From Micromonospora echinospora (GTDB taxonomy: Bacteria; Actinomycetota; Actinomycetes; Mycobacteriales; Micromonosporaceae), in NCBI RefSeq assembly GCF_900091495.1, contig NZ_LT607413.1:6649001-6713000 (forward strand): 64,000 nt of DNA, written 5' to 3'. Under the pieces are notes generated by a model. The model worked only from the letters and a program-made list of their open reading frames with translations. It was not told the DNA's origin and did no database searches. Position numbers and translations under genes: made by a program. Shown here piece by piece: positions 1-64,000 of the stretch (within the stretch, counting starts at the first letter, position 1; each line of letters begins with the position of its first letter).

Positions 1-2
1 TC

Positions 3-410
3 GACGCGGCCGGCGTCGCCGACCGGATCACGGTCCGGTGCGCCGACGCCGGGGCCCTCGACGGCATCCCGGAGCTGGCCCGCACCGACCTGGTCATCGC
101 GTTCTTCCTGCTGCACGAGATCCTCGCCGACGGCCGTCCGGCACTGGTCGGGTACCTGCGGAACCTGGCCGGCCGGCTGCCCGACGGCGCGCACCTGCTG
201 GTCGCCGAGGTCTCGCCCGACCCGGCCCGACCGGCCGGCGGTCACCTGTTCAACCCCGAGTTCACGCTGGTGCACGCGATGATGCGGCAACGGCTGATGG
301 ACGAGTCCGGCTGGCGGGAGACCTTCGCCGCCGGCGGTTTCGACCTGGTGCGCGCGGTCCACCCCCGGATGCCCGGCAGCCTGCTCATGCTGGCCCGGAA
401 GGGGGCCTGA
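3..410 (+). CDS. SAM-dependent methyltransferase, C-terminal part
   Basis: The gene enters from the left edge, so only about 135 C-terminal residues are visible. The frame is fixed by the stop at 408-410. The visible part holds the second half of a class I Rossmann methyltransferase: an acidic strand (TDLVIAFFLLHEI), then a turn and strand (PDGAHLLVAEVSPD), then a FNPEFTLVHAMM helix and a final strand ending in LLMLARK. The N-terminal SAM-binding glycine loop is outside the window. The next gene starts one base after the stop, so they are co-transcribed and probably translationally coupled. Neighbouring thioesterase and meta-cleavage-like enzymes suggest it methylates a natural-product intermediate. 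Substrate unknown; the methyltransferase assignment is fairly safe, the role is inference. Confidence 0.65.
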   Translation, partial: DAAGVADRITVRCADAGALDGIPELARTDLVIAFFLLHEILADGRPALVGYLRNLAGRLPDGAHLLVAEVSPDPARPAGGHLFNPEFTLVHAMMRQRLMDESGWRETFAAGGFDLVRAVHPRMPGSLLMLARKGA

Positions 411-411
411 G

Positions 412-1125
412 GTGACCACCGGGGACGCCGCCGCCCTGCGCGAGGCGGTCCGCGCCGCCCGCGCCGACCACCGACCCACGGTCGGCAACCGGTTCGGTAC
501 GGTGCCGCTGGCCGACGCCTACCGGATCCAGGCCGACCTGTTCGGCACACCCGTGGCGTGGAAGCTCGGCCTGCTCAGCCCCGCCAAGCAGCGGCAGATG
601 GGGCTGACCGAACCCGTCTACGGACGGGTTCCCGCGTCCCGGCTGCGCACCGGCGGAATCCGGTTGGCCGAGTTCCTCCAACCCCGGGTCGAACCGGAGC
701 TGGCGGCCGTGCTCGGCGCGGACATCCCGGCGGGAGCGTCGCCGGCACAGGCCGGGGACGCGGTCAGCCACCTGGTGCTGGCCCTCGACGTCCTGGACAG
801 CGCCTGGCGGGACTACCGGTTCTGCGCCGCCGAGGTGGTCGCCGACAACTCCTCCGGCGGCGCGGCCGTCCTGGCCGACGACCCCGTCGACGACCGTACG
901 GGGTCCCTGCGACTCACCCTGGACGGCACCACGCTGGCCGAGGGCGACCTGGCCGATCTGGCCCCGCCCGCGCCGCAGCTCGCCTGGCTGGCCGGGCAGG
1001 TCGGCGGCCTGTCCGCCGGCAGCCGGGTGCTGCTCGGCTCACCCGCCGCCTCGGTGCCGGCCCGCGCGGGCTCACTGGTGGTGCACGGCGGCGGACGCAC
1101 CCTCACCGTCGCGATCGAACCCTGA
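412..1125 (+). CDS. 2-keto-4-pentenoate hydratase / 4-oxalocrotonate decarboxylase family protein
   Basis: 237 residues, slightly shorter than the usual 260, with the fumarylacetoacetate-hydrolase fold of the MhpD/DmpH group. Visible family marks are the metal-ligand stretch around RVEPELAAVL (two glutamates), LDVLDSAWRDYRF and VADNSSGGAAVL, followed by a C-terminal sheet ending in VVHGGGRTLTV. In meta-cleavage pathways these enzymes hydrate 2-oxopent-4-enoate or decarboxylate 4-oxalocrotonate, with Mg2+. The two activities cannot be told apart by eye. GTG start, one base after the methyltransferase stop. A tautomerase and a semialdehyde-type dehydrogenase downstream fit a linked pathway. Confidence 0.8.
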   Translation: MTTGDAAALREAVRAARADHRPTVGNRFGTVPLADAYRIQADLFGTPVAWKLGLLSPAKQRQMGLTEPVYGRVPASRLRTGGIRLAEFLQPRVEPELAAVLGADIPAGASPAQAGDAVSHLVLALDVLDSAWRDYRFCAAEVVADNSSGGAAVLADDPVDDRTGSLRLTLDGTTLAEGDLADLAPPAPQLAWLAGQVGGLSAGSRVLLGSPAASVPARAGSLVVHGGGRTLTVAIEP

Positions 1126-1141
1126 CGACCGGAGGTCACCG

Positions 1142-1333
1142 ATGCCGTTCATCCAGGTCACCATGGCCGCCGGCCGGACCGCGCAGCAGAAGCGGGACCT
1201 GCTCGCCGCCCTGGCCGACGCGGTCACCGTCACCATCGGCGCCCCCCGCGAGGCGGTGCGCGCGTGGATCGTCGAGGTCGACCCGGGCGAGGTCATCGCC
1301 GGCGGCGTCATCCTCGCCGACCGGGCGTCATGA
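1142..1333 (+). CDS. 4-oxalocrotonate tautomerase family protein
   Basis: A 63-residue protein starting Met-Pro-Phe-Ile, so removal of Met exposes Pro1, the catalytic general base of the tautomerase superfamily. Length and the beta-alpha-beta layout match the small 4-OT subunits, which assemble as hexamers. The sequence continues with AAGRTAQQKRDLLAALADAV, typical of the family helix. A GGAGGT Shine-Dalgarno lies 6-12 bases upstream of the ATG. The stop overlaps the following thioesterase start in an ATGA junction. It would interconvert enol and keto dienoates alongside the hydratase/decarboxylase upstream. Confidence 0.85.
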   Translation: MPFIQVTMAAGRTAQQKRDLLAALADAVTVTIGAPREAVRAWIVEVDPGEVIAGGVILADRAS

Positions 1334-2145
1334 CCGCCGACCGCTGGTGGCAGATCCCCGTCGCCCGCCCCGACGCGCCGGTCCGGCTGATCTGTCTGCC
1401 GCACGCCGGTGGCGGACCGGCCGGCTACGCGCACTGGGCCGGACGGATCACCGGGATGGAGGTGACGCTGGTCCGGCCACCGGGCCGGGAGGCCCGCTAC
1501 GCCGAGCCCCCGTACCGGCGGATCGGTCCGCTCGTGACCGACCTCGCCACGGCGCTGCGCCCCCTGCTCGACGACCGGTACGTGCTCTACGGGCACAGCC
1601 TCGGCGCGCTGGTCGGCTACGAACTGCTCCAGCACCTCCGCGCGGCGGGCGCGCGGCTGCCGGACCGCCTGGTCGTCTCCGGCGCCGAGGCGCCGGACGT
1701 CGGCCGCCGGGCCGGTCACCTCCTGCACCGCCTGCCCGACGACGCGCTGATCGACCGGGCCGCCGAACTCGGCGGCACCCCGCCGGCCCTGCTGGCCAAC
1801 CGGGACCTCCTGCGGCTGCTGCTGCCCACCCTCCGCGCCGACCTGGAGGTCGCCGAGACCTACCGGTGGACCGCCCGGCCCACCCTGCCGGTGCCGATCC
1901 ACGCCTTCCACGGCCGACGCGACCCGCTGGTGACGAGGGAGGCGGCGGCCCGGTGGCAGGCGCACACCGACTCGACGTTCGACCTCACCACGCTGCCCGG
2001 CGGGCACTTCCTCGACCCGGCGGAGGAGTCCGCGCTGTTCGCGGCGATCGACCGGCCGGTGGCCGCCGGCGCCGGCCGGTCGCCGGCGCTCGGGGGCGGC
2101 ACCGGCTCGGGCGGCACGCTTCCCGGCCACCGGGCCGGGAGCTGA
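1330..2145 (+). CDS. Type II thioesterase (alpha/beta hydrolase)
   Basis: 271 residues counted from the ATG that overlaps the tautomerase stop; longer in-frame starts lie inside that gene. It has the type II thioesterase pattern: RLICLPHAGGGPAGY near the N terminus, the nucleophile elbow GHSLGA around residue 80, an acidic residue in HAFHGRRDPLV, and the catalytic His in LPGGHFL. Such enzymes remove aberrant acyl groups from PKS or NRPS carrier proteins, or occasionally release an intermediate. No carrier protein or synthase is in the window. Its presence is the main reason to think the left edge belongs to a biosynthetic gene cluster extending leftwards. The C terminus carries a Gly/Ala/Arg-rich tail of about 25 residues. 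Confidence 0.85.
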   Translation: MTADRWWQIPVARPDAPVRLICLPHAGGGPAGYAHWAGRITGMEVTLVRPPGREARYAEPPYRRIGPLVTDLATALRPLLDDRYVLYGHSLGALVGYELLQHLRAAGARLPDRLVVSGAEAPDVGRRAGHLLHRLPDDALIDRAAELGGTPPALLANRDLLRLLLPTLRADLEVAETYRWTARPTLPVPIHAFHGRRDPLVTREAAARWQAHTDSTFDLTTLPGGHFLDPAEESALFAAIDRPVAAGAGRSPALGGGTGSGGTLPGHRAGS

Positions 2146-2185
2146 ACACCGACCACCACCGCGTACGCCGACGGAAGGAGACATC

Positions 2186-3625
2186 GTGGCAGCCGCGTTC
2201 GTCGCGCACGTCATCGACGGGGAACTGGTCGAGTCCCTCCGGGGTGACCGGTTCGAGTCGGTGGACCCGTGGACCCGCGCGCCCTGGACCGAGGTCGCCC
2301 TCGGCGGCCACGCCGACGTCGACCGGGCCGTACGGGCGGCCCGGGTCGCGGCCGACCAGGGGCCCTGGCCACGGATGGGGCACACCGAGCGCGGTCGGCT
2401 GCTGCACCGCCTGGCCGACCTGATCGTCGCCAACGGCGACCTACTCGCGCGCACCGACAGCACCGACATGGGGCGACCGGTCAGCCAGGCCCTCGCCCGG
2501 GACGTTCCCCGGGCGGCGGCGAACTTCCGGTTCTTCGCCGACCACGCCCGGCTCACCCCGGCCGAGGCGCTCCCCTCCGACCACGGCCACCACGCCTACA
2601 CCCGCCACGAGCCGGCCGGCGTGGTCGCCGCCATCGCACCGTGGAACCTCCCGCTGATGCTCGCCTCCTGGAAGATCGTGCCTGCCCTGGCCTGGGGAAA
2701 CACGGTGGTGCTCAAGCCCGCCGAGCAGAGCCCGGCGTCGGCGACGATCCTCGCCCGGCTGGCCCTGGAGGCCGGGATACCGCCCGGGGTGCTCAACGTC
2801 GTGCACGGCTACGGGAGCGACGGCGCCGGCCAGGCGCTCACCGAACATCCGGGCATCGACCGGATCACCTTCACCGGCGAGTCGGCCACCGGACGGGCGG
2901 TCTCCACCGCCGCCGCCCGTGGCCTCGTCCCGGTCAGCCTCGAACTGGGCGGGAAGAACCCCGCGCTGGTCTTCGCGGACGCCGACCTGGACCTCGCGGT
3001 GCGGACGGCCGCCGAGGGGGCCTTCGGCAACGCCGGCCAGATGTGCCTCTCGGGCAGCCGGATCTTCGTGGCACGCGCGGTGTACGGGGAGTTCGTCGAG
3101 CGGCTGCACGCCGCCGGCCGGGCGATGACCGCCGGCGACCCCGGCGACCCGGCCACCGAGATCGGACCGCTCGCCTCGGCCGAACACCACCGCAAGGTCA
3201 GTGACCACCTGACCCGGGCCCGCGCGGACGGCTGCCGGGTGTACGGCGGGGAGGGCTCCGGCTGGCTCGTCCGGCCCGCCGTGCTCACCGGCGTGCCCCG
3301 GGACGCCCCGGTGCAGACCCGGGAGGTCTTCGGGCCGGTGGCCACGGTGACGCCGTTCGACCACGAGGAGGAGGCCGTCGGTCTCGCCAACGACACGCCC
3401 TTCGGCCTCAGCGCCACGGTGTGCACCACCGACCTGTCCCGCGCCCACCGGGTCGCCGCGCGGCTGCGCGCCGGCACCGTCTGGGTCAACTGCTTCTTCG
3501 TCCGGGACCTGCGGGCGCCCTTCGGCGGGGTCGGCGCCTCCGGCGTCGGGCGGGAGGGCGGTCTGTTCAGCCGGGACTTCTTCACCGAACCCAAGGCCGT
3601 GGTGGTCGACGTCGCCGGCCGCTGA
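2186..3625 (+). CDS. NAD(P)-dependent aldehyde dehydrogenase
   Basis: 479 residues, full length for the ALDH superfamily. Landmarks in order: PWNLPLML (cofactor/oxyanion Asn), FTGESATGRAV (Rossmann turn), LELGGKNPALVF (general-base Glu), GNAGQMCLSGSRIF (nucleophile Cys) and TREVFGPV. It most resembles 2-hydroxymuconate- or 2-aminomuconate-semialdehyde dehydrogenases and betaine-aldehyde types, but the exact aldehyde cannot be read from sequence. GTG start with GGAAGGAG placed 6-13 bases upstream. It is last in the operon, 40 bases after the thioesterase, and faces a convergent gene across a hairpin. With the tautomerase and hydratase it reconstructs part of a meta-cleavage lower pathway. Confidence 0.85.
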   Translation: MAAAFVAHVIDGELVESLRGDRFESVDPWTRAPWTEVALGGHADVDRAVRAARVAADQGPWPRMGHTERGRLLHRLADLIVANGDLLARTDSTDMGRPVSQALARDVPRAAANFRFFADHARLTPAEALPSDHGHHAYTRHEPAGVVAAIAPWNLPLMLASWKIVPALAWGNTVVLKPAEQSPASATILARLALEAGIPPGVLNVVHGYGSDGAGQALTEHPGIDRITFTGESATGRAVSTAAARGLVPVSLELGGKNPALVFADADLDLAVRTAAEGAFGNAGQMCLSGSRIFVARAVYGEFVERLHAAGRAMTAGDPGDPATEIGPLASAEHHRKVSDHLTRARADGCRVYGGEGSGWLVRPAVLTGVPRDAPVQTREVFGPVATVTPFDHEEEAVGLANDTPFGLSATVCTTDLSRAHRVAARLRAGTVWVNCFFVRDLRAPFGGVGASGVGREGGLFSRDFFTEPKAVVVDVAGR

Positions 3626-3655
3626 CCTCCCCGGCGTCCCGGCGGGACCGGGAGG
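3626..3655. terminator. Candidate bidirectional hairpin terminator
   Basis: CCTCCCCGG (3626-3634) can pair with CCGGGAGG (3648-3655), with one bulged C. It lies in the 39-base gap between convergent ends. There is no U-tract, as is common in high-GC actinomycetes. Confidence 0.5.
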
Positions 3656-3664
3656 GGCGCGGAG

Positions 3665-5497
3665 TCAGTGCGGGACGGGCCGACGGCCCGGCGGGGTGGC
3701 TGCGCGCAGGACGCGGCGCAGCAGCAGCGGAGCCGCCGCCGCCCACGCCTGGACCGAGCAGGCGTGCGGGTACGGCACCGGGACGGGATGCTCGTCGCGA
3801 CCGAACCCGGCGAACACCTCCGGCAGCCGGTACCGGTGGTGCGCGGCGGCGGCGAGCAGGCCCCGGGCGACCGTGTCCGCCTCGGCGTGCAGACCGTGGC
3901 GGGCCAGTCCGGCGACCGTGATCGCGGTGTCGTGCGGCCAGACACCGCCGGTGTGGTACGAGAGCGGGTGGTAGGCGGGCTGGCCGGCGGCGACGGTCCG
4001 GATGCCCCAGCCGCTGAAGAAGTCCGGCCCGGCCAGCCGGCGACCGACCCGGGTCGCGCGGTCGTCGTCGAGCAGCCCGGTCCAGAGCACGTGGCCGGCG
4101 TTGCTGGCCAACGCGTCGACCTGTCGGCCGTCCTCGGTGCGGGCGAGCGCCACGAAGTCGTCCCGGTCCAGCCAGAAGTCCCGGACGAAGCGGGCCCGCA
4201 GGTCGGTGGCGGCCCCGTCCAGGCGGTCGGCGTAGCCGGGGTCGCCCCAGACCCGGCGGGCGATGCCGGCGGTGCCGCGCAGCGCGGCGTACGCGTAGGC
4301 CTGCACCTCGGCCACGGCCAGCCGGCCGTGGGCCGGCTCTCCCGACCGGAAGCAGATGCCCCGGGCGGAGTCCTTCCAGCACTGGTGGACCAGGCCGGCG
4401 CCGTCCGTGCGGTAGACGAGCCAACCCAGCCGGTCCAGTCCGCCGTGGTCGAACATCCAGGTGACCGCCGCGCGGGCCGGGGTCTCCAGTTCGGCGGCGA
4501 GCGCGTCGTCGCCGGTCTCGGCCAGCAGCATCAGGAACAGTGGGGTGGCGTCCACCGTGCCGTAGTAGCGCCCGTAGGGGACGTGCCCGAAGTGGCTCAA
4601 CTCGCCCCGACGGCGTTCGTGCAGGATCTTGCCCGGTTCCTCGACCCGGGACGGGTCCACCGTCCGGCCCTGGGCGGCGGCGAGGGCACGCAGGGTGCCG
4701 GCGGCGAGCCACGGCGCGGCGGTGCGGGCGAAGGTCGCGGTGAGCAGGCTGTCACGGCCGAAGAGGGTGAGGAACCAGGGGGATCCGGCGGCGACGGTGT
4801 GCCCACCGGCGCCGTCCGGGATCACCAGCGCCGACAGGTCGGCGGCGCCCCGCGCGACGGCCCCGGCCAGCAGGGCGTCCCCGGTCGGCTCGGCGACGAC
4901 GGCCGGCGCGGCGGGCGGCACGCCGGTGGCCGCGCGGACCTCCACCGTCACGGTGACCTCGCCGCGCGGCGGCACCTCCGACGTCCAGGAGAGGCCGGCG
5001 TCGTGCACCTCGGACGGCGGGGAACCGGCCCGGAGGGTCGTCGCGCGGTGGAAGTCCGCACGTCGGTAGGTGAGACGTACCCCGTCTCCGGTGCGGCGGA
5101 CGCCACGGACCCCGGCCGGCCCGGGGTGGTCCCGGTCGGTCCGCAGCGCGAACTGGTCGGCGAAGTCGGCGGCGAAGCGGTAGGACACGGTCAGCCGGAC
5201 CGGTTCGGCCCGGTGGTTGACGATCCGGACCCGTTCGGTGAGCCGTCCGTACCGGACGGTCTGCCGGCGGAACACCGTGCAGGGCGGGTCGGTTCCCCGC
5301 CGGGTCCACGGCGCGAGCACCAGTTCGTCGCCGTTCCCGGCGAGCAGGCGGGGCCGGGTGCCGTCGACGGTGAGTTCCCAGTGGGACAGGTGCCGGGTGT
5401 CGTCGAGGAAGAGGCCGTAGGTGTCGGTGTCGGGGACGTCGCCGGAGGTGTCGGTCCGCAGCAGGGTGCCCTCGCCGAGCAGTTCCCGGACGGTCAC
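3665..5497 (-). CDS. Glycogen-debranching-enzyme-like glycosidase (GDE N-terminal domain plus (alpha/alpha)6 domain)
   Basis: About 610 residues from the GTG at 5497, whose GTGA overlaps the stop of the upstream gene. The first 200 residues match the N-terminal domain of some glycogen debranching enzymes (LLRTDTSGDVPDTDTYGLFLDDTRHLS). The rest is an (alpha/alpha)6 glycosidase-like domain with SPWFLTLFGRDSLLTATFA, HVPYGRYYGTVDATPLF, GWGIRTVA and HTGGVWPHDTAI. These proteins are annotated as amylo-alpha-1,6-glucosidases, but many sit in sugar clusters with no glycogen link. No signal peptide, so the substrate would be imported or cytosolic. It ends a four-gene operon with another glycosidase, an isomerase and an MDR dehydrogenase. 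Substrate unknown. Confidence 0.8.
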   Translation of the reverse strand: MTVRELLGEGTLLRTDTSGDVPDTDTYGLFLDDTRHLSHWELTVDGTRPRLLAGNGDELVLAPWTRRGTDPPCTVFRRQTVRYGRLTERVRIVNHRAEPVRLTVSYRFAADFADQFALRTDRDHPGPAGVRGVRRTGDGVRLTYRRADFHRATTLRAGSPPSEVHDAGLSWTSEVPPRGEVTVTVEVRAATGVPPAAPAVVAEPTGDALLAGAVARGAADLSALVIPDGAGGHTVAAGSPWFLTLFGRDSLLTATFARTAAPWLAAGTLRALAAAQGRTVDPSRVEEPGKILHERRRGELSHFGHVPYGRYYGTVDATPLFLMLLAETGDDALAAELETPARAAVTWMFDHGGLDRLGWLVYRTDGAGLVHQCWKDSARGICFRSGEPAHGRLAVAEVQAYAYAALRGTAGIARRVWGDPGYADRLDGAATDLRARFVRDFWLDRDDFVALARTEDGRQVDALASNAGHVLWTGLLDDDRATRVGRRLAGPDFFSGWGIRTVAAGQPAYHPLSYHTGGVWPHDTAITVAGLARHGLHAEADTVARGLLAAAAHHRYRLPEVFAGFGRDEHPVPVPYPHACSVQAWAAAAPLLLRRVLRAATPPGRRPVPH

Positions 5498-6765
5498 GGC
5501 GCGGTCCGCAGCAGGTCCAGGACGACCGCCGCGGTCCAACTGAAGTCGGTCGCCCCCCGTCCCTCGCCGGTGAACGGATGCAGGTACTCGCGGAAGCCGG
5601 CCTGCCGGGCGGCGGTGAGGGTGGCGTCGCGCAGCCGGCCGGCGTGGTCGAGTTCACCGTGCTGGGTCAGGCCGTGCCAGACCAGCCAGGTGGTGTTGAA
5701 CCAGCCGGGGCCGCGCCAGTACCGGTCCGGGTCGAAGGCCGGGCCGGTCAGGTCGTAACTGGGCGGCAGGGCGGTGCGCCCGAGCCGGAAGTGGTCGCCC
5801 AGCGCGGACTTCACCAGTGCCGGGGCCACCGGCAGGTCCGCCACGACCAGCGGAGTGAGGCCGGCGACGGTGCGCTGCCGGTCGAGCCGGCGCTCGTGCA
5901 CGTCGTAGGCGTGGCAGAACCCGTCGGCGAAGAGCCGGGCGACGAGGGCCGTGCCGGTGCGCTCCGCCGCCTCGCGGTGCGGTCGTGGGTCCGCGCCGAT
6001 CTCGGCGGCGATGTCGGCGAGCGCGGACTCCGACGCGGCGTACAGCGCGTTGACCATGGGGTCGAGCAGCACGAACTGCGCGTCGGCGAGGCGGTCGGCG
6101 TAGCCGGAGTCCCGGTAGTCGCCGGCCAGCCGGACGTAGCGGCCGTAGTCGGTGTCGGTCGGGCGTTCGGCGGCCTGCACGTGGTGCAGGTCGCGGCGGC
6201 GGAACCCGTGGGTCGGCGTCGGCTCCACCCGGCACAGCGCGTCGTCCCAGGCCGGGCTGTTGTCCATGCCGGACTCCCACGGGTGGACGATCGCGACGAG
6301 GTCGTCTACCCCCCGCCGGGTCGCGAGGTAGCGGTGCCAGGCCACCAGTCTCGGATACAGGCGGGGCAGGAAGCCACGACATCGGGCCTGCGCCGGGTCG
6401 GCGCGGAAGGTCAGCCACGCCGCGAGGGCGTGCACGGGTGGCTGGACGAGCCCGGAGGTGGCCACCGCGGGGCTCGCCGGGTGGTCGGTGGAGCGCCAGA
6501 AGTCCGGCCCGGGGAAGTAGCCCTCCGGTGCGGCGGCCGGGTCGAAGACGATGTGCGGCACCCGCCCGTCGGCCCACTGGGCACCGAAGAGGCTCTCCAG
6601 TTCGCGCTGGGCGCGGCGGGCCGACACGTGCCGCAGTCCGATCGCGACGAACGCCGAGTCCCAGCTCCACTGGTGCGGATAGAGGGCCCGCGAGGGCACC
6701 GTGTAGGCGCCCGTCCAGTTGGCCAGGAGCACGTCCACCGCGGCCCGGTCGAGGGTGGTGTTCAC
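5494..6765 (-). CDS. MGH1/GH63-like (alpha/alpha)6 glycoside hydrolase
   Basis: 423 residues from a GTG overlapping the preceding stop. An upstream extension lies inside the isomerase gene and is rejected. The fold signature is that of GH63-related glucosylglycerate/mannosylglycerate hydrolase-like proteins: YPHQWSWDSAFVAIGL near residue 30, VHPWESGMDNSPAWDDAL around 145, YWRGPGWFNTTWLVWHGL around 355, and FREYLHPFTGEGRGATDFSWTAAV at the end (quoted in overlapping pieces of the same region). The acidic residues in WESGMDNS and in the C-terminal ending are the likely catalytic pair by analogy. Cytoplasmic. The pairing with a GDE-like hydrolase suggests stepwise trimming of an alpha-linked glycoside. 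Specificity is not assignable by eye. Confidence 0.75.
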   Translation of the reverse strand: MNTTLDRAAVDVLLANWTGAYTVPSRALYPHQWSWDSAFVAIGLRHVSARRAQRELESLFGAQWADGRVPHIVFDPAAAPEGYFPGPDFWRSTDHPASPAVATSGLVQPPVHALAAWLTFRADPAQARCRGFLPRLYPRLVAWHRYLATRRGVDDLVAIVHPWESGMDNSPAWDDALCRVEPTPTHGFRRRDLHHVQAAERPTDTDYGRYVRLAGDYRDSGYADRLADAQFVLLDPMVNALYAASESALADIAAEIGADPRPHREAAERTGTALVARLFADGFCHAYDVHERRLDRQRTVAGLTPLVVADLPVAPALVKSALGDHFRLGRTALPPSYDLTGPAFDPDRYWRGPGWFNTTWLVWHGLTQHGELDHAGRLRDATLTAARQAGFREYLHPFTGEGRGATDFSWTAAVVLDLLRTAP

Positions 6766-7619
6766 CGCTGCCTGCGCAGGAAGGGCGGGACGGAGGCGAC
6801 CGCCGCGTCGGGCTCCCCCCGCAGTCGGCACTCGACCGCCAGGTATCCCTGGTAGCCGCTGGCGTCCAGGGCGCCCAGCACCGCCGGCCAGTCGAGGTGG
6901 CCGGCGCCGGGCTGGAACCGGTTGGAGTCGCTGACCTGCACGTGCCCGAGGTAGCCGGCGGCGGCCCGTACCGCGGCGGCGGGGTCGTCCTCCTCGATGT
7001 TCATGTGGTAGGTGTCGGCGACCACCCGGACCGCGTCGACGCCGGTCGCCTTGACCAGGTCGACCGCCTGGTCGAGCCGGTTGACCATGTGGTCCTCGTA
7101 CCGGTTGAGCGGTTCGAGGTACAGGTCGACGCCCTCGGCCGCGGCGTGCGTGCCGAGTTCGGCGAGCCCTTCGACGAGCACCTTCCGGTCCTCGGCCTCG
7201 CTGCGGGGCGGCTCGAACGGGGGCAGCCGTCGGGAGAACATGCCGTACGACGCGGGGGTCATCGCCCCCCGGCCGCCGATCTCGGCGATCACGGACAGCT
7301 GGGACTTCATCTGGTCGATGGCGTCGCGGCGCAGGTCGGGGTCGAACGCGCCGAAGAAGTGCGGCATGTCAACGCAGACGGTCGGCATGACGACGCCGTT
7401 GGCGGCGGCCCGACGCAGCTCCGGCAGCCGGTCCCGGAACGCGAACCCGGCCTTGCCGCGCAGCTCGATCGCGTCGTAGCCGGCAGCCAGGGCGAACTCC
7501 CACTTCCGTTCGAGCGTGTCGCCGGGCAGCAGTTGCTCCTGGCAGGCGATGCGGAGCGGGGTCGGGCCGTTCGTCGCCGCCGGTTCGGGGCGGGGAGCGA
7601 AGGTGGTGGGGTGGGACAT
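6762..7619 (-). CDS. Sugar phosphate isomerase/epimerase family TIM-barrel protein (hydroxypyruvate-isomerase-like)
   Basis: 285 residues from the ATG overlapping the upstream stop. It is an AP-endonuclease-2-type TIM barrel with the metal-site pattern of hydroxypyruvate isomerase-like enzymes: YLEPLNRYEDH (Glu), VVADTYHMNIEE (Asp, His), HVQVSDSNRFQPGAGHLDW (His) and AVECRL (Glu). Members isomerise or epimerise keto-sugars, or act on 3-keto glycosides. Here it lies in one operon with an MDR dehydrogenase and faces an operon holding a Gfo/Idh/MocA oxidoreductase. That set recurs in oxidative sugar and inositol catabolism. Exact reaction unknown. Confidence 0.75.
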   Translation of the reverse strand: MSHPTTFAPRPEPAATNGPTPLRIACQEQLLPGDTLERKWEFALAAGYDAIELRGKAGFAFRDRLPELRRAAANGVVMPTVCVDMPHFFGAFDPDLRRDAIDQMKSQLSVIAEIGGRGAMTPASYGMFSRRLPPFEPPRSEAEDRKVLVEGLAELGTHAAAEGVDLYLEPLNRYEDHMVNRLDQAVDLVKATGVDAVRVVADTYHMNIEEDDPAAAVRAAAGYLGHVQVSDSNRFQPGAGHLDWPAVLGALDASGYQGYLAVECRLRGEPDAAVASVPPFLRRQR

Positions 7620-8656
7620 CAGCGGAACTCCAACATCACTTGCAGCGCCTCGGCCGGACGCTGGTCGAGCAGGTCGTAGGCTTCGGCGGCGCGCTCCGCC
7701 GGGACGACGTGGCTGACCAGCGGGCCCACGTCGACGGTCTTGGCGGCGAGCTGGGCCAGGAAGACCTGTTGCAGGCGGTCCTGGCTCCACCGGGGCGCGA
7801 GGTGCGGGGGCACGCCCCCGATCTGCGAGCAGACGAGCTGTACCCGGTTGTGGTGGAACTCCTCGCCGAGGCGCAGCCCGACGCCCTCGCCCTGGTAGAA
7901 GCCGGAGGCGACGACCCGCCCGCCGACGGTGACGGATCGGACCGCCTCGTGCAGCGCGCGGTAGGAGCCGCTGATGTCGATCGCCGCGTCGGCGCCGATC
8001 CCGCCGGTCCGGTTCCGGATCTCCTCCGCCGCGCCGTCGGGGGCCAGCGCGGCGTCCGCGCCGAAGGCCAGGGCCGACTCGCGGCGGGTCGGCAGCGCGT
8101 CGACGGCGACGACGGTGGCGCCGTTGAGGACGGCGAGCCGGGTGGTGAGCAGGCCGAGCACGCCCTGTCCGAAGACGGCGACAGTCTCCCCGAGGTGGAT
8201 GTCGGTGGCGAGGACGGCGTTGAGGGCGATGGCCCCGACCCGGGCGAACGAGGCGGCCATCGGGTCCACGCCGGCCGGCACCTCGTGCCCGACGAGCCGC
8301 TCGGCGGGCAGGACCGCCTCGCTGCGGTGGCCCCAGATGCCCCAGACGTAGGTGCCGGTCCCGGGTGTCCCGGCAGGCGCGTCGGCCGCCACCTCGACGA
8401 CCTGGCCGACCTCGGAGTAGCCCCAGCCGGCGACCGGGTACTCCAGGCCCCCGGCGCCCTCGGTGAAGAGCCGGCGCTGCGGGTCCCAGATCCGGGTCAG
8501 GTAGGGGTTGGTGCCACGGTAGGCGGTCAGCTCGGTGCCGGCCGAGATGCCCGAGTAGCGGGTGCGGACCCGGACGTGTCCGGCTGGCAGCGGCGCGATC
8601 TCACGGGAGATCACCTCGACCCGTCGCGGCGCGGAGAACTGCACGACGACTTCCAC
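7619..8656 (-). CDS. MDR-family zinc-binding dehydrogenase, non-canonical catalytic site
   Basis: 345 residues from the GTG at 8656, chosen because GGAGG sits five bases upstream. An in-frame ATG at 8668 would place that GGAGG inside the gene. Medium-chain dehydrogenase layout: GroES-like N-terminal half, then a Rossmann half with VAVFGQGVLGLLTTRLAV and VVAVDALPTRRESALAFGA. The usual first zinc-site Cys is missing: the equivalent segment reads SGISAGTELTAYRG. This resembles the atypical subgroup annotated as zinc-binding alcohol dehydrogenases. First gene of the minus-strand operon, reading away from the candidate operator. Likely oxidises or reduces a sugar-derived alcohol. Confidence 0.7.
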   Translation of the reverse strand: MEVVVQFSAPRRVEVISREIAPLPAGHVRVRTRYSGISAGTELTAYRGTNPYLTRIWDPQRRLFTEGAGGLEYPVAGWGYSEVGQVVEVAADAPAGTPGTGTYVWGIWGHRSEAVLPAERLVGHEVPAGVDPMAASFARVGAIALNAVLATDIHLGETVAVFGQGVLGLLTTRLAVLNGATVVAVDALPTRRESALAFGADAALAPDGAAEEIRNRTGGIGADAAIDISGSYRALHEAVRSVTVGGRVVASGFYQGEGVGLRLGEEFHHNRVQLVCSQIGGVPPHLAPRWSQDRLQQVFLAQLAAKTVDVGPLVSHVVPAERAAEAYDLLDQRPAEALQVMLEFR

Positions 8657-8683
8657 TGACGCCTCCATTTTGCCGGTGGTGCG

Positions 8684-8708
8684 GAGACCATAGTGGAACT
8701 TTGGTCTC
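8684..8708. promoter_or_regulatory. Inverted repeat in the divergent intergenic region, candidate ROK operator
   Basis: GAGACCA (8684-8690) and TGGTCTC (8702-8708) form a perfect 7-bp inverted repeat around an 11-base spacer. It is the clearest dyad in the 136 bases between the divergent dehydrogenase and binding-protein genes. The ROK repressor in the right-hand operon is the obvious candidate to bind it and control both operons; this is inference. Confidence 0.4.
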
Positions 8709-8792
8709 GCGTGTAGACGGGTTTTGTCTTGTGTTCGGTCAGAAGTCTTGCTGTGATGCCATCGACCGTCTCGCTCGTGCAAGGGAGCATCG

Positions 8793-10202
8793 ATGCGAAC
8801 AAGAACCTCACCACCCGTACGGCGTTCCCCCGTCGCCAGTGCCCTGCTGGCGGCGGTCGTGATCGGCACGTCCTCGCTGGCCGCCTGCGCCTCGGACGAC
8901 TCGGCCGACGACGGCACGCTCACCGTGTGGAGCCTGGAGAACCAGACCGACCGGGTCCAGGCCGCCCAGGCCGTCGCCGACCGGTTCACTGCCCGCAGCG
9001 GTGTCAAGGTCAAGATCGTGGCCACCGACGAGAACCAGTTCACCCAGCTCATCACCTCGGCCGCCGCCGCGGGCGACCTGCCCGACGTGGTCGGCGCGCT
9101 GCCGCTGTCCGCCGTGTGGCAGCTGTCGGCGAACGAGATCCTGGACACCGCCGCCGCCGACAGCGTGGTCAAGGACCTCGGGGCGGACACCTTCTCCGGC
9201 CGGGCCCTCGAACTGACCCGCAACGACGGCAAGCAGCTCGCCGTCCCGTCCGACGCCTGGGCGCAGCTGCTGGTCTACCGCAAGGACCTCTTCGCCGCCG
9301 CCGGCCTGCCGGCACCGGACTCGTACGAGGCCATCGCGCAGGCCGCCCAGAAGCTCAACGCGGGCGGGACGGCTGGCATCACCCTGGCCACCGTCGCCAA
9401 CGACGCCTTCACCGCCCAGTCGGTGGAGTTCCTGGGGCTCGGCAACGGTTGCGAGCTGGTGGACGACAAGGGCGCGGTGACGTTGGACTCGAAGCCCTGC
9501 ACCGAGACCTTCGGCCTCTACGGCGACCTCGCCCGGAAGTACTCCGTGCAGGGGGCGCAGGACGTCGACTCCACCCGGGCCACGTACTTCGCCGGCAAGG
9601 CGGCGATGGTCGTCTGGTCGTCGTTCATCCTCGACGAGATGGCCGGGCTGCGTAACGACGCGCGGCCCAACTGCCCGCAGTGCCAGGCCGACCCGGCCTT
9701 CCTCGCCAGGAACAGCGGGTTCGTCACCGCGGTCAAGGGCCCCAGCGGCACCGAGCCGGCCGGCTTCGGCGAGATCACCTCGTGGTCGATCCTGGCCGAC
9801 GCGCAGCCGTCCGCGAAGGACTTCGTGAAGTTCATGATGGACGAGGGCTACGCCGACTGGCTGGGCGTCGCGCCGGAGGGCAAGATGCCGGCCCGCGCCG
9901 GCACGAAGGAGAACCCGCAGAAGTTCACCGAGGCGTGGAACGGTCTCACCGCCGGGGTGGACACCAAGAAGCCGCTCGGCGAGATCTACCCGGCCGACGT
10001 CATGCAGGCGCTGCGGACCAGCCCGGACACCATCCGCCGGTGGGGCATCACCCAGGGGCAGGGCAAGCTGGTCGGCGCGACCCTCGGCGAGCTGCCCGTA
10101 CCGAAGGCGATCAACGCCCTCGCCACCGGCCAGGTCGACGCCGCCGGCGCCTGCAAGCAGGCTGCCGACGCGGTGGAGTCGATCAAGACATCGCTGAAGT
10201 AG
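8793..10202 (+). CDS. Carbohydrate ABC transporter substrate-binding lipoprotein (CUT1)
   Basis: 469 residues. The N terminus has a twin-arginine-like basic stretch, a hydrophobic core and a lipobox ending LAAC, so it is a lipoprotein anchored outside the membrane. The body is a family 1 extracellular solute-binding protein: LTVWSLENQTDRVQAAQA, TSAAAAGDLPDVVGALP, AVPSDAWAQLLVYRKDLFAAAG. Two permease genes follow with 2-base spacing and overlap. No ATPase is encoded nearby, so a shared MsiK-type ATPase elsewhere is likely, as in other actinomycete CUT1 systems. Ligand unknown, presumably the glycoside degraded by the divergent operon. Confidence 0.85.
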   Translation: MRTRTSPPVRRSPVASALLAAVVIGTSSLAACASDDSADDGTLTVWSLENQTDRVQAAQAVADRFTARSGVKVKIVATDENQFTQLITSAAAAGDLPDVVGALPLSAVWQLSANEILDTAAADSVVKDLGADTFSGRALELTRNDGKQLAVPSDAWAQLLVYRKDLFAAAGLPAPDSYEAIAQAAQKLNAGGTAGITLATVANDAFTAQSVEFLGLGNGCELVDDKGAVTLDSKPCTETFGLYGDLARKYSVQGAQDVDSTRATYFAGKAAMVVWSSFILDEMAGLRNDARPNCPQCQADPAFLARNSGFVTAVKGPSGTEPAGFGEITSWSILADAQPSAKDFVKFMMDEGYADWLGVAPEGKMPARAGTKENPQKFTEAWNGLTAGVDTKKPLGEIYPADVMQALRTSPDTIRRWGITQGQGKLVGATLGELPVPKAINALATGQVDAAGACKQAADAVESIKTSLK

Positions 10203-10204
10203 CG

Positions 10205-11188
10205 ATGACGACTCTCAAGTCCGCCGGGCCGGCGACGCCGCGTGAGCGTCGCCGCCGGCCCGGTCCGACCCTCAAACAGCGGGAGAACCGCACCGGCCTG
10301 GCGTTCCTGACGCCCACCCTGGTCGTGGTCCTGGTCGTCGTCGTGGTGCCCATCCTCTGGACCGTCATGCTGGCGTTCCAGGAGATCCGCCTGATCAACA
10401 TCCGGCGGGCGGGCCTCTTCGGCGAGTACAGCCTGCGCAACTTCGCCACCGTGCTGGAGTCGCCGGGATTCTGGCGGTCGCTGGGCACCACGCTGACGTT
10501 CACCATCGGCGCGACGGGGCTGTCCATCCTGCTGGGTCTGGTCGCGGCGCTCGCCCTGCGCCGGCCGTCGCGGGGACGTACGGTGGCCCGGGCCGCGATG
10601 CTGCTGCCCTACGTCGCGCCGGTCGTCGCGGTGACCTTCGTCTGGGAGGTCATGCTCAGCCCGCAGTTCGGCATCGTCAACGAGTGGGGCACCCGCTTCC
10701 TCGGCTGGGACCAGCCGGTGGCCTTCCTCAGCCAGCGGGAGTCGGAACTGTTCGGCGTTCCGGTTCCGACCGCGCTGCTGACCGTGATCGTGTTCGAGGG
10801 CTGGCGCTACTTCCCGTTCGCCTTCCTCTTCCTGCTCGCCCGGTTGCAGGCGGTGCCGCCGGAGCTGGAGGAGGCGGCGCGGATCGACGGCGCGACGCCC
10901 AGCCAGCGTTTCCGGTACGTCCTGCTGCCGCAGCTCGGCCCGGTCATCGCGCTGCTCTGCGTGCTGCGCTTCATCATGACCTTCACCAAGTTCGACGACG
11001 TCTACCTGCTCACCGGCGGCGGGGCCGGCACCGACGTGGTCAGCGTCCGGGTCTACGAGTTCCTCACCGCCCGCTTCGACATCGGCGCGGCGGCGGCCCA
11101 GTCCCTGGTCATCGCGGCCGTCCTGGTCGTCCTGCTGGCGGTGTACCTGAAGTTCTTCGCCCCGCGCATCGAGGAGGGGGAACGGTGA
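10205..11188 (+). CDS. CUT1 ABC transporter permease (MalF-like)
   Basis: 327 residues, ATG three bases after the binding-protein stop codon begins to clear. A basic, Pro/Arg-rich cytoplasmic N terminus is followed by about six membrane helices. The EAA loop that docks on the ATPase is visible as EEAARIDGATPSQRF followed by VLLPQLGP. It forms the inner-membrane channel with the next gene product. The stop overlaps that gene's GTG. Confidence 0.85.
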   Translation: MTTLKSAGPATPRERRRRPGPTLKQRENRTGLAFLTPTLVVVLVVVVVPILWTVMLAFQEIRLINIRRAGLFGEYSLRNFATVLESPGFWRSLGTTLTFTIGATGLSILLGLVAALALRRPSRGRTVARAAMLLPYVAPVVAVTFVWEVMLSPQFGIVNEWGTRFLGWDQPVAFLSQRESELFGVPVPTALLTVIVFEGWRYFPFAFLFLLARLQAVPPELEEAARIDGATPSQRFRYVLLPQLGPVIALLCVLRFIMTFTKFDDVYLLTGGGAGTDVVSVRVYEFLTARFDIGAAAAQSLVIAAVLVVLLAVYLKFFAPRIEEGER

Positions 11189-12051
11189 ACCGCGACGCCC
11201 TGGAGACCCGGATCTTCGGCATCCTGCGCCGGGTGGTCATCGTCGGCCTGGTGCTGGTGACCGTCTTCCCCTTCTACTACATGGTGCTGCTCTCGCTGCG
11301 CCCGATCGACCGGGTCATCCTCGACCCCGGAAAGCTGTGGGTGTCCGGGCAGGAGCTGACCGTGGACACCTACCGCACGGTGCTGCGGTCGGTCGCCGAC
11401 GGCGGGCAGGGCTTCCTCGCCCTGCTGGGCAACTCCGCGCTGGTGTCGCTGGCGACCGTCGCGGTGACGCTGCTGGTGGCCATCCCCGGCTCGTACGCGG
11501 TGAGCCGGCTGCGCTTCGTCGGCCGGCGGCAGGTCAGCGCGCTGTTCCTGTCGGTGTACCTCTTCCCCAGCATCCTGCTGGCCATCCCGCTCTTCGTGCT
11601 CTTCACCCGGCTCGGGCTGCGCGGCTCGCTCGGCGGGCTGGTGCTGGTGTACATCGCGCAGACGATCCCCGTCTCGATCTACATGCTGCGCAGCTACTTC
11701 AGCACGATCCCGGACAGTCTGGAGGAGGCCGCCGCGATGGACGGCGCGAACCGGTTCCAGACCATCCGCCGGGTGGTGCTGCCGCTGGCCGCCCCGGCCA
11801 TCATGGCCAACGCCCTGTACATCTTCATGATCGCCTGGAACGAGTTCCTCTTCGCCCTGCTCTTCCTCGCCGAGAAGCGGGAGAGCTGGACGGTGTCGCT
11901 GGGTCTCGCCCAGCTCTCCGGCGGCATCGAGGTGTCCAAGACCGTCCTGATGGCCGGGTCCGTGGTCCTGACCCTGCCGATCGTGGCGCTCTTCTTCGCG
12001 GCCGAGCGGATGCTCACCGAGGGACTCACCAGCGGCGCGGACAAGGGTTAG
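11185..12051 (+). CDS. CUT1 ABC transporter permease (MalG-like)
   Basis: 288 residues from a GTG overlapping the upstream stop. Six hydrophobic segments, beginning VVIVGLVLVTVFPFYYMV. The EAA motif reads EEAAAMDGANRFQTIRRVV followed by LPLAAPA. Typical MalG-like second permease, partner of the preceding gene. Confidence 0.85.
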   Translation: MNRDALETRIFGILRRVVIVGLVLVTVFPFYYMVLLSLRPIDRVILDPGKLWVSGQELTVDTYRTVLRSVADGGQGFLALLGNSALVSLATVAVTLLVAIPGSYAVSRLRFVGRRQVSALFLSVYLFPSILLAIPLFVLFTRLGLRGSLGGLVLVYIAQTIPVSIYMLRSYFSTIPDSLEEAAAMDGANRFQTIRRVVLPLAAPAIMANALYIFMIAWNEFLFALLFLAEKRESWTVSLGLAQLSGGIEVSKTVLMAGSVVLTLPIVALFFAAERMLTEGLTSGADKG

Positions 12052-12062
12052 GAGGCGCGTCG

Positions 12063-13241
12063 ATGCCAGGCACGTCCGCCGGTGACCTGCTCGCCCTGGT
12101 CCGGTCCGGGCAGGCCCACACCCGGGGGGAGCTGCAACGGGTGACCGGCCTCTCCCGGTCGACGGTGGGCCAGCGGCTCGACCGGCTCATCCAGGGCGGC
12201 TACCTGCGCGAGAGGGGGGTGAACGAGTCCAGCGGCGGCCGGCCGTCGATCCGGCTGGAGTTCAACGACCAGCACGGCGTGGTGCTGGTCGCCGATCTCG
12301 GGGCCACCTACGCCCACCTCGCCGTGCTCGACCTCGCCGGACGGTCACTGGCCGAGGAACGGGTCAACCCGCGCATCGCCGACGGGCCGGCGGCCGTCCT
12401 GGACTGGATCGGCGACCGGCACGAGAAGCTGCTGACCATCGCCGGCCGCCGCCCCGACGAGGTGCGCGGCATCGGCCTGGGCGTGCCCGGCCCGGTGGAC
12501 TTCGCCACCGGCCGGGTACGGCAGCCGCCGATCATGCCCGGCTGGGACGACTACCCGATCGTCGAGCACCAGCGCCGCCGCTACCCGGTGCCGGTCCTGG
12601 TGGACAACGACGCCAACCTGATGGCGCTCGGCGAACAGTCGGCGGTCCACCCGCACTGCCCGGCGGTGGTGCTGGTCAAGGTGGCGACCGGGATCGGCGC
12701 CGGGGTCGTGGTCAACGGCGCGGTCTACCGGGGTATCGACGGCGGGGCGGGCGACCTCGGCCACATCCGGCTGCACGGGTACGACACCTTCCGGTGCATG
12801 TGCGGCTCGTACGGCTGCCTCGCCGCCGTGGCCAGCGGCGGCGCGCTGGCCCAGCAGCTCAGCGCGGCCGGCACGCCCACCGCGTCCAGCCGGGAGTTCC
12901 TCGCCCGCGTCACCGCCGGTGACCCGGACGCCCGGCGGCTGGCCCGCACCGCCGGCCAGCGGGTGGGCGAGGTCCTGGCGACCGTGGTGTGCCTGCTGAA
13001 CCCCGGGGTGCTGGTGATCGCCGGGGACCTCGCCGAGACGCACTTCGTCACCGGTGTGCGCGAGTTGCTCTACCAGCGGGCCCTGCCCCGGGCCACGCAG
13101 CGCCTCACGGTGACCACCAGCCGGCTCGGCGAGCGGGCCGGGATCGTCGGCGCGCACGCCATGGTCGTCGACAGCGTGTACGCCCCGGACGCCGTGAACC
13201 GTCAACTGAGCGATGCTCCCGACGCGAGGAACAGCCGATGA
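12063..13241 (+). CDS. ROK family transcriptional repressor
   Basis: 392 residues from an ATG preceded by AGGAGG. The first 60 residues form a winged helix-turn-helix (TRGELQRVTGLSRSTVGQRL), followed by an ASKHA-fold ROK domain with VVLVADLGATYAHLAVLD, GIGLGVPGPVD, VLVDNDANLMALGE and GIGAGVVVNG. The ROK zinc motif is present as GHIRLHG followed by CMCGSYGCLAAV. Encoded between the importer and the oxidoreductase, so it probably senses the incoming sugar or a product. Its stop overlaps the next start (ATGA). Confidence 0.85.
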   Translation: MPGTSAGDLLALVRSGQAHTRGELQRVTGLSRSTVGQRLDRLIQGGYLRERGVNESSGGRPSIRLEFNDQHGVVLVADLGATYAHLAVLDLAGRSLAEERVNPRIADGPAAVLDWIGDRHEKLLTIAGRRPDEVRGIGLGVPGPVDFATGRVRQPPIMPGWDDYPIVEHQRRRYPVPVLVDNDANLMALGEQSAVHPHCPAVVLVKVATGIGAGVVVNGAVYRGIDGGAGDLGHIRLHGYDTFRCMCGSYGCLAAVASGGALAQQLSAAGTPTASSREFLARVTAGDPDARRLARTAGQRVGEVLATVVCLLNPGVLVIAGDLAETHFVTGVRELLYQRALPRATQRLTVTTSRLGERAGIVGAHAMVVDSVYAPDAVNRQLSDAPDARNSR

Positions 13242-14125
13242 CCACAGCTCCGGTCCGGGTCGGGCTCGTCGGGGCCGGGGCGTGGGCGGCGCGGATGCAC
13301 GCGCCCATGCTCGCGGCCGGCCCGGAGACCGTGCTCGGCGCGGTCTGGTCGCGACGGGGCGACGCCGCCGGGGCGCTGGCCGCCGCGCACGGCGTGCCCG
13401 CCGCGCCGACCTTCACCGACCTGCTGCGCAGCTGCGACGCGGTGGCCTTCGCGGTGCCGCCGGACATCCAGGCGGCCCTGGCCGTCGAGGCGGCCCGCGC
13501 CGGCCGGGCGGTGCTGCTGGAAAAGCCGGTCGCCCTCGACCTGGACTCCGCCCGGCGGCTGGCCGACGCGGTCGGCGAAGCCGGGGTGGTCTCGCAGGTG
13601 GTGTTCACCAAGCGGTACCACGCCCGCACGCGCGCGTTCCTCGCCGCGGCCGGCGGTTTCGACGCCGACGGCGCACGGGCCTGCTACCTGCACAGCGGGT
13701 TCCTCGGCGGGCCCTTCGCCACCGGTTGGCGGCTCACCCACGGGGCGCTGTTCGACCTGGGACCGCACCTGCTCGACCTGCTCGACGCCGCGCTCGGCCC
13801 GATCGTCGACGTGCGCGCGGCCGGTCGCCGGTCCCGGTGGACGGAACTGACCTGCGCGCACCGCTCCGGCGCGGTGAGCCAGGCGTCGCTGTCCGGCGGC
13901 GTCGCGGTGCCGAGGGTGGTGACCACCGTCGAGCTCTTCGGCGCGGCCGGCACGCTGGCGTACGACACCGCCGGCATGGACCACGACGAGTGCTGGCCGG
14001 TGGTCCGCGCGGAGTTCGCCGAAGCCGTCCGCACCGGCCGTCCGCACCCGCTCGACGTGCACCGGGGGTTGATGATCCAGGAACTCCTGGCCCGGGCGGC
14101 GGCGGACCCGGCGCTACGGGACTGA
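13238..14125 (+). CDS. Gfo/Idh/MocA family oxidoreductase
   Basis: 295 residues, starting in an ATGA overlap with the ROK gene. The N-terminal Rossmann fold shows GLVGAGAWAARMHAPML, and the EKP motif is present as LLEKPVALD. The C-terminal domain contains HGALFDLGPHLLDLLD, where the conserved His of the active site usually sits. Such enzymes oxidise sugar or inositol hydroxyls with NAD(P). It is slightly shorter than the usual 330-380. With the MDR dehydrogenase and TIM-barrel isomerase across the intergenic region it points to oxidative catabolism of the imported sugar. Confidence 0.8.
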   Translation: MTTAPVRVGLVGAGAWAARMHAPMLAAGPETVLGAVWSRRGDAAGALAAAHGVPAAPTFTDLLRSCDAVAFAVPPDIQAALAVEAARAGRAVLLEKPVALDLDSARRLADAVGEAGVVSQVVFTKRYHARTRAFLAAAGGFDADGARACYLHSGFLGGPFATGWRLTHGALFDLGPHLLDLLDAALGPIVDVRAAGRRSRWTELTCAHRSGAVSQASLSGGVAVPRVVTTVELFGAAGTLAYDTAGMDHDECWPVVRAEFAEAVRTGRPHPLDVHRGLMIQELLARAAADPALRD

Positions 14126-14147
14126 CCCGCGCCGCCGGCGCACCCGG

Positions 14148-15038
14148 TCACCGTCCGTCGGGGGGATCCGGCCGGGGCCCGGTGACGGCCGGGGTGCCGT
14201 AGACCCGGCGCAGCGTGGTCGCCACCTCGGCGAGCACGGGTGCCGGCACCCGCTCGCCTCTGGTCGGGTCGAACATGCGGCCCAGCAGGTCGGCGCTCCC
14301 CTGCTGCAACTCCCGGCCGAACAGACGCCGCTCCCGTCGAAGGCGGTAGCGGCGGCTGCCCATCGCGAGCAGCACGGCCACGGCGATCCCGGCCAGCATG
14401 GCGACGACCCCGGGCAGCCCCCTGGTCGTCGGGGAGCCGCCCACCAGACGCCAGGCGAACAGGACCAGCGTGAGGACCGGGGCCCCGACCACCACGGCCA
14501 CCAGGACGACCAGCCACCGCCGTTCGCGCCGGCACGCGTCGCGCCAGCCGCCGTCGTCGGCGGCGGCGAGGCGCGCACCGAGCCGGTTGACCCGCCGCAG
14601 GGCGACCCGCAGCGCCTCGCGGGAGCGCAGGTCCGGCGGCGGACGTCGGGCGAGGGTCACGGCGGCGTCGGCGATCAGTCCCCGGTTGCGGGCCCTCGGG
14701 GTGGGGCGCTGGTAGGCGCCGGCAGCCTGCCGGGTGTAGTACCAGGCGGTGAGGCCGAATCCGAGGACCAGCGAGAACACGCCGGGCAGGTTCCGTCCAC
14801 CGTCGGCGTCGCTGAGCAGGTTGACCCCGTAGGAAAGCAGGATCCCACCGAAGACGGTGACCAGGGGAATCGACGCCAGGGTGATCCACCGCTCGTGCGG
14901 GATGGCGTGCCAGTGGCGTTCCAGCCGGCGCAGCGACGGCAGCTGGACCAGCCAGCCGACCAGTTCCGCCACCCACATCAGCAGAGCCAGCAGGGCCGCC
15001 GCGACGTCGAGCACCGCCAGGGCCCGGAGGATCGCCAT
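14148..15038 (-). CDS. Membrane protein of unknown function
   Basis: About 296 residues. The ATG at 15038 is preferred because GGGGAGGG lies six bases upstream; an ATG at 15044 touches it. Four to six hydrophobic segments are visible, two near the N terminus (VLDVAAALLALLMWVAELVG and LASIPLVTVFGGILLSYGV) and two after a charged central region (LVVLVAVVVGAPVLTLVLF and VVAMLAGIAVAVLLAM). The C terminus is cytoplasmic and Arg/Pro-rich. No family recognised. It is convergent with the oxidoreductase and upstream of nothing obvious on its own strand, so function is open. Confidence 0.6.
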   Translation of the reverse strand: MAILRALAVLDVAAALLALLMWVAELVGWLVQLPSLRRLERHWHAIPHERWITLASIPLVTVFGGILLSYGVNLLSDADGGRNLPGVFSLVLGFGLTAWYYTRQAAGAYQRPTPRARNRGLIADAAVTLARRPPPDLRSREALRVALRRVNRLGARLAAADDGGWRDACRRERRWLVVLVAVVVGAPVLTLVLFAWRLVGGSPTTRGLPGVVAMLAGIAVAVLLAMGSRRYRLRRERRLFGRELQQGSADLLGRMFDPTRGERVPAPVLAEVATTLRRVYGTPAVTGPRPDPPDGR

Positions 15039-15142
15039 CAGCATCCCTCCCCGACCGCAGCCCCGGCGACCTGACCACGCCTCGACGGAGGTCGGCGGCG
15101 CCTCGGGGTGGGATCCACATTAGCCGGTGGTCCCCCACCGGG

Positions 15143-15838
15143 TCAGCGTGCCGGGCCGGTCGTCGGAGGGACGCCGTCGGGGGCGGGCAGGTCGACCACG
15201 CGGGTGGCCCAACGGGTCATCAGGGCCGGGTCGTGGGTGATGACCAGGACGCCTGTGCCGTGCTGGCGCTGGTGGTCGGTGACGACGGCTGCCAGGTGGG
15301 CCTGGGTGGAGGCGTCGAGCATGGCGGTGGCCTCGTCGCAGAGCAGGTAGTCCGGCCGGTGCACCAGGGCGCGGGCGAGGCAGGCCCGTTGCAACTGCCC
15401 GTCGCTGACCGCGTGCGGGCGTCGGGTGAGCAGGTCCGGTGTGAGCCCGACCAGGTCGGCCAGTTCGACCGCGCGGTCCCGCGCCCGCTCCGGCGGGGTG
15501 CCGGTGGCGCGCAGCGGCTCGGCGATGATGTCGGTGAGACTCAGCCGGGGGTCCGTCGCGGCACGCGGGCTCTGGAACAGGACCGCGACCCGGGTACGGA
15601 CGGCGGCGGGCAACCGGTGCCGGGCCCCGGCGACGGGTCGACCGTCGAGGGTGACATGCCCGACGTCCGGGGCGTGCAGCAGGGCGAGGACCCGGGCCAG
15701 GGTGGACTTGCCGCTGCCGGACGGACCGCGCAGTCCGACCGTCTCCCCGGGGGCGACGTGCAGGTCCACCCGGTCGAGGACGCGTTGGCGGCCGTAGGAG
15801 ACGGTGACCTGGCAGGCGGCGAGGCCGGCGGGGGTCAT
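15143..15838 (-). CDS. Peptide/nickel-type ABC transporter ATP-binding protein (second subunit)
   Basis: 231 residues from an ATG overlapping the upstream stop. Walker A GPSGSGKST, Walker B YLLCDEATAMLD and the switch His in VITHDPAL are intact. The signature reads VSDGQLQRACLARAL rather than LSGGQ. It lacks the Cys-rich C-terminal extension of DppF/OppF and is correspondingly short. The VSDG variant plus short C terminus resembles NikE-like subunits as I remember them; not proof of nickel transport. Last gene of a five-gene importer operon. Confidence 0.8.
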   Translation of the reverse strand: MTPAGLAACQVTVSYGRQRVLDRVDLHVAPGETVGLRGPSGSGKSTLARVLALLHAPDVGHVTLDGRPVAGARHRLPAAVRTRVAVLFQSPRAATDPRLSLTDIIAEPLRATGTPPERARDRAVELADLVGLTPDLLTRRPHAVSDGQLQRACLARALVHRPDYLLCDEATAMLDASTQAHLAAVVTDHQRQHGTGVLVITHDPALMTRWATRVVDLPAPDGVPPTTGPAR

Positions 15839-16854
15839 GCGGTGGCTCCGGCGGACAGCGGGTGGTGGCAGGCGACCCGGCCGGAGCCGGGCACCGCGCC
15901 GACGGCGGGTGGGGTGGCGCAGACGTCGGTGGCCCGGCCGCAGCGCGGCGCGAACGCGCAGCCGGCGGGGAGGTCGGTGAGCATCGGCGGGTGGCCGGGG
16001 ACGGGGCGGAAGGCGCGGTCGGGCAGGGCGTCGAGCAGACCGGCGGTGTAGGGATGGGCGGGCGCGGCGAAGAGCGCCTCGGTGGGCCGGTGCTCGACGA
16101 TGCGGCTGGCGTACATGACCGCCACGGTGTCGGCGACCCGGCGGGCGGCGGCGAGGTCGTGGGTGATGAGCAGCACCGCCGCGCCACTGTCGCAGCGGCG
16201 GCGCAGCAGGTCGAGGGTGTGGTCGACCAGGGGGCGGTCGAGGCCGGTGGTGGGTTCGTCGGCTAGCAGCAGCGGCGGGTCGGGGGCGAGCGCGAGCGCG
16301 GTGGCCAGGCGCTGGGCCATGCCGCCGGAGAGTTCGTGCGGGTAGCGGTCGAGGTCGGCGGGGAGCAGGCCGACGTCGGCGGCGACCCGCTTGGCGGCGG
16401 CCGGCGCGTCGCGCCGGTGGTGACCGTGGGCGCGCAGGGTCTCCACGAGCAGATCCCGCCCGGTGCGGACCGGGGTGAGCGCGGTGGCCGGACTCTGCGG
16501 CACGAGCCCGACGGCCCGGCCCCGCACGGTCCGGGCGAGGCGGCGTTCGGTGGCGCCGACCAGGTCGACCGGCTCCCCGCCGGGCGGACGCAGCAGGGCC
16601 CGCCCGGTGACCGTCGCGTTGCCGGGCAGCAGGCCCAGCAGGGCGTGGGCGAGCACCGACTTGCCACACCCGGACTCCCCCACCACCGCGAGCAGCTCGC
16701 CCGGCTGAACGGTCAGGCGCAGGTCGGTGACGGCGTGCACCACGGCGTCGCGGAGCCGGAACCGGACGGTCAGCCCGTCGACCTCCAGCAGGGCGGGACG
16801 GCCGGCGTAGACGCCGGTCGCGGCGGGGGCGGAGGTGTCGCGGGTGACGGTCAC
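15835..16854 (-). CDS. Peptide/nickel-type ABC transporter ATP-binding protein (first subunit)
   Basis: 339 residues from the GTG that overlaps the permease stop. Walker A GESGCGKS, signature LSGGMAQR, Walker B LLLADEPTTGLD and the switch His in LLITHDLAAA are all present. The C terminus carries the oligopeptide/nickel-type extension with HPYTAGLLDALPD and cysteines in CAFAPRCGRATDVC. It pairs with the shorter ATPase downstream to drive import through the two permeases encoded upstream. Confidence 0.85.
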   Translation of the reverse strand: MTVTRDTSAPAATGVYAGRPALLEVDGLTVRFRLRDAVVHAVTDLRLTVQPGELLAVVGESGCGKSVLAHALLGLLPGNATVTGRALLRPPGGEPVDLVGATERRLARTVRGRAVGLVPQSPATALTPVRTGRDLLVETLRAHGHHRRDAPAAAKRVAADVGLLPADLDRYPHELSGGMAQRLATALALAPDPPLLLADEPTTGLDRPLVDHTLDLLRRRCDSGAAVLLITHDLAAARRVADTVAVMYASRIVEHRPTEALFAAPAHPYTAGLLDALPDRAFRPVPGHPPMLTDLPAGCAFAPRCGRATDVCATPPAVGAVPGSGRVACHHPLSAGATA

Positions 16855-17726
16855 AGCTGGAGCTCCGCTCGTACGCGGGGGTCGAGGCGGTCCCGCCAGC
16901 GGCCGGTCAGGACGGCCAGGGCCAGGGTGACGACGACCAGGAGCAGCCCGGGGACAAGGCTGGCCCACCAGGCGCCGGTGAGCAGGGACCGCTGCCCGTC
17001 GTTGATCATGTTGCCGAGGGAGGCCAGGTGCGGGGGCAGGCCGAGTCCGAGGAAGGACAGGGCGGTCTCGTGCCAGACGGCGTGCGGCACCATCAGCGTG
17101 GTCGCCAGCGCCAGGCGGGGCAGCACGTGCGGGAGCAGGTGCCGGGTGAGCACCCGGGTGCGACTGGCGCCGCCGGCGACGGCGGCGTCGATGAACGGCC
17201 GGTTCCGCAGGCTGAGCAGTTCGGAGCGGACGATGCGGGCGGTGGAGAGCCAGTGCGTCAGCCCGATGGAGAGGATCACCGCGCCGAGGCTGGGCCGCAG
17301 CATCGCCACGATGAAGATGCCCAGCAGCAGGTGCGGCAGCGCGGCGATGGTGTCGACGACGCGCATCAGCACCCGGTCGACCCAGCCGCCCAGGCTGCCG
17401 ACGACCGCGCCGACGAGACCGCCGATGACGGCGGCGACCAACGCGGCGACCGCGCCGACGAGCAGCGAGACGCGCAGCCCGTAGAGACTGCGGTGCAGCA
17501 CGTCCCGACCCAGGTCGTCGGTGCCGGCCGGGTGCGCCGGCGAGGGGGCGAGCCGGGTGCGGGACAGGTCCACCGCGCTCTCGTCCAGCGGCCAGACGAC
17601 GGGGGCGAGCAGGCAGGCGACGACCGCGACGGTCAGGACGGCGGCGGCGACGAGCATACCGCCGTGCCCGGTGCGGCCCGGTCTCCGGACTCGGACGGCG
17701 CGGATCCGTAACGCGAGGTCAGTCAT
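16851..17726 (-). CDS. DppC/NikC-like ABC transporter permease
   Basis: 291 residues. An N-terminal membrane segment is followed by the DppC-type HPAGTDDLGRDVLHRSLYG motif and then about five helices with a docking loop near AAVAGGASRTRVLTRHLLP. It starts with ATG eight bases inside the end of the other permease gene and overlaps the ATPase start by GTGA. Confidence 0.85.
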   Translation of the reverse strand: MTDLALRIRAVRVRRPGRTGHGGMLVAAAVLTVAVVACLLAPVVWPLDESAVDLSRTRLAPSPAHPAGTDDLGRDVLHRSLYGLRVSLLVGAVAALVAAVIGGLVGAVVGSLGGWVDRVLMRVVDTIAALPHLLLGIFIVAMLRPSLGAVILSIGLTHWLSTARIVRSELLSLRNRPFIDAAVAGGASRTRVLTRHLLPHVLPRLALATTLMVPHAVWHETALSFLGLGLPPHLASLGNMINDGQRSLLTGAWWASLVPGLLLVVVTLALAVLTGRWRDRLDPRVRAELQL

Positions 17727-18744
17727 CGAGGCGTACCCGGGGGTCGGCGGCGGCGTAGGCGAGGTCGGTGGCCAGGTTCGCGGTCAGCACCACGACGGTG
17801 GTGGTCAGGGTGATCGCGGCCAGCAGGGGGAAGTCGCTGCCCAGGGCGGCCTGCACGGTGACCGCGCCCAGGCCGGGCAGGGAGAACACCGTCTCCACCA
17901 GGACGGCCCCGCCGACGATCTCCGGCAGGTGGGTGCCGACCAGGGTGAGGAACGGCAGCAGCGCGGTGCGCAGCGCGTGGCCGAAGAGCACCGTCCGGCC
18001 GGACAGTCCCCGGGCCCGGGCGGCCAGCACGTGGTCGTCGCGGAGGCTGTCGGCGACCGCGTCCCGGATGAACAGCACGAACCACGGGGCCTGGGACAGG
18101 GCCAGCACCGTCACCGGCAGGACCAGGTGGTGGGCCACGTCGGCGGGGTCGGTGCCGGTGGCGGCGACGTCGGTGAGGCCACCGGCGGGCAGCCAGCCGA
18201 GGGTGAGCGCGAACACGGCGATGGCGGCCAGCCCGATCCAGAACACCGGCATCGACTGCACGGCGTAGGCGGTGGCGCGCAGGGACCGGTCGAACCATCC
18301 GCCGCGCCGGTAGGCGGCGAGGGTGCCCAGCAGCAGGCTCGCCACGAGGACCAGGGCGAGGGCGAGGCCGACGAGCAGCAGGGTCCAGCCGGCGCGGGCC
18401 GCGAGCACCGAGGCGACCGGCTCGTGCCGGCTGGTCGACCAGCCGAGGTCGCCCTGGAGCAGGTTGCCCACCCAGCGGGCGTACTGCACCGGCAGCGGGT
18501 CGTCGACGCCCCAGTTGGCCCGGATCTGGGCGAGGTTCTCCTCGCTGGTGGTGAACGCGGCGGCCCCGGCGTACTGCTGCGCGGGGTCGATCGGCGAGGC
18601 CGCGCCGAGGGCGAACATGCCGACGCTGGTGGCCGCCAGGATCGGCACCGCGACCAGCAACCGGCGGCGGACGACCGCGCCGGCCCCGGCCAGCCGGCGG
18701 GGACGCCGGCCGGCGGGGGTCTTCACCGCAACCGGCGGGGTCAC
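17719..18744 (-). CDS. DppB/NikB-like ABC transporter permease
   Basis: 341 residues from the GTG overlapping the binding-protein stop. DppB-type features: one N-terminal helix, a periplasmic loop ending NWGVDDPLPVQYARWVGNLL followed by GDLGWSTS, then about five helices and the docking loop ARGLSGRTVLFGHALRTALL. The final helix ends before DLAYAAADPRVRLDD, a common DppB ending. A longer upstream reading frame overlaps the binding-protein gene and was rejected. Confidence 0.85.
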   Translation of the reverse strand: MTPPVAVKTPAGRRPRRLAGAGAVVRRRLLVAVPILAATSVGMFALGAASPIDPAQQYAGAAAFTTSEENLAQIRANWGVDDPLPVQYARWVGNLLQGDLGWSTSRHEPVASVLAARAGWTLLLVGLALALVLVASLLLGTLAAYRRGGWFDRSLRATAYAVQSMPVFWIGLAAIAVFALTLGWLPAGGLTDVAATGTDPADVAHHLVLPVTVLALSQAPWFVLFIRDAVADSLRDDHVLAARARGLSGRTVLFGHALRTALLPFLTLVGTHLPEIVGGAVLVETVFSLPGLGAVTVQAALGSDFPLLAAITLTTTVVVLTANLATDLAYAAADPRVRLDD

Positions 18745-20324
18745 GGTGTCTTCGCCCAGGTGTGGATGTTCCACCAGAGGCTGTTGGCCACGTCGTGCTC
18801 GTGCGGCTCGACCCGCGGGGCGACGCCCTGGACGGCGTCGGAGACCACGTAGGTGTGCTGGAGGTAGGTGAGGAAGACCCAGGGCACGTCGGTGGCGAGC
18901 TGCTTCTGGAACGTCGCGTACGCGGCCTTGCGGGCGGCCGGGTCGGCGTTGGACCGGGCCTCCCGTAGCGCCTGGTCGACCACGGCGGAACGGTACGAGC
19001 CGGGGTTGAAGAAGCCCTGGCCAGCGAAGGTCGACGTGAACAGCTTGAACGAGACGAAGTCCGGGTCGTACGGCGTGCCGAAGCCCATGACCAGCCCGTC
19101 GGTCTTCATCCGGGGGGTGATCGCGTCCCAGGTCAGCCCCTCGGGAGTGATCTTGATGCCGACCTTCCGCGCGTCGGCGGTGACCGCCAGGGCGAGTTCC
19201 TTGCGCAGGCTGTCGGTGGCCGGGTACATGAGGGAGAACGCGGCCTGGCGGCCGTCCTTGACCCGGACGCCGTCCGGGCCCGGCTTCCAACCGGCCGCGT
19301 CCAGGACGGCGGTGGCGGCGGCCGGGTCGGCGGCCGGCTTGCCGACGATGGACGGCTCGACGAACTCCGACGTCGGCGGGATCGGCCCGAACGCCGGTTC
19401 CCCCGCCCCGCCGAGCACGCCGGCCACCATCGCTGACCGGTCCACCGCCGCGTTCAGCGCCTTCCGCACGGCCGGGTCCCCGGTGACCGGCCCGCCCATC
19501 GGCAGCATCACGCCCCGGTAGTCGGCGGTGGGCACCCGCTGCACCCGGTAGCCGGACCGCCCATCGAACCCGGACGCCAGTTTCGGGGCCAGCTCGGCGG
19601 CGTCAAACTCGCCGGCCCGCATCCGCTGGGCGCGGACGTTGTCGTCCGGGACGAACGCCACCACCACGCCGGAGTTGGCCGGCTTGCCGCCCCAGTACCG
19701 CTCGTTGGCGGCGAGCACCAACCGGTCGCCCGGCGTCCAGGAGGTCACCCGGTACGGGCCGGTGCCCACCGGTTTGCGGTTGAAGGCGGCCTTGTTGACG
19801 TCCTGTCCGGCGAGGGCCTTCGCCGGCACGATGCCCAGCGCGAGGCGCTGGAGGAACGGCGCGTAGGCGTACTCGAGGGTGAAGACCACGGTCGACGGGT
19901 CGGGTGCGGCGACGGAGGCGAGCATGTCCAGGTCGGACCGGAGCGTCGAGTCGACCTTCGGGTCCAGCACCGCCTGGTAGGTGAAGACCACGTCCTGCGC
20001 GGTCAACGGGGTGCCGTCGTGGAAGACCACCCCGTCACGGAGCTTCGCCGTGACCGTCCGCCCGTCGGCCGACACGGTCGGCAGCTCACGGGCCAGGGCC
20101 GGCACGAGCTGGTTACGGTCGTCGCGGGCGACCAGGCCGTCGAAGATCAGCGAGCCGCCGTCGACGCCGTAGTTCAGCACCGGGTTGAGCGTGTCCGGCT
20201 CGCCCGCCGTCGCCACCACGAGCCGGTCGCCGCCGTCGCCGCCTGGGGTGTCCGCCGGGGACGAGCAGGCGGCCAGGGCGACCACACCGGCGGCGAGAAG
20301 CGCCACCATCCGCGCAGACCGCAC
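18741..20324 (-). CDS. Family 5 extracellular solute-binding lipoprotein (peptide/nickel type)
   Basis: 527 residues from the GTG at 20324, chosen for the AGGAAAGAGGAA ribosome-binding stretch just upstream; an internal ATG at 20309 has none. A short basic N terminus and hydrophobic core end in the lipobox LAAC. The SBP_bac_5 body shows LVVATAGEPDTLNPVLNYG, LRDGVVFHDGTPLTAQDVVF, RKPVGTGPYRVTSW and WNIHTW at the end. A His-containing PHEHD segment lies near the C terminus. First gene of a tightly coupled importer operon that diverges from the B12-riboswitch-controlled cobalt transporter. Peptide, nickel or another ligand is possible. Confidence 0.85.
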   Translation of the reverse strand: MRSARMVALLAAGVVALAACSSPADTPGGDGGDRLVVATAGEPDTLNPVLNYGVDGGSLIFDGLVARDDRNQLVPALARELPTVSADGRTVTAKLRDGVVFHDGTPLTAQDVVFTYQAVLDPKVDSTLRSDLDMLASVAAPDPSTVVFTLEYAYAPFLQRLALGIVPAKALAGQDVNKAAFNRKPVGTGPYRVTSWTPGDRLVLAANERYWGGKPANSGVVVAFVPDDNVRAQRMRAGEFDAAELAPKLASGFDGRSGYRVQRVPTADYRGVMLPMGGPVTGDPAVRKALNAAVDRSAMVAGVLGGAGEPAFGPIPPTSEFVEPSIVGKPAADPAAATAVLDAAGWKPGPDGVRVKDGRQAAFSLMYPATDSLRKELALAVTADARKVGIKITPEGLTWDAITPRMKTDGLVMGFGTPYDPDFVSFKLFTSTFAGQGFFNPGSYRSAVVDQALREARSNADPAARKAAYATFQKQLATDVPWVFLTYLQHTYVVSDAVQGVAPRVEPHEHDVANSLWWNIHTWAKTP

Positions 20325-20554
20325 GGGGTTCCTCTTTCCTTGGTCGACGACGAAGGCGCGGTCACAGGCGGACCGCAGGGCAATCCTTGCGTAGTTGCCA
20401 AGAGGTTGCAATAGCGGCCCGAGGGGTGATCATCACAACCGGTGCCCCCTGCTTGACCTGCGCCTCGGGCACCGCCGCCGGCCACCGGGGACCCGGCTGT
20501 CAGCCGCAGGTGGATCACCGCTCTTGCCCCCGCCGGTCGCCGGTCGATAGCCTC

Positions 20555-20706
20555 TCGCCGTCAAGGTGCTCGGGAAGCCGGTGGAAGACCGGCGCGGCCC
20601 TCGCCACTGTGACCGGGGAGTGACCTCCGACTTGCGCCACTAGGCCGACGGCCTGGGAAGGCCGGAGGAAGCGTCGATCCGGGAGCCAGGAGACCGGCCT
20701 TGACGG
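20555..20706 (+). promoter_or_regulatory. Cobalamin (B12) riboswitch upstream of cbiM
   Basis: The leader shows the conserved cobalamin riboswitch blocks in order: GGTGCTCGGGAAGCCGGTG, CGCCACTGTGACCGG, and the B12 box GGGAGCCAGGAGACC close to the 3' end. It ends about 40 bases before the cbiM start. In this class, adenosylcobalamin binding shuts down expression of cobalt uptake and cobalamin genes. All five downstream genes are coupled, so one switch should control cobalt uptake and cobK. Boundaries are approximate. Confidence 0.92.
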
Positions 20707-20746
20707 TGTGATCTCGTCCACGAGGTGCTGGAGAGGAAGGTCTTCG

Positions 20747-21427
20747 ATGCACATCGCCGAGGGGTACCTACCCCCGGTGCAGGCAGCGGCATGGTTCGCG
20801 GTGTCCGCACCCTTTGTCGTCCACGGCAGCCGGGCTCTCGTCCGGCAGGTCCGGCAGGACCCGGAGTCCAAGTTGTTGCTGGGAGCGGCGGGTGCCTTCA
20901 CCTTCGCGCTCTCGGCCCTGAAGATCCCGTCGGTGACCGGGTCCTGTTCCCACCCCACCGGCACCGGCCTCGGCGCGGTGCTGTTCCGACCACCGGTGAT
21001 GAGCGTCCTCGGCGGCATCGTGCTGCTGTTCCAGGCGGTCCTGCTGGCCCACGGCGGGCTGAGCACACTGGGCGCGAACATCTTCTCGATGGCGATCGTC
21101 GGCCCGTGGGTGGCGTACGGCGTCTACCTGCTGGCCCGCCGCCTGGGTGGCAGCCTGGACGTGGCGGTGTTCCTGGCCGCCGCGCTGGGCGGGCTGGCGA
21201 CGTACTGCGTCACCAGCGTGCAGCTCGCGCTGGCGTTCCCCGACCCGACGTCCGGCTTCCTCGGCGCGGTGGTCAAGTTCGGTGGGATCTTCGCCGTCAC
21301 CCAGATCCCCCTGGCGATCAGCGAGGGGCTGCTGTCGGTGCTGGTGGTGCGGCTGCTCACCCGGGTCAGCGGAGACGAGCTGCGGCGCCTCGGCGTGCTG
21401 CGCAAGCCCCAGGAGGTAGCGGCGTGA
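20747..21427 (+). CDS. cbiM: Cobalt ECF transporter permease CbiM
   Basis: 226 residues starting [10 protein letters not shown]. The N-terminal Met-His in this motif supplies the Co2+ ligands of CbiM proteins, so the ATG at 20747 is the true start; GAGAGGAAGG lies upstream. About six to seven hydrophobic helices follow, with the conserved [15 protein letters not shown]. CbiM is the substrate-specific membrane component of the energy-coupling cobalt importer, working with CbiN, CbiQ and CbiO encoded next. The stop overlaps the cbiN GTG. Confidence 0.93.
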
Positions 21428-21741
21428 AGCGCTTCGGACGGGTCAACCTGCTCCTGCTGCTGGCGGTGGTCGCGCTGGCGGTGGCCCCGCTGGTGCTCGG
21501 GCTCGGCGGTTCGGCCGAGGAGCCGTTCACCGGGGCGGACGCCCAGGCCGAGGAGAGGATCGTCGCCGACCACCCGGACTACGAACCGTGGTTCTCCTCC
21601 ATCTACGAGCCGCCCTCCGGTGAAATCGAGTCGGGCCTGTTCGCCCTCCAGGCGGCGGTGGGCGCCGGGTTCCTCGGCTACTACTTCGGGGTCGCCCGCA
21701 CCCGACAGCGGCTGCGCGACGCCGACGCCGCCAACGGCTAG
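21424..21741 (+). CDS. cbiN: Cobalt transport protein CbiN
   Basis: 105 residues with two membrane segments ([19 protein letters not shown] and a C-terminal [14 protein letters not shown]) joined by an extracytoplasmic loop with [20 protein letters not shown], the usual CbiN arrangement. GTG overlaps the cbiM stop, and the stop overlaps the cbiQ GTG. CbiN interacts with CbiM and is needed for metal uptake. Confidence 0.9.
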
Positions 21742-22487
21742 TGTTCGCCCTCGACGTCGCCGCGCACACCGGTCCCTGGCGGGTACGGCACCCGGGCGAG
21801 AAGGCACTGCTGGCGCTGGGCCTGCTGGGGTGCGCGGTGGCCCTGCCGACGTGGCCGGGCGCCGCGTTGGCGGGCACCGCCGCCGCGCTGCTGCTGGTCG
21901 GTCCGGCCCGGGTTCCGGTGCCGGTGCTGCTGCGGGCGGCCCGGGTGCCGGCGCTGTTCATTGCCACCTCCGCGGTGCCGCTGCTGGTCTCCGTGCACTC
22001 CCCGACCCGGCTGGGCTGGAACCCGGCCGGGGTCGGGACGGCGGCCACGACGACCGGCCGCGCGGCGGCGGCCCTGCTGTGCCTGCTGCTGTTCAGCGCC
22101 ACCACCCCCCTGTCCGACGTCCTGCCGAGGCTGGTCCGGCTCGGGGTCCCGGCGGCGGTGACCGAGGTCGCCGCGCTGACGTACCGGATGCTGTTCCTGC
22201 TGGTCGACAGCGTGCGCGCGGTACGCGAGGCGCAGGCGGCGCGGCTGGGCTACCGGACCTGGCGCACGGCGCACCGGTCCCTGGCCGGGCAGGCGGGGGC
22301 GATCTTCGTCCGGGCCTTCACCCGGGCCCGCCGCCTGGAGGAGGGACTGGCAGTACGCGGCTACACCGGGTCACTGGCGGTACAGGTGGAGGTCCGGCGG
22401 CTCTCCCCGGCCTTCGTGGTCGCGTCCGTCGCGCTGTTGGCGTCGATCGTGGCCCTGACGGCCGTTTCCGGTGGGCTGTGGCGGTGA
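21741..22487 (+). CDS. cbiQ: Cobalt ECF transporter T component CbiQ
   Basis: 248 residues. Several membrane helices and the two T-component coupling motifs with Ala-Arg-Gly-like turns: AQAARLGYRTWRT and ARRLEEGLAVRGYTG, which contact the ATPase. GTG start shares one base with the cbiN stop; ends overlapping cbiO. Couples ATP hydrolysis to CbiM. Confidence 0.9.
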   Translation: MFALDVAAHTGPWRVRHPGEKALLALGLLGCAVALPTWPGAALAGTAAALLLVGPARVPVPVLLRAARVPALFIATSAVPLLVSVHSPTRLGWNPAGVGTAATTTGRAAAALLCLLLFSATTPLSDVLPRLVRLGVPAAVTEVAALTYRMLFLLVDSVRAVREAQAARLGYRTWRTAHRSLAGQAGAIFVRAFTRARRLEEGLAVRGYTGSLAVQVEVRRLSPAFVVASVALLASIVALTAVSGGLWR

Positions 22488-23326
22488 CCGGACCACTGCT
22501 GCGGATGTCCGGCGTGGACTTCGCCTACCAGCCCCGCCAACCCGTGCTCACCGGCGTCGACCTGGCCGTCCTGCCCGGTCAGCGGCTGGCCGTGGTGGGG
22601 CCCAACGGCGGCGGGAAGACCACCCTGTTCCGACTCGCGGTCGGCGCGCTCGCCCCGGACGCCGGGCGGATCGAGGTGGCCGGCACGCCGGTGCGACGCA
22701 CCCGGTCGGGCCTGCTGGAGCTGCGGCAGCGGGTGCAGCTGGTGCTCCAGGACCCGGACGACCAGTTGTTCTCCGCCAACGTCCGCCAAGACGTCTCGTT
22801 CGGGCCGATGAACCTCGGCCTCGATCCGAGGCAGGTGCGACAGCGCTGCGACGAGGCGCTGGCCGCGTTGCAGGTCACCGCGCTGGCCGACCGCCCCACC
22901 CACCTGCTGTCGTACGGCCAACGCAAGCGGGTCGCCATCGCCGGAGCGGTGGCGCTCCGACCGGAGCTGCTGATCCTCGACGAGCCGACCGCCGGACTCG
23001 ACCCGGCGGGCGTGGAGGCGCTGCTGCGCACCCTCGACGACCTGCACGCCGCCGGGACCACCATCCTGGTCTCCACCCACGACGTCGACCTCGCGTTCCG
23101 GTGGGCGGACGAGGTGGTGGTCGTGGCCGGCGGCGGCGTGCGCCGGGTGCCGACCACCGAGGCGCTGGCCGACCCGGAGCTGCTCGCGGCGGCGCGGCTG
23201 ACCCCCGCCTGGGCGCCCCTGGTGCACCGGCTGATCGACCGGTTGCCCCACCTGTCCGGGGCCCGCCCCCGCTCCGCCGCCGAACTGGCGGCCCTGCTGG
23301 CGACCACCGAAGAAGGGGCCGTATGA
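22484..23326 (+). CDS. cbiO: Cobalt ECF transporter ATPase CbiO
   Basis: 280 residues. Walker A GPNGGGKTT, Q-loop in VLQDPDDQLFSANVRQDVSF (typical of CbiO/EcfA), signature LSYGQRKRVAIAGA, Walker B LLILDEPTAGLDP and switch His STHDVD. One ATPase gene is present, so the system presumably works as a homodimer. GTG overlaps the cbiQ stop; its own stop overlaps the cobK ATG. Confidence 0.93.
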   Translation: MTGPLLRMSGVDFAYQPRQPVLTGVDLAVLPGQRLAVVGPNGGGKTTLFRLAVGALAPDAGRIEVAGTPVRRTRSGLLELRQRVQLVLQDPDDQLFSANVRQDVSFGPMNLGLDPRQVRQRCDEALAALQVTALADRPTHLLSYGQRKRVAIAGAVALRPELLILDEPTAGLDPAGVEALLRTLDDLHAAGTTILVSTHDVDLAFRWADEVVVVAGGGVRRVPTTEALADPELLAAARLTPAWAPLVHRLIDRLPHLSGARPRSAAELAALLATTEEGAV

Positions 23327-24135
23327 CCGTCGACGACAATCCCGGACCGACGGGTACCGACCGCCGTGAAGCGCGCCGCGTCCCGAGATGGCGGCTGCTG
23401 ATCCTCGGCGGGACGGCCGAGGCCCGCGCCCTCGCGGCGGCGGTCACCGCCCGGCCGGACGTCGCGGTCGCCTCCTCGCTGGCCGGACGGGTGGCCGAGC
23501 CCCGGCTGCCGGTCGGTGAGGTGCGCATCGGTGGTTTCGGCGGCGCGGCCGGCCTGGCCGCCTGGCTGGACGAGCACCGGATCGACGCGGTGGTCGACGC
23601 CACCCACCCGTACGCGGCGCGGATGCGGGTCTCCGGCATCGAGGCCGCCGCCACGGCGGGCGTGCCACACCTGCGCCTGGAGCGTCCGGGCTGGACGGCG
23701 CAGCCGGGCGACCGCTGGCACCGGGTGCCCGACCTGCCCGGCGCGGTGGCCGCGTTGCCGGCGCTGGGGCGGCGGGTGCTGCTGACCACCGGCCGGCAGA
23801 GCCTGGCCGCGTTCGCTCCCCTGGCGGACCTGTGGTTCCTCGCCCGGGTGGTGGACGCCCCGGACGAGCCGGTGCCGGCGCACGTACGGCTGCTGCGCAG
23901 TCGAGGCCCCTACACCGTGGACGGGGAGACCGATCTGATCCGCGAGCACCGCATCGACGTAGTGGTCACCAAGGACAGCGGCGGTGCGCTCACCGAGGCG
24001 AAGCTGACCGCCGCCCGTCGGCTCGGCCTGCCGGTGCTGATGATCGACCGGCCGGCACCGGCCCGCCCGCCCGCGACGGTCACCACGGTCGACGACGCGG
24101 TGCGCTGGCTGGACCGGCACCTGCCGGCGGGGTGA
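23323..24135 (+). CDS. cobK: Precorrin-6A reductase CobK/CbiJ
   Basis: 270 residues. Family marks: LLILGGTAEARALA at the N terminus, SSLAGRVAEP, GEVRIGGFGGAAGLAAWL, AVVDATHPYAARM, VLLTTGRQSLAAF and VVTKDSGGALTEAKLTAA. It reduces the macrocycle of precorrin-6A with NADPH in cobalamin biosynthesis. ATGA overlap with cbiO places it in the riboswitch operon. Last gene before a 4.2-kb stretch of unrelated genes that separates it from cobIJ, cobH and cobG. Confidence 0.92.
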   Translation: MTVDDNPGPTGTDRREARRVPRWRLLILGGTAEARALAAAVTARPDVAVASSLAGRVAEPRLPVGEVRIGGFGGAAGLAAWLDEHRIDAVVDATHPYAARMRVSGIEAAATAGVPHLRLERPGWTAQPGDRWHRVPDLPGAVAALPALGRRVLLTTGRQSLAAFAPLADLWFLARVVDAPDEPVPAHVRLLRSRGPYTVDGETDLIREHRIDVVVTKDSGGALTEAKLTAARRLGLPVLMIDRPAPARPPATVTTVDDAVRWLDRHLPAG

Positions 24136-24326
24136 TGGGGGACTGCCCCGCCGAGTGGATCCGGGCCGACGGCTACGACATCCTCGTCGGTCACCGCGCC
24201 ACCTGGTACAGCGGCCAGGTGTTCCCGGCCACCGTTGGCAGACACGGCAGGCCGGGCACGGCGGATCCCCGGCGCTGGCACCCGAAGTTCGACTCGGGTT
24301 CGGCCAGTGCTGGACTAGCATCCTGA
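24135..24326 (+). CDS. Small hypothetical protein (uncertain)
   Basis: A 63-codon frame whose ATG shares a base with the cobK TGA. The first half (ADGYDILVGHRATWYSG, then FPATVG) reads like folded protein rather than a GC shadow, but the C terminus is low-quality and no family is recognised. It could be a gene remnant at the left boundary of the islet between the cob gene blocks. Confidence 0.3.
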   Translation: MGDCPAEWIRADGYDILVGHRATWYSGQVFPATVGRHGRPGTADPRRWHPKFDSGSASAGLAS

Positions 24327-24328
24327 TC

Positions 24329-24622
24329 ATGTCGGGAGAGAGGACGGTGGCCGAGATACGGTTGACGGAGCGACACCGTCCGACAGGATTCACCCGTCAC
24401 TACTACGGCCACCCGGGCGGGCCCAGGGTCGAGGTCCCTCCGCCGGTGTCGCTGCGCCTGGTGCAGTACGCCGGCGACGAGCCACGGGTGTACCTCTTCT
24501 ACTGCGATGCCACCGGCGAGGAGATGACCGACACTCTCCACGACTCGCTGGAGGACGCCATGGACCAGGCCAAGGCCGAGTTCCGCGTGCGCCGGGACGA
24601 GTGGCGCCACGCGCCCCGGTGA
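24329..24622 (+). CDS. Hypothetical protein, 97 residues
   Basis: ATG at 24329 follows GATC-rich, relatively AT-containing sequence. The protein is mixed alpha/beta: VSLRLVQYAGDEPRVYLFYC, then an acidic stretch DATGEEMTDTLHDSLEDAMDQA and a basic C terminus. No signal peptide or membrane segment. Its stop overlaps the GTG of the following SUKH-like gene, so the two are probably co-expressed and may form a functional pair. Small proteins paired with SUKH immunity proteins are common in polymorphic toxin loci, but no toxin is visible here. Function unknown. Confidence 0.55.
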   Translation: MSGERTVAEIRLTERHRPTGFTRHYYGHPGGPRVEVPPPVSLRLVQYAGDEPRVYLFYCDATGEEMTDTLHDSLEDAMDQAKAEFRVRRDEWRHAPR

Positions 24623-24999
24623 CGACGTTCTACGTGATCTCACGCCCTGGTTCGAGTCTCCCCCTGGCCTTTCTCGCCAACGTCGATTCGATGCGCCGCG
24701 AGAGCAGAACGCTCACCGAACTCGCCGACGACCCGCCTCCCTCGCACCTGTTCCGGCAAACCCGGGGCAGCATCTCCACCGTCGGCGTCGAGCTGCCCTG
24801 GCTCGACGCGGAGCAGGCAGTCTTCATCGCGGTCGACCGCATCCCCGGTGATGACGTCGCGATGGCCCTCGACTATCGCACCGACCCCGCCGATCCCCGG
24901 GTCGTCGTCAGCGACTTCTGGACCGACCCGAAGCAATGCTCCTGGCGGGCCGTCGCCCCGACCTTCTCCCAACTCGTAGAGATCCTCCGGCTCGTCTGA
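24619..24999 (+). CDS. SUKH (SMI1/KNR4)-like protein
   Basis: 126 residues from a GTG overlapping the previous stop. The C-terminal half (PRVVVSDFWTDPKQCSWRAV, then APTFSQLVEILRLV) matches the ending typical of SMI1/KNR4-like immunity proteins, where a DPxVV segment, a tryptophan and a final helix recur. SUKH proteins are immunity proteins for secreted toxins or bacterial effector-neutralising factors. It is shorter than many members. The match is judged by eye; moderate confidence in the superfamily, none in a specific toxin. Confidence 0.5.
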   Translation: MTTFYVISRPGSSLPLAFLANVDSMRRESRTLTELADDPPPSHLFRQTRGSISTVGVELPWLDAEQAVFIAVDRIPGDDVAMALDYRTDPADPRVVVSDFWTDPKQCSWRAVAPTFSQLVEILRLV

Positions 25000-25068
25000 C
25001 CCGACAGCGGTTCGCTGCTTACCGACCGGGTGACCTCCGGTCGGAGTCCTTCGACCGGTGGCCCACCG

Positions 25069-25563
25069 CTAACCCACAAGGCTCTTGGTCATGACGTGCT
25101 CACGGCGCACGCCGTCGGGCATGAGGTCACCGAGTTCACCCGTGTTACGGAAGCCGTGCCGCTGGTAGAGGGCCCAGGCGTGCTCGTTGCCCTCCACCAC
25201 GGCCAGCCGCAGCGTCCGCGCGCCCACCAGCCGGGCCCACTGCTCGACCGCCCGCACGAGGTGGTCGCCCACGCCTCGGCCACGTCCCGCAGGCGCCACG
25301 TACATCGAGATCAGCTCGACGATCCCGTCGTGGCCGGTCGGCACCCCGCTGGCCATCCCGGCGGGTCGCCCGTCGAGCACGGCCACAACGTTGTACGAGC
25401 CGGGGATGGCCAGTCGCCCGCGCCAGCGTTCCTGACGGTCGCCGTCGCCCTGCCAGTCCGCCAGTTGAGCGCCGAAGGCGTACCCGGCCTCCGCCAGCGC
25501 CGCGAGCCGCAGCTCCCGCCACAGCCGCCAATCGCCCACGCCGAGCACACGGGTATCGACCAT
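25069..25563 (-). CDS. GNAT family N-acetyltransferase
   Basis: 164 residues from the ATG at 25563. The acetyl-CoA binding motif A is clear: ELISMYVAPAGRGRGVGDHL (RGRGVG pyrophosphate loop), followed by TLRLAVVEGNEHAWALYQRH and GF, the usual motif B. Substrate unknown. Transcribed against its neighbours within the islet between the cob gene blocks. No good Shine-Dalgarno precedes the ATG. Confidence 0.8.
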   Translation of the reverse strand: MVDTRVLGVGDWRLWRELRLAALAEAGYAFGAQLADWQGDGDRQERWRGRLAIPGSYNVVAVLDGRPAGMASGVPTGHDGIVELISMYVAPAGRGRGVGDHLVRAVEQWARLVGARTLRLAVVEGNEHAWALYQRHGFRNTGELGDLMPDGVRREHVMTKSLVG

Positions 25564-25702
25564 GCGGAGAGGGTTCCGCAGACGCGGCGAGCAGGCAACC
25601 CGTATCCGGGCGACGGGGTGTCCCGGCACGCGTCACTGGAGCCCGACGCCGGTGGGTAGCGCGGAGCCCGGCGTGGTGCCACCCGGACGGTGCCTGTCTC
25701 CG

Positions 25703-25957
25703 GGCAAGGCGAACGTGGACGTCTACTTGCAGGCGTTCTGGTGCGATCCCTTCGGATGCCGATGGGTCACCGTTGCCTCAGGCTCGGGCGACTACGCCGC
25801 AGGAGGCGGTTCAGGCAACCGAGCCACGGCGAGAATGAACTGCTCCAGCAGCACGGACGTCGGCTGGAGGGCCGTCACTGATGTCGACCTGCCCGGTATC
25901 GCCGACCCCTCTGAGATGTACTACGGGGATCCCCTGGACCTCCCGTGTAGCCCCTGA
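25703..25957 (+). pseudogene. C-terminal remnant of a secreted protein
   Basis: From about 25703 the frame reads as ordinary secreted protein: NVDVYLQAFWCDPFGCRWVT, an ASGSGDY/AGGGSGNRATAR segment, paired cysteines and a TDVDLPGIADPSEMYYGD ending. Upstream in the same frame there is no signal peptide and the sequence becomes Arg/Pro-rich shadow, overlapping the antisense start of the acetyltransferase gene. I read this as the 3' end of a gene that lost its 5' half. A short leaderless gene is the alternative. Confidence 0.5.
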
Positions 25958-26062
25958 TCACCAACCGCCGCTACTTCCCCACGACGTCGTAACCCGTGAT
26001 CAGATGACACGGTTTGTGCAAGTGTCAGTAGAAGCGGCCACGGGAACGTCGGGAGTGCGACA

Positions 26063-26536
26063 GTGAGCAGCGAGGAAGCAGGCTGGCGCCCGTACCCGGG
26101 TGCCTACCGCGCTCCCACCAATCTTCCCCGGGTCGAACCCGGCCGCATTGTCGGCTTGGGCGCCACCTGCGATCTCGCACGGGCCTACCCCGAGGATGTG
26201 TGCACCCGCAGCTTCATCGTCAGTGAGTTCGTGAAGCTGGAGGACGGCCGGCGCGTGCTCCTGCACGCGGAACGTGGGCTCACTCTCACCGCCCGATCAA
26301 CCGGAGCCCCAGGTGGTGGCGCTATCCCGCTGCACGAGACTCGGGACAGCCTCACCCAGGACGTCCTGACCGTCGTGCTTCCCGACGACGAGGAGTCCGG
26401 AGAGGAACACCCCTGGTCATGGCTGGCCGAGCTGGCCCAGGCTCGCGGCCTGGAGGTGACCGCGGACGACCTACGAGGGCTTCCGTACGAGGTGGTCTTC
26501 ACCGACGCGGTCTCCCGCTGGCTCACGCCCGACTGA
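26063..26536 (+). CDS. Hypothetical protein, 157 residues
   Basis: GTG start. Balanced soluble composition with no signal peptide or membrane segment; strand-rich middle (RIVGLGATCDLARAYPEDVC, SFIVSEFVKLEDGRRVLLHA) and an acidic linker (VVLPDDEESGEEHPWSWL). Followed by a strong hairpin terminator at 26543-26571, which supports it being an expressed gene. No family recognised. It lies in the islet between cobK and cobIJ. Confidence 0.6.
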   Translation: MSSEEAGWRPYPGAYRAPTNLPRVEPGRIVGLGATCDLARAYPEDVCTRSFIVSEFVKLEDGRRVLLHAERGLTLTARSTGAPGGGAIPLHETRDSLTQDVLTVVLPDDEESGEEHPWSWLAELAQARGLEVTADDLRGLPYEVVFTDAVSRWLTPD

Positions 26537-26542
26537 GACCCA

Positions 26543-26571
26543 GGCGGGGGCAAGGCGGCCTTGCCCCCGCC
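26543..26571. terminator. Strong hairpin terminator
   Basis: GGCGGGGGCAAGG (26543-26555) and CCTTGCCCCCGCC (26559-26571) form a perfect 13-bp stem with a 3-base loop, seven bases after a stop codon. No U-tract. Confidence 0.75.
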
Positions 26572-26580
26572 TCCGGGCCG

Positions 26581-26808
26581 TCAACCGGTGAGGTAGCCGG
26601 CGAGGGTGTAGGCCGGGGACCGGTCGAGGCGGGCACCGCCGTGGTCGTAGCGGCGGGTGGTGCGGACATCGGCGTGACCGAGCTGGTCCTGGATGTCCTC
26701 CAGGCGGGCTCCGGCGTCGCGGGAGAGGGTCGCGCAGGTGTGCCGCAGCACGTGCGGGCTCATGGTGACCGAGATCCCGGCGGTCTTCGCCAGCCGCTTG
26801 AGTAGCCG
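26581..26808 (-). pseudogene. Tyrosine recombinase (phage-type integrase), C-terminal remnant
   Basis: About 76 codons survive of an enzyme normally 350-400 long. They include the catalytic tail: MSPHVLRHTCATLSRDAG (the HxLRH box), EDIQDQLGHADVRTTRRYDH (the second His and the nucleophile Tyr in RYDH). Reading upstream, the frame RLLKRLAKTAGISV is cut by TAG at 26809-26811 and nothing recombinase-like is recognised beyond. Without the first catalytic Arg and the arm/core DNA-binding domains it cannot recombine DNA. It marks past insertion of a mobile element in this islet. Confidence 0.75.
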
Positions 26809-27043
26809 CTAGTGGATCTTGGTGGGTGGTGTGGGGCTCGGCCATCGGCGTCTGTGCTGGCGTCCCGTCAGGGGATCCATGGCCGGGCATCCTGCCGATG
26901 ATTACCGGGGCGGTGATGTCCGCAAGACAGAGGAAGAAATATGACACACGATGTCAGACTTCGGGTCGAGTATGGCTTCACCGGTCGGCGTCGATGGCGC
27001 GGACTGGGCACCACGGGTACATATGGGATAGATAAGGACATCC

Positions 27044-27580
27044 ATGCGCGAAACTTCAGAAGACCTCCAAGAGCTTCAGGCCCTCCTTGACGCCTCCCTC
27101 TCCCGCTCCACCTCGCACCTCCGCTCGATCATCAAGGCTGAAAGCACACTGACCGCGGAGCAGCTCACCCAGGTCCTCACCGGCATGCGTACCCTCGCCC
27201 TGTCCACCGTGACGGCGAAGGGCGAGCCACGGATCAGCGGTGCGGACGGGCACTTCCTGCACGGGAAGTGGCACTTTGGCACGGCGCGCAACGCCGCCAA
27301 GGCGCGCCATCTCGCGGCGCGGCCCGCCGTCAGCGCCGCGCATATGCGCGGTGAGGACCTAGGCGTGTTCACGCACGGCAAGGTGGAGATCCTCAACCCC
27401 CAGGACGGCGAGCCGGCCGCGGACTGGCCCGACCTGCTCGCGTACCTCAAGGACTTCTACGGCGACGGCGACGACTTCTTCGACTGGGAAAACGACGTGG
27501 TCTACTACCGGCTACATCCGCACTGGATGACCGTCTACGCCCCCGACATCGCAAAGCTCACTGCGGCGTCCCAGTCCTGA
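27044..27580 (+). CDS. Pyridoxamine 5'-phosphate oxidase-fold protein
   Basis: 178 residues, ATG preceded by AAGGACATCC. The central part is a split-barrel flavin-binding fold: MRTLALSTVTAKGEPRISGA, GKWHFGTARNAAKARHLAAR, AVSAAHMRGEDLGVFTHGKV. Such proteins bind FMN, F420 or haem and are usually reductases of unknown substrate in actinomycetes. A helical N-terminal extension of about 35 residues precedes the barrel. It lies in the islet directly before a truncated MMPL gene. Codon usage is slightly less GC-biased than the cob genes. Confidence 0.75.
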   Translation: MRETSEDLQELQALLDASLSRSTSHLRSIIKAESTLTAEQLTQVLTGMRTLALSTVTAKGEPRISGADGHFLHGKWHFGTARNAAKARHLAARPAVSAAHMRGEDLGVFTHGKVEILNPQDGEPAADWPDLLAYLKDFYGDGDDFFDWENDVVYYRLHPHWMTVYAPDIAKLTAASQS

Positions 27581-27650
27581 TCCGCAGCACGGGCCGCATC
27601 GGGACCAGCCACGTGATGAGAGATCTGGTGTCGGCGGGGGTGGGGGTGTC

Positions 27651-28337
27651 GCTGAGATCATCGCCATCGGGCTGGCTGCGGTGATCCTGGTGGTCGCCTT
27701 CGGGTCCTTGGTCGCCGCGGGTCTGCCACTGGTGACCGCACTGGTCGGGGTGGCGGTGAGCATGATGTCGATCCTGGCGGTCAGCAATGCGTTCGGCCTG
27801 TCGGCGACCACCGGCACCATGGCGATGATGTTGGGTCTTGCCGTAGGAATCGACTACGCCCTGTTCGTGGTCTCCCGATCCCGCGAGGAACGTACCCGCG
27901 GCCTTTCCGGGGTCGACGCGGTTTCCCTGGCGGCGGGCACCGCTGGCTCCGCCGTGGCCTTCGCCGGTCTGACCGTGGTGATCGCGCTCGCCGGAATGGC
28001 GGTGATCGGTATGCCGATGCTGACCAAGATAGGGCTGGCCGCTGTCGCGGCAGTGGTGGTGGCCGTCCTGGTCGCGCTGACTCTGGTGCCGGCTGTCCTG
28101 GGCTTTGTGCCCGACAAGGTGCTGTCCCGTTCCGCTCGCCGCGGTGAAGTGGCCACCACCAGCGAGAAGCCCCCGGCGCGGCTGGTGCTTCGCCACCCGA
28201 TCAAGGTCCTGGCCCTGGGTGTGGTACTGCTCGGCGGGCTCGCGATCCCTGCTGCGTCGTTGCAACTGGGCATGCCAGGGGACGAGTCCAGGCCGACCTC
28301 GACCACCCAGCGCCGGCGCGGCCCGGGTGGTCGCTGA
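27651..28337 (+). pseudogene. MMPL/RND transporter, internal fragment truncated at both ends
   Basis: About 220 codons of a membrane protein normally 700 or more. Homology begins abruptly near 27651 (AEIIAIGLAAV) and includes the MMPL membrane block LVAAGLPLVTALVGVAVSMM, then GLAVGIDYALFVVSRSREER (the conserved GxDYxxF proton-relay segment). It runs on to GDESRPTSTTQRR near 28310, after which the frame continues only a few codons as unrelated RGPGGR. Both large periplasmic domains and the flanking helices are missing. No plausible start codon with a ribosome site precedes it. A clear deletion remnant bordering the cobIJ gene end. Confidence 0.8.
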
Positions 28338-28365
28338 GCTGCGTCACCCGGGCCGGGTCGTCGCG

Positions 28366-29889
28366 TCAGGCCGGGTAGGTGCGGGGCGTCCAGACCACCA
28401 CCGAGTCGTCCCCCCGGGTGCTGACCTGGGTGGTGGACGAGCCGATGATCAACAGGCACTTCATGTCGACCGTCTCCGGGTCGAGGTCGCCCAACGACAC
28501 CACGGTGATCTGCTCCCCCGGACGGCCCACGTCCCGCGCGACGACCACCGGGGTCTTCGGGTCGCGGTGGCGCAGCAGGACGTCCTTGGCCGCGCCCACC
28601 TGCCAGCGGCGACTCGCCGAGGCCGGGTTGTAGAGGGCGAGCACCAGGTCCGCCGCCGAGGCGGCGGCGAGGCGGGACTCGATGACCGGCCACGGCTTCA
28701 GCCGGTCGGAGAGGGACATCACCGCGAAGTCGTGCCCGAGCGGCGCGCCGATGCGGCTCGCGGCGGCCTGGGCGGCGGTGAGTCCGGGCAGGACCCGCAC
28801 CGGCACCCCGGCGAACCGGGGCTGGCCGGTGGCCACCTCGTAGACGGCGCTGGCCATCGCGAACACCCCCGGGTCACCGGAGGAGACGACCACCACCCGG
28901 GCGCCGTCGAGCGCCAGTTCGAGGGCGTGGGCGGCCCGTTCGGTCTCCACCTGGTTGCCGGAGGTGTGCCGCTGCTGCCCGGGACGGACCGGCACCCGGT
29001 CGACGTACGGGCCGTAGCCGACGAGGTGCTCGGCCTCGCGCAGCGCCCGGGCCACCTCCGGGGTGAGCCAGCGGGGTCCGGCCGGGCCGAGGCCGATCAC
29101 GGTGACCTCGCCCCGGCCGGTGGTCGGGGCCGGGGCGGGCAGGTCGTCGCGGGCCGCCGCGCTGGTGGGGCTGGGCAGCATCGCCAGCGAGAAGTACGGC
29201 ACCTCGTCGGCGGGGACGTCCGCCAGCGGGGCGTGCCGGCTCCGGGACGAGGTGGCCCGCTCGACGTACCAGGTCTCCGGCAGGCGGCCGGCGTCGTCGA
29301 GGGCGGCGCGGACGTTGTCGAAGGTCCGGCCGAGCTTGAGCACGGCGGCGGCGTCGGTGTCGGCGAGGCGGCGGGACAGCTCCTCGGCGGGCAGGGTGCC
29401 CGGCAGGATGGTCAGCACCTCGTCCCGTTCCACCAGGGGCCGGCCGAGGACGGCCGACGCGGCGCTGACCGAGGTCACGCCCGGCACCACCTCCGCCGGG
29501 AACCGGTGGGCGAGGCGCTCGTGCAGGTACATGTAGGAGCCGTAGAACATCGGGTCACCGGCGCAGAGGACCACGACGGTGCGCCCGGCGGCGAGATGGA
29601 CGGCGAGCCGTTCGGCGCTGTCGTCGTAGAACTGCCGGATGACGCCCTCGTAGCCGCCCGGTTCGTCGGTGTCCTCGGTGGTCACCGGGTAGACCAGCGG
29701 TTCCTCCACGTGGTGCTCGCGCAGCAGGCCCTCGGCGATCGAGCGGGCGATGCTGCGGCCGTGCCGGGCGGAGTAGTAGGCGACCACGTCGGCCTCGGCG
29801 ATCAGCCGGGCGGCCTTGACGGTGAGCAGCTCGGGGTCACCGGGACCGACACCGACGCCGTAGAGCTTTCCGGTTGTGGACACGTTCAC
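28366..29889 (-). CDS. cobIJ: CobIJ fusion: precorrin-2 C20-methyltransferase / precorrin-3B C17-methyltransferase
   Basis: 507 residues with two tandem tetrapyrrole methyltransferase domains. Residues 1-245 are CobI ([38 protein letters not shown]). Residues 260-507 are CobJ ([40 protein letters not shown]). Fused CobIJ is usual in actinomycetes. The two SAM-dependent steps lie either side of the CobG reaction encoded two genes upstream. GTG at 29889 overlaps the cobH stop; a second GTG two codons on is also possible. Its 3' end borders the islet. Confidence 0.93.
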
Positions 29890-30515
29890 TCCACCTCGTT
29901 AGCGATGCCGTTGACAGCCGCGGCGGTGACCGCGCTGCCGCCCCGCCGACCGTGCACGACCAGGTACGGGATACCCGCCGGATGCGCCGCGAGGGCCTGT
30001 TTGGACTCGACGGCGCCGATGAAGCCGACCGGCACCCCCACGATCGCGGCCGGCCGGCCGGCGCCCTCGTCGATCATTTCCAGCAGCCGGAACAGCGCGG
30101 TCGGGGCGTTGCCGATGGCGACGACCGCGCCGTCGAGCCGGTCCCGCCACAGCTCCATGGCGGCGGCGCTGCGGGTGGTGTCGAGGCGTCGGGCCAGGTC
30201 CGGCACGGCCGGGTCCCGCAGGGTGCAGACCACCTCGTTGTCGACGGGCAGCCGGGCGCGGGTGACCCCGGCGGCGACCATGGCCGCGTCGCAGAGGATC
30301 GGCGCGCCGGCCGCCAGGGCGGCCCGGCCGGCGGAGACCACGTCCGGGTGGGCCTCCACGTCGTCGACGAGGTCGACCATGCCGCAGGCGTGGATCATCC
30401 GGACGACGACCTGGGCGACGTCAGCGGGCAGCCGGGACAGGTCGGCCTCGGCCCGGATGGTGGCGAAGGAGCGCCGGTAGATCTCGGCGCCCTCGCGGAC
30501 GTAGTCGTAGCTCAC
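29886..30515 (-). CDS. cobH: Precorrin-8X methylmutase CobH
   Basis: 209 residues from a GTG overlapping the cobG stop. CobH marks: [20 protein letters not shown] at the N terminus, the catalytic-His region [48 protein letters not shown], and [17 protein letters not shown]. It moves the C11 methyl group to C12, producing hydrogenobyrinate. Middle gene of a cobG-cobH-cobIJ operon. Confidence 0.93.
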
Positions 30516-31738
30516 TGTGCTCCCCGTGCCTGTGCCAGTCGGACGCCGATCGGCCCGTGGTGTTCCCCCGCCGGGCCCGCGACACGGTATCCCGAGCCGG
30601 TGGCCACCGCCAGGGCCACCGGCCCCGCCGGCCGTCCGCAGCACCGGTCGCAGCCGGCCCAGTGCAGCGGCAGCGCCTCCGGGGAGCGGGGAGCGGCGGC
30701 GGCGAGGGCGGCGGTGGCGTCGGCCCGGACGTCGGCCAGGGACTTCTCGCAGCCCGGACGGCCGGTGCAGGAGGTCACCCCGACCCACGGCGAGGCCGGG
30801 TCGACGACGAGTCCGGCGGCGGCCAGCGTGGACACCGCCGTGGGCTGGGCCGACCCGACGACCACGGTGCGCCACGGGGTCACCACCAGCGCGGGGTCGT
30901 CGGCGGCGACGGTGGCGAGCGTGTCGGCCTGGTCGGCGGTGAGCCGGCCGAGCGGAGCCGCGACGACGGTGAAGCCGTCGGGGTGGACGCCGACCGGCGG
31001 CGGCGCGCCGTGGGGTGGCGTCACCGGCGCGGCGTGCGGGCCGTCCAGCGCGGCGGTGATCGCGGCCGGCGCGTCCGGCAGGTCGGCGATCCGCCACAAC
31101 CCGCTACGTCCGGCGCAGAGCCGGTGAAACACCCGGGCAGCGGTGACCAGCGCGGCGGGCACGTCGGTGGTGACCCGCAGGCCGACGTCCCGGCCGCCGA
31201 CCAGCAGCGCGCCGGTGCCGGCCGTCCAGCAGAGGTCCGCGCCGAGACCGGTGACGTCGCCCCGGCCGTCGTCGAGGGCGATCAGGAACCGGCCGCTGAG
31301 CCCGGCGAGGTCGGCGGCGGCACAGAGCGCGGCGTCCACCGCCCCCACCAGCGGGCGTACGTCGGCGCGGCCGGCGGCGTCCAGGCCGCTCAGCGGCGAG
31401 GCGACGATGTTGCGGACCCGCTCGTGGGTGGCGCTGGGCAGCAGGCCCACCCCGGCCAGCGCGGACGCGATCCGGTCGACGCCGTCCGGGTCGGTGATGC
31501 CGCGCACCTGCACGTTGCCCCGGGACGTCAGCTCCAGCGTGCCGTCACCGTCCCGGCGCGCCGCCGTGGACAGACACCGCAGCTGGGCGGGGGCGATCCG
31601 GCCGCCGGGAATCCGGACGCGGACCAGTGCCCCGTCGGCGGCCTGGTGGGCGCGGAGCGCTCCCGGGCACCGGTCGTCGGCGGGACGACGGGACGGGGAG
31701 GAGACATCAGGCACCTCGTCATCGTAGAGTCGTGGCAC
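30512..31738 (-). CDS. cobG: Precorrin-3B synthase CobG
   Basis: Up to 408 residues from a GTG at 31738; the exact start is uncertain because no strong ribosome site is seen and in-frame GTG alternatives exist. Nitrite/sulphite-reductase-like ferredoxin fold: [16 protein letters not shown], and a 4Fe-4S site in [17 protein letters not shown] and [12 protein letters not shown]. CobG oxygenates precorrin-3A, the marker of the aerobic cobalamin route. The gene diverges from cobN, so the second riboswitch between them controls cobN only. Confidence 0.9.
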
Positions 31739-31759
31739 TTGGCGCGGATCCGCGCCGAG

Positions 31760-31872
31760 ATCAGCATCACGCGGTCGGCGCGGAGGAACCCGGTGCGAGT
31801 CCGGGGCGGTCCCGCCACTGTCACCGGATCGGCGTCACCGCCGGCCCGGGAGCCAGACACTTCGGCTGGCCG
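31760..31872 (+). promoter_or_regulatory. Cobalamin (B12) riboswitch upstream of cobN
   Basis: Conserved blocks in order: GAACCCGGTGCGAGTCCGGG, CGGTCCCGCCACTGTCACCG, and GGGAGCCAGACAC as the B12 box, followed by CGGACCCGGGGAGGAG, which contains the ribosome site for cobN. The short distance to the ribosome site suggests control of translation start. Boundaries approximate. Confidence 0.92.
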
Positions 31873-31913
31873 CGACCGACGACCACGGGCGCGGACCCGG
31901 GGAGGAGTCAGCC

Positions 31914-34900
31914 ATGTCTGGCCGCGACGTCTCGATCCTGCTCTTGTCCACCTCGGACACCGACCTGCTGAGCGCGCGGGCCAGCGCGGCGGACTACCGG
32001 CTGGCCAACCCGGCCCGGCTCGGCGACGACCCGGCCGAGCTGACCGCGCTGCTCGACGGCGTCGACCTGGTGGTCGTCCGGATCCTCGGCGGTTACCGGA
32101 TGTGGCAGCAGGGGCTGGACACCCTGCTCGCCGGGGACGTTCCGGTGGTGGCGCTCGGCGGCGAGGCGCTGCCCGACGCGGACCTGATGGCCCGCTCCAC
32201 GGTGCCGCAGGGCATCGCCACCGAGGCGCACGCCTACCTCGCCCAGGGCGGACCGGACAATCTCCGCGAACTGCACGCCTTCCTCGGCGACACGGTGCTG
32301 CTGACCGGGCAGGGCTTCGCGCCGCCGGCCGAGCAGCCCACCTGGGGGGTGCTGGAGCGGGACGCCCGCGAGGTCGACGGGCCGACCGTGGCGGTCCTCT
32401 ACTACCGGGCGCACCAGCTCAGCGGCAACACCGCGTTCGTCGAGGGGCTCTGCGCGGCGATCGAGGACGCCGGCGGGGTGCCGCTGCCGGTGTACTGCGC
32501 GAGCCTGCGTACCGCCGACGCCGAGCTGTTGCGCACCCTCGGCCGGGCGGACGCGCTGCTGGTCACGGTGCTCGCCGCCGGTGGCACCCGACCGGCGGAG
32601 GTGTCCGCCGGTGGGGACGACGACGCCTGGGACGTGGGCGCGCTGGCCGCGTTGGACGTGCCGATCATCCAGGCGCTCGCGCTGACCAGCGACCGGCGGA
32701 CGTGGGCCGAGAGCGACGACGGGCTGAGCCCGCTGGACGCCGCCACCCAGGTCGCGGTGCCGGAGTTCGACGGTCGGCTGATCACCGTGCCGTTCTCGTT
32801 CAAGGAGACCGACGCCGACGGGCTGCCGCACTACGTGGCCGACCCGGAGCGGGCCCGGCGGGTGGCCGGCATCGCCGTGCGGCACGCCCGGCTGCGGCAC
32901 GTCCCGCCGGCGCAGCGGCGCATCGCGGTGGTGCTCTCGGCGTACCCGACCAAGCACGCGCGGGTGGGCAACGCGGTCGGCCTGGACACCCCGGCCAGCG
33001 CGGTCCGCCTGCTGCGGGAGCTGCGCGACCGGGGGTACGACGTCGGCCCGGTCGACGGTCCCGACGCGCTGCCTGGTCTGGTACCCGGCGGGGACGGCGA
33101 CGACGCCGACGGCGACCGTTTCATCCACGCCCTGATCGCCGCCGGTGGGCAGGATCCGGAGTGGCTCACCGAGGAGAAGCTGGCCGGCAACCCGGTGCGG
33201 GTGCCGGCGGCCACCTACCGCCGCTGGTTCGACGCGCTGCCGGAGGACCTGCGGGAGGCGATGACCGAGCACTGGGGTCCGGCCCCGGGTGAGCTGTTCG
33301 TCGACCGGTCGGCCAACCCCGACGGGGACATCGTGCTGGCCGGTCTGCGCGCCGGGAACGTGCTGCTGATGATCCAGCCGCCGCGCGGGTTCGGGGAGAA
33401 CCCGGTGGCCATCTACCACGACCCGGACCTCCCGCCGACGCACCACTACCTGGCCGCCTACCGGTGGCTGGACGAGGAGTTCGGCGCGCACGCCGTGGTG
33501 CACCTGGGCAAGCACGGCTCGCTGGAGTGGCTGCCCGGCAAGAACATCGGCCTCTCCGCCTCGTGCGGGCCGGACGCCGTCCTCGGCGAGCTGCCGCTGA
33601 TCTACCCGTTCCTGGTCAACGACCCGGGTGAGGGCGCGCAGGCCAAGCGCCGGGCGCACGCCACCATCGTCGACCACCTGGTCCCGCCGATGGCGCGGGC
33701 GGAGAGCTACGGCGACATCGCCCGGCTGGAGCAGTTGCTCGACGAGTACGCCAACATCTCCACCATGGACCCGGCGAAGCTGCCGGCGATCCGCCAGCAG
33801 ATCTGGACGCTCATCCAGGCTGCCCGCCTCGACCACGACCTCGGGCTGGACCAGCGCCCGCACGACGCCGAGTTCGACGAGTTCCTGCTGCACGTCGACG
33901 GCTGGCTCTGCGAGATCAAGGACGCGCAGATCCGCGACGGCCTGCACGTGCTCGGGGCGGCGCCGACCGGGGAGGCACGGGTCAACCTGATCCTGGCCAT
34001 CCTGCGCGCCCGGCAGGTCTTCGGCGGCCAGGTCGGCGCGGTGCCTGGGCTGCGGACCGCGCTCGGGCTGGACGAGACGACCGCCGAGCAGACCGCCGAG
34101 GTGGACCGGGTCGAGGCCCTCGCCCGGCGACTCGCCGAGGCGATGGAACGGCACGGCTGGGCTCCGGAGGCCGTGGCCGGGGTCTGCGCCGAGGTGCTCG
34201 GCGACGACGCGCCGCAGGGCGAGGCCGTCCGGGCGGTGCTGACCTTCGCCGCGACCGAGGTCGCGCCCCGCCTCGCCGGCACCACCGGCGAGCTGGACGC
34301 GGTGCTGCACGCCCTCGACGGCGGGTACGTCCCGGCCGGGCCGAGCGGCTCCCCGCTGCGCGGGCTGGTCAACGTGCTGCCGACCGGCCGGAACTTCTAC
34401 ACCGTCGACCCGAAGGCGATCCCGAGCCGGCTGGCCTGGGAGACCGGGCAGGCGATGGCCACCTCGCTGGCGGAGCGGTACCGCCGGGACACCGGCGAGT
34501 GGCCCCGGTCGGTCGGGCTCTCGGTGTGGGGCACCTCGGCGATGCGCACCGCCGGCGACGACATCGCCGAGGTCCTCGCGCTGATCGGCGTGCAGCCGAC
34601 CTGGGACGAGATGTCCCGGCGGGTCACCGGCTTCGAGGTCGTGCCCCTCGCCGACCTGGGTCGGCCCCGCATCGACGTGACGGTACGGATCAGCGGGTTC
34701 TTCCGGGACGCCTTCCCGCACGTGGTGCTCCTGCTCGACGACGCGATCCGGGCCGTGGCGGCCCTCGACGAGCCGGACGAGGAGAACTACCTCGCCGCGC
34801 ACGCCCGCGCCGACCTCGGTGAGCACGGCGACGAGCGGCGGGCCACCACCCGGATCTTCGGCTCCCAGCCCGGGGCGTACGGGGCGGGCCTGCTGCCGCT

Positions 34901-35570
34901 GATCGACAGCGGAAACTGGCGGGACGACGCCGACCTGGCCGAGGTGTACACCGTCTGGGGCGGCTTCGCCTACGGACGCGGCCTGGAGGGTCGCCCGGCC
35001 CGGCAGGACATGGAGTCGGCGTACCGGCGGATCGCGGTGGCGGCGAAGAACACCGACACCCGCGAGCACGACATCGCCGACTCCGACGACTACTTCCAGT
35101 ACCACGGCGGCATGATCGCCACGGTGCGGGCGTTGACCGGGCAGGCGCCCCGGGCGTACATCGGCGACAGCACCACGCCGGACGCGGTGCGGACCCGGTC
35201 GCTGACCGAGGAGACCGCGCGGGTGTTCCGGGCCCGGGTGGTGAACCCGCGGTGGATGGCGGCGATGCGCCGGCACGGCTACAAGGGCGCGTTCGAGATG
35301 GCCGCGACCGTCGACTACCTCTTCGGCTACGACGCCACCGCCGGAGTGGTCACCGACTGGATGTACGAGCAGCTCGCCCAGAGCTACGTGCTGGACGAGG
35401 AGAACCAGCGCTTCCTGCGCCGGTCGAACCCGTGGGCGCTGCGCGGCATCGTCGAGCGGCTCACCGAGGCCGCCGACCGGGGACTGTGGGCCAAGCCCGA
35501 TCCGGAGCTGATGGACGCGCTGCGGCAGGCGTACCTGGAGGTCGAGGGCGACCTGGAGGACGGCGACTGA
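31914..35570 (+). CDS. cobN: Aerobic cobaltochelatase subunit CobN
   Basis: 1218 residues, normal for CobN. ATG after GGGGAGGAG. Landmarks: VAVLYYRAHQLSGNTAFVEG, AVVLSAYPTKHARVGNAVGL, AVVHLGKHGSLEWLPGK (His-rich chelatase motif), YGDIARLEQLLDEYANISTM, and VGLSVWGTSAMRTAGDDIAE. CobN is the large subunit inserting cobalt into hydrogenobyrinate a,c-diamide, together with a CobS/CobT or ChlID-like ATPase not seen in this window. Controlled by its own B12 riboswitch. A 15-bp-stem hairpin follows the stop. Confidence 0.95.
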   Translation: MSGRDVSILLLSTSDTDLLSARASAADYRLANPARLGDDPAELTALLDGVDLVVVRILGGYRMWQQGLDTLLAGDVPVVALGGEALPDADLMARSTVPQGIATEAHAYLAQGGPDNLRELHAFLGDTVLLTGQGFAPPAEQPTWGVLERDAREVDGPTVAVLYYRAHQLSGNTAFVEGLCAAIEDAGGVPLPVYCASLRTADAELLRTLGRADALLVTVLAAGGTRPAEVSAGGDDDAWDVGALAALDVPIIQALALTSDRRTWAESDDGLSPLDAATQVAVPEFDGRLITVPFSFKETDADGLPHYVADPERARRVAGIAVRHARLRHVPPAQRRIAVVLSAYPTKHARVGNAVGLDTPASAVRLLRELRDRGYDVGPVDGPDALPGLVPGGDGDDADGDRFIHALIAAGGQDPEWLTEEKLAGNPVRVPAATYRRWFDALPEDLREAMTEHWGPAPGELFVDRSANPDGDIVLAGLRAGNVLLMIQPPRGFGENPVAIYHDPDLPPTHHYLAAYRWLDEEFGAHAVVHLGKHGSLEWLPGKNIGLSASCGPDAVLGELPLIYPFLVNDPGEGAQAKRRAHATIVDHLVPPMARAESYGDIARLEQLLDEYANISTMDPAKLPAIRQQIWTLIQAARLDHDLGLDQRPHDAEFDEFLLHVDGWLCEIKDAQIRDGLHVLGAAPTGEARVNLILAILRARQVFGGQVGAVPGLRTALGLDETTAEQTAEVDRVEALARRLAEAMERHGWAPEAVAGVCAEVLGDDAPQGEAVRAVLTFAATEVAPRLAGTTGELDAVLHALDGGYVPAGPSGSPLRGLVNVLPTGRNFYTVDPKAIPSRLAWETGQAMATSLAERYRRDTGEWPRSVGLSVWGTSAMRTAGDDIAEVLALIGVQPTWDEMSRRVTGFEVVPLADLGRPRIDVTVRISGFFRDAFPHVVLLLDDAIRAVAALDEPDEENYLAAHARADLGEHGDERRATTRIFGSQPGAYGAGLLPLIDSGNWRDDADLAEVYTVWGGFAYGRGLEGRPARQDMESAYRRIAVAAKNTDTREHDIADSDDYFQYHGGMIATVRALTGQAPRAYIGDSTTPDAVRTRSLTEETARVFRARVVNPRWMAAMRRHGYKGAFEMAATVDYLFGYDATAGVVTDWMYEQLAQSYVLDEENQRFLRRSNPWALRGIVERLTEAADRGLWAKPDPELMDALRQAYLEVEGDLEDGD

Positions 35571-35571
35571 G

Positions 35572-35617
35572 CCTGTCGCCGTCCCGTCCGGACCACGCCG
35601 GGCGGGACGGCGACAGG
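35572..35617. terminator. Bidirectional hairpin terminator after cobN
   Basis: CCTGTCGCCGTCCCG (35572-35586) pairs perfectly with CGGGACGGCGACAGG (35603-35617): 15-bp stem, 16-base loop. It starts one base after the cobN stop and also serves the convergent secreted-protein gene. Confidence 0.85.
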
Positions 35618-35645
35618 AGTGCCACGGGTTACGCGGAGCGCGACC

Positions 35646-35939
35646 TCAGCAGGTGGTGTTGCCGGCTGGCACCCAGCCGTCGATGTCCGGGTACTCGGCA
35701 CCGTGGCCGTAGATCCAGACGTCGTCTCCGATCCAGCCCGATCCGTGATACCGGAACCCGCGCCCGGCGGTCAGGGTCCGCAGCACCGAGCCGTGCGGCA
35801 TGTCACGCAACCAGGTGTTCTCCTTCAGGAGGCAGATGGTGCCGGGCGCGTCACTCGCCGAGGCCGGCGCGGCCACCACGGCCGAACCGGCGAGGACGAC
35901 GGTCACGGCCGCCATCACGTGCAGAAGCCGACGCTTCAC
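35646..35939 (-). CDS. Small secreted SH3-like protein, paralogue 1
   Basis: 97 residues from GTG 35939, with GGAAGGAA upstream. Signal peptide: VKRRLLHVMAAVTVVLAGSA followed by an Ala-rich cleavage region ending ASAS. The mature domain of about 66 residues reads CLLKENTWLRDMPHGSVL, GRGFRYHG, VWIYGHGAEYPDIDGWVP and ends NTTC; the pattern matches bacterial SH3-like (SH3b) domains. One Cys near each end suggests a disulphide closing the domain. A second copy lies 170 bases away on the same strand. SH3b domains bind cell wall or protein ligands; no enzyme domain is attached. Function unknown. Confidence 0.75.
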   Translation of the reverse strand: MKRRLLHVMAAVTVVLAGSAVVAAPASASDAPGTICLLKENTWLRDMPHGSVLRTLTAGRGFRYHGSGWIGDDVWIYGHGAEYPDIDGWVPAGNTTC

Positions 35940-36060
35940 TCGTGTTTCCTTCCACTGTGGGCAGTTGCGGTTCCCATTGTGATCAGGTAGCACGTCGACC
36001 GACATGGGAAGCCCTCACCAACCGGCCCTCGTCGCTTCTCATCCCCCCACACACACAAGC

Positions 36061-36099
36061 GGACAGGGGTGGCCGCAGGCGATGCGGCCACCCCTGTCC
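36061..36099. terminator. Hairpin terminator after SH3-like paralogue 2
   Basis: A perfect 17-bp stem, GGACAGGGGTGGCCGCA (36061-36077) with TGCGGCCACCCCTGTCC (36083-36099), 5-base loop, 11 bases beyond the stop of the minus-strand gene at 36111. It separates the two paralogous genes, so they are separate transcripts. Confidence 0.85.
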
Positions 36100-36110
36100 G
36101 GGACAGCTTT

Positions 36111-36407
36111 TCAGCAGGTGGTGTTGCGGGCCGGGACCCAGCCGTCGATCGACGGGTGCTCGGCGCCGTGGCCGTAGATCCAGGTGTCGTCGTCGATGGC
36201 CCAGACCTCCCCGTGCCAGCGGAACCCACGCCCCGCCGTCAGGGTGAGCAGCACGGAGCCGTGGGGCGCCGTGCGCAGCCAGGTGTTCTCCTTCAGGTTG
36301 CACACGAAGCCGAACCGGTCACTCGCCGCAGCCGGCGTCGCCACGACGGCCGAACCGGCGAGTACGACGGTCAGGGCCGCCATCACGTGCACAAGTCGAC
36401 GTTTCAC
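36111..36407 (-). CDS. Small secreted SH3-like protein, paralogue 2
   Basis: 98 residues from GTG 36407. This start matches its paralogue's start and keeps GGAAGG six bases upstream; an ATG two codons earlier sits against the ribosome site. Signal peptide VKRRLVHVMAALTVVLAGSA, then mature CNLKENTWLRTAPHGSVL, GRGFRWHG, TWIYGHGAEHPSIDGWVP, ending NTTC. About three quarters of residues match paralogue 1, including both cysteines and the leader, so this is a recent tandem duplication. Same open question on function. Confidence 0.75.
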   Translation of the reverse strand: MKRRLVHVMAALTVVLAGSAVVATPAAASDRFGFVCNLKENTWLRTAPHGSVLLTLTAGRGFRWHGEVWAIDDDTWIYGHGAEHPSIDGWVPARNTTC

Positions 36408-36499
36408 TTGCATCCTTCCGATGGTTCCCGTGTCGATCCCGATTATGGACACGACGCACGCCGGGCAGGTACCGGAAGCCCTCCCCAAACGGCCCGGCC

Positions 36500-37729
36500 T
36501 CACCTGGTGACGAGGGAGGTGGGACGGGTGCCGCCGCTGTCCAGCAGGCGGGCGATCGGAAGCGTCGCGGCACCGACGGACACCGCGTCCGGACCCAACC
36601 GGCACAGGTCGATCGTGGTCTGCGCGTACGGGTGACGCAGCGCGTGGGCCGCCGCCGCGGCGCGGATCTCCGGCAGCAAGCGGCCGCCCAGCGCCAGTCC
36701 CGCCCAGCCGCCGAGCACGATCCGCTCCGGATTGAACAGGTTGATCAGGTTGGCGATGCCGGCCCCCAGGTAGCCGGCGGTGTCGTGGAGCACGCGCGCC
36801 GCGACCTCCGAGGTGTCGGCCGCCGCGAGCAGGGCCGCGAGCTCCGATTCCTCGTCCGCACCCGACCAGTCGGGTCCGCGCCCCGCCTGCCGCCAGCGGT
36901 CCAGCACGCCCTCCGCCCCCACGTAGGCCTCCAGGCAGCCCCGCGCCCCGCACCGGCAGGGTCGGCCACCGTAGACGATCGTGGTGTGGCCCCACTCGCC
37001 GGCGCTGCTGCTGGCCCCGCGATAGCTGACGCCGTTGGTCATGACGGCGGCGCCCACCCCGGACCCGACCAGGGCGACCACCGCGTGCCGGACGTCGCGG
37101 CCGGCGCCGAACCACAGTTCGGCCTGGCCCAGCGTCTTGGCGCCGTTGTCGATGTGGATCGCGGCGTCGACGCCGTCCCGCAGCATGGCCTCCAGCGGTA
37201 CGGCCGTCCACCCGAACGTCTGGGCGTGCACGACCGCCTCGTGGCCCTGCTCGACCACCCCCGGCACGCCGATGCCGACGCCGTACAGGGAACGTCGACT
37301 CACCCCAGCGGTCTCCACCACCTGGTCAAGTCCGGCGAGGATGTGCCGGACGACCAGGTCGGGGTCCCGGCCCCGCCGGTCCCGGGGTTCGAGTGGGAAG
37401 TCCGCCTTGGCCAGCGGTCCCATCGACAGGTCGAAGAGTTCGACCTGCACCCGGGTCTCGCCGACGTCCACCCCCACCAGGTGGCCGTACGTCGGCCGCA
37501 CGCGCAGCAGGGTGCGCGGACGACCACCGTCGGAGTCGGCCGAGCCCGCCTCCTCGATCAGGCCCTCCGCGCCCATCTCACCGACGAGGTTGCTGACGGT
37601 GCCCCCGCTGAGCCCCGTGTCGTGGACGAGTTCCTGCTGGCTCAGCGGCCCGTCGAAGTAGATGCGGGACAGCAGCACCGCGCGGTTGCGCCGTCGGATG
37701 TCCCGCGAGGTCGCTCGCTTCGCGTCCAC
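36500..37729 (-). CDS. ROK family transcriptional regulator
   Basis: 409 residues from GTG 37729, preceded by GGAGCAGGA. N-terminal winged helix (SRIYFDGPLSQQELVHDTGL, then SGGTVSNLVGEM), then the ROK domain: HLVGVDVGETRVQVELFDL, GVGIGVPGVVEQ, IDNGAKTLGQAELWFGAG, and the zinc motif GEWGHTTIV then CRCGARGCLEAYV. It lies downstream of, and on the same strand as, the secreted GH30 gene, with a hairpin between. Control of that glycosidase is a reasonable guess only. Confidence 0.85.
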   Translation of the reverse strand: MDAKRATSRDIRRRNRAVLLSRIYFDGPLSQQELVHDTGLSGGTVSNLVGEMGAEGLIEEAGSADSDGGRPRTLLRVRPTYGHLVGVDVGETRVQVELFDLSMGPLAKADFPLEPRDRRGRDPDLVVRHILAGLDQVVETAGVSRRSLYGVGIGVPGVVEQGHEAVVHAQTFGWTAVPLEAMLRDGVDAAIHIDNGAKTLGQAELWFGAGRDVRHAVVALVGSGVGAAVMTNGVSYRGASSSAGEWGHTTIVYGGRPCRCGARGCLEAYVGAEGVLDRWRQAGRGPDWSGADEESELAALLAAADTSEVAARVLHDTAGYLGAGIANLINLFNPERIVLGGWAGLALGGRLLPEIRAAAAAHALRHPYAQTTIDLCRLGPDAVSVGAATLPIARLLDSGGTRPTSLVTR

Positions 37730-37806
37730 CTGTCCTGCTCCCTGCTCCGGCGGCGCCGGGCCGCCCGGACACCGGTGGTGTGCCGGCACCTGTCCGGCGA
37801 CGGTAG

Positions 37807-37842
37807 GCCGGGGAGCCGGCCGGGCAGTGCCGGCTCCCCGGC
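37807..37842. terminator. Hairpin terminator after the GH30 gene
   Basis: GCCGGGGAGCCGGC (37807-37820) and GCCGGCTCCCCGGC (37829-37842) form a perfect 14-bp stem with an 8-base loop, about 80 bases beyond the minus-strand stop. Confidence 0.8.
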
Positions 37843-37922
37843 GTGCGGACCGGAGTTCCGCTCCGGCCCGCCCGGAGCGCCGCCGCCGAGGAAGCGCCGG
37901 CACTCCCGCTGGTGCCGCGCCG

Positions 37923-39905
37923 CTACGCGGGTACGGTCCACTTCTGGTTGGTGTCGCCCTGGCAGGTCCAGATCTGGAGGCGGGTGCCGTCGGCGGAGTT
38001 GCGGTCGGTCACGTCGAGGCACTTGTTGGCGTACGCGTTGACCAGCTCACGGTTGGCGGTGTACGTCCACCTCTGCGAGGCGCCGCCGTGGCAGTCCCAC
38101 AGGTGTGTCTGCGCGCCGTCGGCCGTGCTGGGCCCGGCCACGTCCAGGCACTTGCCGAGGGCGCGGAGGGTTCCGTCGGTCGCCCGGGTCCACCGCTGGG
38201 CGGCGGTGCCGTTGCACGCGTAGAGCTGCACCGCCGTGCCGTTCGCGGTGCCCGCGCCGGCCACGTCGACGCACTTGCCGGCCAGACCGGTGATCGGGCC
38301 GGTGCCTCCGCTCGGGGGTGGCGTCGTCGGGCCGCCGGACTGGTCACCCGACCAGGTGAACGTCGCCGAGGTGCGGGCCGGCAGGGTGTAGGTGAAGGAC
38401 TGTCCGCCCCAGAGCACCCGGATCGACTGGCTGCCGGTGCCGCCGTTGTGGGCGATCAGGGCCTTCGAGCCGTCGGGGTTGACGTACGCGACGTTCTGCA
38501 CGGTGCCGTTGTCGGTGGAGTCGATGCGGTGGGCGCCGGGCTTCACGAACTTGGTCAGGTGGCCCATCGTGTAGTACTCGATCGTGTAGTCGACCTGGCC
38601 GGCCCGGCTGCCCCCCTCCTGGACGGTGACCAGTCCGGTGCAGGTGCCGCAGCCGCCGTTGTGCGGGCCCATGTTCTGGTTGAGCGCCAGGCTCCACTTC
38701 ACCTCCGCGCTCGACCAGTTGCGCGCGTGCTCGATGATGTCGCCCATGTCCTCGTTGTGCTGGTTGGTGACCCAGGTGCCGCCGGAGTGCTCGGTGTTGA
38801 ACTGCGTCATCGACGGGTACTGCTGGCGCACCTGCGTGCCCACCGACGGGCTGCCGAAGTAGTCGTGCCAGGCGATGCCGGCCGACAGCGGGTCGTTGCG
38901 CAGGGCGGTGTCGGCCACGATCTGGGAGCCGAAGCTGCCGTAGTCGCCGTAGTTCCAGTCGAAGTGCATCACCTTGGTGGTGATGCCGGCGGCCCGGAAC
39001 GCCGGGTACAGGTGGTTCTTGGTGAACTCCACCAGCCCTGACGGGTTCCACGACATGCCGGGGTAGTTCATCGCCGGCGGGTTGGCCGCCTGGCAGCAGT
39101 TCGGCTCGTTCTGCACCGAGAGGTAGTCCACCGGGACACCCGCCGCCTGGTACGACTGGACGTACCTGACCAGGTACTGGGCGTACAGCGGGTAGTACTC
39201 CCACTTCAGCCAGCCCATCTGGTCCATCCGGCCGTTGTCCTTCATCCAGCCCGGCGCGCTCCACGGCACGCCCTTGACCCGCAACTGCGGGTTGAGCTGC
39301 TTGGCCTGCTGGGTCAGCAGTCGCACGTTCGTGTCGTACCCGTTGGCGCCGAAGTCGTTCAGGTCGCAGCAGGTGTCGTCGAGGGACACGTGGCCGGGCC
39401 GGGACAGGTCCGAGGCCCCGATCGGGTTGCGGACGAACGACAGGCCGATCCCGTCCACCGGGTGGAACAGCTTCCGCATGACCGCGTCCCGGGTGGCGGC
39501 GCTGATCGGTCCGCCCCGGAACAGGTACGCCGTCGTGTCGGTGATCGACGCACCCGCCCCGACGAACTGCTGGTGACGGATGTTCTCGTCGACGGAGATG
39601 GTGTGGGTCGCGGGGGCGCTGTTCGCCGCGAAGTTCACCGAGGGCTGCTGCTGGAGACCACGGGTCACGGTCCGGCCACCGGAGTCCGACGTGGTGGTCA
39701 GGTGGACGGTGACGGACTCTCCGGCGGCCAGGGCCGACGGCGCGGCGGTGATGCCGACCAGGGCCGCAACCACCGCGACCGTCAGGCCACCGGCCGTCAG
39801 GGCGGTGCGCCGGACGTGTGACCGGCGACGGCCGGGGAGGCCGACGGGTCGACCCGCCGGGTCGGGGCCGGACCGTGCCGGGGGTGGGCTGGCTGCTCGG
39901 GGCAT
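37923..39905 (-). CDS. Secreted GH30 family glycosidase with ricin-type lectin (CBM13) domain
   Basis: 660 residues from ATG 39905, with GGGAGA upstream. A long twin-arginine-like leader (RRSHVRRTALTAGG and a hydrophobic core) ends near APSALAAG. The catalytic domain has the GH30 marks: QFVGAGASITDTTAYLF, acid/base Glu in LSVQNEPNCC, WHDYFGSP, and nucleophile Glu in FNTEHSGGTWV. A beta-sandwich, a Pro/Gly linker and a ricin B lectin domain follow, with three Q-x-W repeats (QRW, QRW, QKW) in the last 120 residues. Closest in style to endo-beta-1,6-glucanases or beta-glucosylceramidase-like GH30 enzymes. It acts outside the cell on a polysaccharide, perhaps fungal wall glucan. Confidence 0.88.
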   Translation of the reverse strand: MPRAASPPPARSGPDPAGRPVGLPGRRRSHVRRTALTAGGLTVAVVAALVGITAAPSALAAGESVTVHLTTTSDSGGRTVTRGLQQQPSVNFAANSAPATHTISVDENIRHQQFVGAGASITDTTAYLFRGGPISAATRDAVMRKLFHPVDGIGLSFVRNPIGASDLSRPGHVSLDDTCCDLNDFGANGYDTNVRLLTQQAKQLNPQLRVKGVPWSAPGWMKDNGRMDQMGWLKWEYYPLYAQYLVRYVQSYQAAGVPVDYLSVQNEPNCCQAANPPAMNYPGMSWNPSGLVEFTKNHLYPAFRAAGITTKVMHFDWNYGDYGSFGSQIVADTALRNDPLSAGIAWHDYFGSPSVGTQVRQQYPSMTQFNTEHSGGTWVTNQHNEDMGDIIEHARNWSSAEVKWSLALNQNMGPHNGGCGTCTGLVTVQEGGSRAGQVDYTIEYYTMGHLTKFVKPGAHRIDSTDNGTVQNVAYVNPDGSKALIAHNGGTGSQSIRVLWGGQSFTYTLPARTSATFTWSGDQSGGPTTPPPSGGTGPITGLAGKCVDVAGAGTANGTAVQLYACNGTAAQRWTRATDGTLRALGKCLDVAGPSTADGAQTHLWDCHGGASQRWTYTANRELVNAYANKCLDVTDRNSADGTRLQIWTCQGDTNQKWTVPA

Positions 39906-40368
39906 GGCGTCTCCCTCGCTCGTGGGGTGGTCACGCCTGCCGGCGGCGCACAGGGCGCCGGCCGCCGACGCGCGGCGTGCAGACCCCGGTCGCGCCCGGA
40001 GGGCCACCGTCCTCGGCTGGGTCCGGGCACGCGGGGACGGCTGCGTGCCTGCCGGTGTTCCGGTCCGCTGTCGGACGCTGCCCGGACGCCACGACCTCGG
40101 TACCAGGAAGGAAACACCGAACAGAGACGTGTGTCAATGAATGGCGGGCACTTTTTTCACGCCTTAATACAATCCGTAACGGAAGCAGCGAGGCCCGAAC
40201 CGCTGGCCGTGGTGTCCGCGCGCCGTTCGCGGACCGGAGCCGTTCGCGGACCGGAGCCGTTCGGGCATCGCAGCCGGGCGCGGCGGCGGGGCCGGCCAGG
40301 CCCCGCCACGGAGACTGTGGAGCTGCCCGCACAGACGGGGCAGCACGTCCGCCAGCGTCGGGTGACCA

Positions 40369-40424
40369 GCGTCGGGCGGCCGGCGTCGGGCGGCCGGCGT
40401 CGGGCGGCCGGCGTCGGGCGGCCG
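40369..40424. repeat. 14-bp tandem repeat, four perfect copies
   Basis: GCGTCGGGCGGCCG repeated four times without change, preceded by a degenerate fifth unit (40355-40368). Inside inverted-arm element copy 1. Confidence 0.95.
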
Positions 40425-40476
40425 GCCGGTGCCGGGGCGGCGACACCGTCCCCGGCGGGCCACAACGGCCGACGAC

Positions 40477-40638
40477 GTCCCGGCCGACGGTGCGGAGGTA
40501 CCGTGCGGTCCGGATAGCGTCCCGGCCGACAGCGTGGAGGTACCGCACGGTTCGGATAGCGTCCCGGCCGACGGCGCGGAGGTACCGTGCGGTCCGGATA
40601 GCGTCCCGGCCGACAGCGTGAAGGTACTGCACGGTCCG
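40477..40638. repeat. 42-bp tandem repeat array
   Basis: Three full units begin at 40496, 40538 and 40580 with AGGTACCG and contain GGATAGCGTCCCGGCCGAC. Partial units lie at each end (40477-40495 and 40622-40638). Units 1 and 3 share variants (GTGCGGTCC, ACAGCGTG) that unit 2 lacks (GCACGGTTC, ACGGCGCG), suggesting duplication of an 84-bp pair. Confidence 0.95.
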
Positions 40639-40877
40639 TCCGGGCGCACAGCCGGGGCAGCTCCAGAGGAGGCCAGCGGAAGGTCCGCCTCCCCGGCGCG
40701 CCGCCCGACGACCGCCACAGCCGCCGCGCCGCCACAGCCGCCGAGTCGCCGAGCGTCAGGGGGTCGCCCCGACCCGCGCACCGGAGGTACCGACGGTCGG
40801 CGGTAGCGTGTCCGAGGGCGACCGAGGACGGCCGCCCCGATCGAGACGTGGCCGGAACCGGTCAGAGGGAGCCTGCG

Positions 40878-42107
40878 GTGCCGGACGTCGACGCGCTGAT
40901 CAGCGACGCGCTCGCGGCGGCGCGCGGCACCGACGTACGACTCGCGGAGCGGCAGCTCGACCGGCTGGTCGTGGGTGACCCGGCCGTGGTGGACGCGGCC
41001 CTCGCCGCCCGTTTGACGCGCGCCGTGGGCCGGTTGTGGCCGCGCGGCTGGCAGCCGGTGGACGTGGCCCGCATCGTGGCCCGGCGGGCGGGCGCCCGGC
41101 CGGCCCGTCTGCTGGCCGACGTGCTCGCCGCCGACCGGCGCGGTCACGCTGCCGTACCCGCGTGGTGGGACGCGCAGCTCACCTCCCTCGACGCCCGGGT
41201 GTGGTGGGACGACGACGCCCGCCACCTGGCCGACTGGACCGCTCGGGAACGGCTGGACCGGGTGACCGCGCTGCGGGAGGTGGTCGAGGTGCTGGCGGTG
41301 CTCGACGCGCTGCCGCCGGTGGCGGTGCTCCGGCCGCCGCCCGGCGCGGCCGGCGCCACGGCCCCGCCGGGGCCCAGCGGGTCCCGGATGCTCGACCGGG
41401 TCCGTGCCCTGCTGGCCAAGGCCGAGTCGACGGGCTACCCGGCCGAGGCGGAGGCGCTGACCGCGAAGGCCCAGGAGCTGATGGCCCGGCACAGCATCGA
41501 CCGGGTCCTGCTCGACACCGGTCCGGCCGACCAGCCGGGCGGCGTCCGGCTCGGCACGGATCCGCCGTACGCGGGGGCGAAGGCGCTGCTGGTGCAGGAG
41601 GTCGCGACGGCGAACCGGTGTGCGGCGGTCTGGTCCGACAACCTCGGCTTCAGCACCGTGCTGGGCTTCCCGGCCGACCTCGACGCGGTGGAGGTGCTCT
41701 ACACCTCACTGCTGGTGCAGGCGACCTCGGCGATGCTGCGCGGCCGGGCCGAGCGGCGGGCGACGAGCAGCCGGCGCACCCGCGAGTACGACGACTCCTT
41801 CCTGCACGCCTACGCGCTGCGCATCGGGGAACGGCTGCGGGCCGCCACCGAGCGCACCAGTCAGGAGGCGGCGCGGGCCGAGGGTGGCGACCGCCTGCTG
41901 CCGGTGCTGGCCAGCCGCTCCGACGCGGTCCGGCAACGGGCGGAGACGCTCTTCCCGGGCGTCACCCAGGGCCGGCTGACCATCCGGGACGCCGAGGGCT
42001 GGTCCTCCGGCACCGCCGCCGCCGACCGGGCGGTGCTGGAGGCCACCGCCCCGCCGTCCCGGCGGCTGCGCGACGGCCGGGGCCCCGGAGCGCGGCCGGG
42101 CCGCTGA
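40878..42107 (+). CDS. DUF2786 domain protein
   Basis: 409 residues from GTG 40878, chosen because GAGGGAG lies six bases upstream; another GTG at 40848 has none. DUF2786 is visible at about residues 175-215: LDRVRALLAKAESTGYPAEA, then EALTAKAQELMARHSID. The following domain contains VATANRCAAVWSDNLGFSTV, then ADLDAVEVLYTSLLVQATSA and a basic loop RRATSSRRTREYDDSFLHAY, a pattern shared with DUF2786 proteins of phages and actinomycetes. The N-terminal 170 residues are helical and actinomycete-specific. Function unknown. Confidence 0.75.
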   Translation: MPDVDALISDALAAARGTDVRLAERQLDRLVVGDPAVVDAALAARLTRAVGRLWPRGWQPVDVARIVARRAGARPARLLADVLAADRRGHAAVPAWWDAQLTSLDARVWWDDDARHLADWTARERLDRVTALREVVEVLAVLDALPPVAVLRPPPGAAGATAPPGPSGSRMLDRVRALLAKAESTGYPAEAEALTAKAQELMARHSIDRVLLDTGPADQPGGVRLGTDPPYAGAKALLVQEVATANRCAAVWSDNLGFSTVLGFPADLDAVEVLYTSLLVQATSAMLRGRAERRATSSRRTREYDDSFLHAYALRIGERLRAATERTSQEAARAEGGDRLLPVLASRSDAVRQRAETLFPGVTQGRLTIRDAEGWSSGTAAADRAVLEATAPPSRRLRDGRGPGARPGR

Positions 42108-42131
42108 CCACGCTCCGGGGCGGGGTGCCGG

Positions 42132-43721
42132 TCAGTGCATCGGGGCGATGCCCGCCGCCTCCTCCTTGGCGCGACGCTCGTCGCCGCTGAGGTTGTGCAG
42201 CGGCTTCTCCTTGATGAACAACACGGCGACCAGGGCGAGCAGCGCGATCGGCGCGCCGATCAGGAACAGCTCGGCGGTGGCGGTGCCGTAGACCTCCTGC
42301 ACGATCTGGCGGACCGGACCCGGCAGCGCGGACATGTCCGGCACCTCGTGCGTGGATCCGCTGGCGCCACCGGCGGCGAGCGGGCCGAGCTTCTCGGTCA
42401 TCAGCGTGGTGATCCGGTTGGCCAGGACGGCGCCGAGGGCGCTCACCCCGATCGCCCCGCCCATGCTGCGGAAGAAGGTCAGCGCGGAGGTGGCGGCACC
42501 CAGTTCGTGCGCGGGTACGTCGTTCTGGGCGGCCAGCACCAGGTTCTGCATGAGCATGCCGACGCCGATGCCGAGCACCGCCATGTAGACCGACAGCAAC
42601 AGGATGTTGGTGTGCGCGTCGATGGTGCCGAGCAGCAGCATCCCGACGGTCATCGTGACGCCGCCGCCGACCAGGAAGCCTTTCCACCGGCCGTACTTCG
42701 TGATGAGCTGCCCGGCCACCGTCGACGACACCAGCAGACCGAAGATCATCGGCAGGCTCATCAGGCCGGCGACCGTGGGCGACTTGCCCAGCGAGATCTG
42801 GAAGTACTGCGACAGGAAGACCGTGCCGCCGAACATCGCGACACCGACCAGGATGCTCGCCACGGTCGTGAGCGAGACGGTCCGGTTGCGGAAGAGGTCC
42901 AGCGGGATGATCGGCTCCGACGCGCGGGACTCCACGAAGACCGCCGCCGCGAGCAGCGCGAGGCCGCCGACGACCATCAGCGCGGTCCAGCCGGACGCCC
43001 AGGCGAACTTCTGCCCGGCGAGCGAGGACCAGACCAGCAGGGTGGAGACACCGGTGGTGATCAGGAACGCGCCGGCCCAGTCGATGCGGACCTGACGCCG
43101 GACCACCGGCAGGTGCAGCGTCCGCTGGAGCAGGACGATCGAGAGGATGCTGAACGGCACGCCGATCAGGAAGCACCAGCGCCAACCGAGCCAGGAGGTG
43201 TCCACCAGCACGCCACCGATCAGCGGACCGGCGATGGTGCCCACGCCGAAGACCGCGCCGAAGATGCCGGCGTAGCGGCCCATCTCCCGGGGCGGGATCA
43301 TCGCGGCCATCACGATGGTGGCCAGCGCGGTCATACCGCCGGCGCCGATGCCCTGGATGATCCGGCTGACCAGCAGGAGCTCCACGTTCGGGGTGAGGCC
43401 GGCGACCAGCGAGCCCACCACGAACAGCCCCAGCGAGAGCTGGATCAGCAGCTTGCGGCTGTACAGGTCGGCCATCTTGCCCCACAGCGGCACGGTGGCC
43501 GTCATCGCGAGCAGTTCGGTGGTGACGATCCAGGTGTAGACGGTCTGGCTGCCATGGAGATCCGCGATGATCCGGGGCAGCGCGTTGGCCACGACCGTGG
43601 AGGCGAGGATCGACACGAAGAGGCCGACCATCAGACCGGAGAGGGCCTGGAGCACCTCGCGACGGGACATACGCCCGGCTACGGCGTCGGCGACGCCGGC
43701 TGGCGGGGCGGAAGCGGTCAT
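42132..43721 (-). CDS. DHA2-family MFS drug efflux transporter
   Basis: 529 residues from ATG 43721, with GAGGAA upstream. Fourteen-helix DHA2 (EmrB/QacA) pattern: LMVGLFVSILASTVVANALP in helix 1 (motif D1), PLWGKMADLYSRKLLIQ (motif A), SRIIQGIGAGGMTAL (motif B) and GAVFGVGTIAGPLIGGVLVD (motif C). The last loop before helix 14 is Gly/Ser-rich, and the C terminus is charged and cytoplasmic. It follows a TetR gene on the same strand by 67 bases, so it is probably repressed by it and induced by a toxic compound. Proton-driven multidrug export is the family role; substrate unknown. Confidence 0.88.
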   Translation of the reverse strand: MTASAPPAGVADAVAGRMSRREVLQALSGLMVGLFVSILASTVVANALPRIIADLHGSQTVYTWIVTTELLAMTATVPLWGKMADLYSRKLLIQLSLGLFVVGSLVAGLTPNVELLLVSRIIQGIGAGGMTALATIVMAAMIPPREMGRYAGIFGAVFGVGTIAGPLIGGVLVDTSWLGWRWCFLIGVPFSILSIVLLQRTLHLPVVRRQVRIDWAGAFLITTGVSTLLVWSSLAGQKFAWASGWTALMVVGGLALLAAAVFVESRASEPIIPLDLFRNRTVSLTTVASILVGVAMFGGTVFLSQYFQISLGKSPTVAGLMSLPMIFGLLVSSTVAGQLITKYGRWKGFLVGGGVTMTVGMLLLGTIDAHTNILLLSVYMAVLGIGVGMLMQNLVLAAQNDVPAHELGAATSALTFFRSMGGAIGVSALGAVLANRITTLMTEKLGPLAAGGASGSTHEVPDMSALPGPVRQIVQEVYGTATAELFLIGAPIALLALVAVLFIKEKPLHNLSGDERRAKEEAAGIAPMH

Positions 43722-43788
43722 GGAGTATTCCTCACTCTGGTTGTGGGAGAGTCTCCCCGGGTCGGACAACGCCGGGGGCGGCGATGGG

Positions 43789-44406
43789 TCACGGGCGGTG
43801 CGGTGGTTCCGGAAGGCCGTCGGCGAGCGCGGCGAACGCCTCGTCGACGAGGGCGGTGAGGGGACGCGCGCCGTCGCCGCGGGCCCACTGGCCCAGGCAG
43901 GTCCGCAGGGCGGCACCGGTGACGGCGGCGACCAGCGCCGGGTAGTCGTGGTCGGCGGGTAGGCCGAGACGGGCGGCGACCGCCGCGGTGATCGTGCGTT
44001 CGTTCCGCACCCCGAGGGTGACCAGACGGGACAGCAGGGCCGGGTTCCGTTCGACGACCCGCATGCGCAGGCACCACAGGTCCCGGTCGGCCTGGACGTC
44101 CTCGACCAGTTCGGCGAAGGCGGTCCGCAGGGTCGCCACCGCCGGCACCTCGGCGGGGACGGCGGCCAGCCGCGCCACGAGTCGGTCCTCGTCGACCACG
44201 GCGTCTCCGATGACCGCCTCGTCCTTGCAGGTGAAGTAGTTGAAGAAGGTGCGCGGCGAGACGCCGGCCGCCTCGCTGATCTCGTCCACGGTGACGTGGT
44301 CGAGCCCGTGCTCGGCGACCATGCGCAGCGCGGTCATGCTCAACGTCGCGCGGGTCTGCCGTTTCCGGCGGTCGCGACGCCCCTCCCCCGTGGTGGTCAC
44401 GGCCAT
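43789..44406 (-). CDS. TetR family transcriptional repressor
   Basis: 205 residues. The N-terminal helix-turn-helix is TVDEISEAAGVSPRTFFNYF at residues 38-58, a TetR signature. The C-terminal all-helical domain ends in LGQWARGDGARPLTALVDEA. Encoded just upstream of the DHA2 pump, with a perfect palindrome 17 bases before its start, so auto-repression and control of the pump are likely. Confidence 0.88.
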   Translation of the reverse strand: MAVTTTGEGRRDRRKRQTRATLSMTALRMVAEHGLDHVTVDEISEAAGVSPRTFFNYFTCKDEAVIGDAVVDEDRLVARLAAVPAEVPAVATLRTAFAELVEDVQADRDLWCLRMRVVERNPALLSRLVTLGVRNERTITAAVAARLGLPADHDYPALVAAVTGAALRTCLGQWARGDGARPLTALVDEAFAALADGLPEPPHRP

Positions 44407-44422
44407 GACGGTACGAGCAAAC

Positions 44423-44437
44423 TTGCAGAGACTGCAA
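44423..44437. promoter_or_regulatory. Palindromic TetR operator
   Basis: TTGCAG AGA CTGCAA is a perfect 15-bp palindrome lying 17-31 bases upstream of the TetR start, in AT-richer sequence. Position and TTGCA/TGCAA arms fit autoregulated TetR-efflux pairs. Inference: bound by the adjacent repressor. Confidence 0.65.
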
Positions 44438-44484
44438 CGTAGTTTCGTGTGACCGACATCCCACCGGCGACCCGGTGCGGGCGG

Positions 44485-45312
44485 TCAGGGCTTGCGGGCC
44501 ACCCCGGCCCAGTAGTAGACCGCCTCGGGGTCGGTCGGCGCCGCCCCGTCGGGCCGCCACGCCGGCACCGGCACGATGCCCGGCTCCACCAGTTCCCACC
44601 CCTCGAAGAACCGCGCGACCTCGGCCCTGGTGCGCGGCACCAGGGTCATCCCGTTGCCGGTCGCGGCGGCCACCGCCGCGTCGACCGCCTCCGGGTTGAA
44701 GTCGGGCGTGGGGTGGGTGATCGCCAGGTAGCTGCCCGAGGGCAGCGCGTCGGTGAGCGCGCGGACCCGGTCGAGCGGGTCGTCGGCGTCGCCCAGCAGC
44801 ATCAGGATCGCGATCAGGGTGAGCGCCACCGGCCGCGTCAGGTCGAGCGTGTCACCCCGGGCGACCCCGTCGAGGATCCGCTCCGGGTGGCGCAGGTCGG
44901 CGTGGATGTACTCGCTGCGCCCCTCCGGGCTGCTGATCATCAGGGCCCGGGCGTGCGCCAGCACGATCGGGTCGTTGTCGACGTACACCACGCGGGTCTC
45001 CGGGGCGACGGCCTGGGCGACCTCGTGCAGGTTGGGGCGGGTGGGGATGCCGGTGCCGACGTCCAGGAACTGCCGGATGCCGGCCTGGGTGACCAGGTAG
45101 CGGGCCATCCGGTGGACGAAACGGCGGTTCTCGGCGGCCATCATGCGCAGCGTCGGGATCGCCTCCAGCATCGCCGCGCCGGTGGCCCGGTCGACGGCGA
45201 AGTTGTCCTTGCCGCCGAGCCACCAGTCGTAGATCCGGGCGGAGTGCGGCACCGACGTGTCCACTCCGGACGGCGCGGATCCGCTCCGCGTTTCGGCGTC
45301 ACTGCGCGACAC
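44485..45312 (-). CDS. DUF574-type S-adenosylmethionine methyltransferase
   Basis: 275 residues from GTG 45312, with GGGAGG five bases upstream. Actinomycete-typical features: SVPHSARIYDWWLGGKDNFA near residue 20, SAM loop FLDVGTGIPTRPNLHEVAQA, acidic VVYVDNDPIVLAHARALM, and YYWAGVARKP at the end. The family (PF04672) is numerous in actinomycetes and mostly uncharacterised. Some members belong to bald-type gene clusters. It stands alone between the TetR gene and the SWIM module. Confidence 0.88.
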   Translation of the reverse strand: MSRSDAETRSGSAPSGVDTSVPHSARIYDWWLGGKDNFAVDRATGAAMLEAIPTLRMMAAENRRFVHRMARYLVTQAGIRQFLDVGTGIPTRPNLHEVAQAVAPETRVVYVDNDPIVLAHARALMISSPEGRSEYIHADLRHPERILDGVARGDTLDLTRPVALTLIAILMLLGDADDPLDRVRALTDALPSGSYLAITHPTPDFNPEAVDAAVAAATGNGMTLVPRTRAEVARFFEGWELVEPGIVPVPAWRPDGAAPTDPEAVYYWAGVARKP

Positions 45313-45522
45313 GGTCGCCTCCCCTGGTCTCGGGTCTGACCTAAGGAGACTAGAGGATGCGTCCCGGACGACTCGGCCCCGACCGGGCCTCGTCGCGCCA
45401 CCGGCGGATGGGTCGGACCGACCCTCACCTGCCGGTCACGGGCCGGTGGCCGTACGCGACGGACCGCTCCGCCGGCGGGTGCCGGCGGGGTCCGTGTCGT
45501 ACGGGTCTCCTACAGTGCGCCG

Positions 45523-48405
45523 GTGCCTGTTGAACGTTGGTCCACCGCGCAGGTCCTCGCCGTCGCGCCCGACCCCGCCGCCGCCCGTGCCGCCCGCAGT
45601 GTCGGCGGCGCCGCCAAGTGGTCGGCGTCCGGCCTGACCGACGAGGTGCTCTGGGGGCTGTGCAAGGGCAGCGGGAAGAACCCGTACCAGGTCTGCGTCG
45701 ACCTGTCCGGGCCGGCGTACCGCTGCTCCTGCCCGAGCCGAAAGTTCCCCTGCAAACACGCCCTGGGTCTGCTGCTGCTCTGGGCCGAGTCCGGAGCCGG
45801 CGACGCCGAGGCGCCGGACTGGGTCGTCGAGTGGCAGGACGGACGGGCGAAACGCGCCGCCCGCGCGAACGAACCACGGACCGCCACCCCGGCGGACCCG
45901 GCCGCCGCCGCCAAGCGGGTCGAGCAGCGCGCCGCCCGGGTGACCGCCGGCCTGGACGAGCTGCGGCGGTGGCTCGACGACCAGGTGGACCAGGGGCTCG
46001 CCGGGGCGGAACAGGCCGGGGCGGATCCGTTCGAGGCGGTCGCTGCGCGGCTGGTCGACGCGCAGGCCCCGACGGTGGCCGGCACGCTGCGGCGGGTGGG
46101 CCGTACGGCCGGCATCGGCGCGCACTGGGCCGACCGCCTCCTCGGCGAACTGGGCCTGATCCGCCTGCTGGTGACCGCCCACGACCGGCTCGACACGCTC
46201 CCGGACGACCTGGCGGCGACCGTCCGGTCCCGGGTCGGTTACCCGGTCGCCACGGACGACGTGCTGGCCACCCCGCCGGTGCGGGACCGCTGGCAGGTCC
46301 TCGGGCAGGTCGACTCCGCCGACGACAAGATCACCACCCGCCGGATCTGGCTGCGCGGAGCGGACAGCGGGCGGTTCGCGCTGGTGCTGGCGTTCGCCGC
46401 GCCCGGCCAGACCTTCCCCGCGGACCTGGTGCCGGGCACCGAGGTCGACGCGGACCTGTGCTTCTACCCGGGCTCCCCGCCGTTGCGGGCGCTGGTCGCC
46501 ACCCGGCACGGCGCCCCGGTGTCGCTGGCCGCCCCGACCGGTGCCGTCGACGTCCGCGCCGCCCTCGCCGCGTACGCGGCCGGGCTCGCCGCCGACCCAT
46601 GGCGGGAGTCGGTGCCGGTGCTGCTCGCCGGGGTCGTCCCCACCCGGGAGGGCCGACTGGTCGACCGGGCCGGCGAGGCGCTGCCCCTGGCCCCCGGGCA
46701 CGACCAGCCGTGGTGGCTGCTCGCCGGAGCCGGTGGCCAACCCGTCGACCTCGCCGCCGAACTCGGCCCGGCCGGACTGCGACCGCTGGCCGCTTGGTCG
46801 CAGGGGTGCTACCTGCCCGCCACGGCGGGCTCGCCGGTCGGCCCGGACGGGCACGCCGCCGAACTCCCCACCGAACTGCTCTCCGCCGCGCTGGTCGGCA
46901 CGGCCCGCCGCCCCTGGGACGGTGCCATGGCGGTGGCCGGACGGCCGCTCGACGCGGGCGGGGAGGGCCCGGCCGGCGTGCTGGAGGCCGCCGCGGTGGC
47001 CCTGACCTACCGGCGGGCCGGCAGGACCCCGTCGACCGGACACGGCCGGGTGCCCGCCGCGCCCGCCGAGTCGACGCCGCCCCTGCCCGCCGCCACCGCC
47101 GTGCGGCTGCGCACCCTGCTCACCGACGGCGGCGCGCCCGGCGGCAGCCAGATCCAGCAGGAACTGCTCGCCGAGTGGCTGCGCCTGGCCGACCGGCACG
47201 GCGGGCTGGTCCCGACCGACACGCTGCCGGCCCTGCTGGACGTCGGGCGACGGCACCGGGCGCTGCGCCCCCTGCTGAGCCGGCTCGGTGGTCGCCGGGG
47301 CCGGTGGCTGGCCGGTCTCCGCTCGGAGTGGGGCTACCTGTTCGACGAGGCCCTCGACCTGACCGTCCCGGCCGGGCAGGGCGGCGGGGACGACTGGGAG
47401 ACCGGCACCACCGGCGAACGGCTGGCGTACCTGACCCGGCTGCGCGCCCGTGACCCGCACGCCGGTCGCGAGCTGCTGGCGGCCGGCTTCGCCGCCGAGA
47501 GCGCGCCCGACCGGGCCCGCTTCGTCGAGGCGCTCGAGGTCGGGCTCTCCCCCGCCGACGACACCTTCCTGGAGGGTGTGCTGGACGACCGGCGCAAGGA
47601 GGTCCGGCAGGCTGCCGTCGCGTTGCTGCGCCAACTGACCGAGTCCGGGCTGCGCCGCCGGATGACCGAACGGGCCACCGCCGCCGTCCGCCTGGACGCG
47701 TCCGGCAGGACGTTGACGGTCGACCCGCCACGCGAGTGCGACCCGGCCATGCGGCGGGACGGGGTGGACCCGCAGCCGCCCCGGGGGACGGGCGCGGCGG
47801 CGTGGCTGCTGGAGGAGGTGCTCGCCGGCACCCCCCTGGCCACCTGGACCGCCGCGTTCGCCCGGACGCCAGCCGAGGTGGTGGCGCTGACCGCCGCCGA
47901 CGACTGGGGTCCGGCGCTGCGCCGGGGCTGGGCCCGGGCCGCCGTCGAGGAGCGGGCCGGCGACTGGGCCGACGCCCTGGTCGCCGGTGCCCGTCCCACC
48001 GGTCGGCAGAGCCGGAACGCGCTGCCGGAGACCCTGCTGTGGCAGCTCTACGAGGTGCTGCCCGCCGAGCGGCTCGGCACCATGGTCGCCGACGCCCTGC
48101 GCACCGACCCGGGCCGGGCCAACCGCCTGCTGGGCATGCTCTCCCAGGACTGGTCCCCCGAGCTCTCCGGCGCGGTGGCCGACGCCATCGGGGTCTGGGC
48201 CCGCACCGAGGGCCGGAACAGCTGGTACCTGGCCGAGGTCTGCCGGATCGCCGGCACCTCCGCGACGCCCGGCCTGACCGACCGGTTCCACCGCCTCACC
48301 GAGGAGCTCACCGGCGAGGGTGTCGACCCGAGCCGGGTCCGCGCCGTCGGGCAACTGGCCGCCGTCCTCGCCTTCCGTTCCGAGATGCACAAGGAGTTCT
48401 CATGA
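45523..48405 (+). CDS. SWIM zinc-finger / DUF5691 fusion protein
   Basis: 960 residues from a GTG. Residues 68-79 form a SWIM zinc finger: Cys68-x-Cys70, Cys77-x-His79 in YRCSCPSRKFPCKHALG. After a basic linker, residues about 130-330 resemble the remaining part of actinobacterial SWIM proteins. From about 340 to the end the protein reads as DUF5691: LLAGVVPTREGRLVDRAGEA, SAALVGTARRPWDGA, and C-terminal helical repeats (PDRARFVEALEVGLSPADDT). In many relatives these are two adjacent genes; here they are one frame. SWIM fingers bind DNA or proteins. ATGA overlap couples it to the MoxR gene. Molecular function unknown. Confidence 0.75.
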   Translation: MPVERWSTAQVLAVAPDPAAARAARSVGGAAKWSASGLTDEVLWGLCKGSGKNPYQVCVDLSGPAYRCSCPSRKFPCKHALGLLLLWAESGAGDAEAPDWVVEWQDGRAKRAARANEPRTATPADPAAAAKRVEQRAARVTAGLDELRRWLDDQVDQGLAGAEQAGADPFEAVAARLVDAQAPTVAGTLRRVGRTAGIGAHWADRLLGELGLIRLLVTAHDRLDTLPDDLAATVRSRVGYPVATDDVLATPPVRDRWQVLGQVDSADDKITTRRIWLRGADSGRFALVLAFAAPGQTFPADLVPGTEVDADLCFYPGSPPLRALVATRHGAPVSLAAPTGAVDVRAALAAYAAGLAADPWRESVPVLLAGVVPTREGRLVDRAGEALPLAPGHDQPWWLLAGAGGQPVDLAAELGPAGLRPLAAWSQGCYLPATAGSPVGPDGHAAELPTELLSAALVGTARRPWDGAMAVAGRPLDAGGEGPAGVLEAAAVALTYRRAGRTPSTGHGRVPAAPAESTPPLPAATAVRLRTLLTDGGAPGGSQIQQELLAEWLRLADRHGGLVPTDTLPALLDVGRRHRALRPLLSRLGGRRGRWLAGLRSEWGYLFDEALDLTVPAGQGGGDDWETGTTGERLAYLTRLRARDPHAGRELLAAGFAAESAPDRARFVEALEVGLSPADDTFLEGVLDDRRKEVRQAAVALLRQLTESGLRRRMTERATAAVRLDASGRTLTVDPPRECDPAMRRDGVDPQPPRGTGAAAWLLEEVLAGTPLATWTAAFARTPAEVVALTAADDWGPALRRGWARAAVEERAGDWADALVAGARPTGRQSRNALPETLLWQLYEVLPAERLGTMVADALRTDPGRANRLLGMLSQDWSPELSGAVADAIGVWARTEGRNSWYLAEVCRIAGTSATPGLTDRFHRLTEELTGEGVDPSRVRAVGQLAAVLAFRSEMHKEFS

Positions 48406-49463
48406 CCGCGCTGCGTCCGCACGCCGAGCAGCAGTACGCCGACGAGCTGGCCGAGCTGGCCGCCACCGACGACCGGCCCCGCCCGCCGGGCTGGCGGCTC
48501 TCGCCGCAGGCGGTGGTGACCTACCTGCTCGGCGACGGCGCCAACATCACCCCGAAGTACGTCGGGCCGCGCCGGTTGATGGAGATCGCGGTGTCGACGC
48601 TGGCCACCGACCGGGCGCTGCTGCTGCTCGGCGTGCCCGGCACCGCGAAGACCTGGGTCTCCGAGCACCTGGCCGCGGCGATCAGCGGTGACTCCACGCT
48701 GCTGGTGCAGGGCACCGCGGGCACCGCCGAGGAGGCCATCCGGTACGGCTGGAACTACGCCCGGCTGCTCTCCGAGGGCCCGTCGCCGGCCGCCCTGGTG
48801 CCGAGCCCGGTGATGCGGGCGATGGAGACCGGCGCGATCGCCCGGGTCGAGGAGCTGACCCGGGTCCCGTCCGACGTGCAGGACACCCTCATCACCATCC
48901 TGTCCGAGAAGACCCTGCCGGTGCCGGAACTGACCAGCGAGGTGCAGGCCCAGCGCGGATTCAACATCATCGCGACCGCCAACGACCGGGACCGGGGCGT
49001 CAACGAGCTGTCCAGTGCGCTGCGCCGCCGGTTCAACACGGTGGTGCTGCCGGTGCCCGCCTCCGCCGAGGAGGAGGTCGACATCGTCACCCGGCGGGTG
49101 GCGCAGCTCGGCCGCTCGCTCGACCTGCCGGAGGTGCCGGCCGCTGTCGAGGAGATCCGCCGGGTCGTGACGATCTTCCGGGAGCTCCGGACCGGCCTCA
49201 CCGAGGACGGCCGTACCAAGCTGAAGTCCCCCACCGGCACCCTCTCCACCGCCGAGGCGATCTCGGTGCTCACCAACGGCCTGGCCCTGGCCGCGCACTT
49301 CGGCGACGGCGTGCTGCGGCCGGGTGACGTCGCGGCCGGCATCGTCGGCGCGGTCATCAAGGACCCGGTCTCCGACGCGGTGGTGTGGCGGGAGTACCTG
49401 GAGACCGTGGTCCGCGAGCGCGAGGAATGGCGCCCCTTCTACCGCGCCGCCCGCGATGCCTGA
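48402..49463 (+). CDS. MoxR-family AAA ATPase
   Basis: 353 residues from the ATG overlapping the previous stop. Walker A GVPGTAKT at residues 77-84. The Walker B region reads IARVEELTR at 146-154, so the usual Asp-Glu is Glu-Glu. Sensor 1 is Asn194 in IIATANDRD, with an arginine-finger cluster at LRRRF near 208-211. MoxR ATPases act as chaperones that remodel or load metal on partner proteins with VWA (MIDAS) domains, and a VWA gene is encoded two genes downstream. Ends eight bases inside the DUF5682 gene. Confidence 0.88.
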   Translation: MTALRPHAEQQYADELAELAATDDRPRPPGWRLSPQAVVTYLLGDGANITPKYVGPRRLMEIAVSTLATDRALLLLGVPGTAKTWVSEHLAAAISGDSTLLVQGTAGTAEEAIRYGWNYARLLSEGPSPAALVPSPVMRAMETGAIARVEELTRVPSDVQDTLITILSEKTLPVPELTSEVQAQRGFNIIATANDRDRGVNELSSALRRRFNTVVLPVPASAEEEVDIVTRRVAQLGRSLDLPEVPAAVEEIRRVVTIFRELRTGLTEDGRTKLKSPTGTLSTAEAISVLTNGLALAAHFGDGVLRPGDVAAGIVGAVIKDPVSDAVVWREYLETVVREREEWRPFYRAARDA

Positions 49464-51738
49464 GCAGCTCTACGGCATCCGCCACCACGGTCCGGGGTCG
49501 GCTCGGGCGGTGGTGGCGGCCCTGGCCGAGCAACGCCCCGACATCCTGCTGGTGGAGGGCCCGCCGGAGGCGGACGAGCTGCTGCGCTGGATGACCGACG
49601 AGCGGCTGGAGCCGCCGGTCGCCCTGCTCGGGTACGCCACCGACGACCCGCGCCGGGCCGGGTTCTGGCCGTTCGCGGTCTTCTCGCCCGAGTGGCAGGC
49701 GATCCGGTGGGCGGTCGCGCACGACGTGCCGGTGCGCTTCTTCGACCTGCCGTACGCCTACCGCCTCGGCGAGCCGGACGACGCCCGGGAGCCGGAGACC
49801 GGGGACCGGCCGGAGGCGGAGAACGGAGACCGGCCGGAGACCGCGAACGGGGACCGGCCGGAGGCGACGGCCGGACCGGAGGCCGGGGCCGGCACCGACG
49901 ACCCGACGCCCCGCCGTCCGGTCGACCCGATCGGGGAACTCGCCGCCGCGGCCGGGTACGACGACCCGGAACGCTGGTGGGAGGACGTGGTCGAGCACCG
50001 GGGCGCCCCGGCGTTCCCGGCGATCGCCGAGGCGATGGCCGCGATCCGCGACGGCGTGCCGGACGACCCCGACGACCTGCTCCGCGAGGCGCACATGCGC
50101 ACCGTGCTGCGGCAGGTCCGGCGCAGCCACGACAACATCGCGGTGGTCTGCGGCGCCTGGCACGTGCCGGCGCTGACCCGGAAGGTGCCGGCCAGCGCCG
50201 ACACCGCCCTGCTCCGGGGACGCCGGAAGACGAAGGTCACCTTCACCTGGGTGCCCTGGACGTACGGCCGGCTGGCGTCCTGGCAGGGCTACGCGGCGGG
50301 GGTCCGCTCCCCCGGCTGGTACCACCACCTGTTCACCTCCGAGAACGAGGTGGTCGCCCGGTGGCTGGTCGCCGCCGCCGGGGTGCTCCGCGACGAGGGG
50401 GTGCCCGCCTCGTCCGCCCACGTCATCGAGGCGGCCCGGCTGGCCGAGACGCTCGCCACGCTGCGCGGCCGGCCGCTGGCCGGGCTCACCGAGCTCACCG
50501 ACGCCAGCGCGGCGGTGCTCTGCGAGGGCGACCCGCTGCGGCTGGAGCTGATCGGCCGACGGCTGGTGGTGGGCGAGCGGCTCGGCGGCGTACCGGACGA
50601 CATGCCGGCGGTGCCGCTGGCCCGCGACCTGGCCACCCAGCAGCGCAGCCTGCGGCTCAAGCCGGAGGCCCTGGAACGGGAGCTGGACCTCGACCTGCGC
50701 CGCGACAACGACCTGTCCCGGAGCCGGCTGCTGCACCGCCTGCGGGTGCTCGGCGTGCCGTGGGGCGAGTCGGACCAGCGGCGGCGGGGCACCGGCACGT
50801 TCCGGGAGCAGTGGCGGCTGCGGTGGCAGCCGGAGTTCTCGGTACGGCTGGTCGAGGCGAGCGCGCACGGCACCACCGTCGTCTCCGCCGCCACCGCCGC
50901 GGTGGCCGCCACCGCCCGTGCCGCCGACAGCCTCGCCGAGGTCACCGCGCTGGTCGAGGTCTGCCTGCTCGCCGACCTCGCCGACGCCTACCCCCCGGTC
51001 CTGCGGGCGTTGGACACCCGGGCCGCTCTGGACGCCGACGTGGCGCACCTGATGGCGGCCATCCCGCCGCTGGTCCGCACGCTGCGCTACGGCGACGTCC
51101 GGCGCAGCGAACTCGGCGGGTTGGCCGAGGTGACCACCGGGCTGCTGGCCCGGGTCCGCGCCGGCCTGCCCGCCGCGGTCGTCGGCCTGGCCGACCAGGC
51201 GGCCCGGGACCTGCGCGGGCACCTGGACGAGGTGCACGCCGCGGTCAACCTCCTCGACGAGGCGGCACGGGAGCCGTGGCTGGACACCCTCGCCTCGCTC
51301 GCCGACCGGGACGACCTGCACGGCCTGCTCGCCGGCCGGCTGGTCCGGCTGCTGCACGACGCGGGCCGGCTGGAGCGCGCCGAGGTGCGCCGACGGATGG
51401 GCCTGCCGTTGACCGCCGGGGTCGCCCCCGCCGACGGGGCCGCCTGGGTGGAAGGTTTCCTCGGCGGCGGCGGGCTCCTGCTGGTGCACGACGACGCGTT
51501 GCTGTCCCTGGTGGACGAGTGGCTGGCCGGTGTTCCCGCCGACTCGTTCACCGAGGTCCTGCCGCTGCTGCGCCGGACCTTCGGCAGCTTCGCCGCCGGG
51601 GAACGCCGGGCCATCGGCGACCGGGTGGCCCACCGTGGCCGGCCGGTGCACCGGGCCCCGGTGGCCGACCTCGACCACGACCGGGCGACGGCGGTCCTGC
51701 CCACGCTCGGCATCCTGCTCGGACGGGAGATCTCATGA
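49456..51738 (+). CDS. DUF5682 family protein
   Basis: 760 residues from the ATG at 49456; longer frames lie inside the ATPase gene. N-terminal YGIRHHGPGSARAVVAAL and ILLVEGPPEADELLRWM, plus AVVCGAWHVPALTRKV around residue 230, recall the TraB/TIKI/EreA-like fold, in which similarly placed Glu and His residues form the active site. That link is my inference. The C-terminal 400 residues are helical repeats. Residues 114-137 are three 8-residue GDRPE-containing repeats, a probable flexible linker. Coupled to the genes on both sides. It could be the effector or a substrate receptor of the MoxR-VWA pair; function unknown. Confidence 0.7.
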   Translation: MPEQLYGIRHHGPGSARAVVAALAEQRPDILLVEGPPEADELLRWMTDERLEPPVALLGYATDDPRRAGFWPFAVFSPEWQAIRWAVAHDVPVRFFDLPYAYRLGEPDDAREPETGDRPEAENGDRPETANGDRPEATAGPEAGAGTDDPTPRRPVDPIGELAAAAGYDDPERWWEDVVEHRGAPAFPAIAEAMAAIRDGVPDDPDDLLREAHMRTVLRQVRRSHDNIAVVCGAWHVPALTRKVPASADTALLRGRRKTKVTFTWVPWTYGRLASWQGYAAGVRSPGWYHHLFTSENEVVARWLVAAAGVLRDEGVPASSAHVIEAARLAETLATLRGRPLAGLTELTDASAAVLCEGDPLRLELIGRRLVVGERLGGVPDDMPAVPLARDLATQQRSLRLKPEALERELDLDLRRDNDLSRSRLLHRLRVLGVPWGESDQRRRGTGTFREQWRLRWQPEFSVRLVEASAHGTTVVSAATAAVAATARAADSLAEVTALVEVCLLADLADAYPPVLRALDTRAALDADVAHLMAAIPPLVRTLRYGDVRRSELGGLAEVTTGLLARVRAGLPAAVVGLADQAARDLRGHLDEVHAAVNLLDEAAREPWLDTLASLADRDDLHGLLAGRLVRLLHDAGRLERAEVRRRMGLPLTAGVAPADGAAWVEGFLGGGGLLLVHDDALLSLVDEWLAGVPADSFTEVLPLLRRTFGSFAAGERRAIGDRVAHRGRPVHRAPVADLDHDRATAVLPTLGILLGREIS
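49795..49866 (+). repeat. In-frame 24-bp tandem repeat within the DUF5682 gene
   Basis: Three 24-bp units encode 8-residue blocks of the form (E/A)(T/N)GDRPE(A/T). It is a coding minisatellite that can change copy number without breaking the frame. Confidence 0.9.
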
Positions 51739-52952
51739 CCGCCTCCACCGACGCCTTCCCGGAGGGTGGCGCGACGTCCCCCCGGGCCGGCGGGGACGCG
51801 GACCGGGAGCGGCTACGCCGCTGGCGGATGGTGCTCGGCGGGCCGGCCGAGGACGCCTGCGGCCGTCTCTCCGGCGGCGACGCCGCGATGGACGGGGCGC
51901 TGGCCGCCCTCTACGACGGCGACGGCGACGGCACCGGCGGCTCGTCCCGGCGCTCGGCCGGGCTCGGCGGCTCCGCCCCCCGGGTGGCCCGTTGGCTCGG
52001 CGACATCCGCCAGTACTTCCCGTCGACCGTCGTGCAGGTGATGCAGGCCGACGCGATCGAACGGCTCAACCTCACCCGCCTGCTGCTGGAACCGGAGATG
52101 CTCGCCGCGGTCGAGCCGGACGTGCACCTGGTCGGCACGCTGCTCTCCCTGAACCGGGTCATGCCGGACCAGACCAAGGAGGCGGCCCGGCAGGTGGTCC
52201 GGCGGGTGGTCGAGGAGCTGGAACGGCGGATCGCGCAGCAGACCAGGGCGGCGGTGACCGGGGCGTTGAACCGGGCCACCCGGATCAACCGCCCCCGGCA
52301 CGCCGACATCGACTGGGACCGCACCATCCGGGCGAACCTCAAGCACTACCAGCAGGAGCACCGCACGGTGATCCCCGAACGGCTGGTGGGTTACGGGCGG
52401 CGCACCACGGCGGTGCAACGGGACGTGGTGCTCTGCGTCGACCAGTCCGGCTCGATGGCGGCCTCGGTGGTCTACTCCGGAGTGTTCGCCGCGGTGCTCG
52501 CCTCGATGCGGTCGCTGCGGACCTCACTGGTGGTCTTCGACACCGCGGTCGTGGACCTCACCGACCAGCTCAGCGACCCGGTGGAGGTGCTGTTCGGCAC
52601 GCAACTGGGCGGCGGCACCGACATCAACCGGGCGATCGGCTACAGCCAGCAGCTGATCACCCGTCCCCGGGACAGCATCTTCGTCCTGATCAGCGACCTC
52701 TACGAGGGCGGGGTACGGGAGCAGATGCTGCGCCGGGTGGCGGAGATGACCGCCGCCGGGGTCCAGGTGGTCGTCCTGCTGGCGCTCTCCGACGAGGGTG
52801 CCCCGGCCTACGACCGGGCGAACGCCGCCGCGCTGGCCGCCCTCGGGGTGCCGGCCTTCGCCTGCACGCCGGACGCCTTTCCCGACCTGATGGCCGCCGC
52901 CATCGAACGTCGTGACCTGGTGGCCTTCGCCGAGCGGTTCGCCGACCGGTGA
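51735..52952 (+). CDS. VWA (von Willebrand factor A) domain protein
   Basis: 405 residues; ATG overlaps the previous stop. Helical N-terminal half with a Gly/Asp-rich loop (DGDGDGTGG near residue 62). VWA domain from about 228: VVLCVDQSGSMAASVV gives the MIDAS DxSxS (Asp236, Ser238, Ser240), Thr295 in GGGTDIN and Asp321 in LISDLYEGG complete the metal site. No signal peptide or membrane segment, so it acts in the cytoplasm, the usual partner of a MoxR ATPase. Last gene of the four-gene module; its 3' 429 bases overlap the end of a convergent gene. Confidence 0.88.
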   Translation: MTASTDAFPEGGATSPRAGGDADRERLRRWRMVLGGPAEDACGRLSGGDAAMDGALAALYDGDGDGTGGSSRRSAGLGGSAPRVARWLGDIRQYFPSTVVQVMQADAIERLNLTRLLLEPEMLAAVEPDVHLVGTLLSLNRVMPDQTKEAARQVVRRVVEELERRIAQQTRAAVTGALNRATRINRPRHADIDWDRTIRANLKHYQQEHRTVIPERLVGYGRRTTAVQRDVVLCVDQSGSMAASVVYSGVFAAVLASMRSLRTSLVVFDTAVVDLTDQLSDPVEVLFGTQLGGGTDINRAIGYSQQLITRPRDSIFVLISDLYEGGVREQMLRRVAEMTAAGVQVVVLLALSDEGAPAYDRANAAALAALGVPAFACTPDAFPDLMAAAIERRDLVAFAERFADR

Positions 52953-54200
52953 CCTGGACGGCGGGACGGCCGGTGCGGTGACCGCCGCGTCGACCGGCCC
53001 GCCGTCCACCGTGCGGAAGACCGGCACCGACCGGACCGCGGCGAGGTAGGGCGTCCCCTCGGTGTAGCCCGTTCCCGACCGTTCGCCGAGCATCCGCATC
53101 GCCAGTCGGTGGTGCGTGCGCCGCCAGGTGAGCAGCGCCCCGGCGAAGGCCCGCATCCCGTCGGCGACCTGTGCGCGTCCAGCAGGGTCGAGCAGGCCCC
53201 GCTGCGCCGCGCTGCGGTACGCCTGGTCGATGGTCGGCTGCCCGGCCAGGACGCGCTGCCGGACCTCCGGGGTGGAGCGGTAGGCCGCGCTGTCCAGCCG
53301 TTCCTGGTCGGGCGTGCGGCAGAGCGACTCGACCAGTTTGTAGCTGTGCGACTGGATGGCGCTGGCCCCCTCGGTGTACGCCCGGAACGTCCGGAACGAC
53401 TCGGGCTGCATGGTGGCCAGCAGGGAGAACAGCGGCGCCGAGCCGGCCAGCGCCTCGGTCGCCGTGGCGAGGTGCGCGGCGGCGGGCCCGGCGGCACCTC
53501 GGACCAGCGCGTCCCGCGCGGCCCGCAGCAGCACGACGAGCAGGGCGAAGGTGGTCTCGTACGACTGGAGCACCCGGATGAAGAGGTACTCGTCGTGGAC
53601 CACGTACACCGGCAGCATGGACAGTCGCAGGTCCCGCCGCTCGGCGGTGGTGGCCTCCACACCGGCGCAGAACTCGGCGGCGGCGGCCAGTGGGTCGTTC
53701 GCGGTGATGGTGGTGAGCGGACTGAGCCGGGCCAGGGCGGGCTGGGCGGCCCGGACCGTCAGCCGCAACCGCTTGGTCAGCCGGTCGCGGTCGGGGCGTT
53801 GCCCGGGCAGCAGGTCGGTGCGGCCCGCCTCGACGTCCAGTTCGAAACGGAGCAGGTCCGCCAACAGGTGCAGGTACCGCCGGTCGCGGTGCCGTCGGGC
53901 CCGGTCCGGGGTGACCTCGCCGGTCCCCTCGGTCGCCATCGACAGTACGGGGAGGGCCAGGTAGGAGTGGTAGTCGTACCGTCCGTCCCACTTGTCGAGC
54001 GCGCAGTCGAGGAAGCGGCGTAACCGGATCGCGCCGGGACGCGGGTCGGGGGGTAGCGCCGCCCGGGCGCGGTCGAGGCAGAGCAGGACGTCCCGGTCGA
54101 CGAAGTGTTTACCGACCCGCAGATATTCGGTGGTAACCGTCGGATAGGGGAATTCGGCCGGATCGGCCCCGGCGGACAACCAGCATTCCACGTCGCGCAC
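52524..54200 (-). CDS. Tryptophan 2,3-dioxygenase-superfamily protein with antisense-overlapping C-terminal tail
   Basis: About 558 residues from GTG 54200 (GAGGTGA five bases upstream; a GTG at 54209 lacks a site). Residues about 200-410 follow the tryptophan dioxygenase layout: HDEYLFIRVLQSYETTFALL, TMQPESFRTFRAYTEGASAI, QSHSYKLVESL, then LTWRRTHHRLAMRMLGERSG and TGYTEGTPYLAAVRS. The proximal haem-ligand His region (RTHHR) is kept, while the position of the distal His in HQxxE reads Leu (LQSYE). The family domain ends near 53000, but no stop occurs until 52524, so the predicted tail of about 150 residues is antisense to the VWA gene and low in complexity. A sequencing frameshift near 52980 or a genuine overlap are both possible. 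Substrate unknown. Confidence 0.7.
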   Translation of the reverse strand: MRDVECWLSAGADPAEFPYPTVTTEYLRVGKHFVDRDVLLCLDRARAALPPDPRPGAIRLRRFLDCALDKWDGRYDYHSYLALPVLSMATEGTGEVTPDRARRHRDRRYLHLLADLLRFELDVEAGRTDLLPGQRPDRDRLTKRLRLTVRAAQPALARLSPLTTITANDPLAAAAEFCAGVEATTAERRDLRLSMLPVYVVHDEYLFIRVLQSYETTFALLVVLLRAARDALVRGAAGPAAAHLATATEALAGSAPLFSLLATMQPESFRTFRAYTEGASAIQSHSYKLVESLCRTPDQERLDSAAYRSTPEVRQRVLAGQPTIDQAYRSAAQRGLLDPAGRAQVADGMRAFAGALLTWRRTHHRLAMRMLGERSGTGYTEGTPYLAAVRSVPVFRTVDGGPVDAAVTAPAVPPSRSPVGEPLGEGHQVTTFDGGGHQVGKGVRRAGEGRHPEGGQRGGVRPVVGRGTLVGERQQDDHLDPGGGHLRHPAQHLLPYPALVEVADQDEDAVPGTGDQLLAVADRPVDVGAAAQLRAEQHLHRVAELVGEVHDRGVEDHQ

Positions 54201-54986
54201 GAACGTCACCTCAGCAGTCGACAGGGAGAGTCGGACGGCGGGACCGGAACCCCGACCGGGCGTCTAACGACACGCGGTACCGGCCGCCGTCGCCGGCCGG
54301 GTCAGTTTCGACGGGCCGAACAGGCGGCTGTCAACGAATCGGCGGAGACGCGATCACCGACCGGAGAAGCGGTCACCGATCAATAGGGCGGGAATGCCTC
54401 CCCACCCGTCAGGGATCCCGGCCCGGGTGGCCCGGCCGAGCAGCCGTATTCCTTGCCGGTCAGGAGATCCGGGCGCGACCGGGCACGACTGTGATGGGGG
54501 TCGCCGGGCAGCACGGGGACCGAGTGTTTCCTCTTCACAGATCCCACTTTCTGTGACAGGGGACACGTCCCGACCGGGTCGGGGACCCGGGGCATCCGCA
54601 AACCGGAAAAAATCGCGGCACGGAACCCCGGACACCAACGACGAGACAACTTACCGAGCAATAGATCGCTGCGCAAGAACGTCAATCGATTTGTCGATCA
54701 TTAAGTCCGATATGAATACTTCACCCATGGTCGCCCGGCGATTCGCCCCAATGCACGTCGGGGCGATGGACGAGAAGGCGGCTTCTTCCCCGCGTCGGCC
54801 GTCCCGCCCGGGTCGCCGTGTCCGGCACCACACCCGGGACGGGCAGGGCCGTGGACTCGCGACGGGACGCCGGCACCGAACCCGGCAGCCCAGCGGAACG
54901 GCGCAGCGGACCGGGTCACCGGTGGGCCGGTGACCGCCCGATCCGGCGGACAAATCGGTCCGCGGACCGATCTCGCTGGCGGAACG

Positions 54987-55154
54987 CTGTGGAGCTGCCC
55001 CGCCCACGCGCCCATGCGCCACGGCACCACGGCACCACGGCACCACGGCACCAAGCACCAAGCACCAAGCACCAACGGAATGCACACCCATGCGCCCACG
55101 TGCTCACACGCCGCGCCGCCGTCGGGCGATAGCACAGACGGGGCAGCTCCACAG
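54987..55154. repeat. Inverted-arm element, copy 2
   Basis: CTGTGGAGCTGCCCCG (54987-55002) and CGGGGCAGCTCCACAG (55139-55154) are perfect 16-bp inverted repeats 136 bases apart. The right end extends to GCACAGACGGGGCAGCTCCA at 55132, the same unit seen at 40646-40668. The enclosed segment contains a microsatellite (55019-55071). No open frame of quality inside. Confidence 0.75.
55019..55071. repeat. Compound microsatellite
   Basis: Four perfect copies of CCACGGCA (55019-55050) run straight into three of CCAAGCA (55051-55071). Inside inverted-arm element copy 2. Confidence 0.95.
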
Positions 55155-55219
55155 GGATCGGGACAACCTCACCCCACCCCGTCCCACCGGGTCGGACCTT
55201 CGACCGGACCGACCGGCCA

Positions 55220-55281
55220 CACTCCAGGTCGGTCAGCACTCCAGGCGGTCAACACACTCCGGGGTCGGTCAGCGCACTCCA
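55220..55281. repeat. Degenerate 17-20-bp tandem repeat
   Basis: CACTCC recurs at 55220, 55237, 55255 and 55275, each of the first three followed by a GGTCGGTCAG-like segment. Lies just outside inverted-arm element copy 2. Confidence 0.8.
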
Positions 55282-55403
55282 CCCAGGGCACGCTTCGGAC
55301 GCGCGTCGCTGCTGCCGGCCCAGCCGCCACAACGCCTCGCCGCCCTCGCCGGACACGCCGGACACGATGTACCGCCGGCCGTGCCCCCGGGTGGAACGGC
55401 CGG

Positions 55404-55817
55404 TCAGTCGCGCAGGAGGTCGGCGTGCGCGGCGCGCAACCGGGCGAGCGCCGGGTCACCGCCCGGGGCGGCCCGGCGGTCGAGTTCGGCCCAGGCCTCG
55501 GCGAGCGCGTCGGTGACGGCCCGCAACTCGGCCGCGTGCCGACGGGCACTCTGCCGGTGCGTCTCGTCGAGACGACGAGCCCAGCCGGCGGTGACCGCGG
55601 CGACCCGGTCGGCGTCGGCCCGGGCCTGGGCGGCGTTGCGAGCGGCGGGCGCCGGCACGATCGCGGCGATGGGTCGGGGGTCACCGTCGCGGGTGACCAG
55701 GGTGACCGTGTCGGTCAGTTCGGCCATCGCGACCAGCTGGGTCAGCCGGGTACGGACCTCGCGCAGCGGCAGTGAGCGGGGCCGGTCGTGGCCATGTGCC
55801 AGAGCGGGAACAGCCAT
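55404..55817 (-). CDS. Phd/prevent-host-death antitoxin-like protein, orphan
   Basis: 137 residues from ATG 55817; no ribosome site, so leaderless translation is possible and the start is provisional. Residues 15-50 (LPLREVRTRLTQLVAMAEL, then TVTLVTRDGDPRPIAAIVPA) follow the Phd/YefM N-terminal fold, where a helix, a strand-turn and a DGxPxAxxxP ending recur. The C-terminal 85 residues are one long, Ala/Arg-rich helical region, possibly coiled coil. No toxin gene (Doc, RelE, PIN) is adjacent on either side. May regulate its own promoter; role unknown. Confidence 0.6.
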   Translation of the reverse strand: MAVPALAHGHDRPRSLPLREVRTRLTQLVAMAELTDTVTLVTRDGDPRPIAAIVPAPAARNAAQARADADRVAAVTAGWARRLDETHRQSARRHAAELRAVTDALAEAWAELDRRAAPGGDPALARLRAAHADLLRD

Positions 55818-55935
55818 GGGGACATGCTGCAACCGGGGTATGACATTTAACGCGGTGACTTCCCCCGACACCGGGACGACCGTACGGAATCCGCGTGCCG
55901 TTTGAGCGTGACCGATCGCGGAAAGACTGACCCGC

Positions 55936-57510
55936 ATGACCTGGGCACGTCGAGCCGTACCCGCCGCTGCCGCAGCGGTGGCGGCCCTCGCCGCACACGA
56001 CCTCCTCCAACGCCATCACGCCCTGCTGCGCAACTTCCCGGTGCTGGGCCGCGCCCGGTACCTGCTCGAATCGATCGGGCCGGAACTGCGCCAGTACATC
56101 GTGGCGGGCAACAACGAGGAACGGCCCTTCACCCGCGACCAGCGTCGCTGGGTGTACGCGTCGGCGAAGATGCAGAACAACTACTTCGGTTTCGGCACCG
56201 ACAACGACATCGAGTACACCCCCGGATATCCGATCATCAAGCACCGGACCTTCGGCCGGGCCGTGCCACCGTCGTCCCCGGCGGCCGGGCACGACGTGTG
56301 GTTGCCGTGCGCGAAGGTGCTCGGCGCGGCCCGGGGACGACCGAAGGCGTTCCGGCCCGATTCGGTGGTCAACATATCGGGGATGAGCTTCGGCTCGCTC
56401 TCCGGCAACGCCGTCGAGGCGCTGAACCGGGGGGCCGCGCTGGCCGGCTGCCTCCAGAACACCGGCGAGGGTGGTCTGTCGCCGTACCACCGCCGGGGTG
56501 GGGAGTTGGTCTTCCAGATCGGCACCGCCTACTTCGGCTGCCGGGACGAGCACGGACGGTTCAGCCTGGAGCGCCTCCGGGACCAGGTGGCGGGGGCGCC
56601 GGTGCGGGCGCTGGAGATCAAGCTCAGCCAGGGCGCGAAGCCGAGCCTCGGCGGGCTGCTGCCGGGCGCGAAGGTGTCGGCGGAGATCGCCGACACCCGG
56701 GGGATCCCCCAGGGCCGCGACTGCGTCAGCCCGTCCCGGCACGCCGAGTTCTCCGACTGCGACAGCCTGCTCGACTGGGTCGAGTTGCTCGCCGCCGAGA
56801 CCGGTCTGCCGGTGGGGATCAAGTCCGCCGTCGGTGACCTCACCTTCTGGACGGAGTTGGCCGACCTGATGCGGGACACCGGACGGGGCGTCGACTTCGT
56901 CACCATCGACGGCGGAGAGGCCGGGACCGGGGCCGCGCCCCTGATCTTCACCGACTCGGTCTCGCTCCCGTTCCAGCAGGGCTTCGCCCGGGTCTACCGG
57001 ACGTTCGCCGAGCGCGGCCTGCACGAGCAGGTCGTCTTCGCCGGGGCGGGGAAGCTGGGACTGCCCGACAACGCCATCGTGGCCTTCGCGCTCGGCTGCG
57101 ACCTGGTCAACGTCGGGCGGGAGGCGATGCTGGCGATCGGCTGCATCCAGGCCCAGAAGTGCCACACCGACACCTGCCCGACCGGTGTCGCCACCCAGAA
57201 CCGCTGGCTGGCGCGGGGCCTGGATCCCGCGCTCAAGTCCGTCCGGGCGGTGAACTACGTCCGGACGCTGCGCCGCGACCTGATGAAGGTGGCGGAGGCG
57301 TGCGGGGTCGAGCATCCGGGGCTGATCGCCACCGACGCGGTGGAGATGCTCGACGGCCGCACCGCCTCCACCCCACTGGCCGAGGTCCACGGCTACCGGC
57401 CGGAGTGGGGGCTACCGTCGGCGGCCGACCGCGCGGAGATCGTCCGGTTGATGACGGCGGAGGTGCCGCAGGGCGGCAGCGCCCCGCCGTCGGCGACCGC
57501 GCAGCGCTGA
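55936..57510 (+). CDS. FMN-binding glutamate-synthase-family protein
   Basis: 524 residues. One N-terminal hydrophobic helix (about residues 6-22) may anchor it in the membrane. The rest is the FMN-binding TIM barrel of glutamate synthase: ISGMSFGSLSGNAVEALNRG, NTGEGGLSPYHRRGG, LSQGAKPSLGGLLPG, DFVTIDGGEAGTGAAPLIF, AIGCIQAQKCHTDTCPTGVA (cysteines as in the iron-sulphur site). It lacks the glutaminase domain, so it is not a complete GltB. Related stand-alone proteins are common, with mostly untested activity. Monocistronic; a hairpin follows. Confidence 0.85.
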   Translation: MTWARRAVPAAAAAVAALAAHDLLQRHHALLRNFPVLGRARYLLESIGPELRQYIVAGNNEERPFTRDQRRWVYASAKMQNNYFGFGTDNDIEYTPGYPIIKHRTFGRAVPPSSPAAGHDVWLPCAKVLGAARGRPKAFRPDSVVNISGMSFGSLSGNAVEALNRGAALAGCLQNTGEGGLSPYHRRGGELVFQIGTAYFGCRDEHGRFSLERLRDQVAGAPVRALEIKLSQGAKPSLGGLLPGAKVSAEIADTRGIPQGRDCVSPSRHAEFSDCDSLLDWVELLAAETGLPVGIKSAVGDLTFWTELADLMRDTGRGVDFVTIDGGEAGTGAAPLIFTDSVSLPFQQGFARVYRTFAERGLHEQVVFAGAGKLGLPDNAIVAFALGCDLVNVGREAMLAIGCIQAQKCHTDTCPTGVATQNRWLARGLDPALKSVRAVNYVRTLRRDLMKVAEACGVEHPGLIATDAVEMLDGRTASTPLAEVHGYRPEWGLPSAADRAEIVRLMTAEVPQGGSAPPSATAQR

Positions 57511-57537
57511 CCGCTACATCAAGGGGACACGGCGGGA

Positions 57538-57572
57538 AGGTGGTCTCCTGCGGTGACGGCGGGAGACCACCT
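57538..57572. terminator. Bidirectional hairpin terminator
   Basis: AGGTGGTCTCC (57538-57548) pairs with GGAGACCACCT (57562-57572), an 11-bp perfect stem with a 13-base loop, between two convergent genes. Confidence 0.75.
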
Positions 57573-57592
57573 CCCTCCGCTCGCCCGCAACG

Positions 57593-58585
57593 TCACGTCG
57601 TCGACGAGGCGGGGACGGACGTGCCACCGCTCACCGCGAGCTGCCAGATCGCGTACGCGATCCCGTCGGCGTTGCGGTTCAGCACCGTCGCGCTGACGTT
57701 GCTGGTGGTGTCGCAGGAACGGTGGTAGCAGGGGTCGTACGACGCGCCGGACGTGCCGCCCCACTTGGCGGCCTGGGTGCTGGTCTTGCGGGCGCTCGCT
57801 CCGGCGGCGTAGCCGGAGGTGGGGATGCCGGCCTGCTGGAAGGGGTAGTCATCGGAGCGTCCCTGCCCCTCGCGGTTCTCCTCCGGCTGGAGGCCGAGCG
57901 AGTCCCAGTACGCCTTCAGCGGCGCGGCCGTGGTGGAGGTGATCCGGTTGATGAAGTAGCCGGCGTTGGTGGAGCCGACCATGTCGAAGTTGTAGTAGCC
58001 CTTGACGTACCCGCGCTGGGCGGCGCTGAGCGACCTGACGTAGAACTCCGAGCCGTTGAGGCCCTGCTCCTCGTCGGTCCACCAGGCGAACCGGACCCGC
58101 TTGGTCATGGTCGGTCGCTGCTGGGCCAGGACCAGCGCGTTCTCCAGCAGGACCGCCGAGCCGGAGGCGTTGTCGTTGATGCCGGGACCTGACGACACCC
58201 CGTCGAGGTGCGCGCCGAACATGACCACCTGGTCGGTGGGGCCGGCCGGCCACTCGGCGATCAGGTTGTTGGAGCGGTACACACAGCTCGTGCAGACCTG
58301 CTCGGTGACCGTGTAGCCGGCAGCCTGGAGTCTGCCCTTGACGTAGGCGACCGAGGCGGTGTAGCCGGCGGACCCAGCCCGGCGGTGGCCGCCGTTCTGT
58401 TGGGCGATGGCCTGGAACTGGGTCAGGTGGGCCTGGACGTTGGCCACCGCGATGTCCGGGGCGGCGAGGGGAGCCGGGGTGACCGTCCGCGACGGCGCGG
58501 ACGCGGAGGCCGACGGCGTGATGGGCACCGTCAGCGCGGTCGCGACGGCGAGCACCAGGGCCGCGGTCAGCGTTCTGCCTCTCAT
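57593..58585 (-). CDS. Secreted M28-family zinc aminopeptidase
   Basis: 330 residues from ATG 58585, which has AGGAGG six bases upstream. Signal peptide of about 30 residues ([20 protein letters not shown], Ala/Ser-rich cleavage region). The two-zinc site of M28 peptidases is complete: His in [10 protein letters not shown], bridging Asp in [11 protein letters not shown], general-base Glu-Glu in [11 protein letters not shown], Asp in NFDMVGS, and His in [10 protein letters not shown]. The cysteine pairs CTSC and CYHRSC suggest disulphides, as in Streptomyces griseus aminopeptidase. Extracellular amino-acid release. Confidence 0.88.
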
Positions 58586-58756
58586 GGAGCCTCCTGGGTG
58601 GGAATGTGTCAAGACAATGACATCTGTCGATTAATGGGTCAATCGGCGGTCCGGTCGGGCCCGGCCCCGGTCCGGCGGAGATGCTGCCGGCAGCATCCGC
58701 CCGACGGGATGACCCGCCACCGGAACGGCCTAGACTGGCGCCATGGGGTGTCCGGG

Positions 58757-59584
58757 GTGAGCGACGGATCACGGCAGGCTGCGTACCGCCATGTGTGCTG
58801 GCGGTACGACGACCGGCCGGCCCTGCACGACCGGGTCCGGACCTTCCTCCTGGAGGGCCTCGCCCTCGGGGAGCGCATCTGGTATGTCACGGCGGAGCCG
58901 GACCCGGTCGCCGACCGGCTACGGGAGGAGCCCCTGATCCGGGACGCCCTGCGCCGGGGGGCCGCCCGGATCGTCCCGTTGGGCTCGGCCTACGCCCACG
59001 ACCACGTCGTCGACCCCGACGACCAGGTGCGCGCCTACGCCACCGCGACAGCGGACGCCCTGGCCGCCGGCCACACCGGACTGCGGGTGGCCGCCGACGC
59101 CACCGCGCTGGTCCGCACCCCGGCGCAGCGGGACGCCTTCGCCCGGTACGAACACCTCATCGACCGGTACATGCGCGTCCGGCCGATGTCGGCGATGTGC
59201 GCCTACGACCGACGGCTCCTGGGCGACGAGGCCATCGCGGAACTGGCCTGCCTGCACCCGGACTCCAACGCCGACGACGTCCTCTTCCGGCTCTACGCCG
59301 ACACGCCGGGCGACGGCCACGCGGCGCTCGTCGGCGAACTGGACGCCTCGAACCACGAGCTGTTCCGCGCCGCGCTGGACCGCGCCGACCCGCGTCCGGC
59401 CGGCGGCCGGTTGGTGGTGGAGGCGAGCGACCTGCGCTTCATCGACCACCGCAACCTGATCCACCTACGGGACCACGCCCGCGCGCGCGGCGCGGTGGCC
59501 GTCCTGCGCGCCTCCCGGTCCGCCGCGACCCGGGTCGCCGAGCTGCTCGACCTTCCCGGCCTGGACGTGGAGGTGGCCCGGTGA
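58757..59584 (+). CDS. MEDS-domain sensor with C-terminal STAS domain
   Basis: About 275 residues; GTG 58757 preferred, GTG 58748 also possible. Residues 1-175 are a MEDS (DcmR-type sensory) domain: AYRHVCWRYDDRPALHDRVR, LALGERIWYVTAEPD, SAMCAYDRRLLGDEAIAELA. Residues 190-275 are a STAS fold: GHAALVGELDASNHELFRAA, then GGRLVVEASDLRFIDHRNLI. In anti-sigma-factor antagonists the last segment normally carries a phosphorylated Ser/Thr; here it reads DHRNL. The stop overlaps the next gene, which carries the matching kinase-type domain, so the two proteins probably work together. Confidence 0.8.
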   Translation: MSDGSRQAAYRHVCWRYDDRPALHDRVRTFLLEGLALGERIWYVTAEPDPVADRLREEPLIRDALRRGAARIVPLGSAYAHDHVVDPDDQVRAYATATADALAAGHTGLRVAADATALVRTPAQRDAFARYEHLIDRYMRVRPMSAMCAYDRRLLGDEAIAELACLHPDSNADDVLFRLYADTPGDGHAALVGELDASNHELFRAALDRADPRPAGGRLVVEASDLRFIDHRNLIHLRDHARARGAVAVLRASRSAATRVAELLDLPGLDVEVAR

Positions 59585-60543
59585 GGACCGGCGCCGCCGC
59601 CGGGCACCTCGGCTACTTCCACGAGGCCGTCTGCTACGACTCCGACGAGGACCTGGTCGCCGTGGTGCTGCCCTTCCTGCTGAGCGGGATCGCGGCGGGC
59701 GAGCCGACCCTGGTCTCCCTGAACGAGCGCCGCTCGGAGCTGGTCCGGTCGGCGTTGCCGGCGGACTCGGCGGTGCGGTTCCTCGACGGCGGCGACATCT
59801 ACTCCCGGCCGGCGGCCGCGATCCGCTCGTACCGGCAGATGCTGGCCGATCACGTCGCCGCCGGGGCCGGGCAGATCCGGATCGTCGGTGAGGTGCCCGC
59901 CGCCGGCCTCAACTCCACCTGGGACTGGTGGGCCCGGTACGAGTCGGCGATCAACCACGCCTACGACGAGTTCCCGCTGTGGAGCATGTGCGTCTACGAC
60001 CGCCGGGTCACGCCCGCGCCGGTGCTGGCCGACGTACTGCGGACCCACCCCCGGGTCGCGCTGCCCGACGGCCGGCGCCTGACGAGCGGAACGTACACCG
60101 ATCCGCTGGTCTACCTCACCGAGCCCCGACCGGCGCGGCCCGACCCGATCCAGTACACCCCGCCGCTGGTGGAGCTGGTCGGCCCGACCCCGGCGCGCGC
60201 CCGCGCGGCGGTGTACGACGCCGACCGTGGGCACCTGCCACCCGACGACGTCGAGAACCTGGTCGTGGCGGTGAGCGAGACGGTGACCAACGCGCTGCGC
60301 CACGGACGGGAGCCGGTGACCCTGCGGCTCTGGAGCGGGCCGGACCGCATCGTGGTCAGCGTGCACGACGGCGGCGAGGGCCCGAAGGACCCGTTCGCCG
60401 GTCTGCTGCCCGCAGGCGACGGCACGAACGGCGGCCTCGGCCTCTGGATCACCCACCAGTCCTGCAACCACGTGGCGATGCACCGGGGTCCGGACGGGTT
60501 CACGGTCCGCCTGACCGGTGGGAACGCGCACGTCGACGGCTGA
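59581..60543 (+). CDS. MEDS-domain sensor with HATPase anti-sigma (RsbW/RsbA-like) domain
   Basis: 320 residues; GTG overlaps the upstream stop. N-terminal MEDS domain: GHLGYFHEAVCYDSDEDLVA, LSGIAAGEPTLVSLNERR, SAIN/WSMCVYDRRVTPAPVL. The C-terminal 130 residues are a GHKL ATPase of the anti-sigma type: N box VVAVSETVTNALRHG, G1 VSVHDGGEGP, G2 GGLGLWITHQSCN. Such proteins phosphorylate STAS antagonists or hold sigma factors. No sigma factor gene is adjacent. MEDS domains are proposed to bind small organic or hydrocarbon-like ligands. Confidence 0.85.
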   Translation: MRTGAAAGHLGYFHEAVCYDSDEDLVAVVLPFLLSGIAAGEPTLVSLNERRSELVRSALPADSAVRFLDGGDIYSRPAAAIRSYRQMLADHVAAGAGQIRIVGEVPAAGLNSTWDWWARYESAINHAYDEFPLWSMCVYDRRVTPAPVLADVLRTHPRVALPDGRRLTSGTYTDPLVYLTEPRPARPDPIQYTPPLVELVGPTPARARAAVYDADRGHLPPDDVENLVVAVSETVTNALRHGREPVTLRLWSGPDRIVVSVHDGGEGPKDPFAGLLPAGDGTNGGLGLWITHQSCNHVAMHRGPDGFTVRLTGGNAHVDG

Positions 60544-60607
60544 GGCGCCGAACCGGAGGACATGACGGGTCTGGAGGCGACGCCCCGCACCCGGCATGAT
60601 GGCGGTC

Positions 60608-61492
60608 ATGCGCCTGGTCTCCCTGCTCCCCTCGGCCACGGACATCGTCTACGCGCTCGGCCTCGGCGACGACCTGGTCGGCGTGACCTTCGAGTGCGAC
60701 GTGCCCCCGGCCGACCGGGCCGGCAAGCTCGTGGTGGTGGGCGGCCGGGACACCCGCGGGATGAGCCCGGGCGAGATCGACGCGTACGTCCGGTCGCAGC
60801 GGGCCGCCGGGGCGGACCTGTACACCCTGCACGCCGACGCGCTGGCCGGACTGGAGCCGGACCTCCTCCTCACCCAGGACCTGTGTCGGGTCTGCGCGCT
60901 CCCGGCGGGGCAGCTCACCGAGGCGCTGGACCATCTGGGCTGCCGCGCCGACGTGCTGTCACTGGACCCGTACACCCTGGACGAGGTGCTCGGCACGATC
61001 CTCGCGGTGGGGCATCGCGCGGGCGTACCCGAGCGGGCGGAAGCCCTGGTGGCCGCGCTGCGCGACCGGCTCGCGGCGGTCGCGGCGGCGGTCGGCGGAC
61101 GGCGCCGGCCCCGGGTCGCGGTGGTGGAGTGGGTCGACCCGCCCTTCGCCGCCGGGCACTGGATTCCCGACCTGGTCTCCGCCGCCGGGGGCACGCCGGT
61201 GGCCGCCCACCCGGGCGCCCGGTCGGCGCCGACGACCTGGGCGGCGCTGACCGACGCCGCGCCGGAGGTCGTGCTGGTCGCCCCGTGCGGCTTCGACCTG
61301 GCCGGTGCGACCGGGCAGGCGGAGCAGGTCGCGGCCCGGTTCCCCGGCACGGCGGTGTGGGCCGTGGACGCCGACGCCCTCGTGGTGCGCCCCGGGCCCC
61401 GGCTGGTGGACGGCGTCGAGGCGATCGCCGCGGTCCTGCACCCGGACGCCGTGCCGCCCGCCCCCGCCGACGCGACCGTCCGGGTGGCCTGA
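60608..61492 (+). CDS. BtuF-like cobalamin/siderophore-type binding protein without signal peptide
   Basis: 294 residues from ATG 60608; ATGs at 60596 and 60599 are in frame or near but add only a few residues. The family starts at MRLVSLLPSATDIVYALGLG, and the two-lobe pattern continues with VTFECDVPP, LEPDLLLTQDLCRVCALPAG and VVEWVDPPFAAGHWIPDLV. Homologues are annotated as cobalamin-binding ABC proteins. No signal peptide or lipobox precedes the domain, so it stays in the cytoplasm and cannot be a normal periplasmic binding protein. No transporter genes adjoin it. The upstream gap is 64 bases, so it may be co-transcribed with the MEDS pair. Confidence 0.8.
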   Translation: MRLVSLLPSATDIVYALGLGDDLVGVTFECDVPPADRAGKLVVVGGRDTRGMSPGEIDAYVRSQRAAGADLYTLHADALAGLEPDLLLTQDLCRVCALPAGQLTEALDHLGCRADVLSLDPYTLDEVLGTILAVGHRAGVPERAEALVAALRDRLAAVAAAVGGRRRPRVAVVEWVDPPFAAGHWIPDLVSAAGGTPVAAHPGARSAPTTWAALTDAAPEVVLVAPCGFDLAGATGQAEQVAARFPGTAVWAVDADALVVRPGPRLVDGVEAIAAVLHPDAVPPAPADATVRVA

Positions 61493-61905
61493 CCCCGGTC
61501 CGGGGCCCGCCTCCGACCACCGGCTCCGGCGACCGGCCCCGGTTGCCCGGGCGGGCACCGGCGTCCACAGTGCGTCGACGAGTGGTGGCAGCCGTTGCCG
61601 GCCACCGTATCCGGCTTTCCGAGCTGTCCGACCACTGTGTCCACCGGGCACCGTCCCGGCCTGACCCGAGTCGATTCCCGTCCGACGCCCATGCCGATCC
61701 GGCTCGATTCCTCGTCCGCGCCCGCGTCCGACCCGCGTCGATTCCCCTTCCCCAATCGCGTCTGACCTGCGTCGATTCCCGCCTGCCGGACCGGGGTGGC
61801 GGCAGTCGCGCGGGGTGCCGCGTCGCCGCCGCCCGCCGGCACACCGGGTGACGGGACGATGACCGCGCGGTTTCCGGAATGTTTCCGGCGATCACCCCGC
61901 CGCTA
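61493..61905. other. 413-base region without a gene
   Basis: The only structure seen is a 34-bp tandem array (61662-61796) and a short direct repeat TTTCCGGAATGTTTCCGG near 61871. A promoter for the ribokinase gene begins at 61906. Confidence 0.7.
61662..61796. repeat. Degenerate 34-bp tandem repeat, four units
   Basis: Units start at 61662, 61695, 61729 and 61763 and share (T/C)GACCCGCGTCGATTCCC. TCGATTC occurs at 61671, 61704, 61738 and 61772, spaced 33, 34 and 34 bases. Non-coding, upstream of the ribokinase promoter. Confidence 0.85.
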
Positions 61906-61966
61906 TTGACACCGCCGAGACGGGCTCCCTATGGTCCCCTGAGTTGTACATGGTTGTCCATGAACA
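61906..61966 (+). promoter_or_regulatory. Promoter and operator of the ribokinase operon
   Basis: TTGACA (61906-61911) and TATGGT (61930-61935) with an 18-base spacer form a housekeeping-type promoter. Just downstream, TGTACATGG TTGT CCATGAACA (61945-61966) is an inverted repeat with one mismatch per arm, centred where transcription should start: the classic place for a LacI- or GntR-type repressor. No regulator gene is visible in the window. Confidence 0.65.
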
Positions 61967-61976
61967 TGAGGCCAGG

Positions 61977-62888
61977 ATGAAGATTGCAGTGATCGGCAGC
62001 TACGGCGCCGGGCTCACCATGCGGGTGCCCCGGTTGCCGGTCGCCGGAGAGACCCTCTCCGGGGGTCGTTTCGCCTCCGGACACGGCGGCAAGGGCTCGA
62101 ACCAGGCGGTGGCCGCCGCCCGGCTCGGTGCCGAGGTCAGCCTGCTGACCGCCGTCGGCGCGGACCAGTTCGGCACCGCCGCCCGACAGCTCTGGGCCGA
62201 GGAGGGGATCGACGCCACCGGGGTCCGGACGACCGGCGCCGCCACCATGGTCGGTGTCATCCTCGTCGACGAGCAGGGCGAGAACCGGATCGTCATCGCC
62301 CCCGGCGCGCTGGACGACCTGACGCCGGCCGACGTCGAGGGCTTCGCCGACCGCATCGCCGCCGCCGACCTGGTGGTGGTCTCCCTGGAGATCCCCCTCC
62401 CGGTCGCCGTCGCGGCGCTGCGCGCCGCCCACGAGCGCGGCGTTCGAACGCTGCTCAACCCCGCGCCGGCCGTCCGGCTGCCGGACGAGGCGTGGCGCTG
62501 GATCGACGTCGTGACGCCGAACGCCAGCGAGGCCCGGGTGCTCACCGGCCTCGGCCCGGAAGACCCGGCCACCGGCGACGAACTGGTCGACCTGATCCGC
62601 GCCCGCCACGCCGGCACGATCGTGCTCACCCTCGGCGCCGAGGGTGCCCTGGTCGACCACGACGGGCAGCGGACCCGGGTCGACCCGGTCACCGTGCCGC
62701 GCGTGGTCGACACCACCGGGGCCGGCGACGCCTTCACCGGCGCGCTTGCCGTGGCCCTCGCCCGGGGCGACGCCCTCACCGACGCGGTCCGCTTCGCCGC
62801 CGCGGCCGGCGCCCACACCGTCGGCATCGCCGAGGTGATCCCCGCTCTGCCCCACCCGGACGACGTCGCGGCCCTGCTGAGGAGATGA
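61977..62888 (+). CDS. rbsK: Ribokinase family sugar kinase
   Basis: 303 residues from ATG 61977. PfkB fold: GGKGSNQAVAAARLGAEV near residue 38, the TLLNPAPAVRLPDEAW segment, NASEARVLTG and the catalytic VVDTTGAGDAFTGALAVAL with the general-base Asp. Length and motifs fit ribokinase, phosphorylating D-ribose at O5. A permease of the ribose/xylose family follows directly. The symbol rests on family and context. Confidence 0.85.
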   Translation: MKIAVIGSYGAGLTMRVPRLPVAGETLSGGRFASGHGGKGSNQAVAAARLGAEVSLLTAVGADQFGTAARQLWAEEGIDATGVRTTGAATMVGVILVDEQGENRIVIAPGALDDLTPADVEGFADRIAAADLVVVSLEIPLPVAVAALRAAHERGVRTLLNPAPAVRLPDEAWRWIDVVTPNASEARVLTGLGPEDPATGDELVDLIRARHAGTIVLTLGAEGALVDHDGQRTRVDPVTVPRVVDTTGAGDAFTGALAVALARGDALTDAVRFAAAAGAHTVGIAEVIPALPHPDDVAALLRR

Positions 62889-62893
62889 CACCG

Positions 62894-63925
<1,032 letters not shown>

Positions 63926-63975
63926 CCAGCCCACACCACCACACCCCCATCCCCCACACACAGGGAGCAACCCCG

Positions 63976-64000
63976 ATGAAGCTCACCCTCCGGCGCCGGC
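63976..64000 (+). CDS. Start of the next gene (probably the binding protein), cut by the window edge
   Basis: ATG at 63976 follows CAGGGAGCAA at good spacing. The eight visible codons read MKLTLRRR, a basic N terminus fitting a signal peptide. By operon position it is probably the sugar-binding lipoprotein. Confidence 0.5.

Follow-up and report, generated by a model that had tools for sequence, protein, structure and literature searches.

A MoxR–DUF5682–VWA gene module of Micromonospora echinospora, a variant of the Escherichia coli yehLMPQ operon, with a predicted promoter of the DNA-damage type

MoxR ATPases are paired with VWA/MIDAS proteins in several described systems, such as NorQ-NorD, CoxD-CoxE and RavA-ViaA. 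The NorQD pair serves metal insertion, and CoxD-CoxE likewise (PMC7159879); the same paper describes ternary MoxR-vWA conflict systems, in which MoxR and VWA genes share one operon with a third partner, and a term search of it found neither YehL nor TraB. In Deinococcus, an operon that includes a DUF4132 gene is reported to be up on DdrO depletion (PMC8533742). Our full-text literature search, in which the any-one-name search was only partly examined, found no function in print for an operon of the yeh type; in the portions of text available, the yeh gene names co-occur in a deletion list. DUF5682 and DUF5691 were not mentioned in the literature that this search covered.

Here we describe a module, found in a window of 64,000 nucleotides of M. 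echinospora DNA, that is a variant of the yehL-yehM-yehP-yehQ operon, a conserved gene set that even E. coli K-12 possesses. It consists of four plus-strand genes at positions 45523–52952, with successive overlaps of 4, 8 and 4 bases. The first gene (45523..48405, GTG start) encodes a SWIM-DUF5691 fusion protein of 960 amino acids, and the Pfam profiles SWIM (residues 58–85, E 6.6e-6) and DUF5691 (residues 451–959, E 4e-141) both match this one polypeptide. It is followed by genes for a MoxR AAA+ ATPase of the YehL kind (48402..49463; 353 amino acids; AAA_5, E 8e-39), a DUF5682 protein (49456..51738; 760 amino acids; E 1e-273, entire profile covered) and a CoxE-type VWA protein with a complete MIDAS (51735..52952; 405 amino acids), for which VWA_CoxE is the top-scoring VWA profile (E 1e-54). 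No obvious signal peptide was seen in the four proteins when they were inspected by eye alone. The cassette is adjoined by genes for an S-adenosyl methyltransferase (PF04672) and a distant Trp_dioxygenase relative, and no DUF4132 (YehI) gene was seen in it.

All 76 aligned proteins keep the complete set of SWIM zinc ligands, CxCx6CxH (residues 68–79; 45724..45759, plus strand, in the window protein). The MoxR protein carries the Walker A sequence GVPGTAKT at residues 77–84 (48630..48653, plus strand) and the Walker B sequence R-V-E-E-L-T at residues 148–153. The usual form of Walker B is DE; R-x-E-E-x-T was found in all 84 aligned proteins, YehL among them. The MIDAS of the window VWA protein is formed by D236, S238, S240, T295 and D321; the two aspartates and two serines are kept in 83 of 84 aligned VWA proteins (a gap falls in the remaining row); for the threonine the number is 82. 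An earlier reading of the sequence alone had described four overlapping genes with SWIM ligands, a MoxR ATPase and a complete MIDAS, and gene calls, Pfam and alignments confirm this. The relationship to E. coli yehLMPQ had been missed in that reading.

Identity to the E. coli proteins is 44% for MoxR (YehL), 25% over nearly the full length for DUF5682 (YehM) and 37% for VWA (YehP), and the E. coli operon also has a SWIM gene alongside and the R-x-E-E-x-T form of Walker B in YehL. In contrast to the window module, the SWIM gene comes last in E. coli, and DUF4132/YehI stands where the window module has DUF5691, of which E. coli has no match. YehQ keeps the SWIM ligands, yet the profile of window-type SWIM proteins does not match it (E<=1). 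The same Micromonospora genome contains a sister cassette (L003), which, like its relatives, comprises DUF4132, a protein of at least 1754 amino acids, MoxR and a DUF5682-VWA fusion. It resembles the window module in MoxR (46%), DUF5682 (33%, in part) and VWA (37%), and a loose damage-type motif precedes its first gene; it differs in having DUF5682 and VWA on one chain and in its other partner proteins. Compared with NorQ-NorD, CoxD-CoxE and RavA-ViaA, the window module adds SWIM, DUF5691 and DUF5682 proteins, and the ViaA profile scored 16.1 bits against a cut-off of 500. It also differs from the ternary conflict systems, since Pfam recognizes neither an effector nor a beta-propeller in it.

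The proposal that the genes form a coupled module with conserved co-occurrence holds across phyla. Among the best 80 of 568 confirmed relatives, a set biased to the window's own subtype, MoxR shares the locus of DUF5682 in 78 cases and VWA likewise in 78, and the arrangement is thus not due to chance. Contig ends cut off MoxR in L084 and L097 and VWA in L098, and L097 shows no VWA match over 10 kb downstream. In 396 Actinomycetota genomes, DUF5682 was found in 24 and DUF5691 (E<1e-10) in 21, the latter always with DUF5682 on the same contig within approximately 6 kb; six further matches to DUF5691, all weak (E 1e-4 to 8e-4) and in genomes lacking DUF5682, were excluded, one of them passing the cut-off together with its neighbours. 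DUF5682 relatives also occur in 33 plasmid records. The neighbourhoods of seven of these were read; that of Methylosinus shows no VWA gene among the genes listed downstream.

What is new here is the predicted promoter, a damage-type motif in front of the MoxR/DUF5682/VWA module. The mycobacterial consensus of LexA-independent, PafBC-dependent (P1) DNA-damage promoters is tTGTCRgtg-8nt-TannnT (PMC5656591). Upstream of the window module, at 45495..45516 on the plus strand, we found a sequence match to a putative Micromonosporaceae variant of this motif, TGTCGTAC-N8-TACAGT, the core TGTCGTAC standing in place of the TGTCRGTG of the literature. The GTG start follows 6 nt after the end of the -10 hexamer, and the transcript is therefore probably leaderless. 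The pattern TGTCGTAC-N8-TAnnnT has six sites in the 7.78-Mb Micromonospora genome and none in the reversed control, and the five sites beyond the module include those of uvrA and an AlkZ-like glycosylase gene. The variant was recognized through the module's own relatives, and the window site is therefore no independent hit, whereas the uvrA and AlkZ-like sites are. The literature core TGTCRGTG has eight sites in this genome against one for the reversed control; no clear repair gene was recognized among the five genes scanned behind them, one of which has a weak RuvB_N match (E 0.003) below the cut-off. Two adjacent WYL genes are present, as expected of PafB-PafC.

For the relatives, promoters were counted in those 73 of the 80 loci that have a SWIM match. 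In 37 of them, TTGTCRGTG-N8-TAnnnT lies in the 200 nt that precede the SWIM gene, and only 39 hits occur on both strands of the 3,022,506 nt of the same loci. The chance expectations for such counts derive from hit densities in which the promoters are themselves included. The corresponding numbers are seven loci (seven hits overall) for TGTCGTAC-N8-TAnnnT and 58 loci (75 hits overall) for the looser TGTC-N12-TAnnnT. The other 15 loci lack even the loose motif, and some of them show near matches by eye. Gene ends in these genomes were called by a GC3 script, and the distances from motif to start are thus rough. Upstream of divergent MoxR genes, TTGTCRGTG occurs in 33 of 34 cases and TAnnnT in none of the 34. 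Among the sister cassettes, seven whose 5' end could be read carry this looser form: of its eight hits in 389,080 nt, seven precede the first gene.

A Streptomyces-like genome of 9.2 Mb contains 21 sites of the strict motif, compared with one in the reversed control. Nine of the 20 non-module sites precede genes for UDG, RuvC, UvrA, UvrB, MGMT, RecD2, UvrD, DnaN and RecA, and three more precede helicase-type genes; behind the remaining eight are S6, a sigma factor, GmrSD, SUKH-4, three genes without a family and one that was unscanned. In Streptomyces venezuelae, the PafBC motif was not found to be conserved in an initial search, and that paper leaves a PafBC-type regulon in Streptomyces open (PMC9380542). 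The present sites suggest that Streptomyces-like bacteria have a LexA-independent damage regulon of the PafBC type, and that its motif is shifted in Micromonosporaceae. Because the operon would stand under a type of DNA-damage promoter that also precedes recA and uvrA, its role is directly testable within the DNA-damage response.

The AlphaFold model of the DUF5682 protein has an N-terminal alpha/beta domain (approximately residues 1–310; 49456..50385, plus strand) and a C-terminal alpha-solenoid (residues 458–727; 50827..51636, plus strand). The N-terminal domain contains the invariant residues R9, H10, E34, R210, E211 and H236, and 51 columns of DUF5682 as a whole are invariant across 64 proteins. 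A TraB/TIKI- or EreA-like fold had been proposed for this domain. Its TraB/TIKI part is partly supported, in that TraB/TIKI is the best alpha/beta match to the model in two libraries, and in that the GxRHH, VEGP and CGxWH motifs of DUF5682 resemble those of YbaP and other TraB/TIKI members. Foldseek on PDB gave values below significance, with mainly helical proteins among the matches listed; judged by title, no erythromycin esterase is among the 50 rows listed from this and from one other structure search. Sequence profiles were not significant: hhalign gave P 0.16 for the esterase, 0.26 for two TraB and 0.071 for YbaP alone, against 0.17–0.49 for four unrelated controls; the DUF5682 profile had no matches to PDB sequences up to E 10; the YbaP profile had six, none convincing (best E 0.53); and Pfam TraB does not match the window protein. 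The DUF5682 subunit is probably a TraB/TIKI-like domain joined to a helical solenoid, the long solenoid being an addition relative to TraB/TIKI.

We consider it probable that this variant of the YehL-YehM-YehP-YehQ set is an AAA+/VWA remodelling machine inducible by DNA damage, the induction being strongly inferred from the promoter motif. Damage would act through a PafBC-type activator, at which the probably leaderless promoter at 45495–45516 would fire. The YehL-type MoxR hexamer would dock on the VWA/MIDAS protein and use ATP to stretch or twist it together with its cargo, by analogy with NorQ and NorD. The SWIM-DUF5691 protein may be the adaptor that chooses what the machine acts on, either DNA or a protein bound to DNA, and DUF5682 would be the part worked on or a hydrolytic tool, as its probable fold, its invariant residues and the joining of DUF5682 to VWA in the sister cassette L003 suggest. 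The sequence-only reading had also cast SWIM-DUF5691 as the recognition part and DUF5682 as the effector, roles that are conjectural. A stress-response role, one of two offered by that reading, gains support from the predicted promoter, which the reading had missed, and the Deinococcus DUF4132 operon that is up on DdrO depletion, if it belongs to such a cassette, would point the same way.

The other role offered was in biological conflict. The module could be an anti-phage or abortive system that is merely induced by damage, with DUF5682 as a toxic effector freed by a MoxR/VWA switch. Phage attack often goes together with DNA damage, MoxR-vWA conflict systems have been described (PMC7159879), the spread of the module is patchy (DUF5682 in 24/396 Actinomycetota, DUF5691 in 0/36 other genomes of the same genus), relatives are carried on plasmids, and in the Streptomyces-like genome the same motif precedes GmrSD-type and SUKH-4 genes. 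We nevertheless judge this reading unlikely: of the PADLOC defence models, just those for IetA and REase matched the ATPase, and they did so marginally (E 0.007–0.08), bpMoxR scored 20.7 bits for it against a cut-off of 27, the 51 invariant columns are unlike a fast-changing effector, and in one Streptomyces-like genus all 11 DUF5682-bearing genomes also have DUF5691. Phage carriage was found in none of 41 candidate viral stretches, and there was no convincing phage copy. One unannotated 14-kb record named 'Bacteriophage sp.' is among the viral matches.

Two further readings make no use of conflict. The module might be a chaperone of the NorQD/CoxDE kind for maturation of a metal cofactor or complex, perhaps tied to molybdate, DUF5682 being either the client enzyme or a factor for its assembly. 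VWA_CoxE as the best VWA profile, the use of MoxR/VWA pairs for metal insertion and the old name MolR, described as linked to molybdate (PMC8533742), all point this way. The molybdate genes that this paper names showed no change, the promoter belongs to the class found before DNA-repair genes, and the flanking genes are inconstant (of seven tested against the 80 loci, five were unmatched, one occurred in 1 locus and an MFS gene in 6), so that no client enzyme gene from among them travels with the module; we judge a maturation role improbable. Alternatively, the promoter could be a general leaderless actinobacterial type without damage control, and the module a constitutive housekeeping remodeller, as the eight of 20 Streptomyces-like sites without a repair or helicase family behind them (one unscanned) would allow. 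Against this, 21 sites with a single reversed one, 9 to 12 of the 20 others standing before repair, replication or helicase-type genes, are too few and too specific, and we regard a general promoter as very improbable.

The damage-inducible remodelling machine may extend beyond Actinomycetota. It is possible, and we propose it only tentatively, that every subtype of the MoxR-DUF5682-VWA triad, including those of Streptomyces, Micromonospora, Deinococcus and E. coli (yehLMPQ), serves the DNA-damage response as a machine that has escaped notice. Such a machine would be driven by ATP and guided by a SWIM zinc protein, and its TraB/TIKI-like hydrolase would clear or process protein-DNA complexes that are damaged or stuck. 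In seven non-actinobacterial upstream regions (Hymenobacter excluded), strict SOS-type boxes were absent save for one in Sinorhizobium, GTTC-N7-GTTC, at a distance of 700 bases upstream. E. coli (L005:7929) and Leptolyngbya (L094:5665, approximately 110 bases upstream) have loose matches, and neither these nor the Sinorhizobium box were counted as support. No E. coli LexA box was found within three mismatches in the yeh region.

That the SWIM and DUF5691 parts act together, as their fusion had been taken to imply, is a fair suggestion, tempered by the rarity of the fusion: it occurs in 10 of the 80 loci, all from Actinoplanes-like Micromonosporaceae, compared with separate ORFs in 58, and the other 12 are incomplete or unresolved (including L039, in which the ORF is continuous and the DUF5691 match absent). 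DUF5691 was also considered as a relative of DUF4132/YehI and rejected, the hhalign probability being 0.2–0.25%. One Hymenobacter DUF5691 shows a weak match to DUF5724 (E 0.48), and a second SWIM-DUF5691 fusion is present in one Hymenobacter protein.

Database searches confirmed that the four-gene module proposed in the sequence-only reading is real and lies exactly where that reading had placed it, on the forward strand of the single 7.78-Mb contig that makes up the genome. It consists of the SWIM-DUF5691 gene (45523–48405; Pfam DUF5691 and SWIM), the MoxR gene (48402–49463; AAA_5), the DUF5682 gene (49456–51738; DUF5682) and the VWA gene (51735–52952; VWA_CoxE), with successive overlaps of 4, 8 and 4 bases. 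The nearest proteins are from Micromonospora echinospora (95–96%). NCBIfam gave no family above cut-off for the four proteins, and PADLOC gave only marginal matches. An Amidohydro_2 match on the VWA protein (51735–52949; 26.9 bits against a cut-off of 26.4) overlaps the VWA domain and is probably spurious. The downstream gene (52960–54209, reverse strand) encodes a distant relative of tryptophan 2,3-dioxygenase (E 1e-14), and no match to it adjoins the module in 80 relatives.

The Escherichia coli MG1655 record contains, as consecutive genes, yehI (DUF4132), yehK, yehL (MoxR), yehM, yehP (VWA) and yehQ (SWIM). YehM is a member of the DUF5682 family (2e-98), and BLASTP aligns YehL with the window's MoxR protein at 44% identity, YehP with its VWA protein at 37%, and YehM with its DUF5682 protein at 25% over almost the entire length. 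The customary form of Walker B is DE; all 84 aligned MoxR proteins, YehL included, have R-x-E-E-x-T. Thus, from the gene row, the family of YehM, the identities and the common Walker B, the module is a variant of the E. coli yeh operon; such an operon was already known, though uncharacterised, and the window's form of it is new. YehL is one of seven named MoxR subfamilies (PMC3893208).

The grouping of these domains was borne out by a gene-neighbourhood survey of the best 80 of 568 loci. The full window-type set (type i: SWIM, DUF5691, MoxR, DUF5682 and VWA) is kept in a single orientation in 38 of the 80, and with SWIM and DUF5691 divergent from MoxR-DUF5682-VWA in 30; the other 12 are incomplete, mainly at contig ends. 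SWIM and DUF5691 form one ORF in 10 loci, all from Actinoplanes-like Micromonosporaceae, and separate ORFs in 58; a 1009-aa Hymenobacter protein is a second, distant fusion with a weak SWIM match (E 0.011). DUF5682 occurs in 24 of 396 Actinomycetota genomes and DUF5691 (E<1e-10; six weak matches in other genomes left out) in 21, all of which also have DUF5682, both within ~6 kb on one contig. The full set is also present in Leptolyngbya (L094) and on annotated plasmids of Deinococcus, Rhizobium and Hymenobacter, and a Methylosinus annotated plasmid has it except for a listed VWA gene. On the Hymenobacter (L127:8365-8976) and Deinococcus (L126:8759-8995) plasmids, MoxR and DUF5682 are separated by small hypothetical proteins.

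Type ii, the yeh type with DUF4132, was found in E. coli, on Iodobacter and Sinorhizobium plasmids and at three actinobacterial loci (L117, L118 and L122), whose VWA proteins are 58–59% identical to YehP; the MoxR proteins of L118 and L122 are 64% identical to YehL. Type iii comprises DUF4132, a protein of at least 1754 aa, MoxR and a DUF5682-VWA fusion, which argues that DUF5682 and VWA would act together. The window's own genome carries a type iii cassette at 5.27 Mb, and a Streptomyces atratus plasmid has a similar set with an annotated DUF5682 gene of 3.8 kb. Proteins of 960–1214 aa with only partial DUF5682 similarity (L118:6863-9745, adjoining a MoxR gene; L119:8944-11829; L120:7779-11423, near a VWA gene) constitute a further subtype. 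A DUF5682 relative (26.7% identity) also occurs at MT835988.1:10638-12755, in a 14-kb unannotated 'Bacteriophage sp.' record that may be bacterial DNA.

The mycobacterial PafBC consensus is tTGTCRgtg-8nt-TannnT (PMC5656591). In Streptomyces-type loci, TTGTCAGTG is present on both strands of the divergent intergenic regions. In the 200 nt preceding the SWIM start, 37 of 73 loci contain the full consensus, seven contain TGTCGTAC-N8-TAnnnT and 58 the loose TGTC-N12-TAnnnT, out of totals of 39, 7 and 75 matches, respectively, on both strands of 3 022 506 nt. In 57 of the 58 loose matches, a potential start codon, whatever its frame, begins no more than 7 nt from the -10 hexamer, a closeness like that in leaderless transcripts. 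Divergent MoxR genes are preceded by TTGTCRGTG in 33 of 34 cases, with NAnnnT (34/34) and never TAnnnT (0/34) as the -10. Nocardiopsis, Streptomonospora and Streptosporangium loci also have matches, and Amycolatopsis loci have one with a different -10. Most Actinoplanes-like loci have TGTCGTAC, CGTCGTAC or similar as the core, with spacing unchanged; in the window the shifted motif TGTCGTACGGGTCTCCTACAGT (45495–45516) ends 6 nt before the module's GTG. As far as our literature searches reach, an association of this module with the DNA-damage regulon is not in print.

In a Streptomyces-like genome of the same class with the divergent arrangement (G023), the strict consensus matches at 21 sites and the reversed pattern at one. 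One site, judged by place and sequence, belongs to this module's SWIM gene. Nine of the other 20 precede genes assigned by Pfam to UDG, RuvC, UvrA, UvrB, 6-O-methylguanine methyltransferase, RecD2, UvrD, DnaN and RecA; a further three lie ahead of two DEAD-type helicase genes and one gene carrying a RecD2 HHH domain; ribosomal S6, a sigma factor, GmrSD and SUKH-4 account for four; three precede genes without a Pfam family; and one, with only a poor ORF, was left out of the scan. An initial search in S. venezuelae was reported without a conserved PafBC motif (PMC9380542); the present result suggests otherwise, at least for G023. The window's genome has six shifted-motif sites (none for the reversed pattern), at the module, uvrA, an AlkZ-like DNA glycosylase gene, a DUF4230 gene and two genes without family. 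For the unshifted TGTCRGTG motif there are eight sites, compared with one for the reversed pattern, with no clear repair gene among the five genes scanned. In Micromonosporaceae (L034–L044, the window and uvrA of its genome) the core appears to have moved from TGTCRGTG to TGTCGTAC, and PafBC specificity may have changed together with it. An adjacent WYL gene pair at 7.109–7.111 Mb, among eight WYL matches, has the arrangement expected of PafB-PafC.

The sister cassettes repeat this pattern: at ten loci, the loose motif has eight matches in 389 080 nt, seven of them before the first gene found (L003, the second cassette of the window's genome, and L117, L118, L121, L122, L123 and L125). The distance is about 230 nt in L121 and between 10 and about 130 nt in the other six. 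L124, which runs off its contig at the 5' end, has its match elsewhere, and L119 and L120, with partial DUF5682 genes, have no loose motif. Evidence against a damage promoter came from seven non-actinobacterial upstream regions, among which a strict SOS-type box was found only in Sinorhizobium, 700 bases upstream.

NorQD is a well-studied relative, in which the VWA protein reaches with a finger into the pore of the MoxR hexamer and the ATPase puts strain on a NorD linker. By analogy, MoxR and VWA would be coupled likewise in a complex, with SWIM-DUF5691 as the putative adaptor, and DUF5682 would serve as either client or hydrolase. The module would be damage-induced, and its putative damage promoter points to DNA-bound targets. 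The analysis thereby shows the gene set, its conservation, the motifs and the promoter pattern, while induction, complex, target and chemistry are inferred.

A facing pair of TGTCGGTG-N8-TAnnnT at 6931383–6931503 of the window's genome (G000:C1; L162, L163) lies between the gene for a 440-aa SWIM zinc-finger protein and a divergent gene that is SUKH-like by eye; the former is a second SWIM gene in this genome with a putative damage-type promoter.
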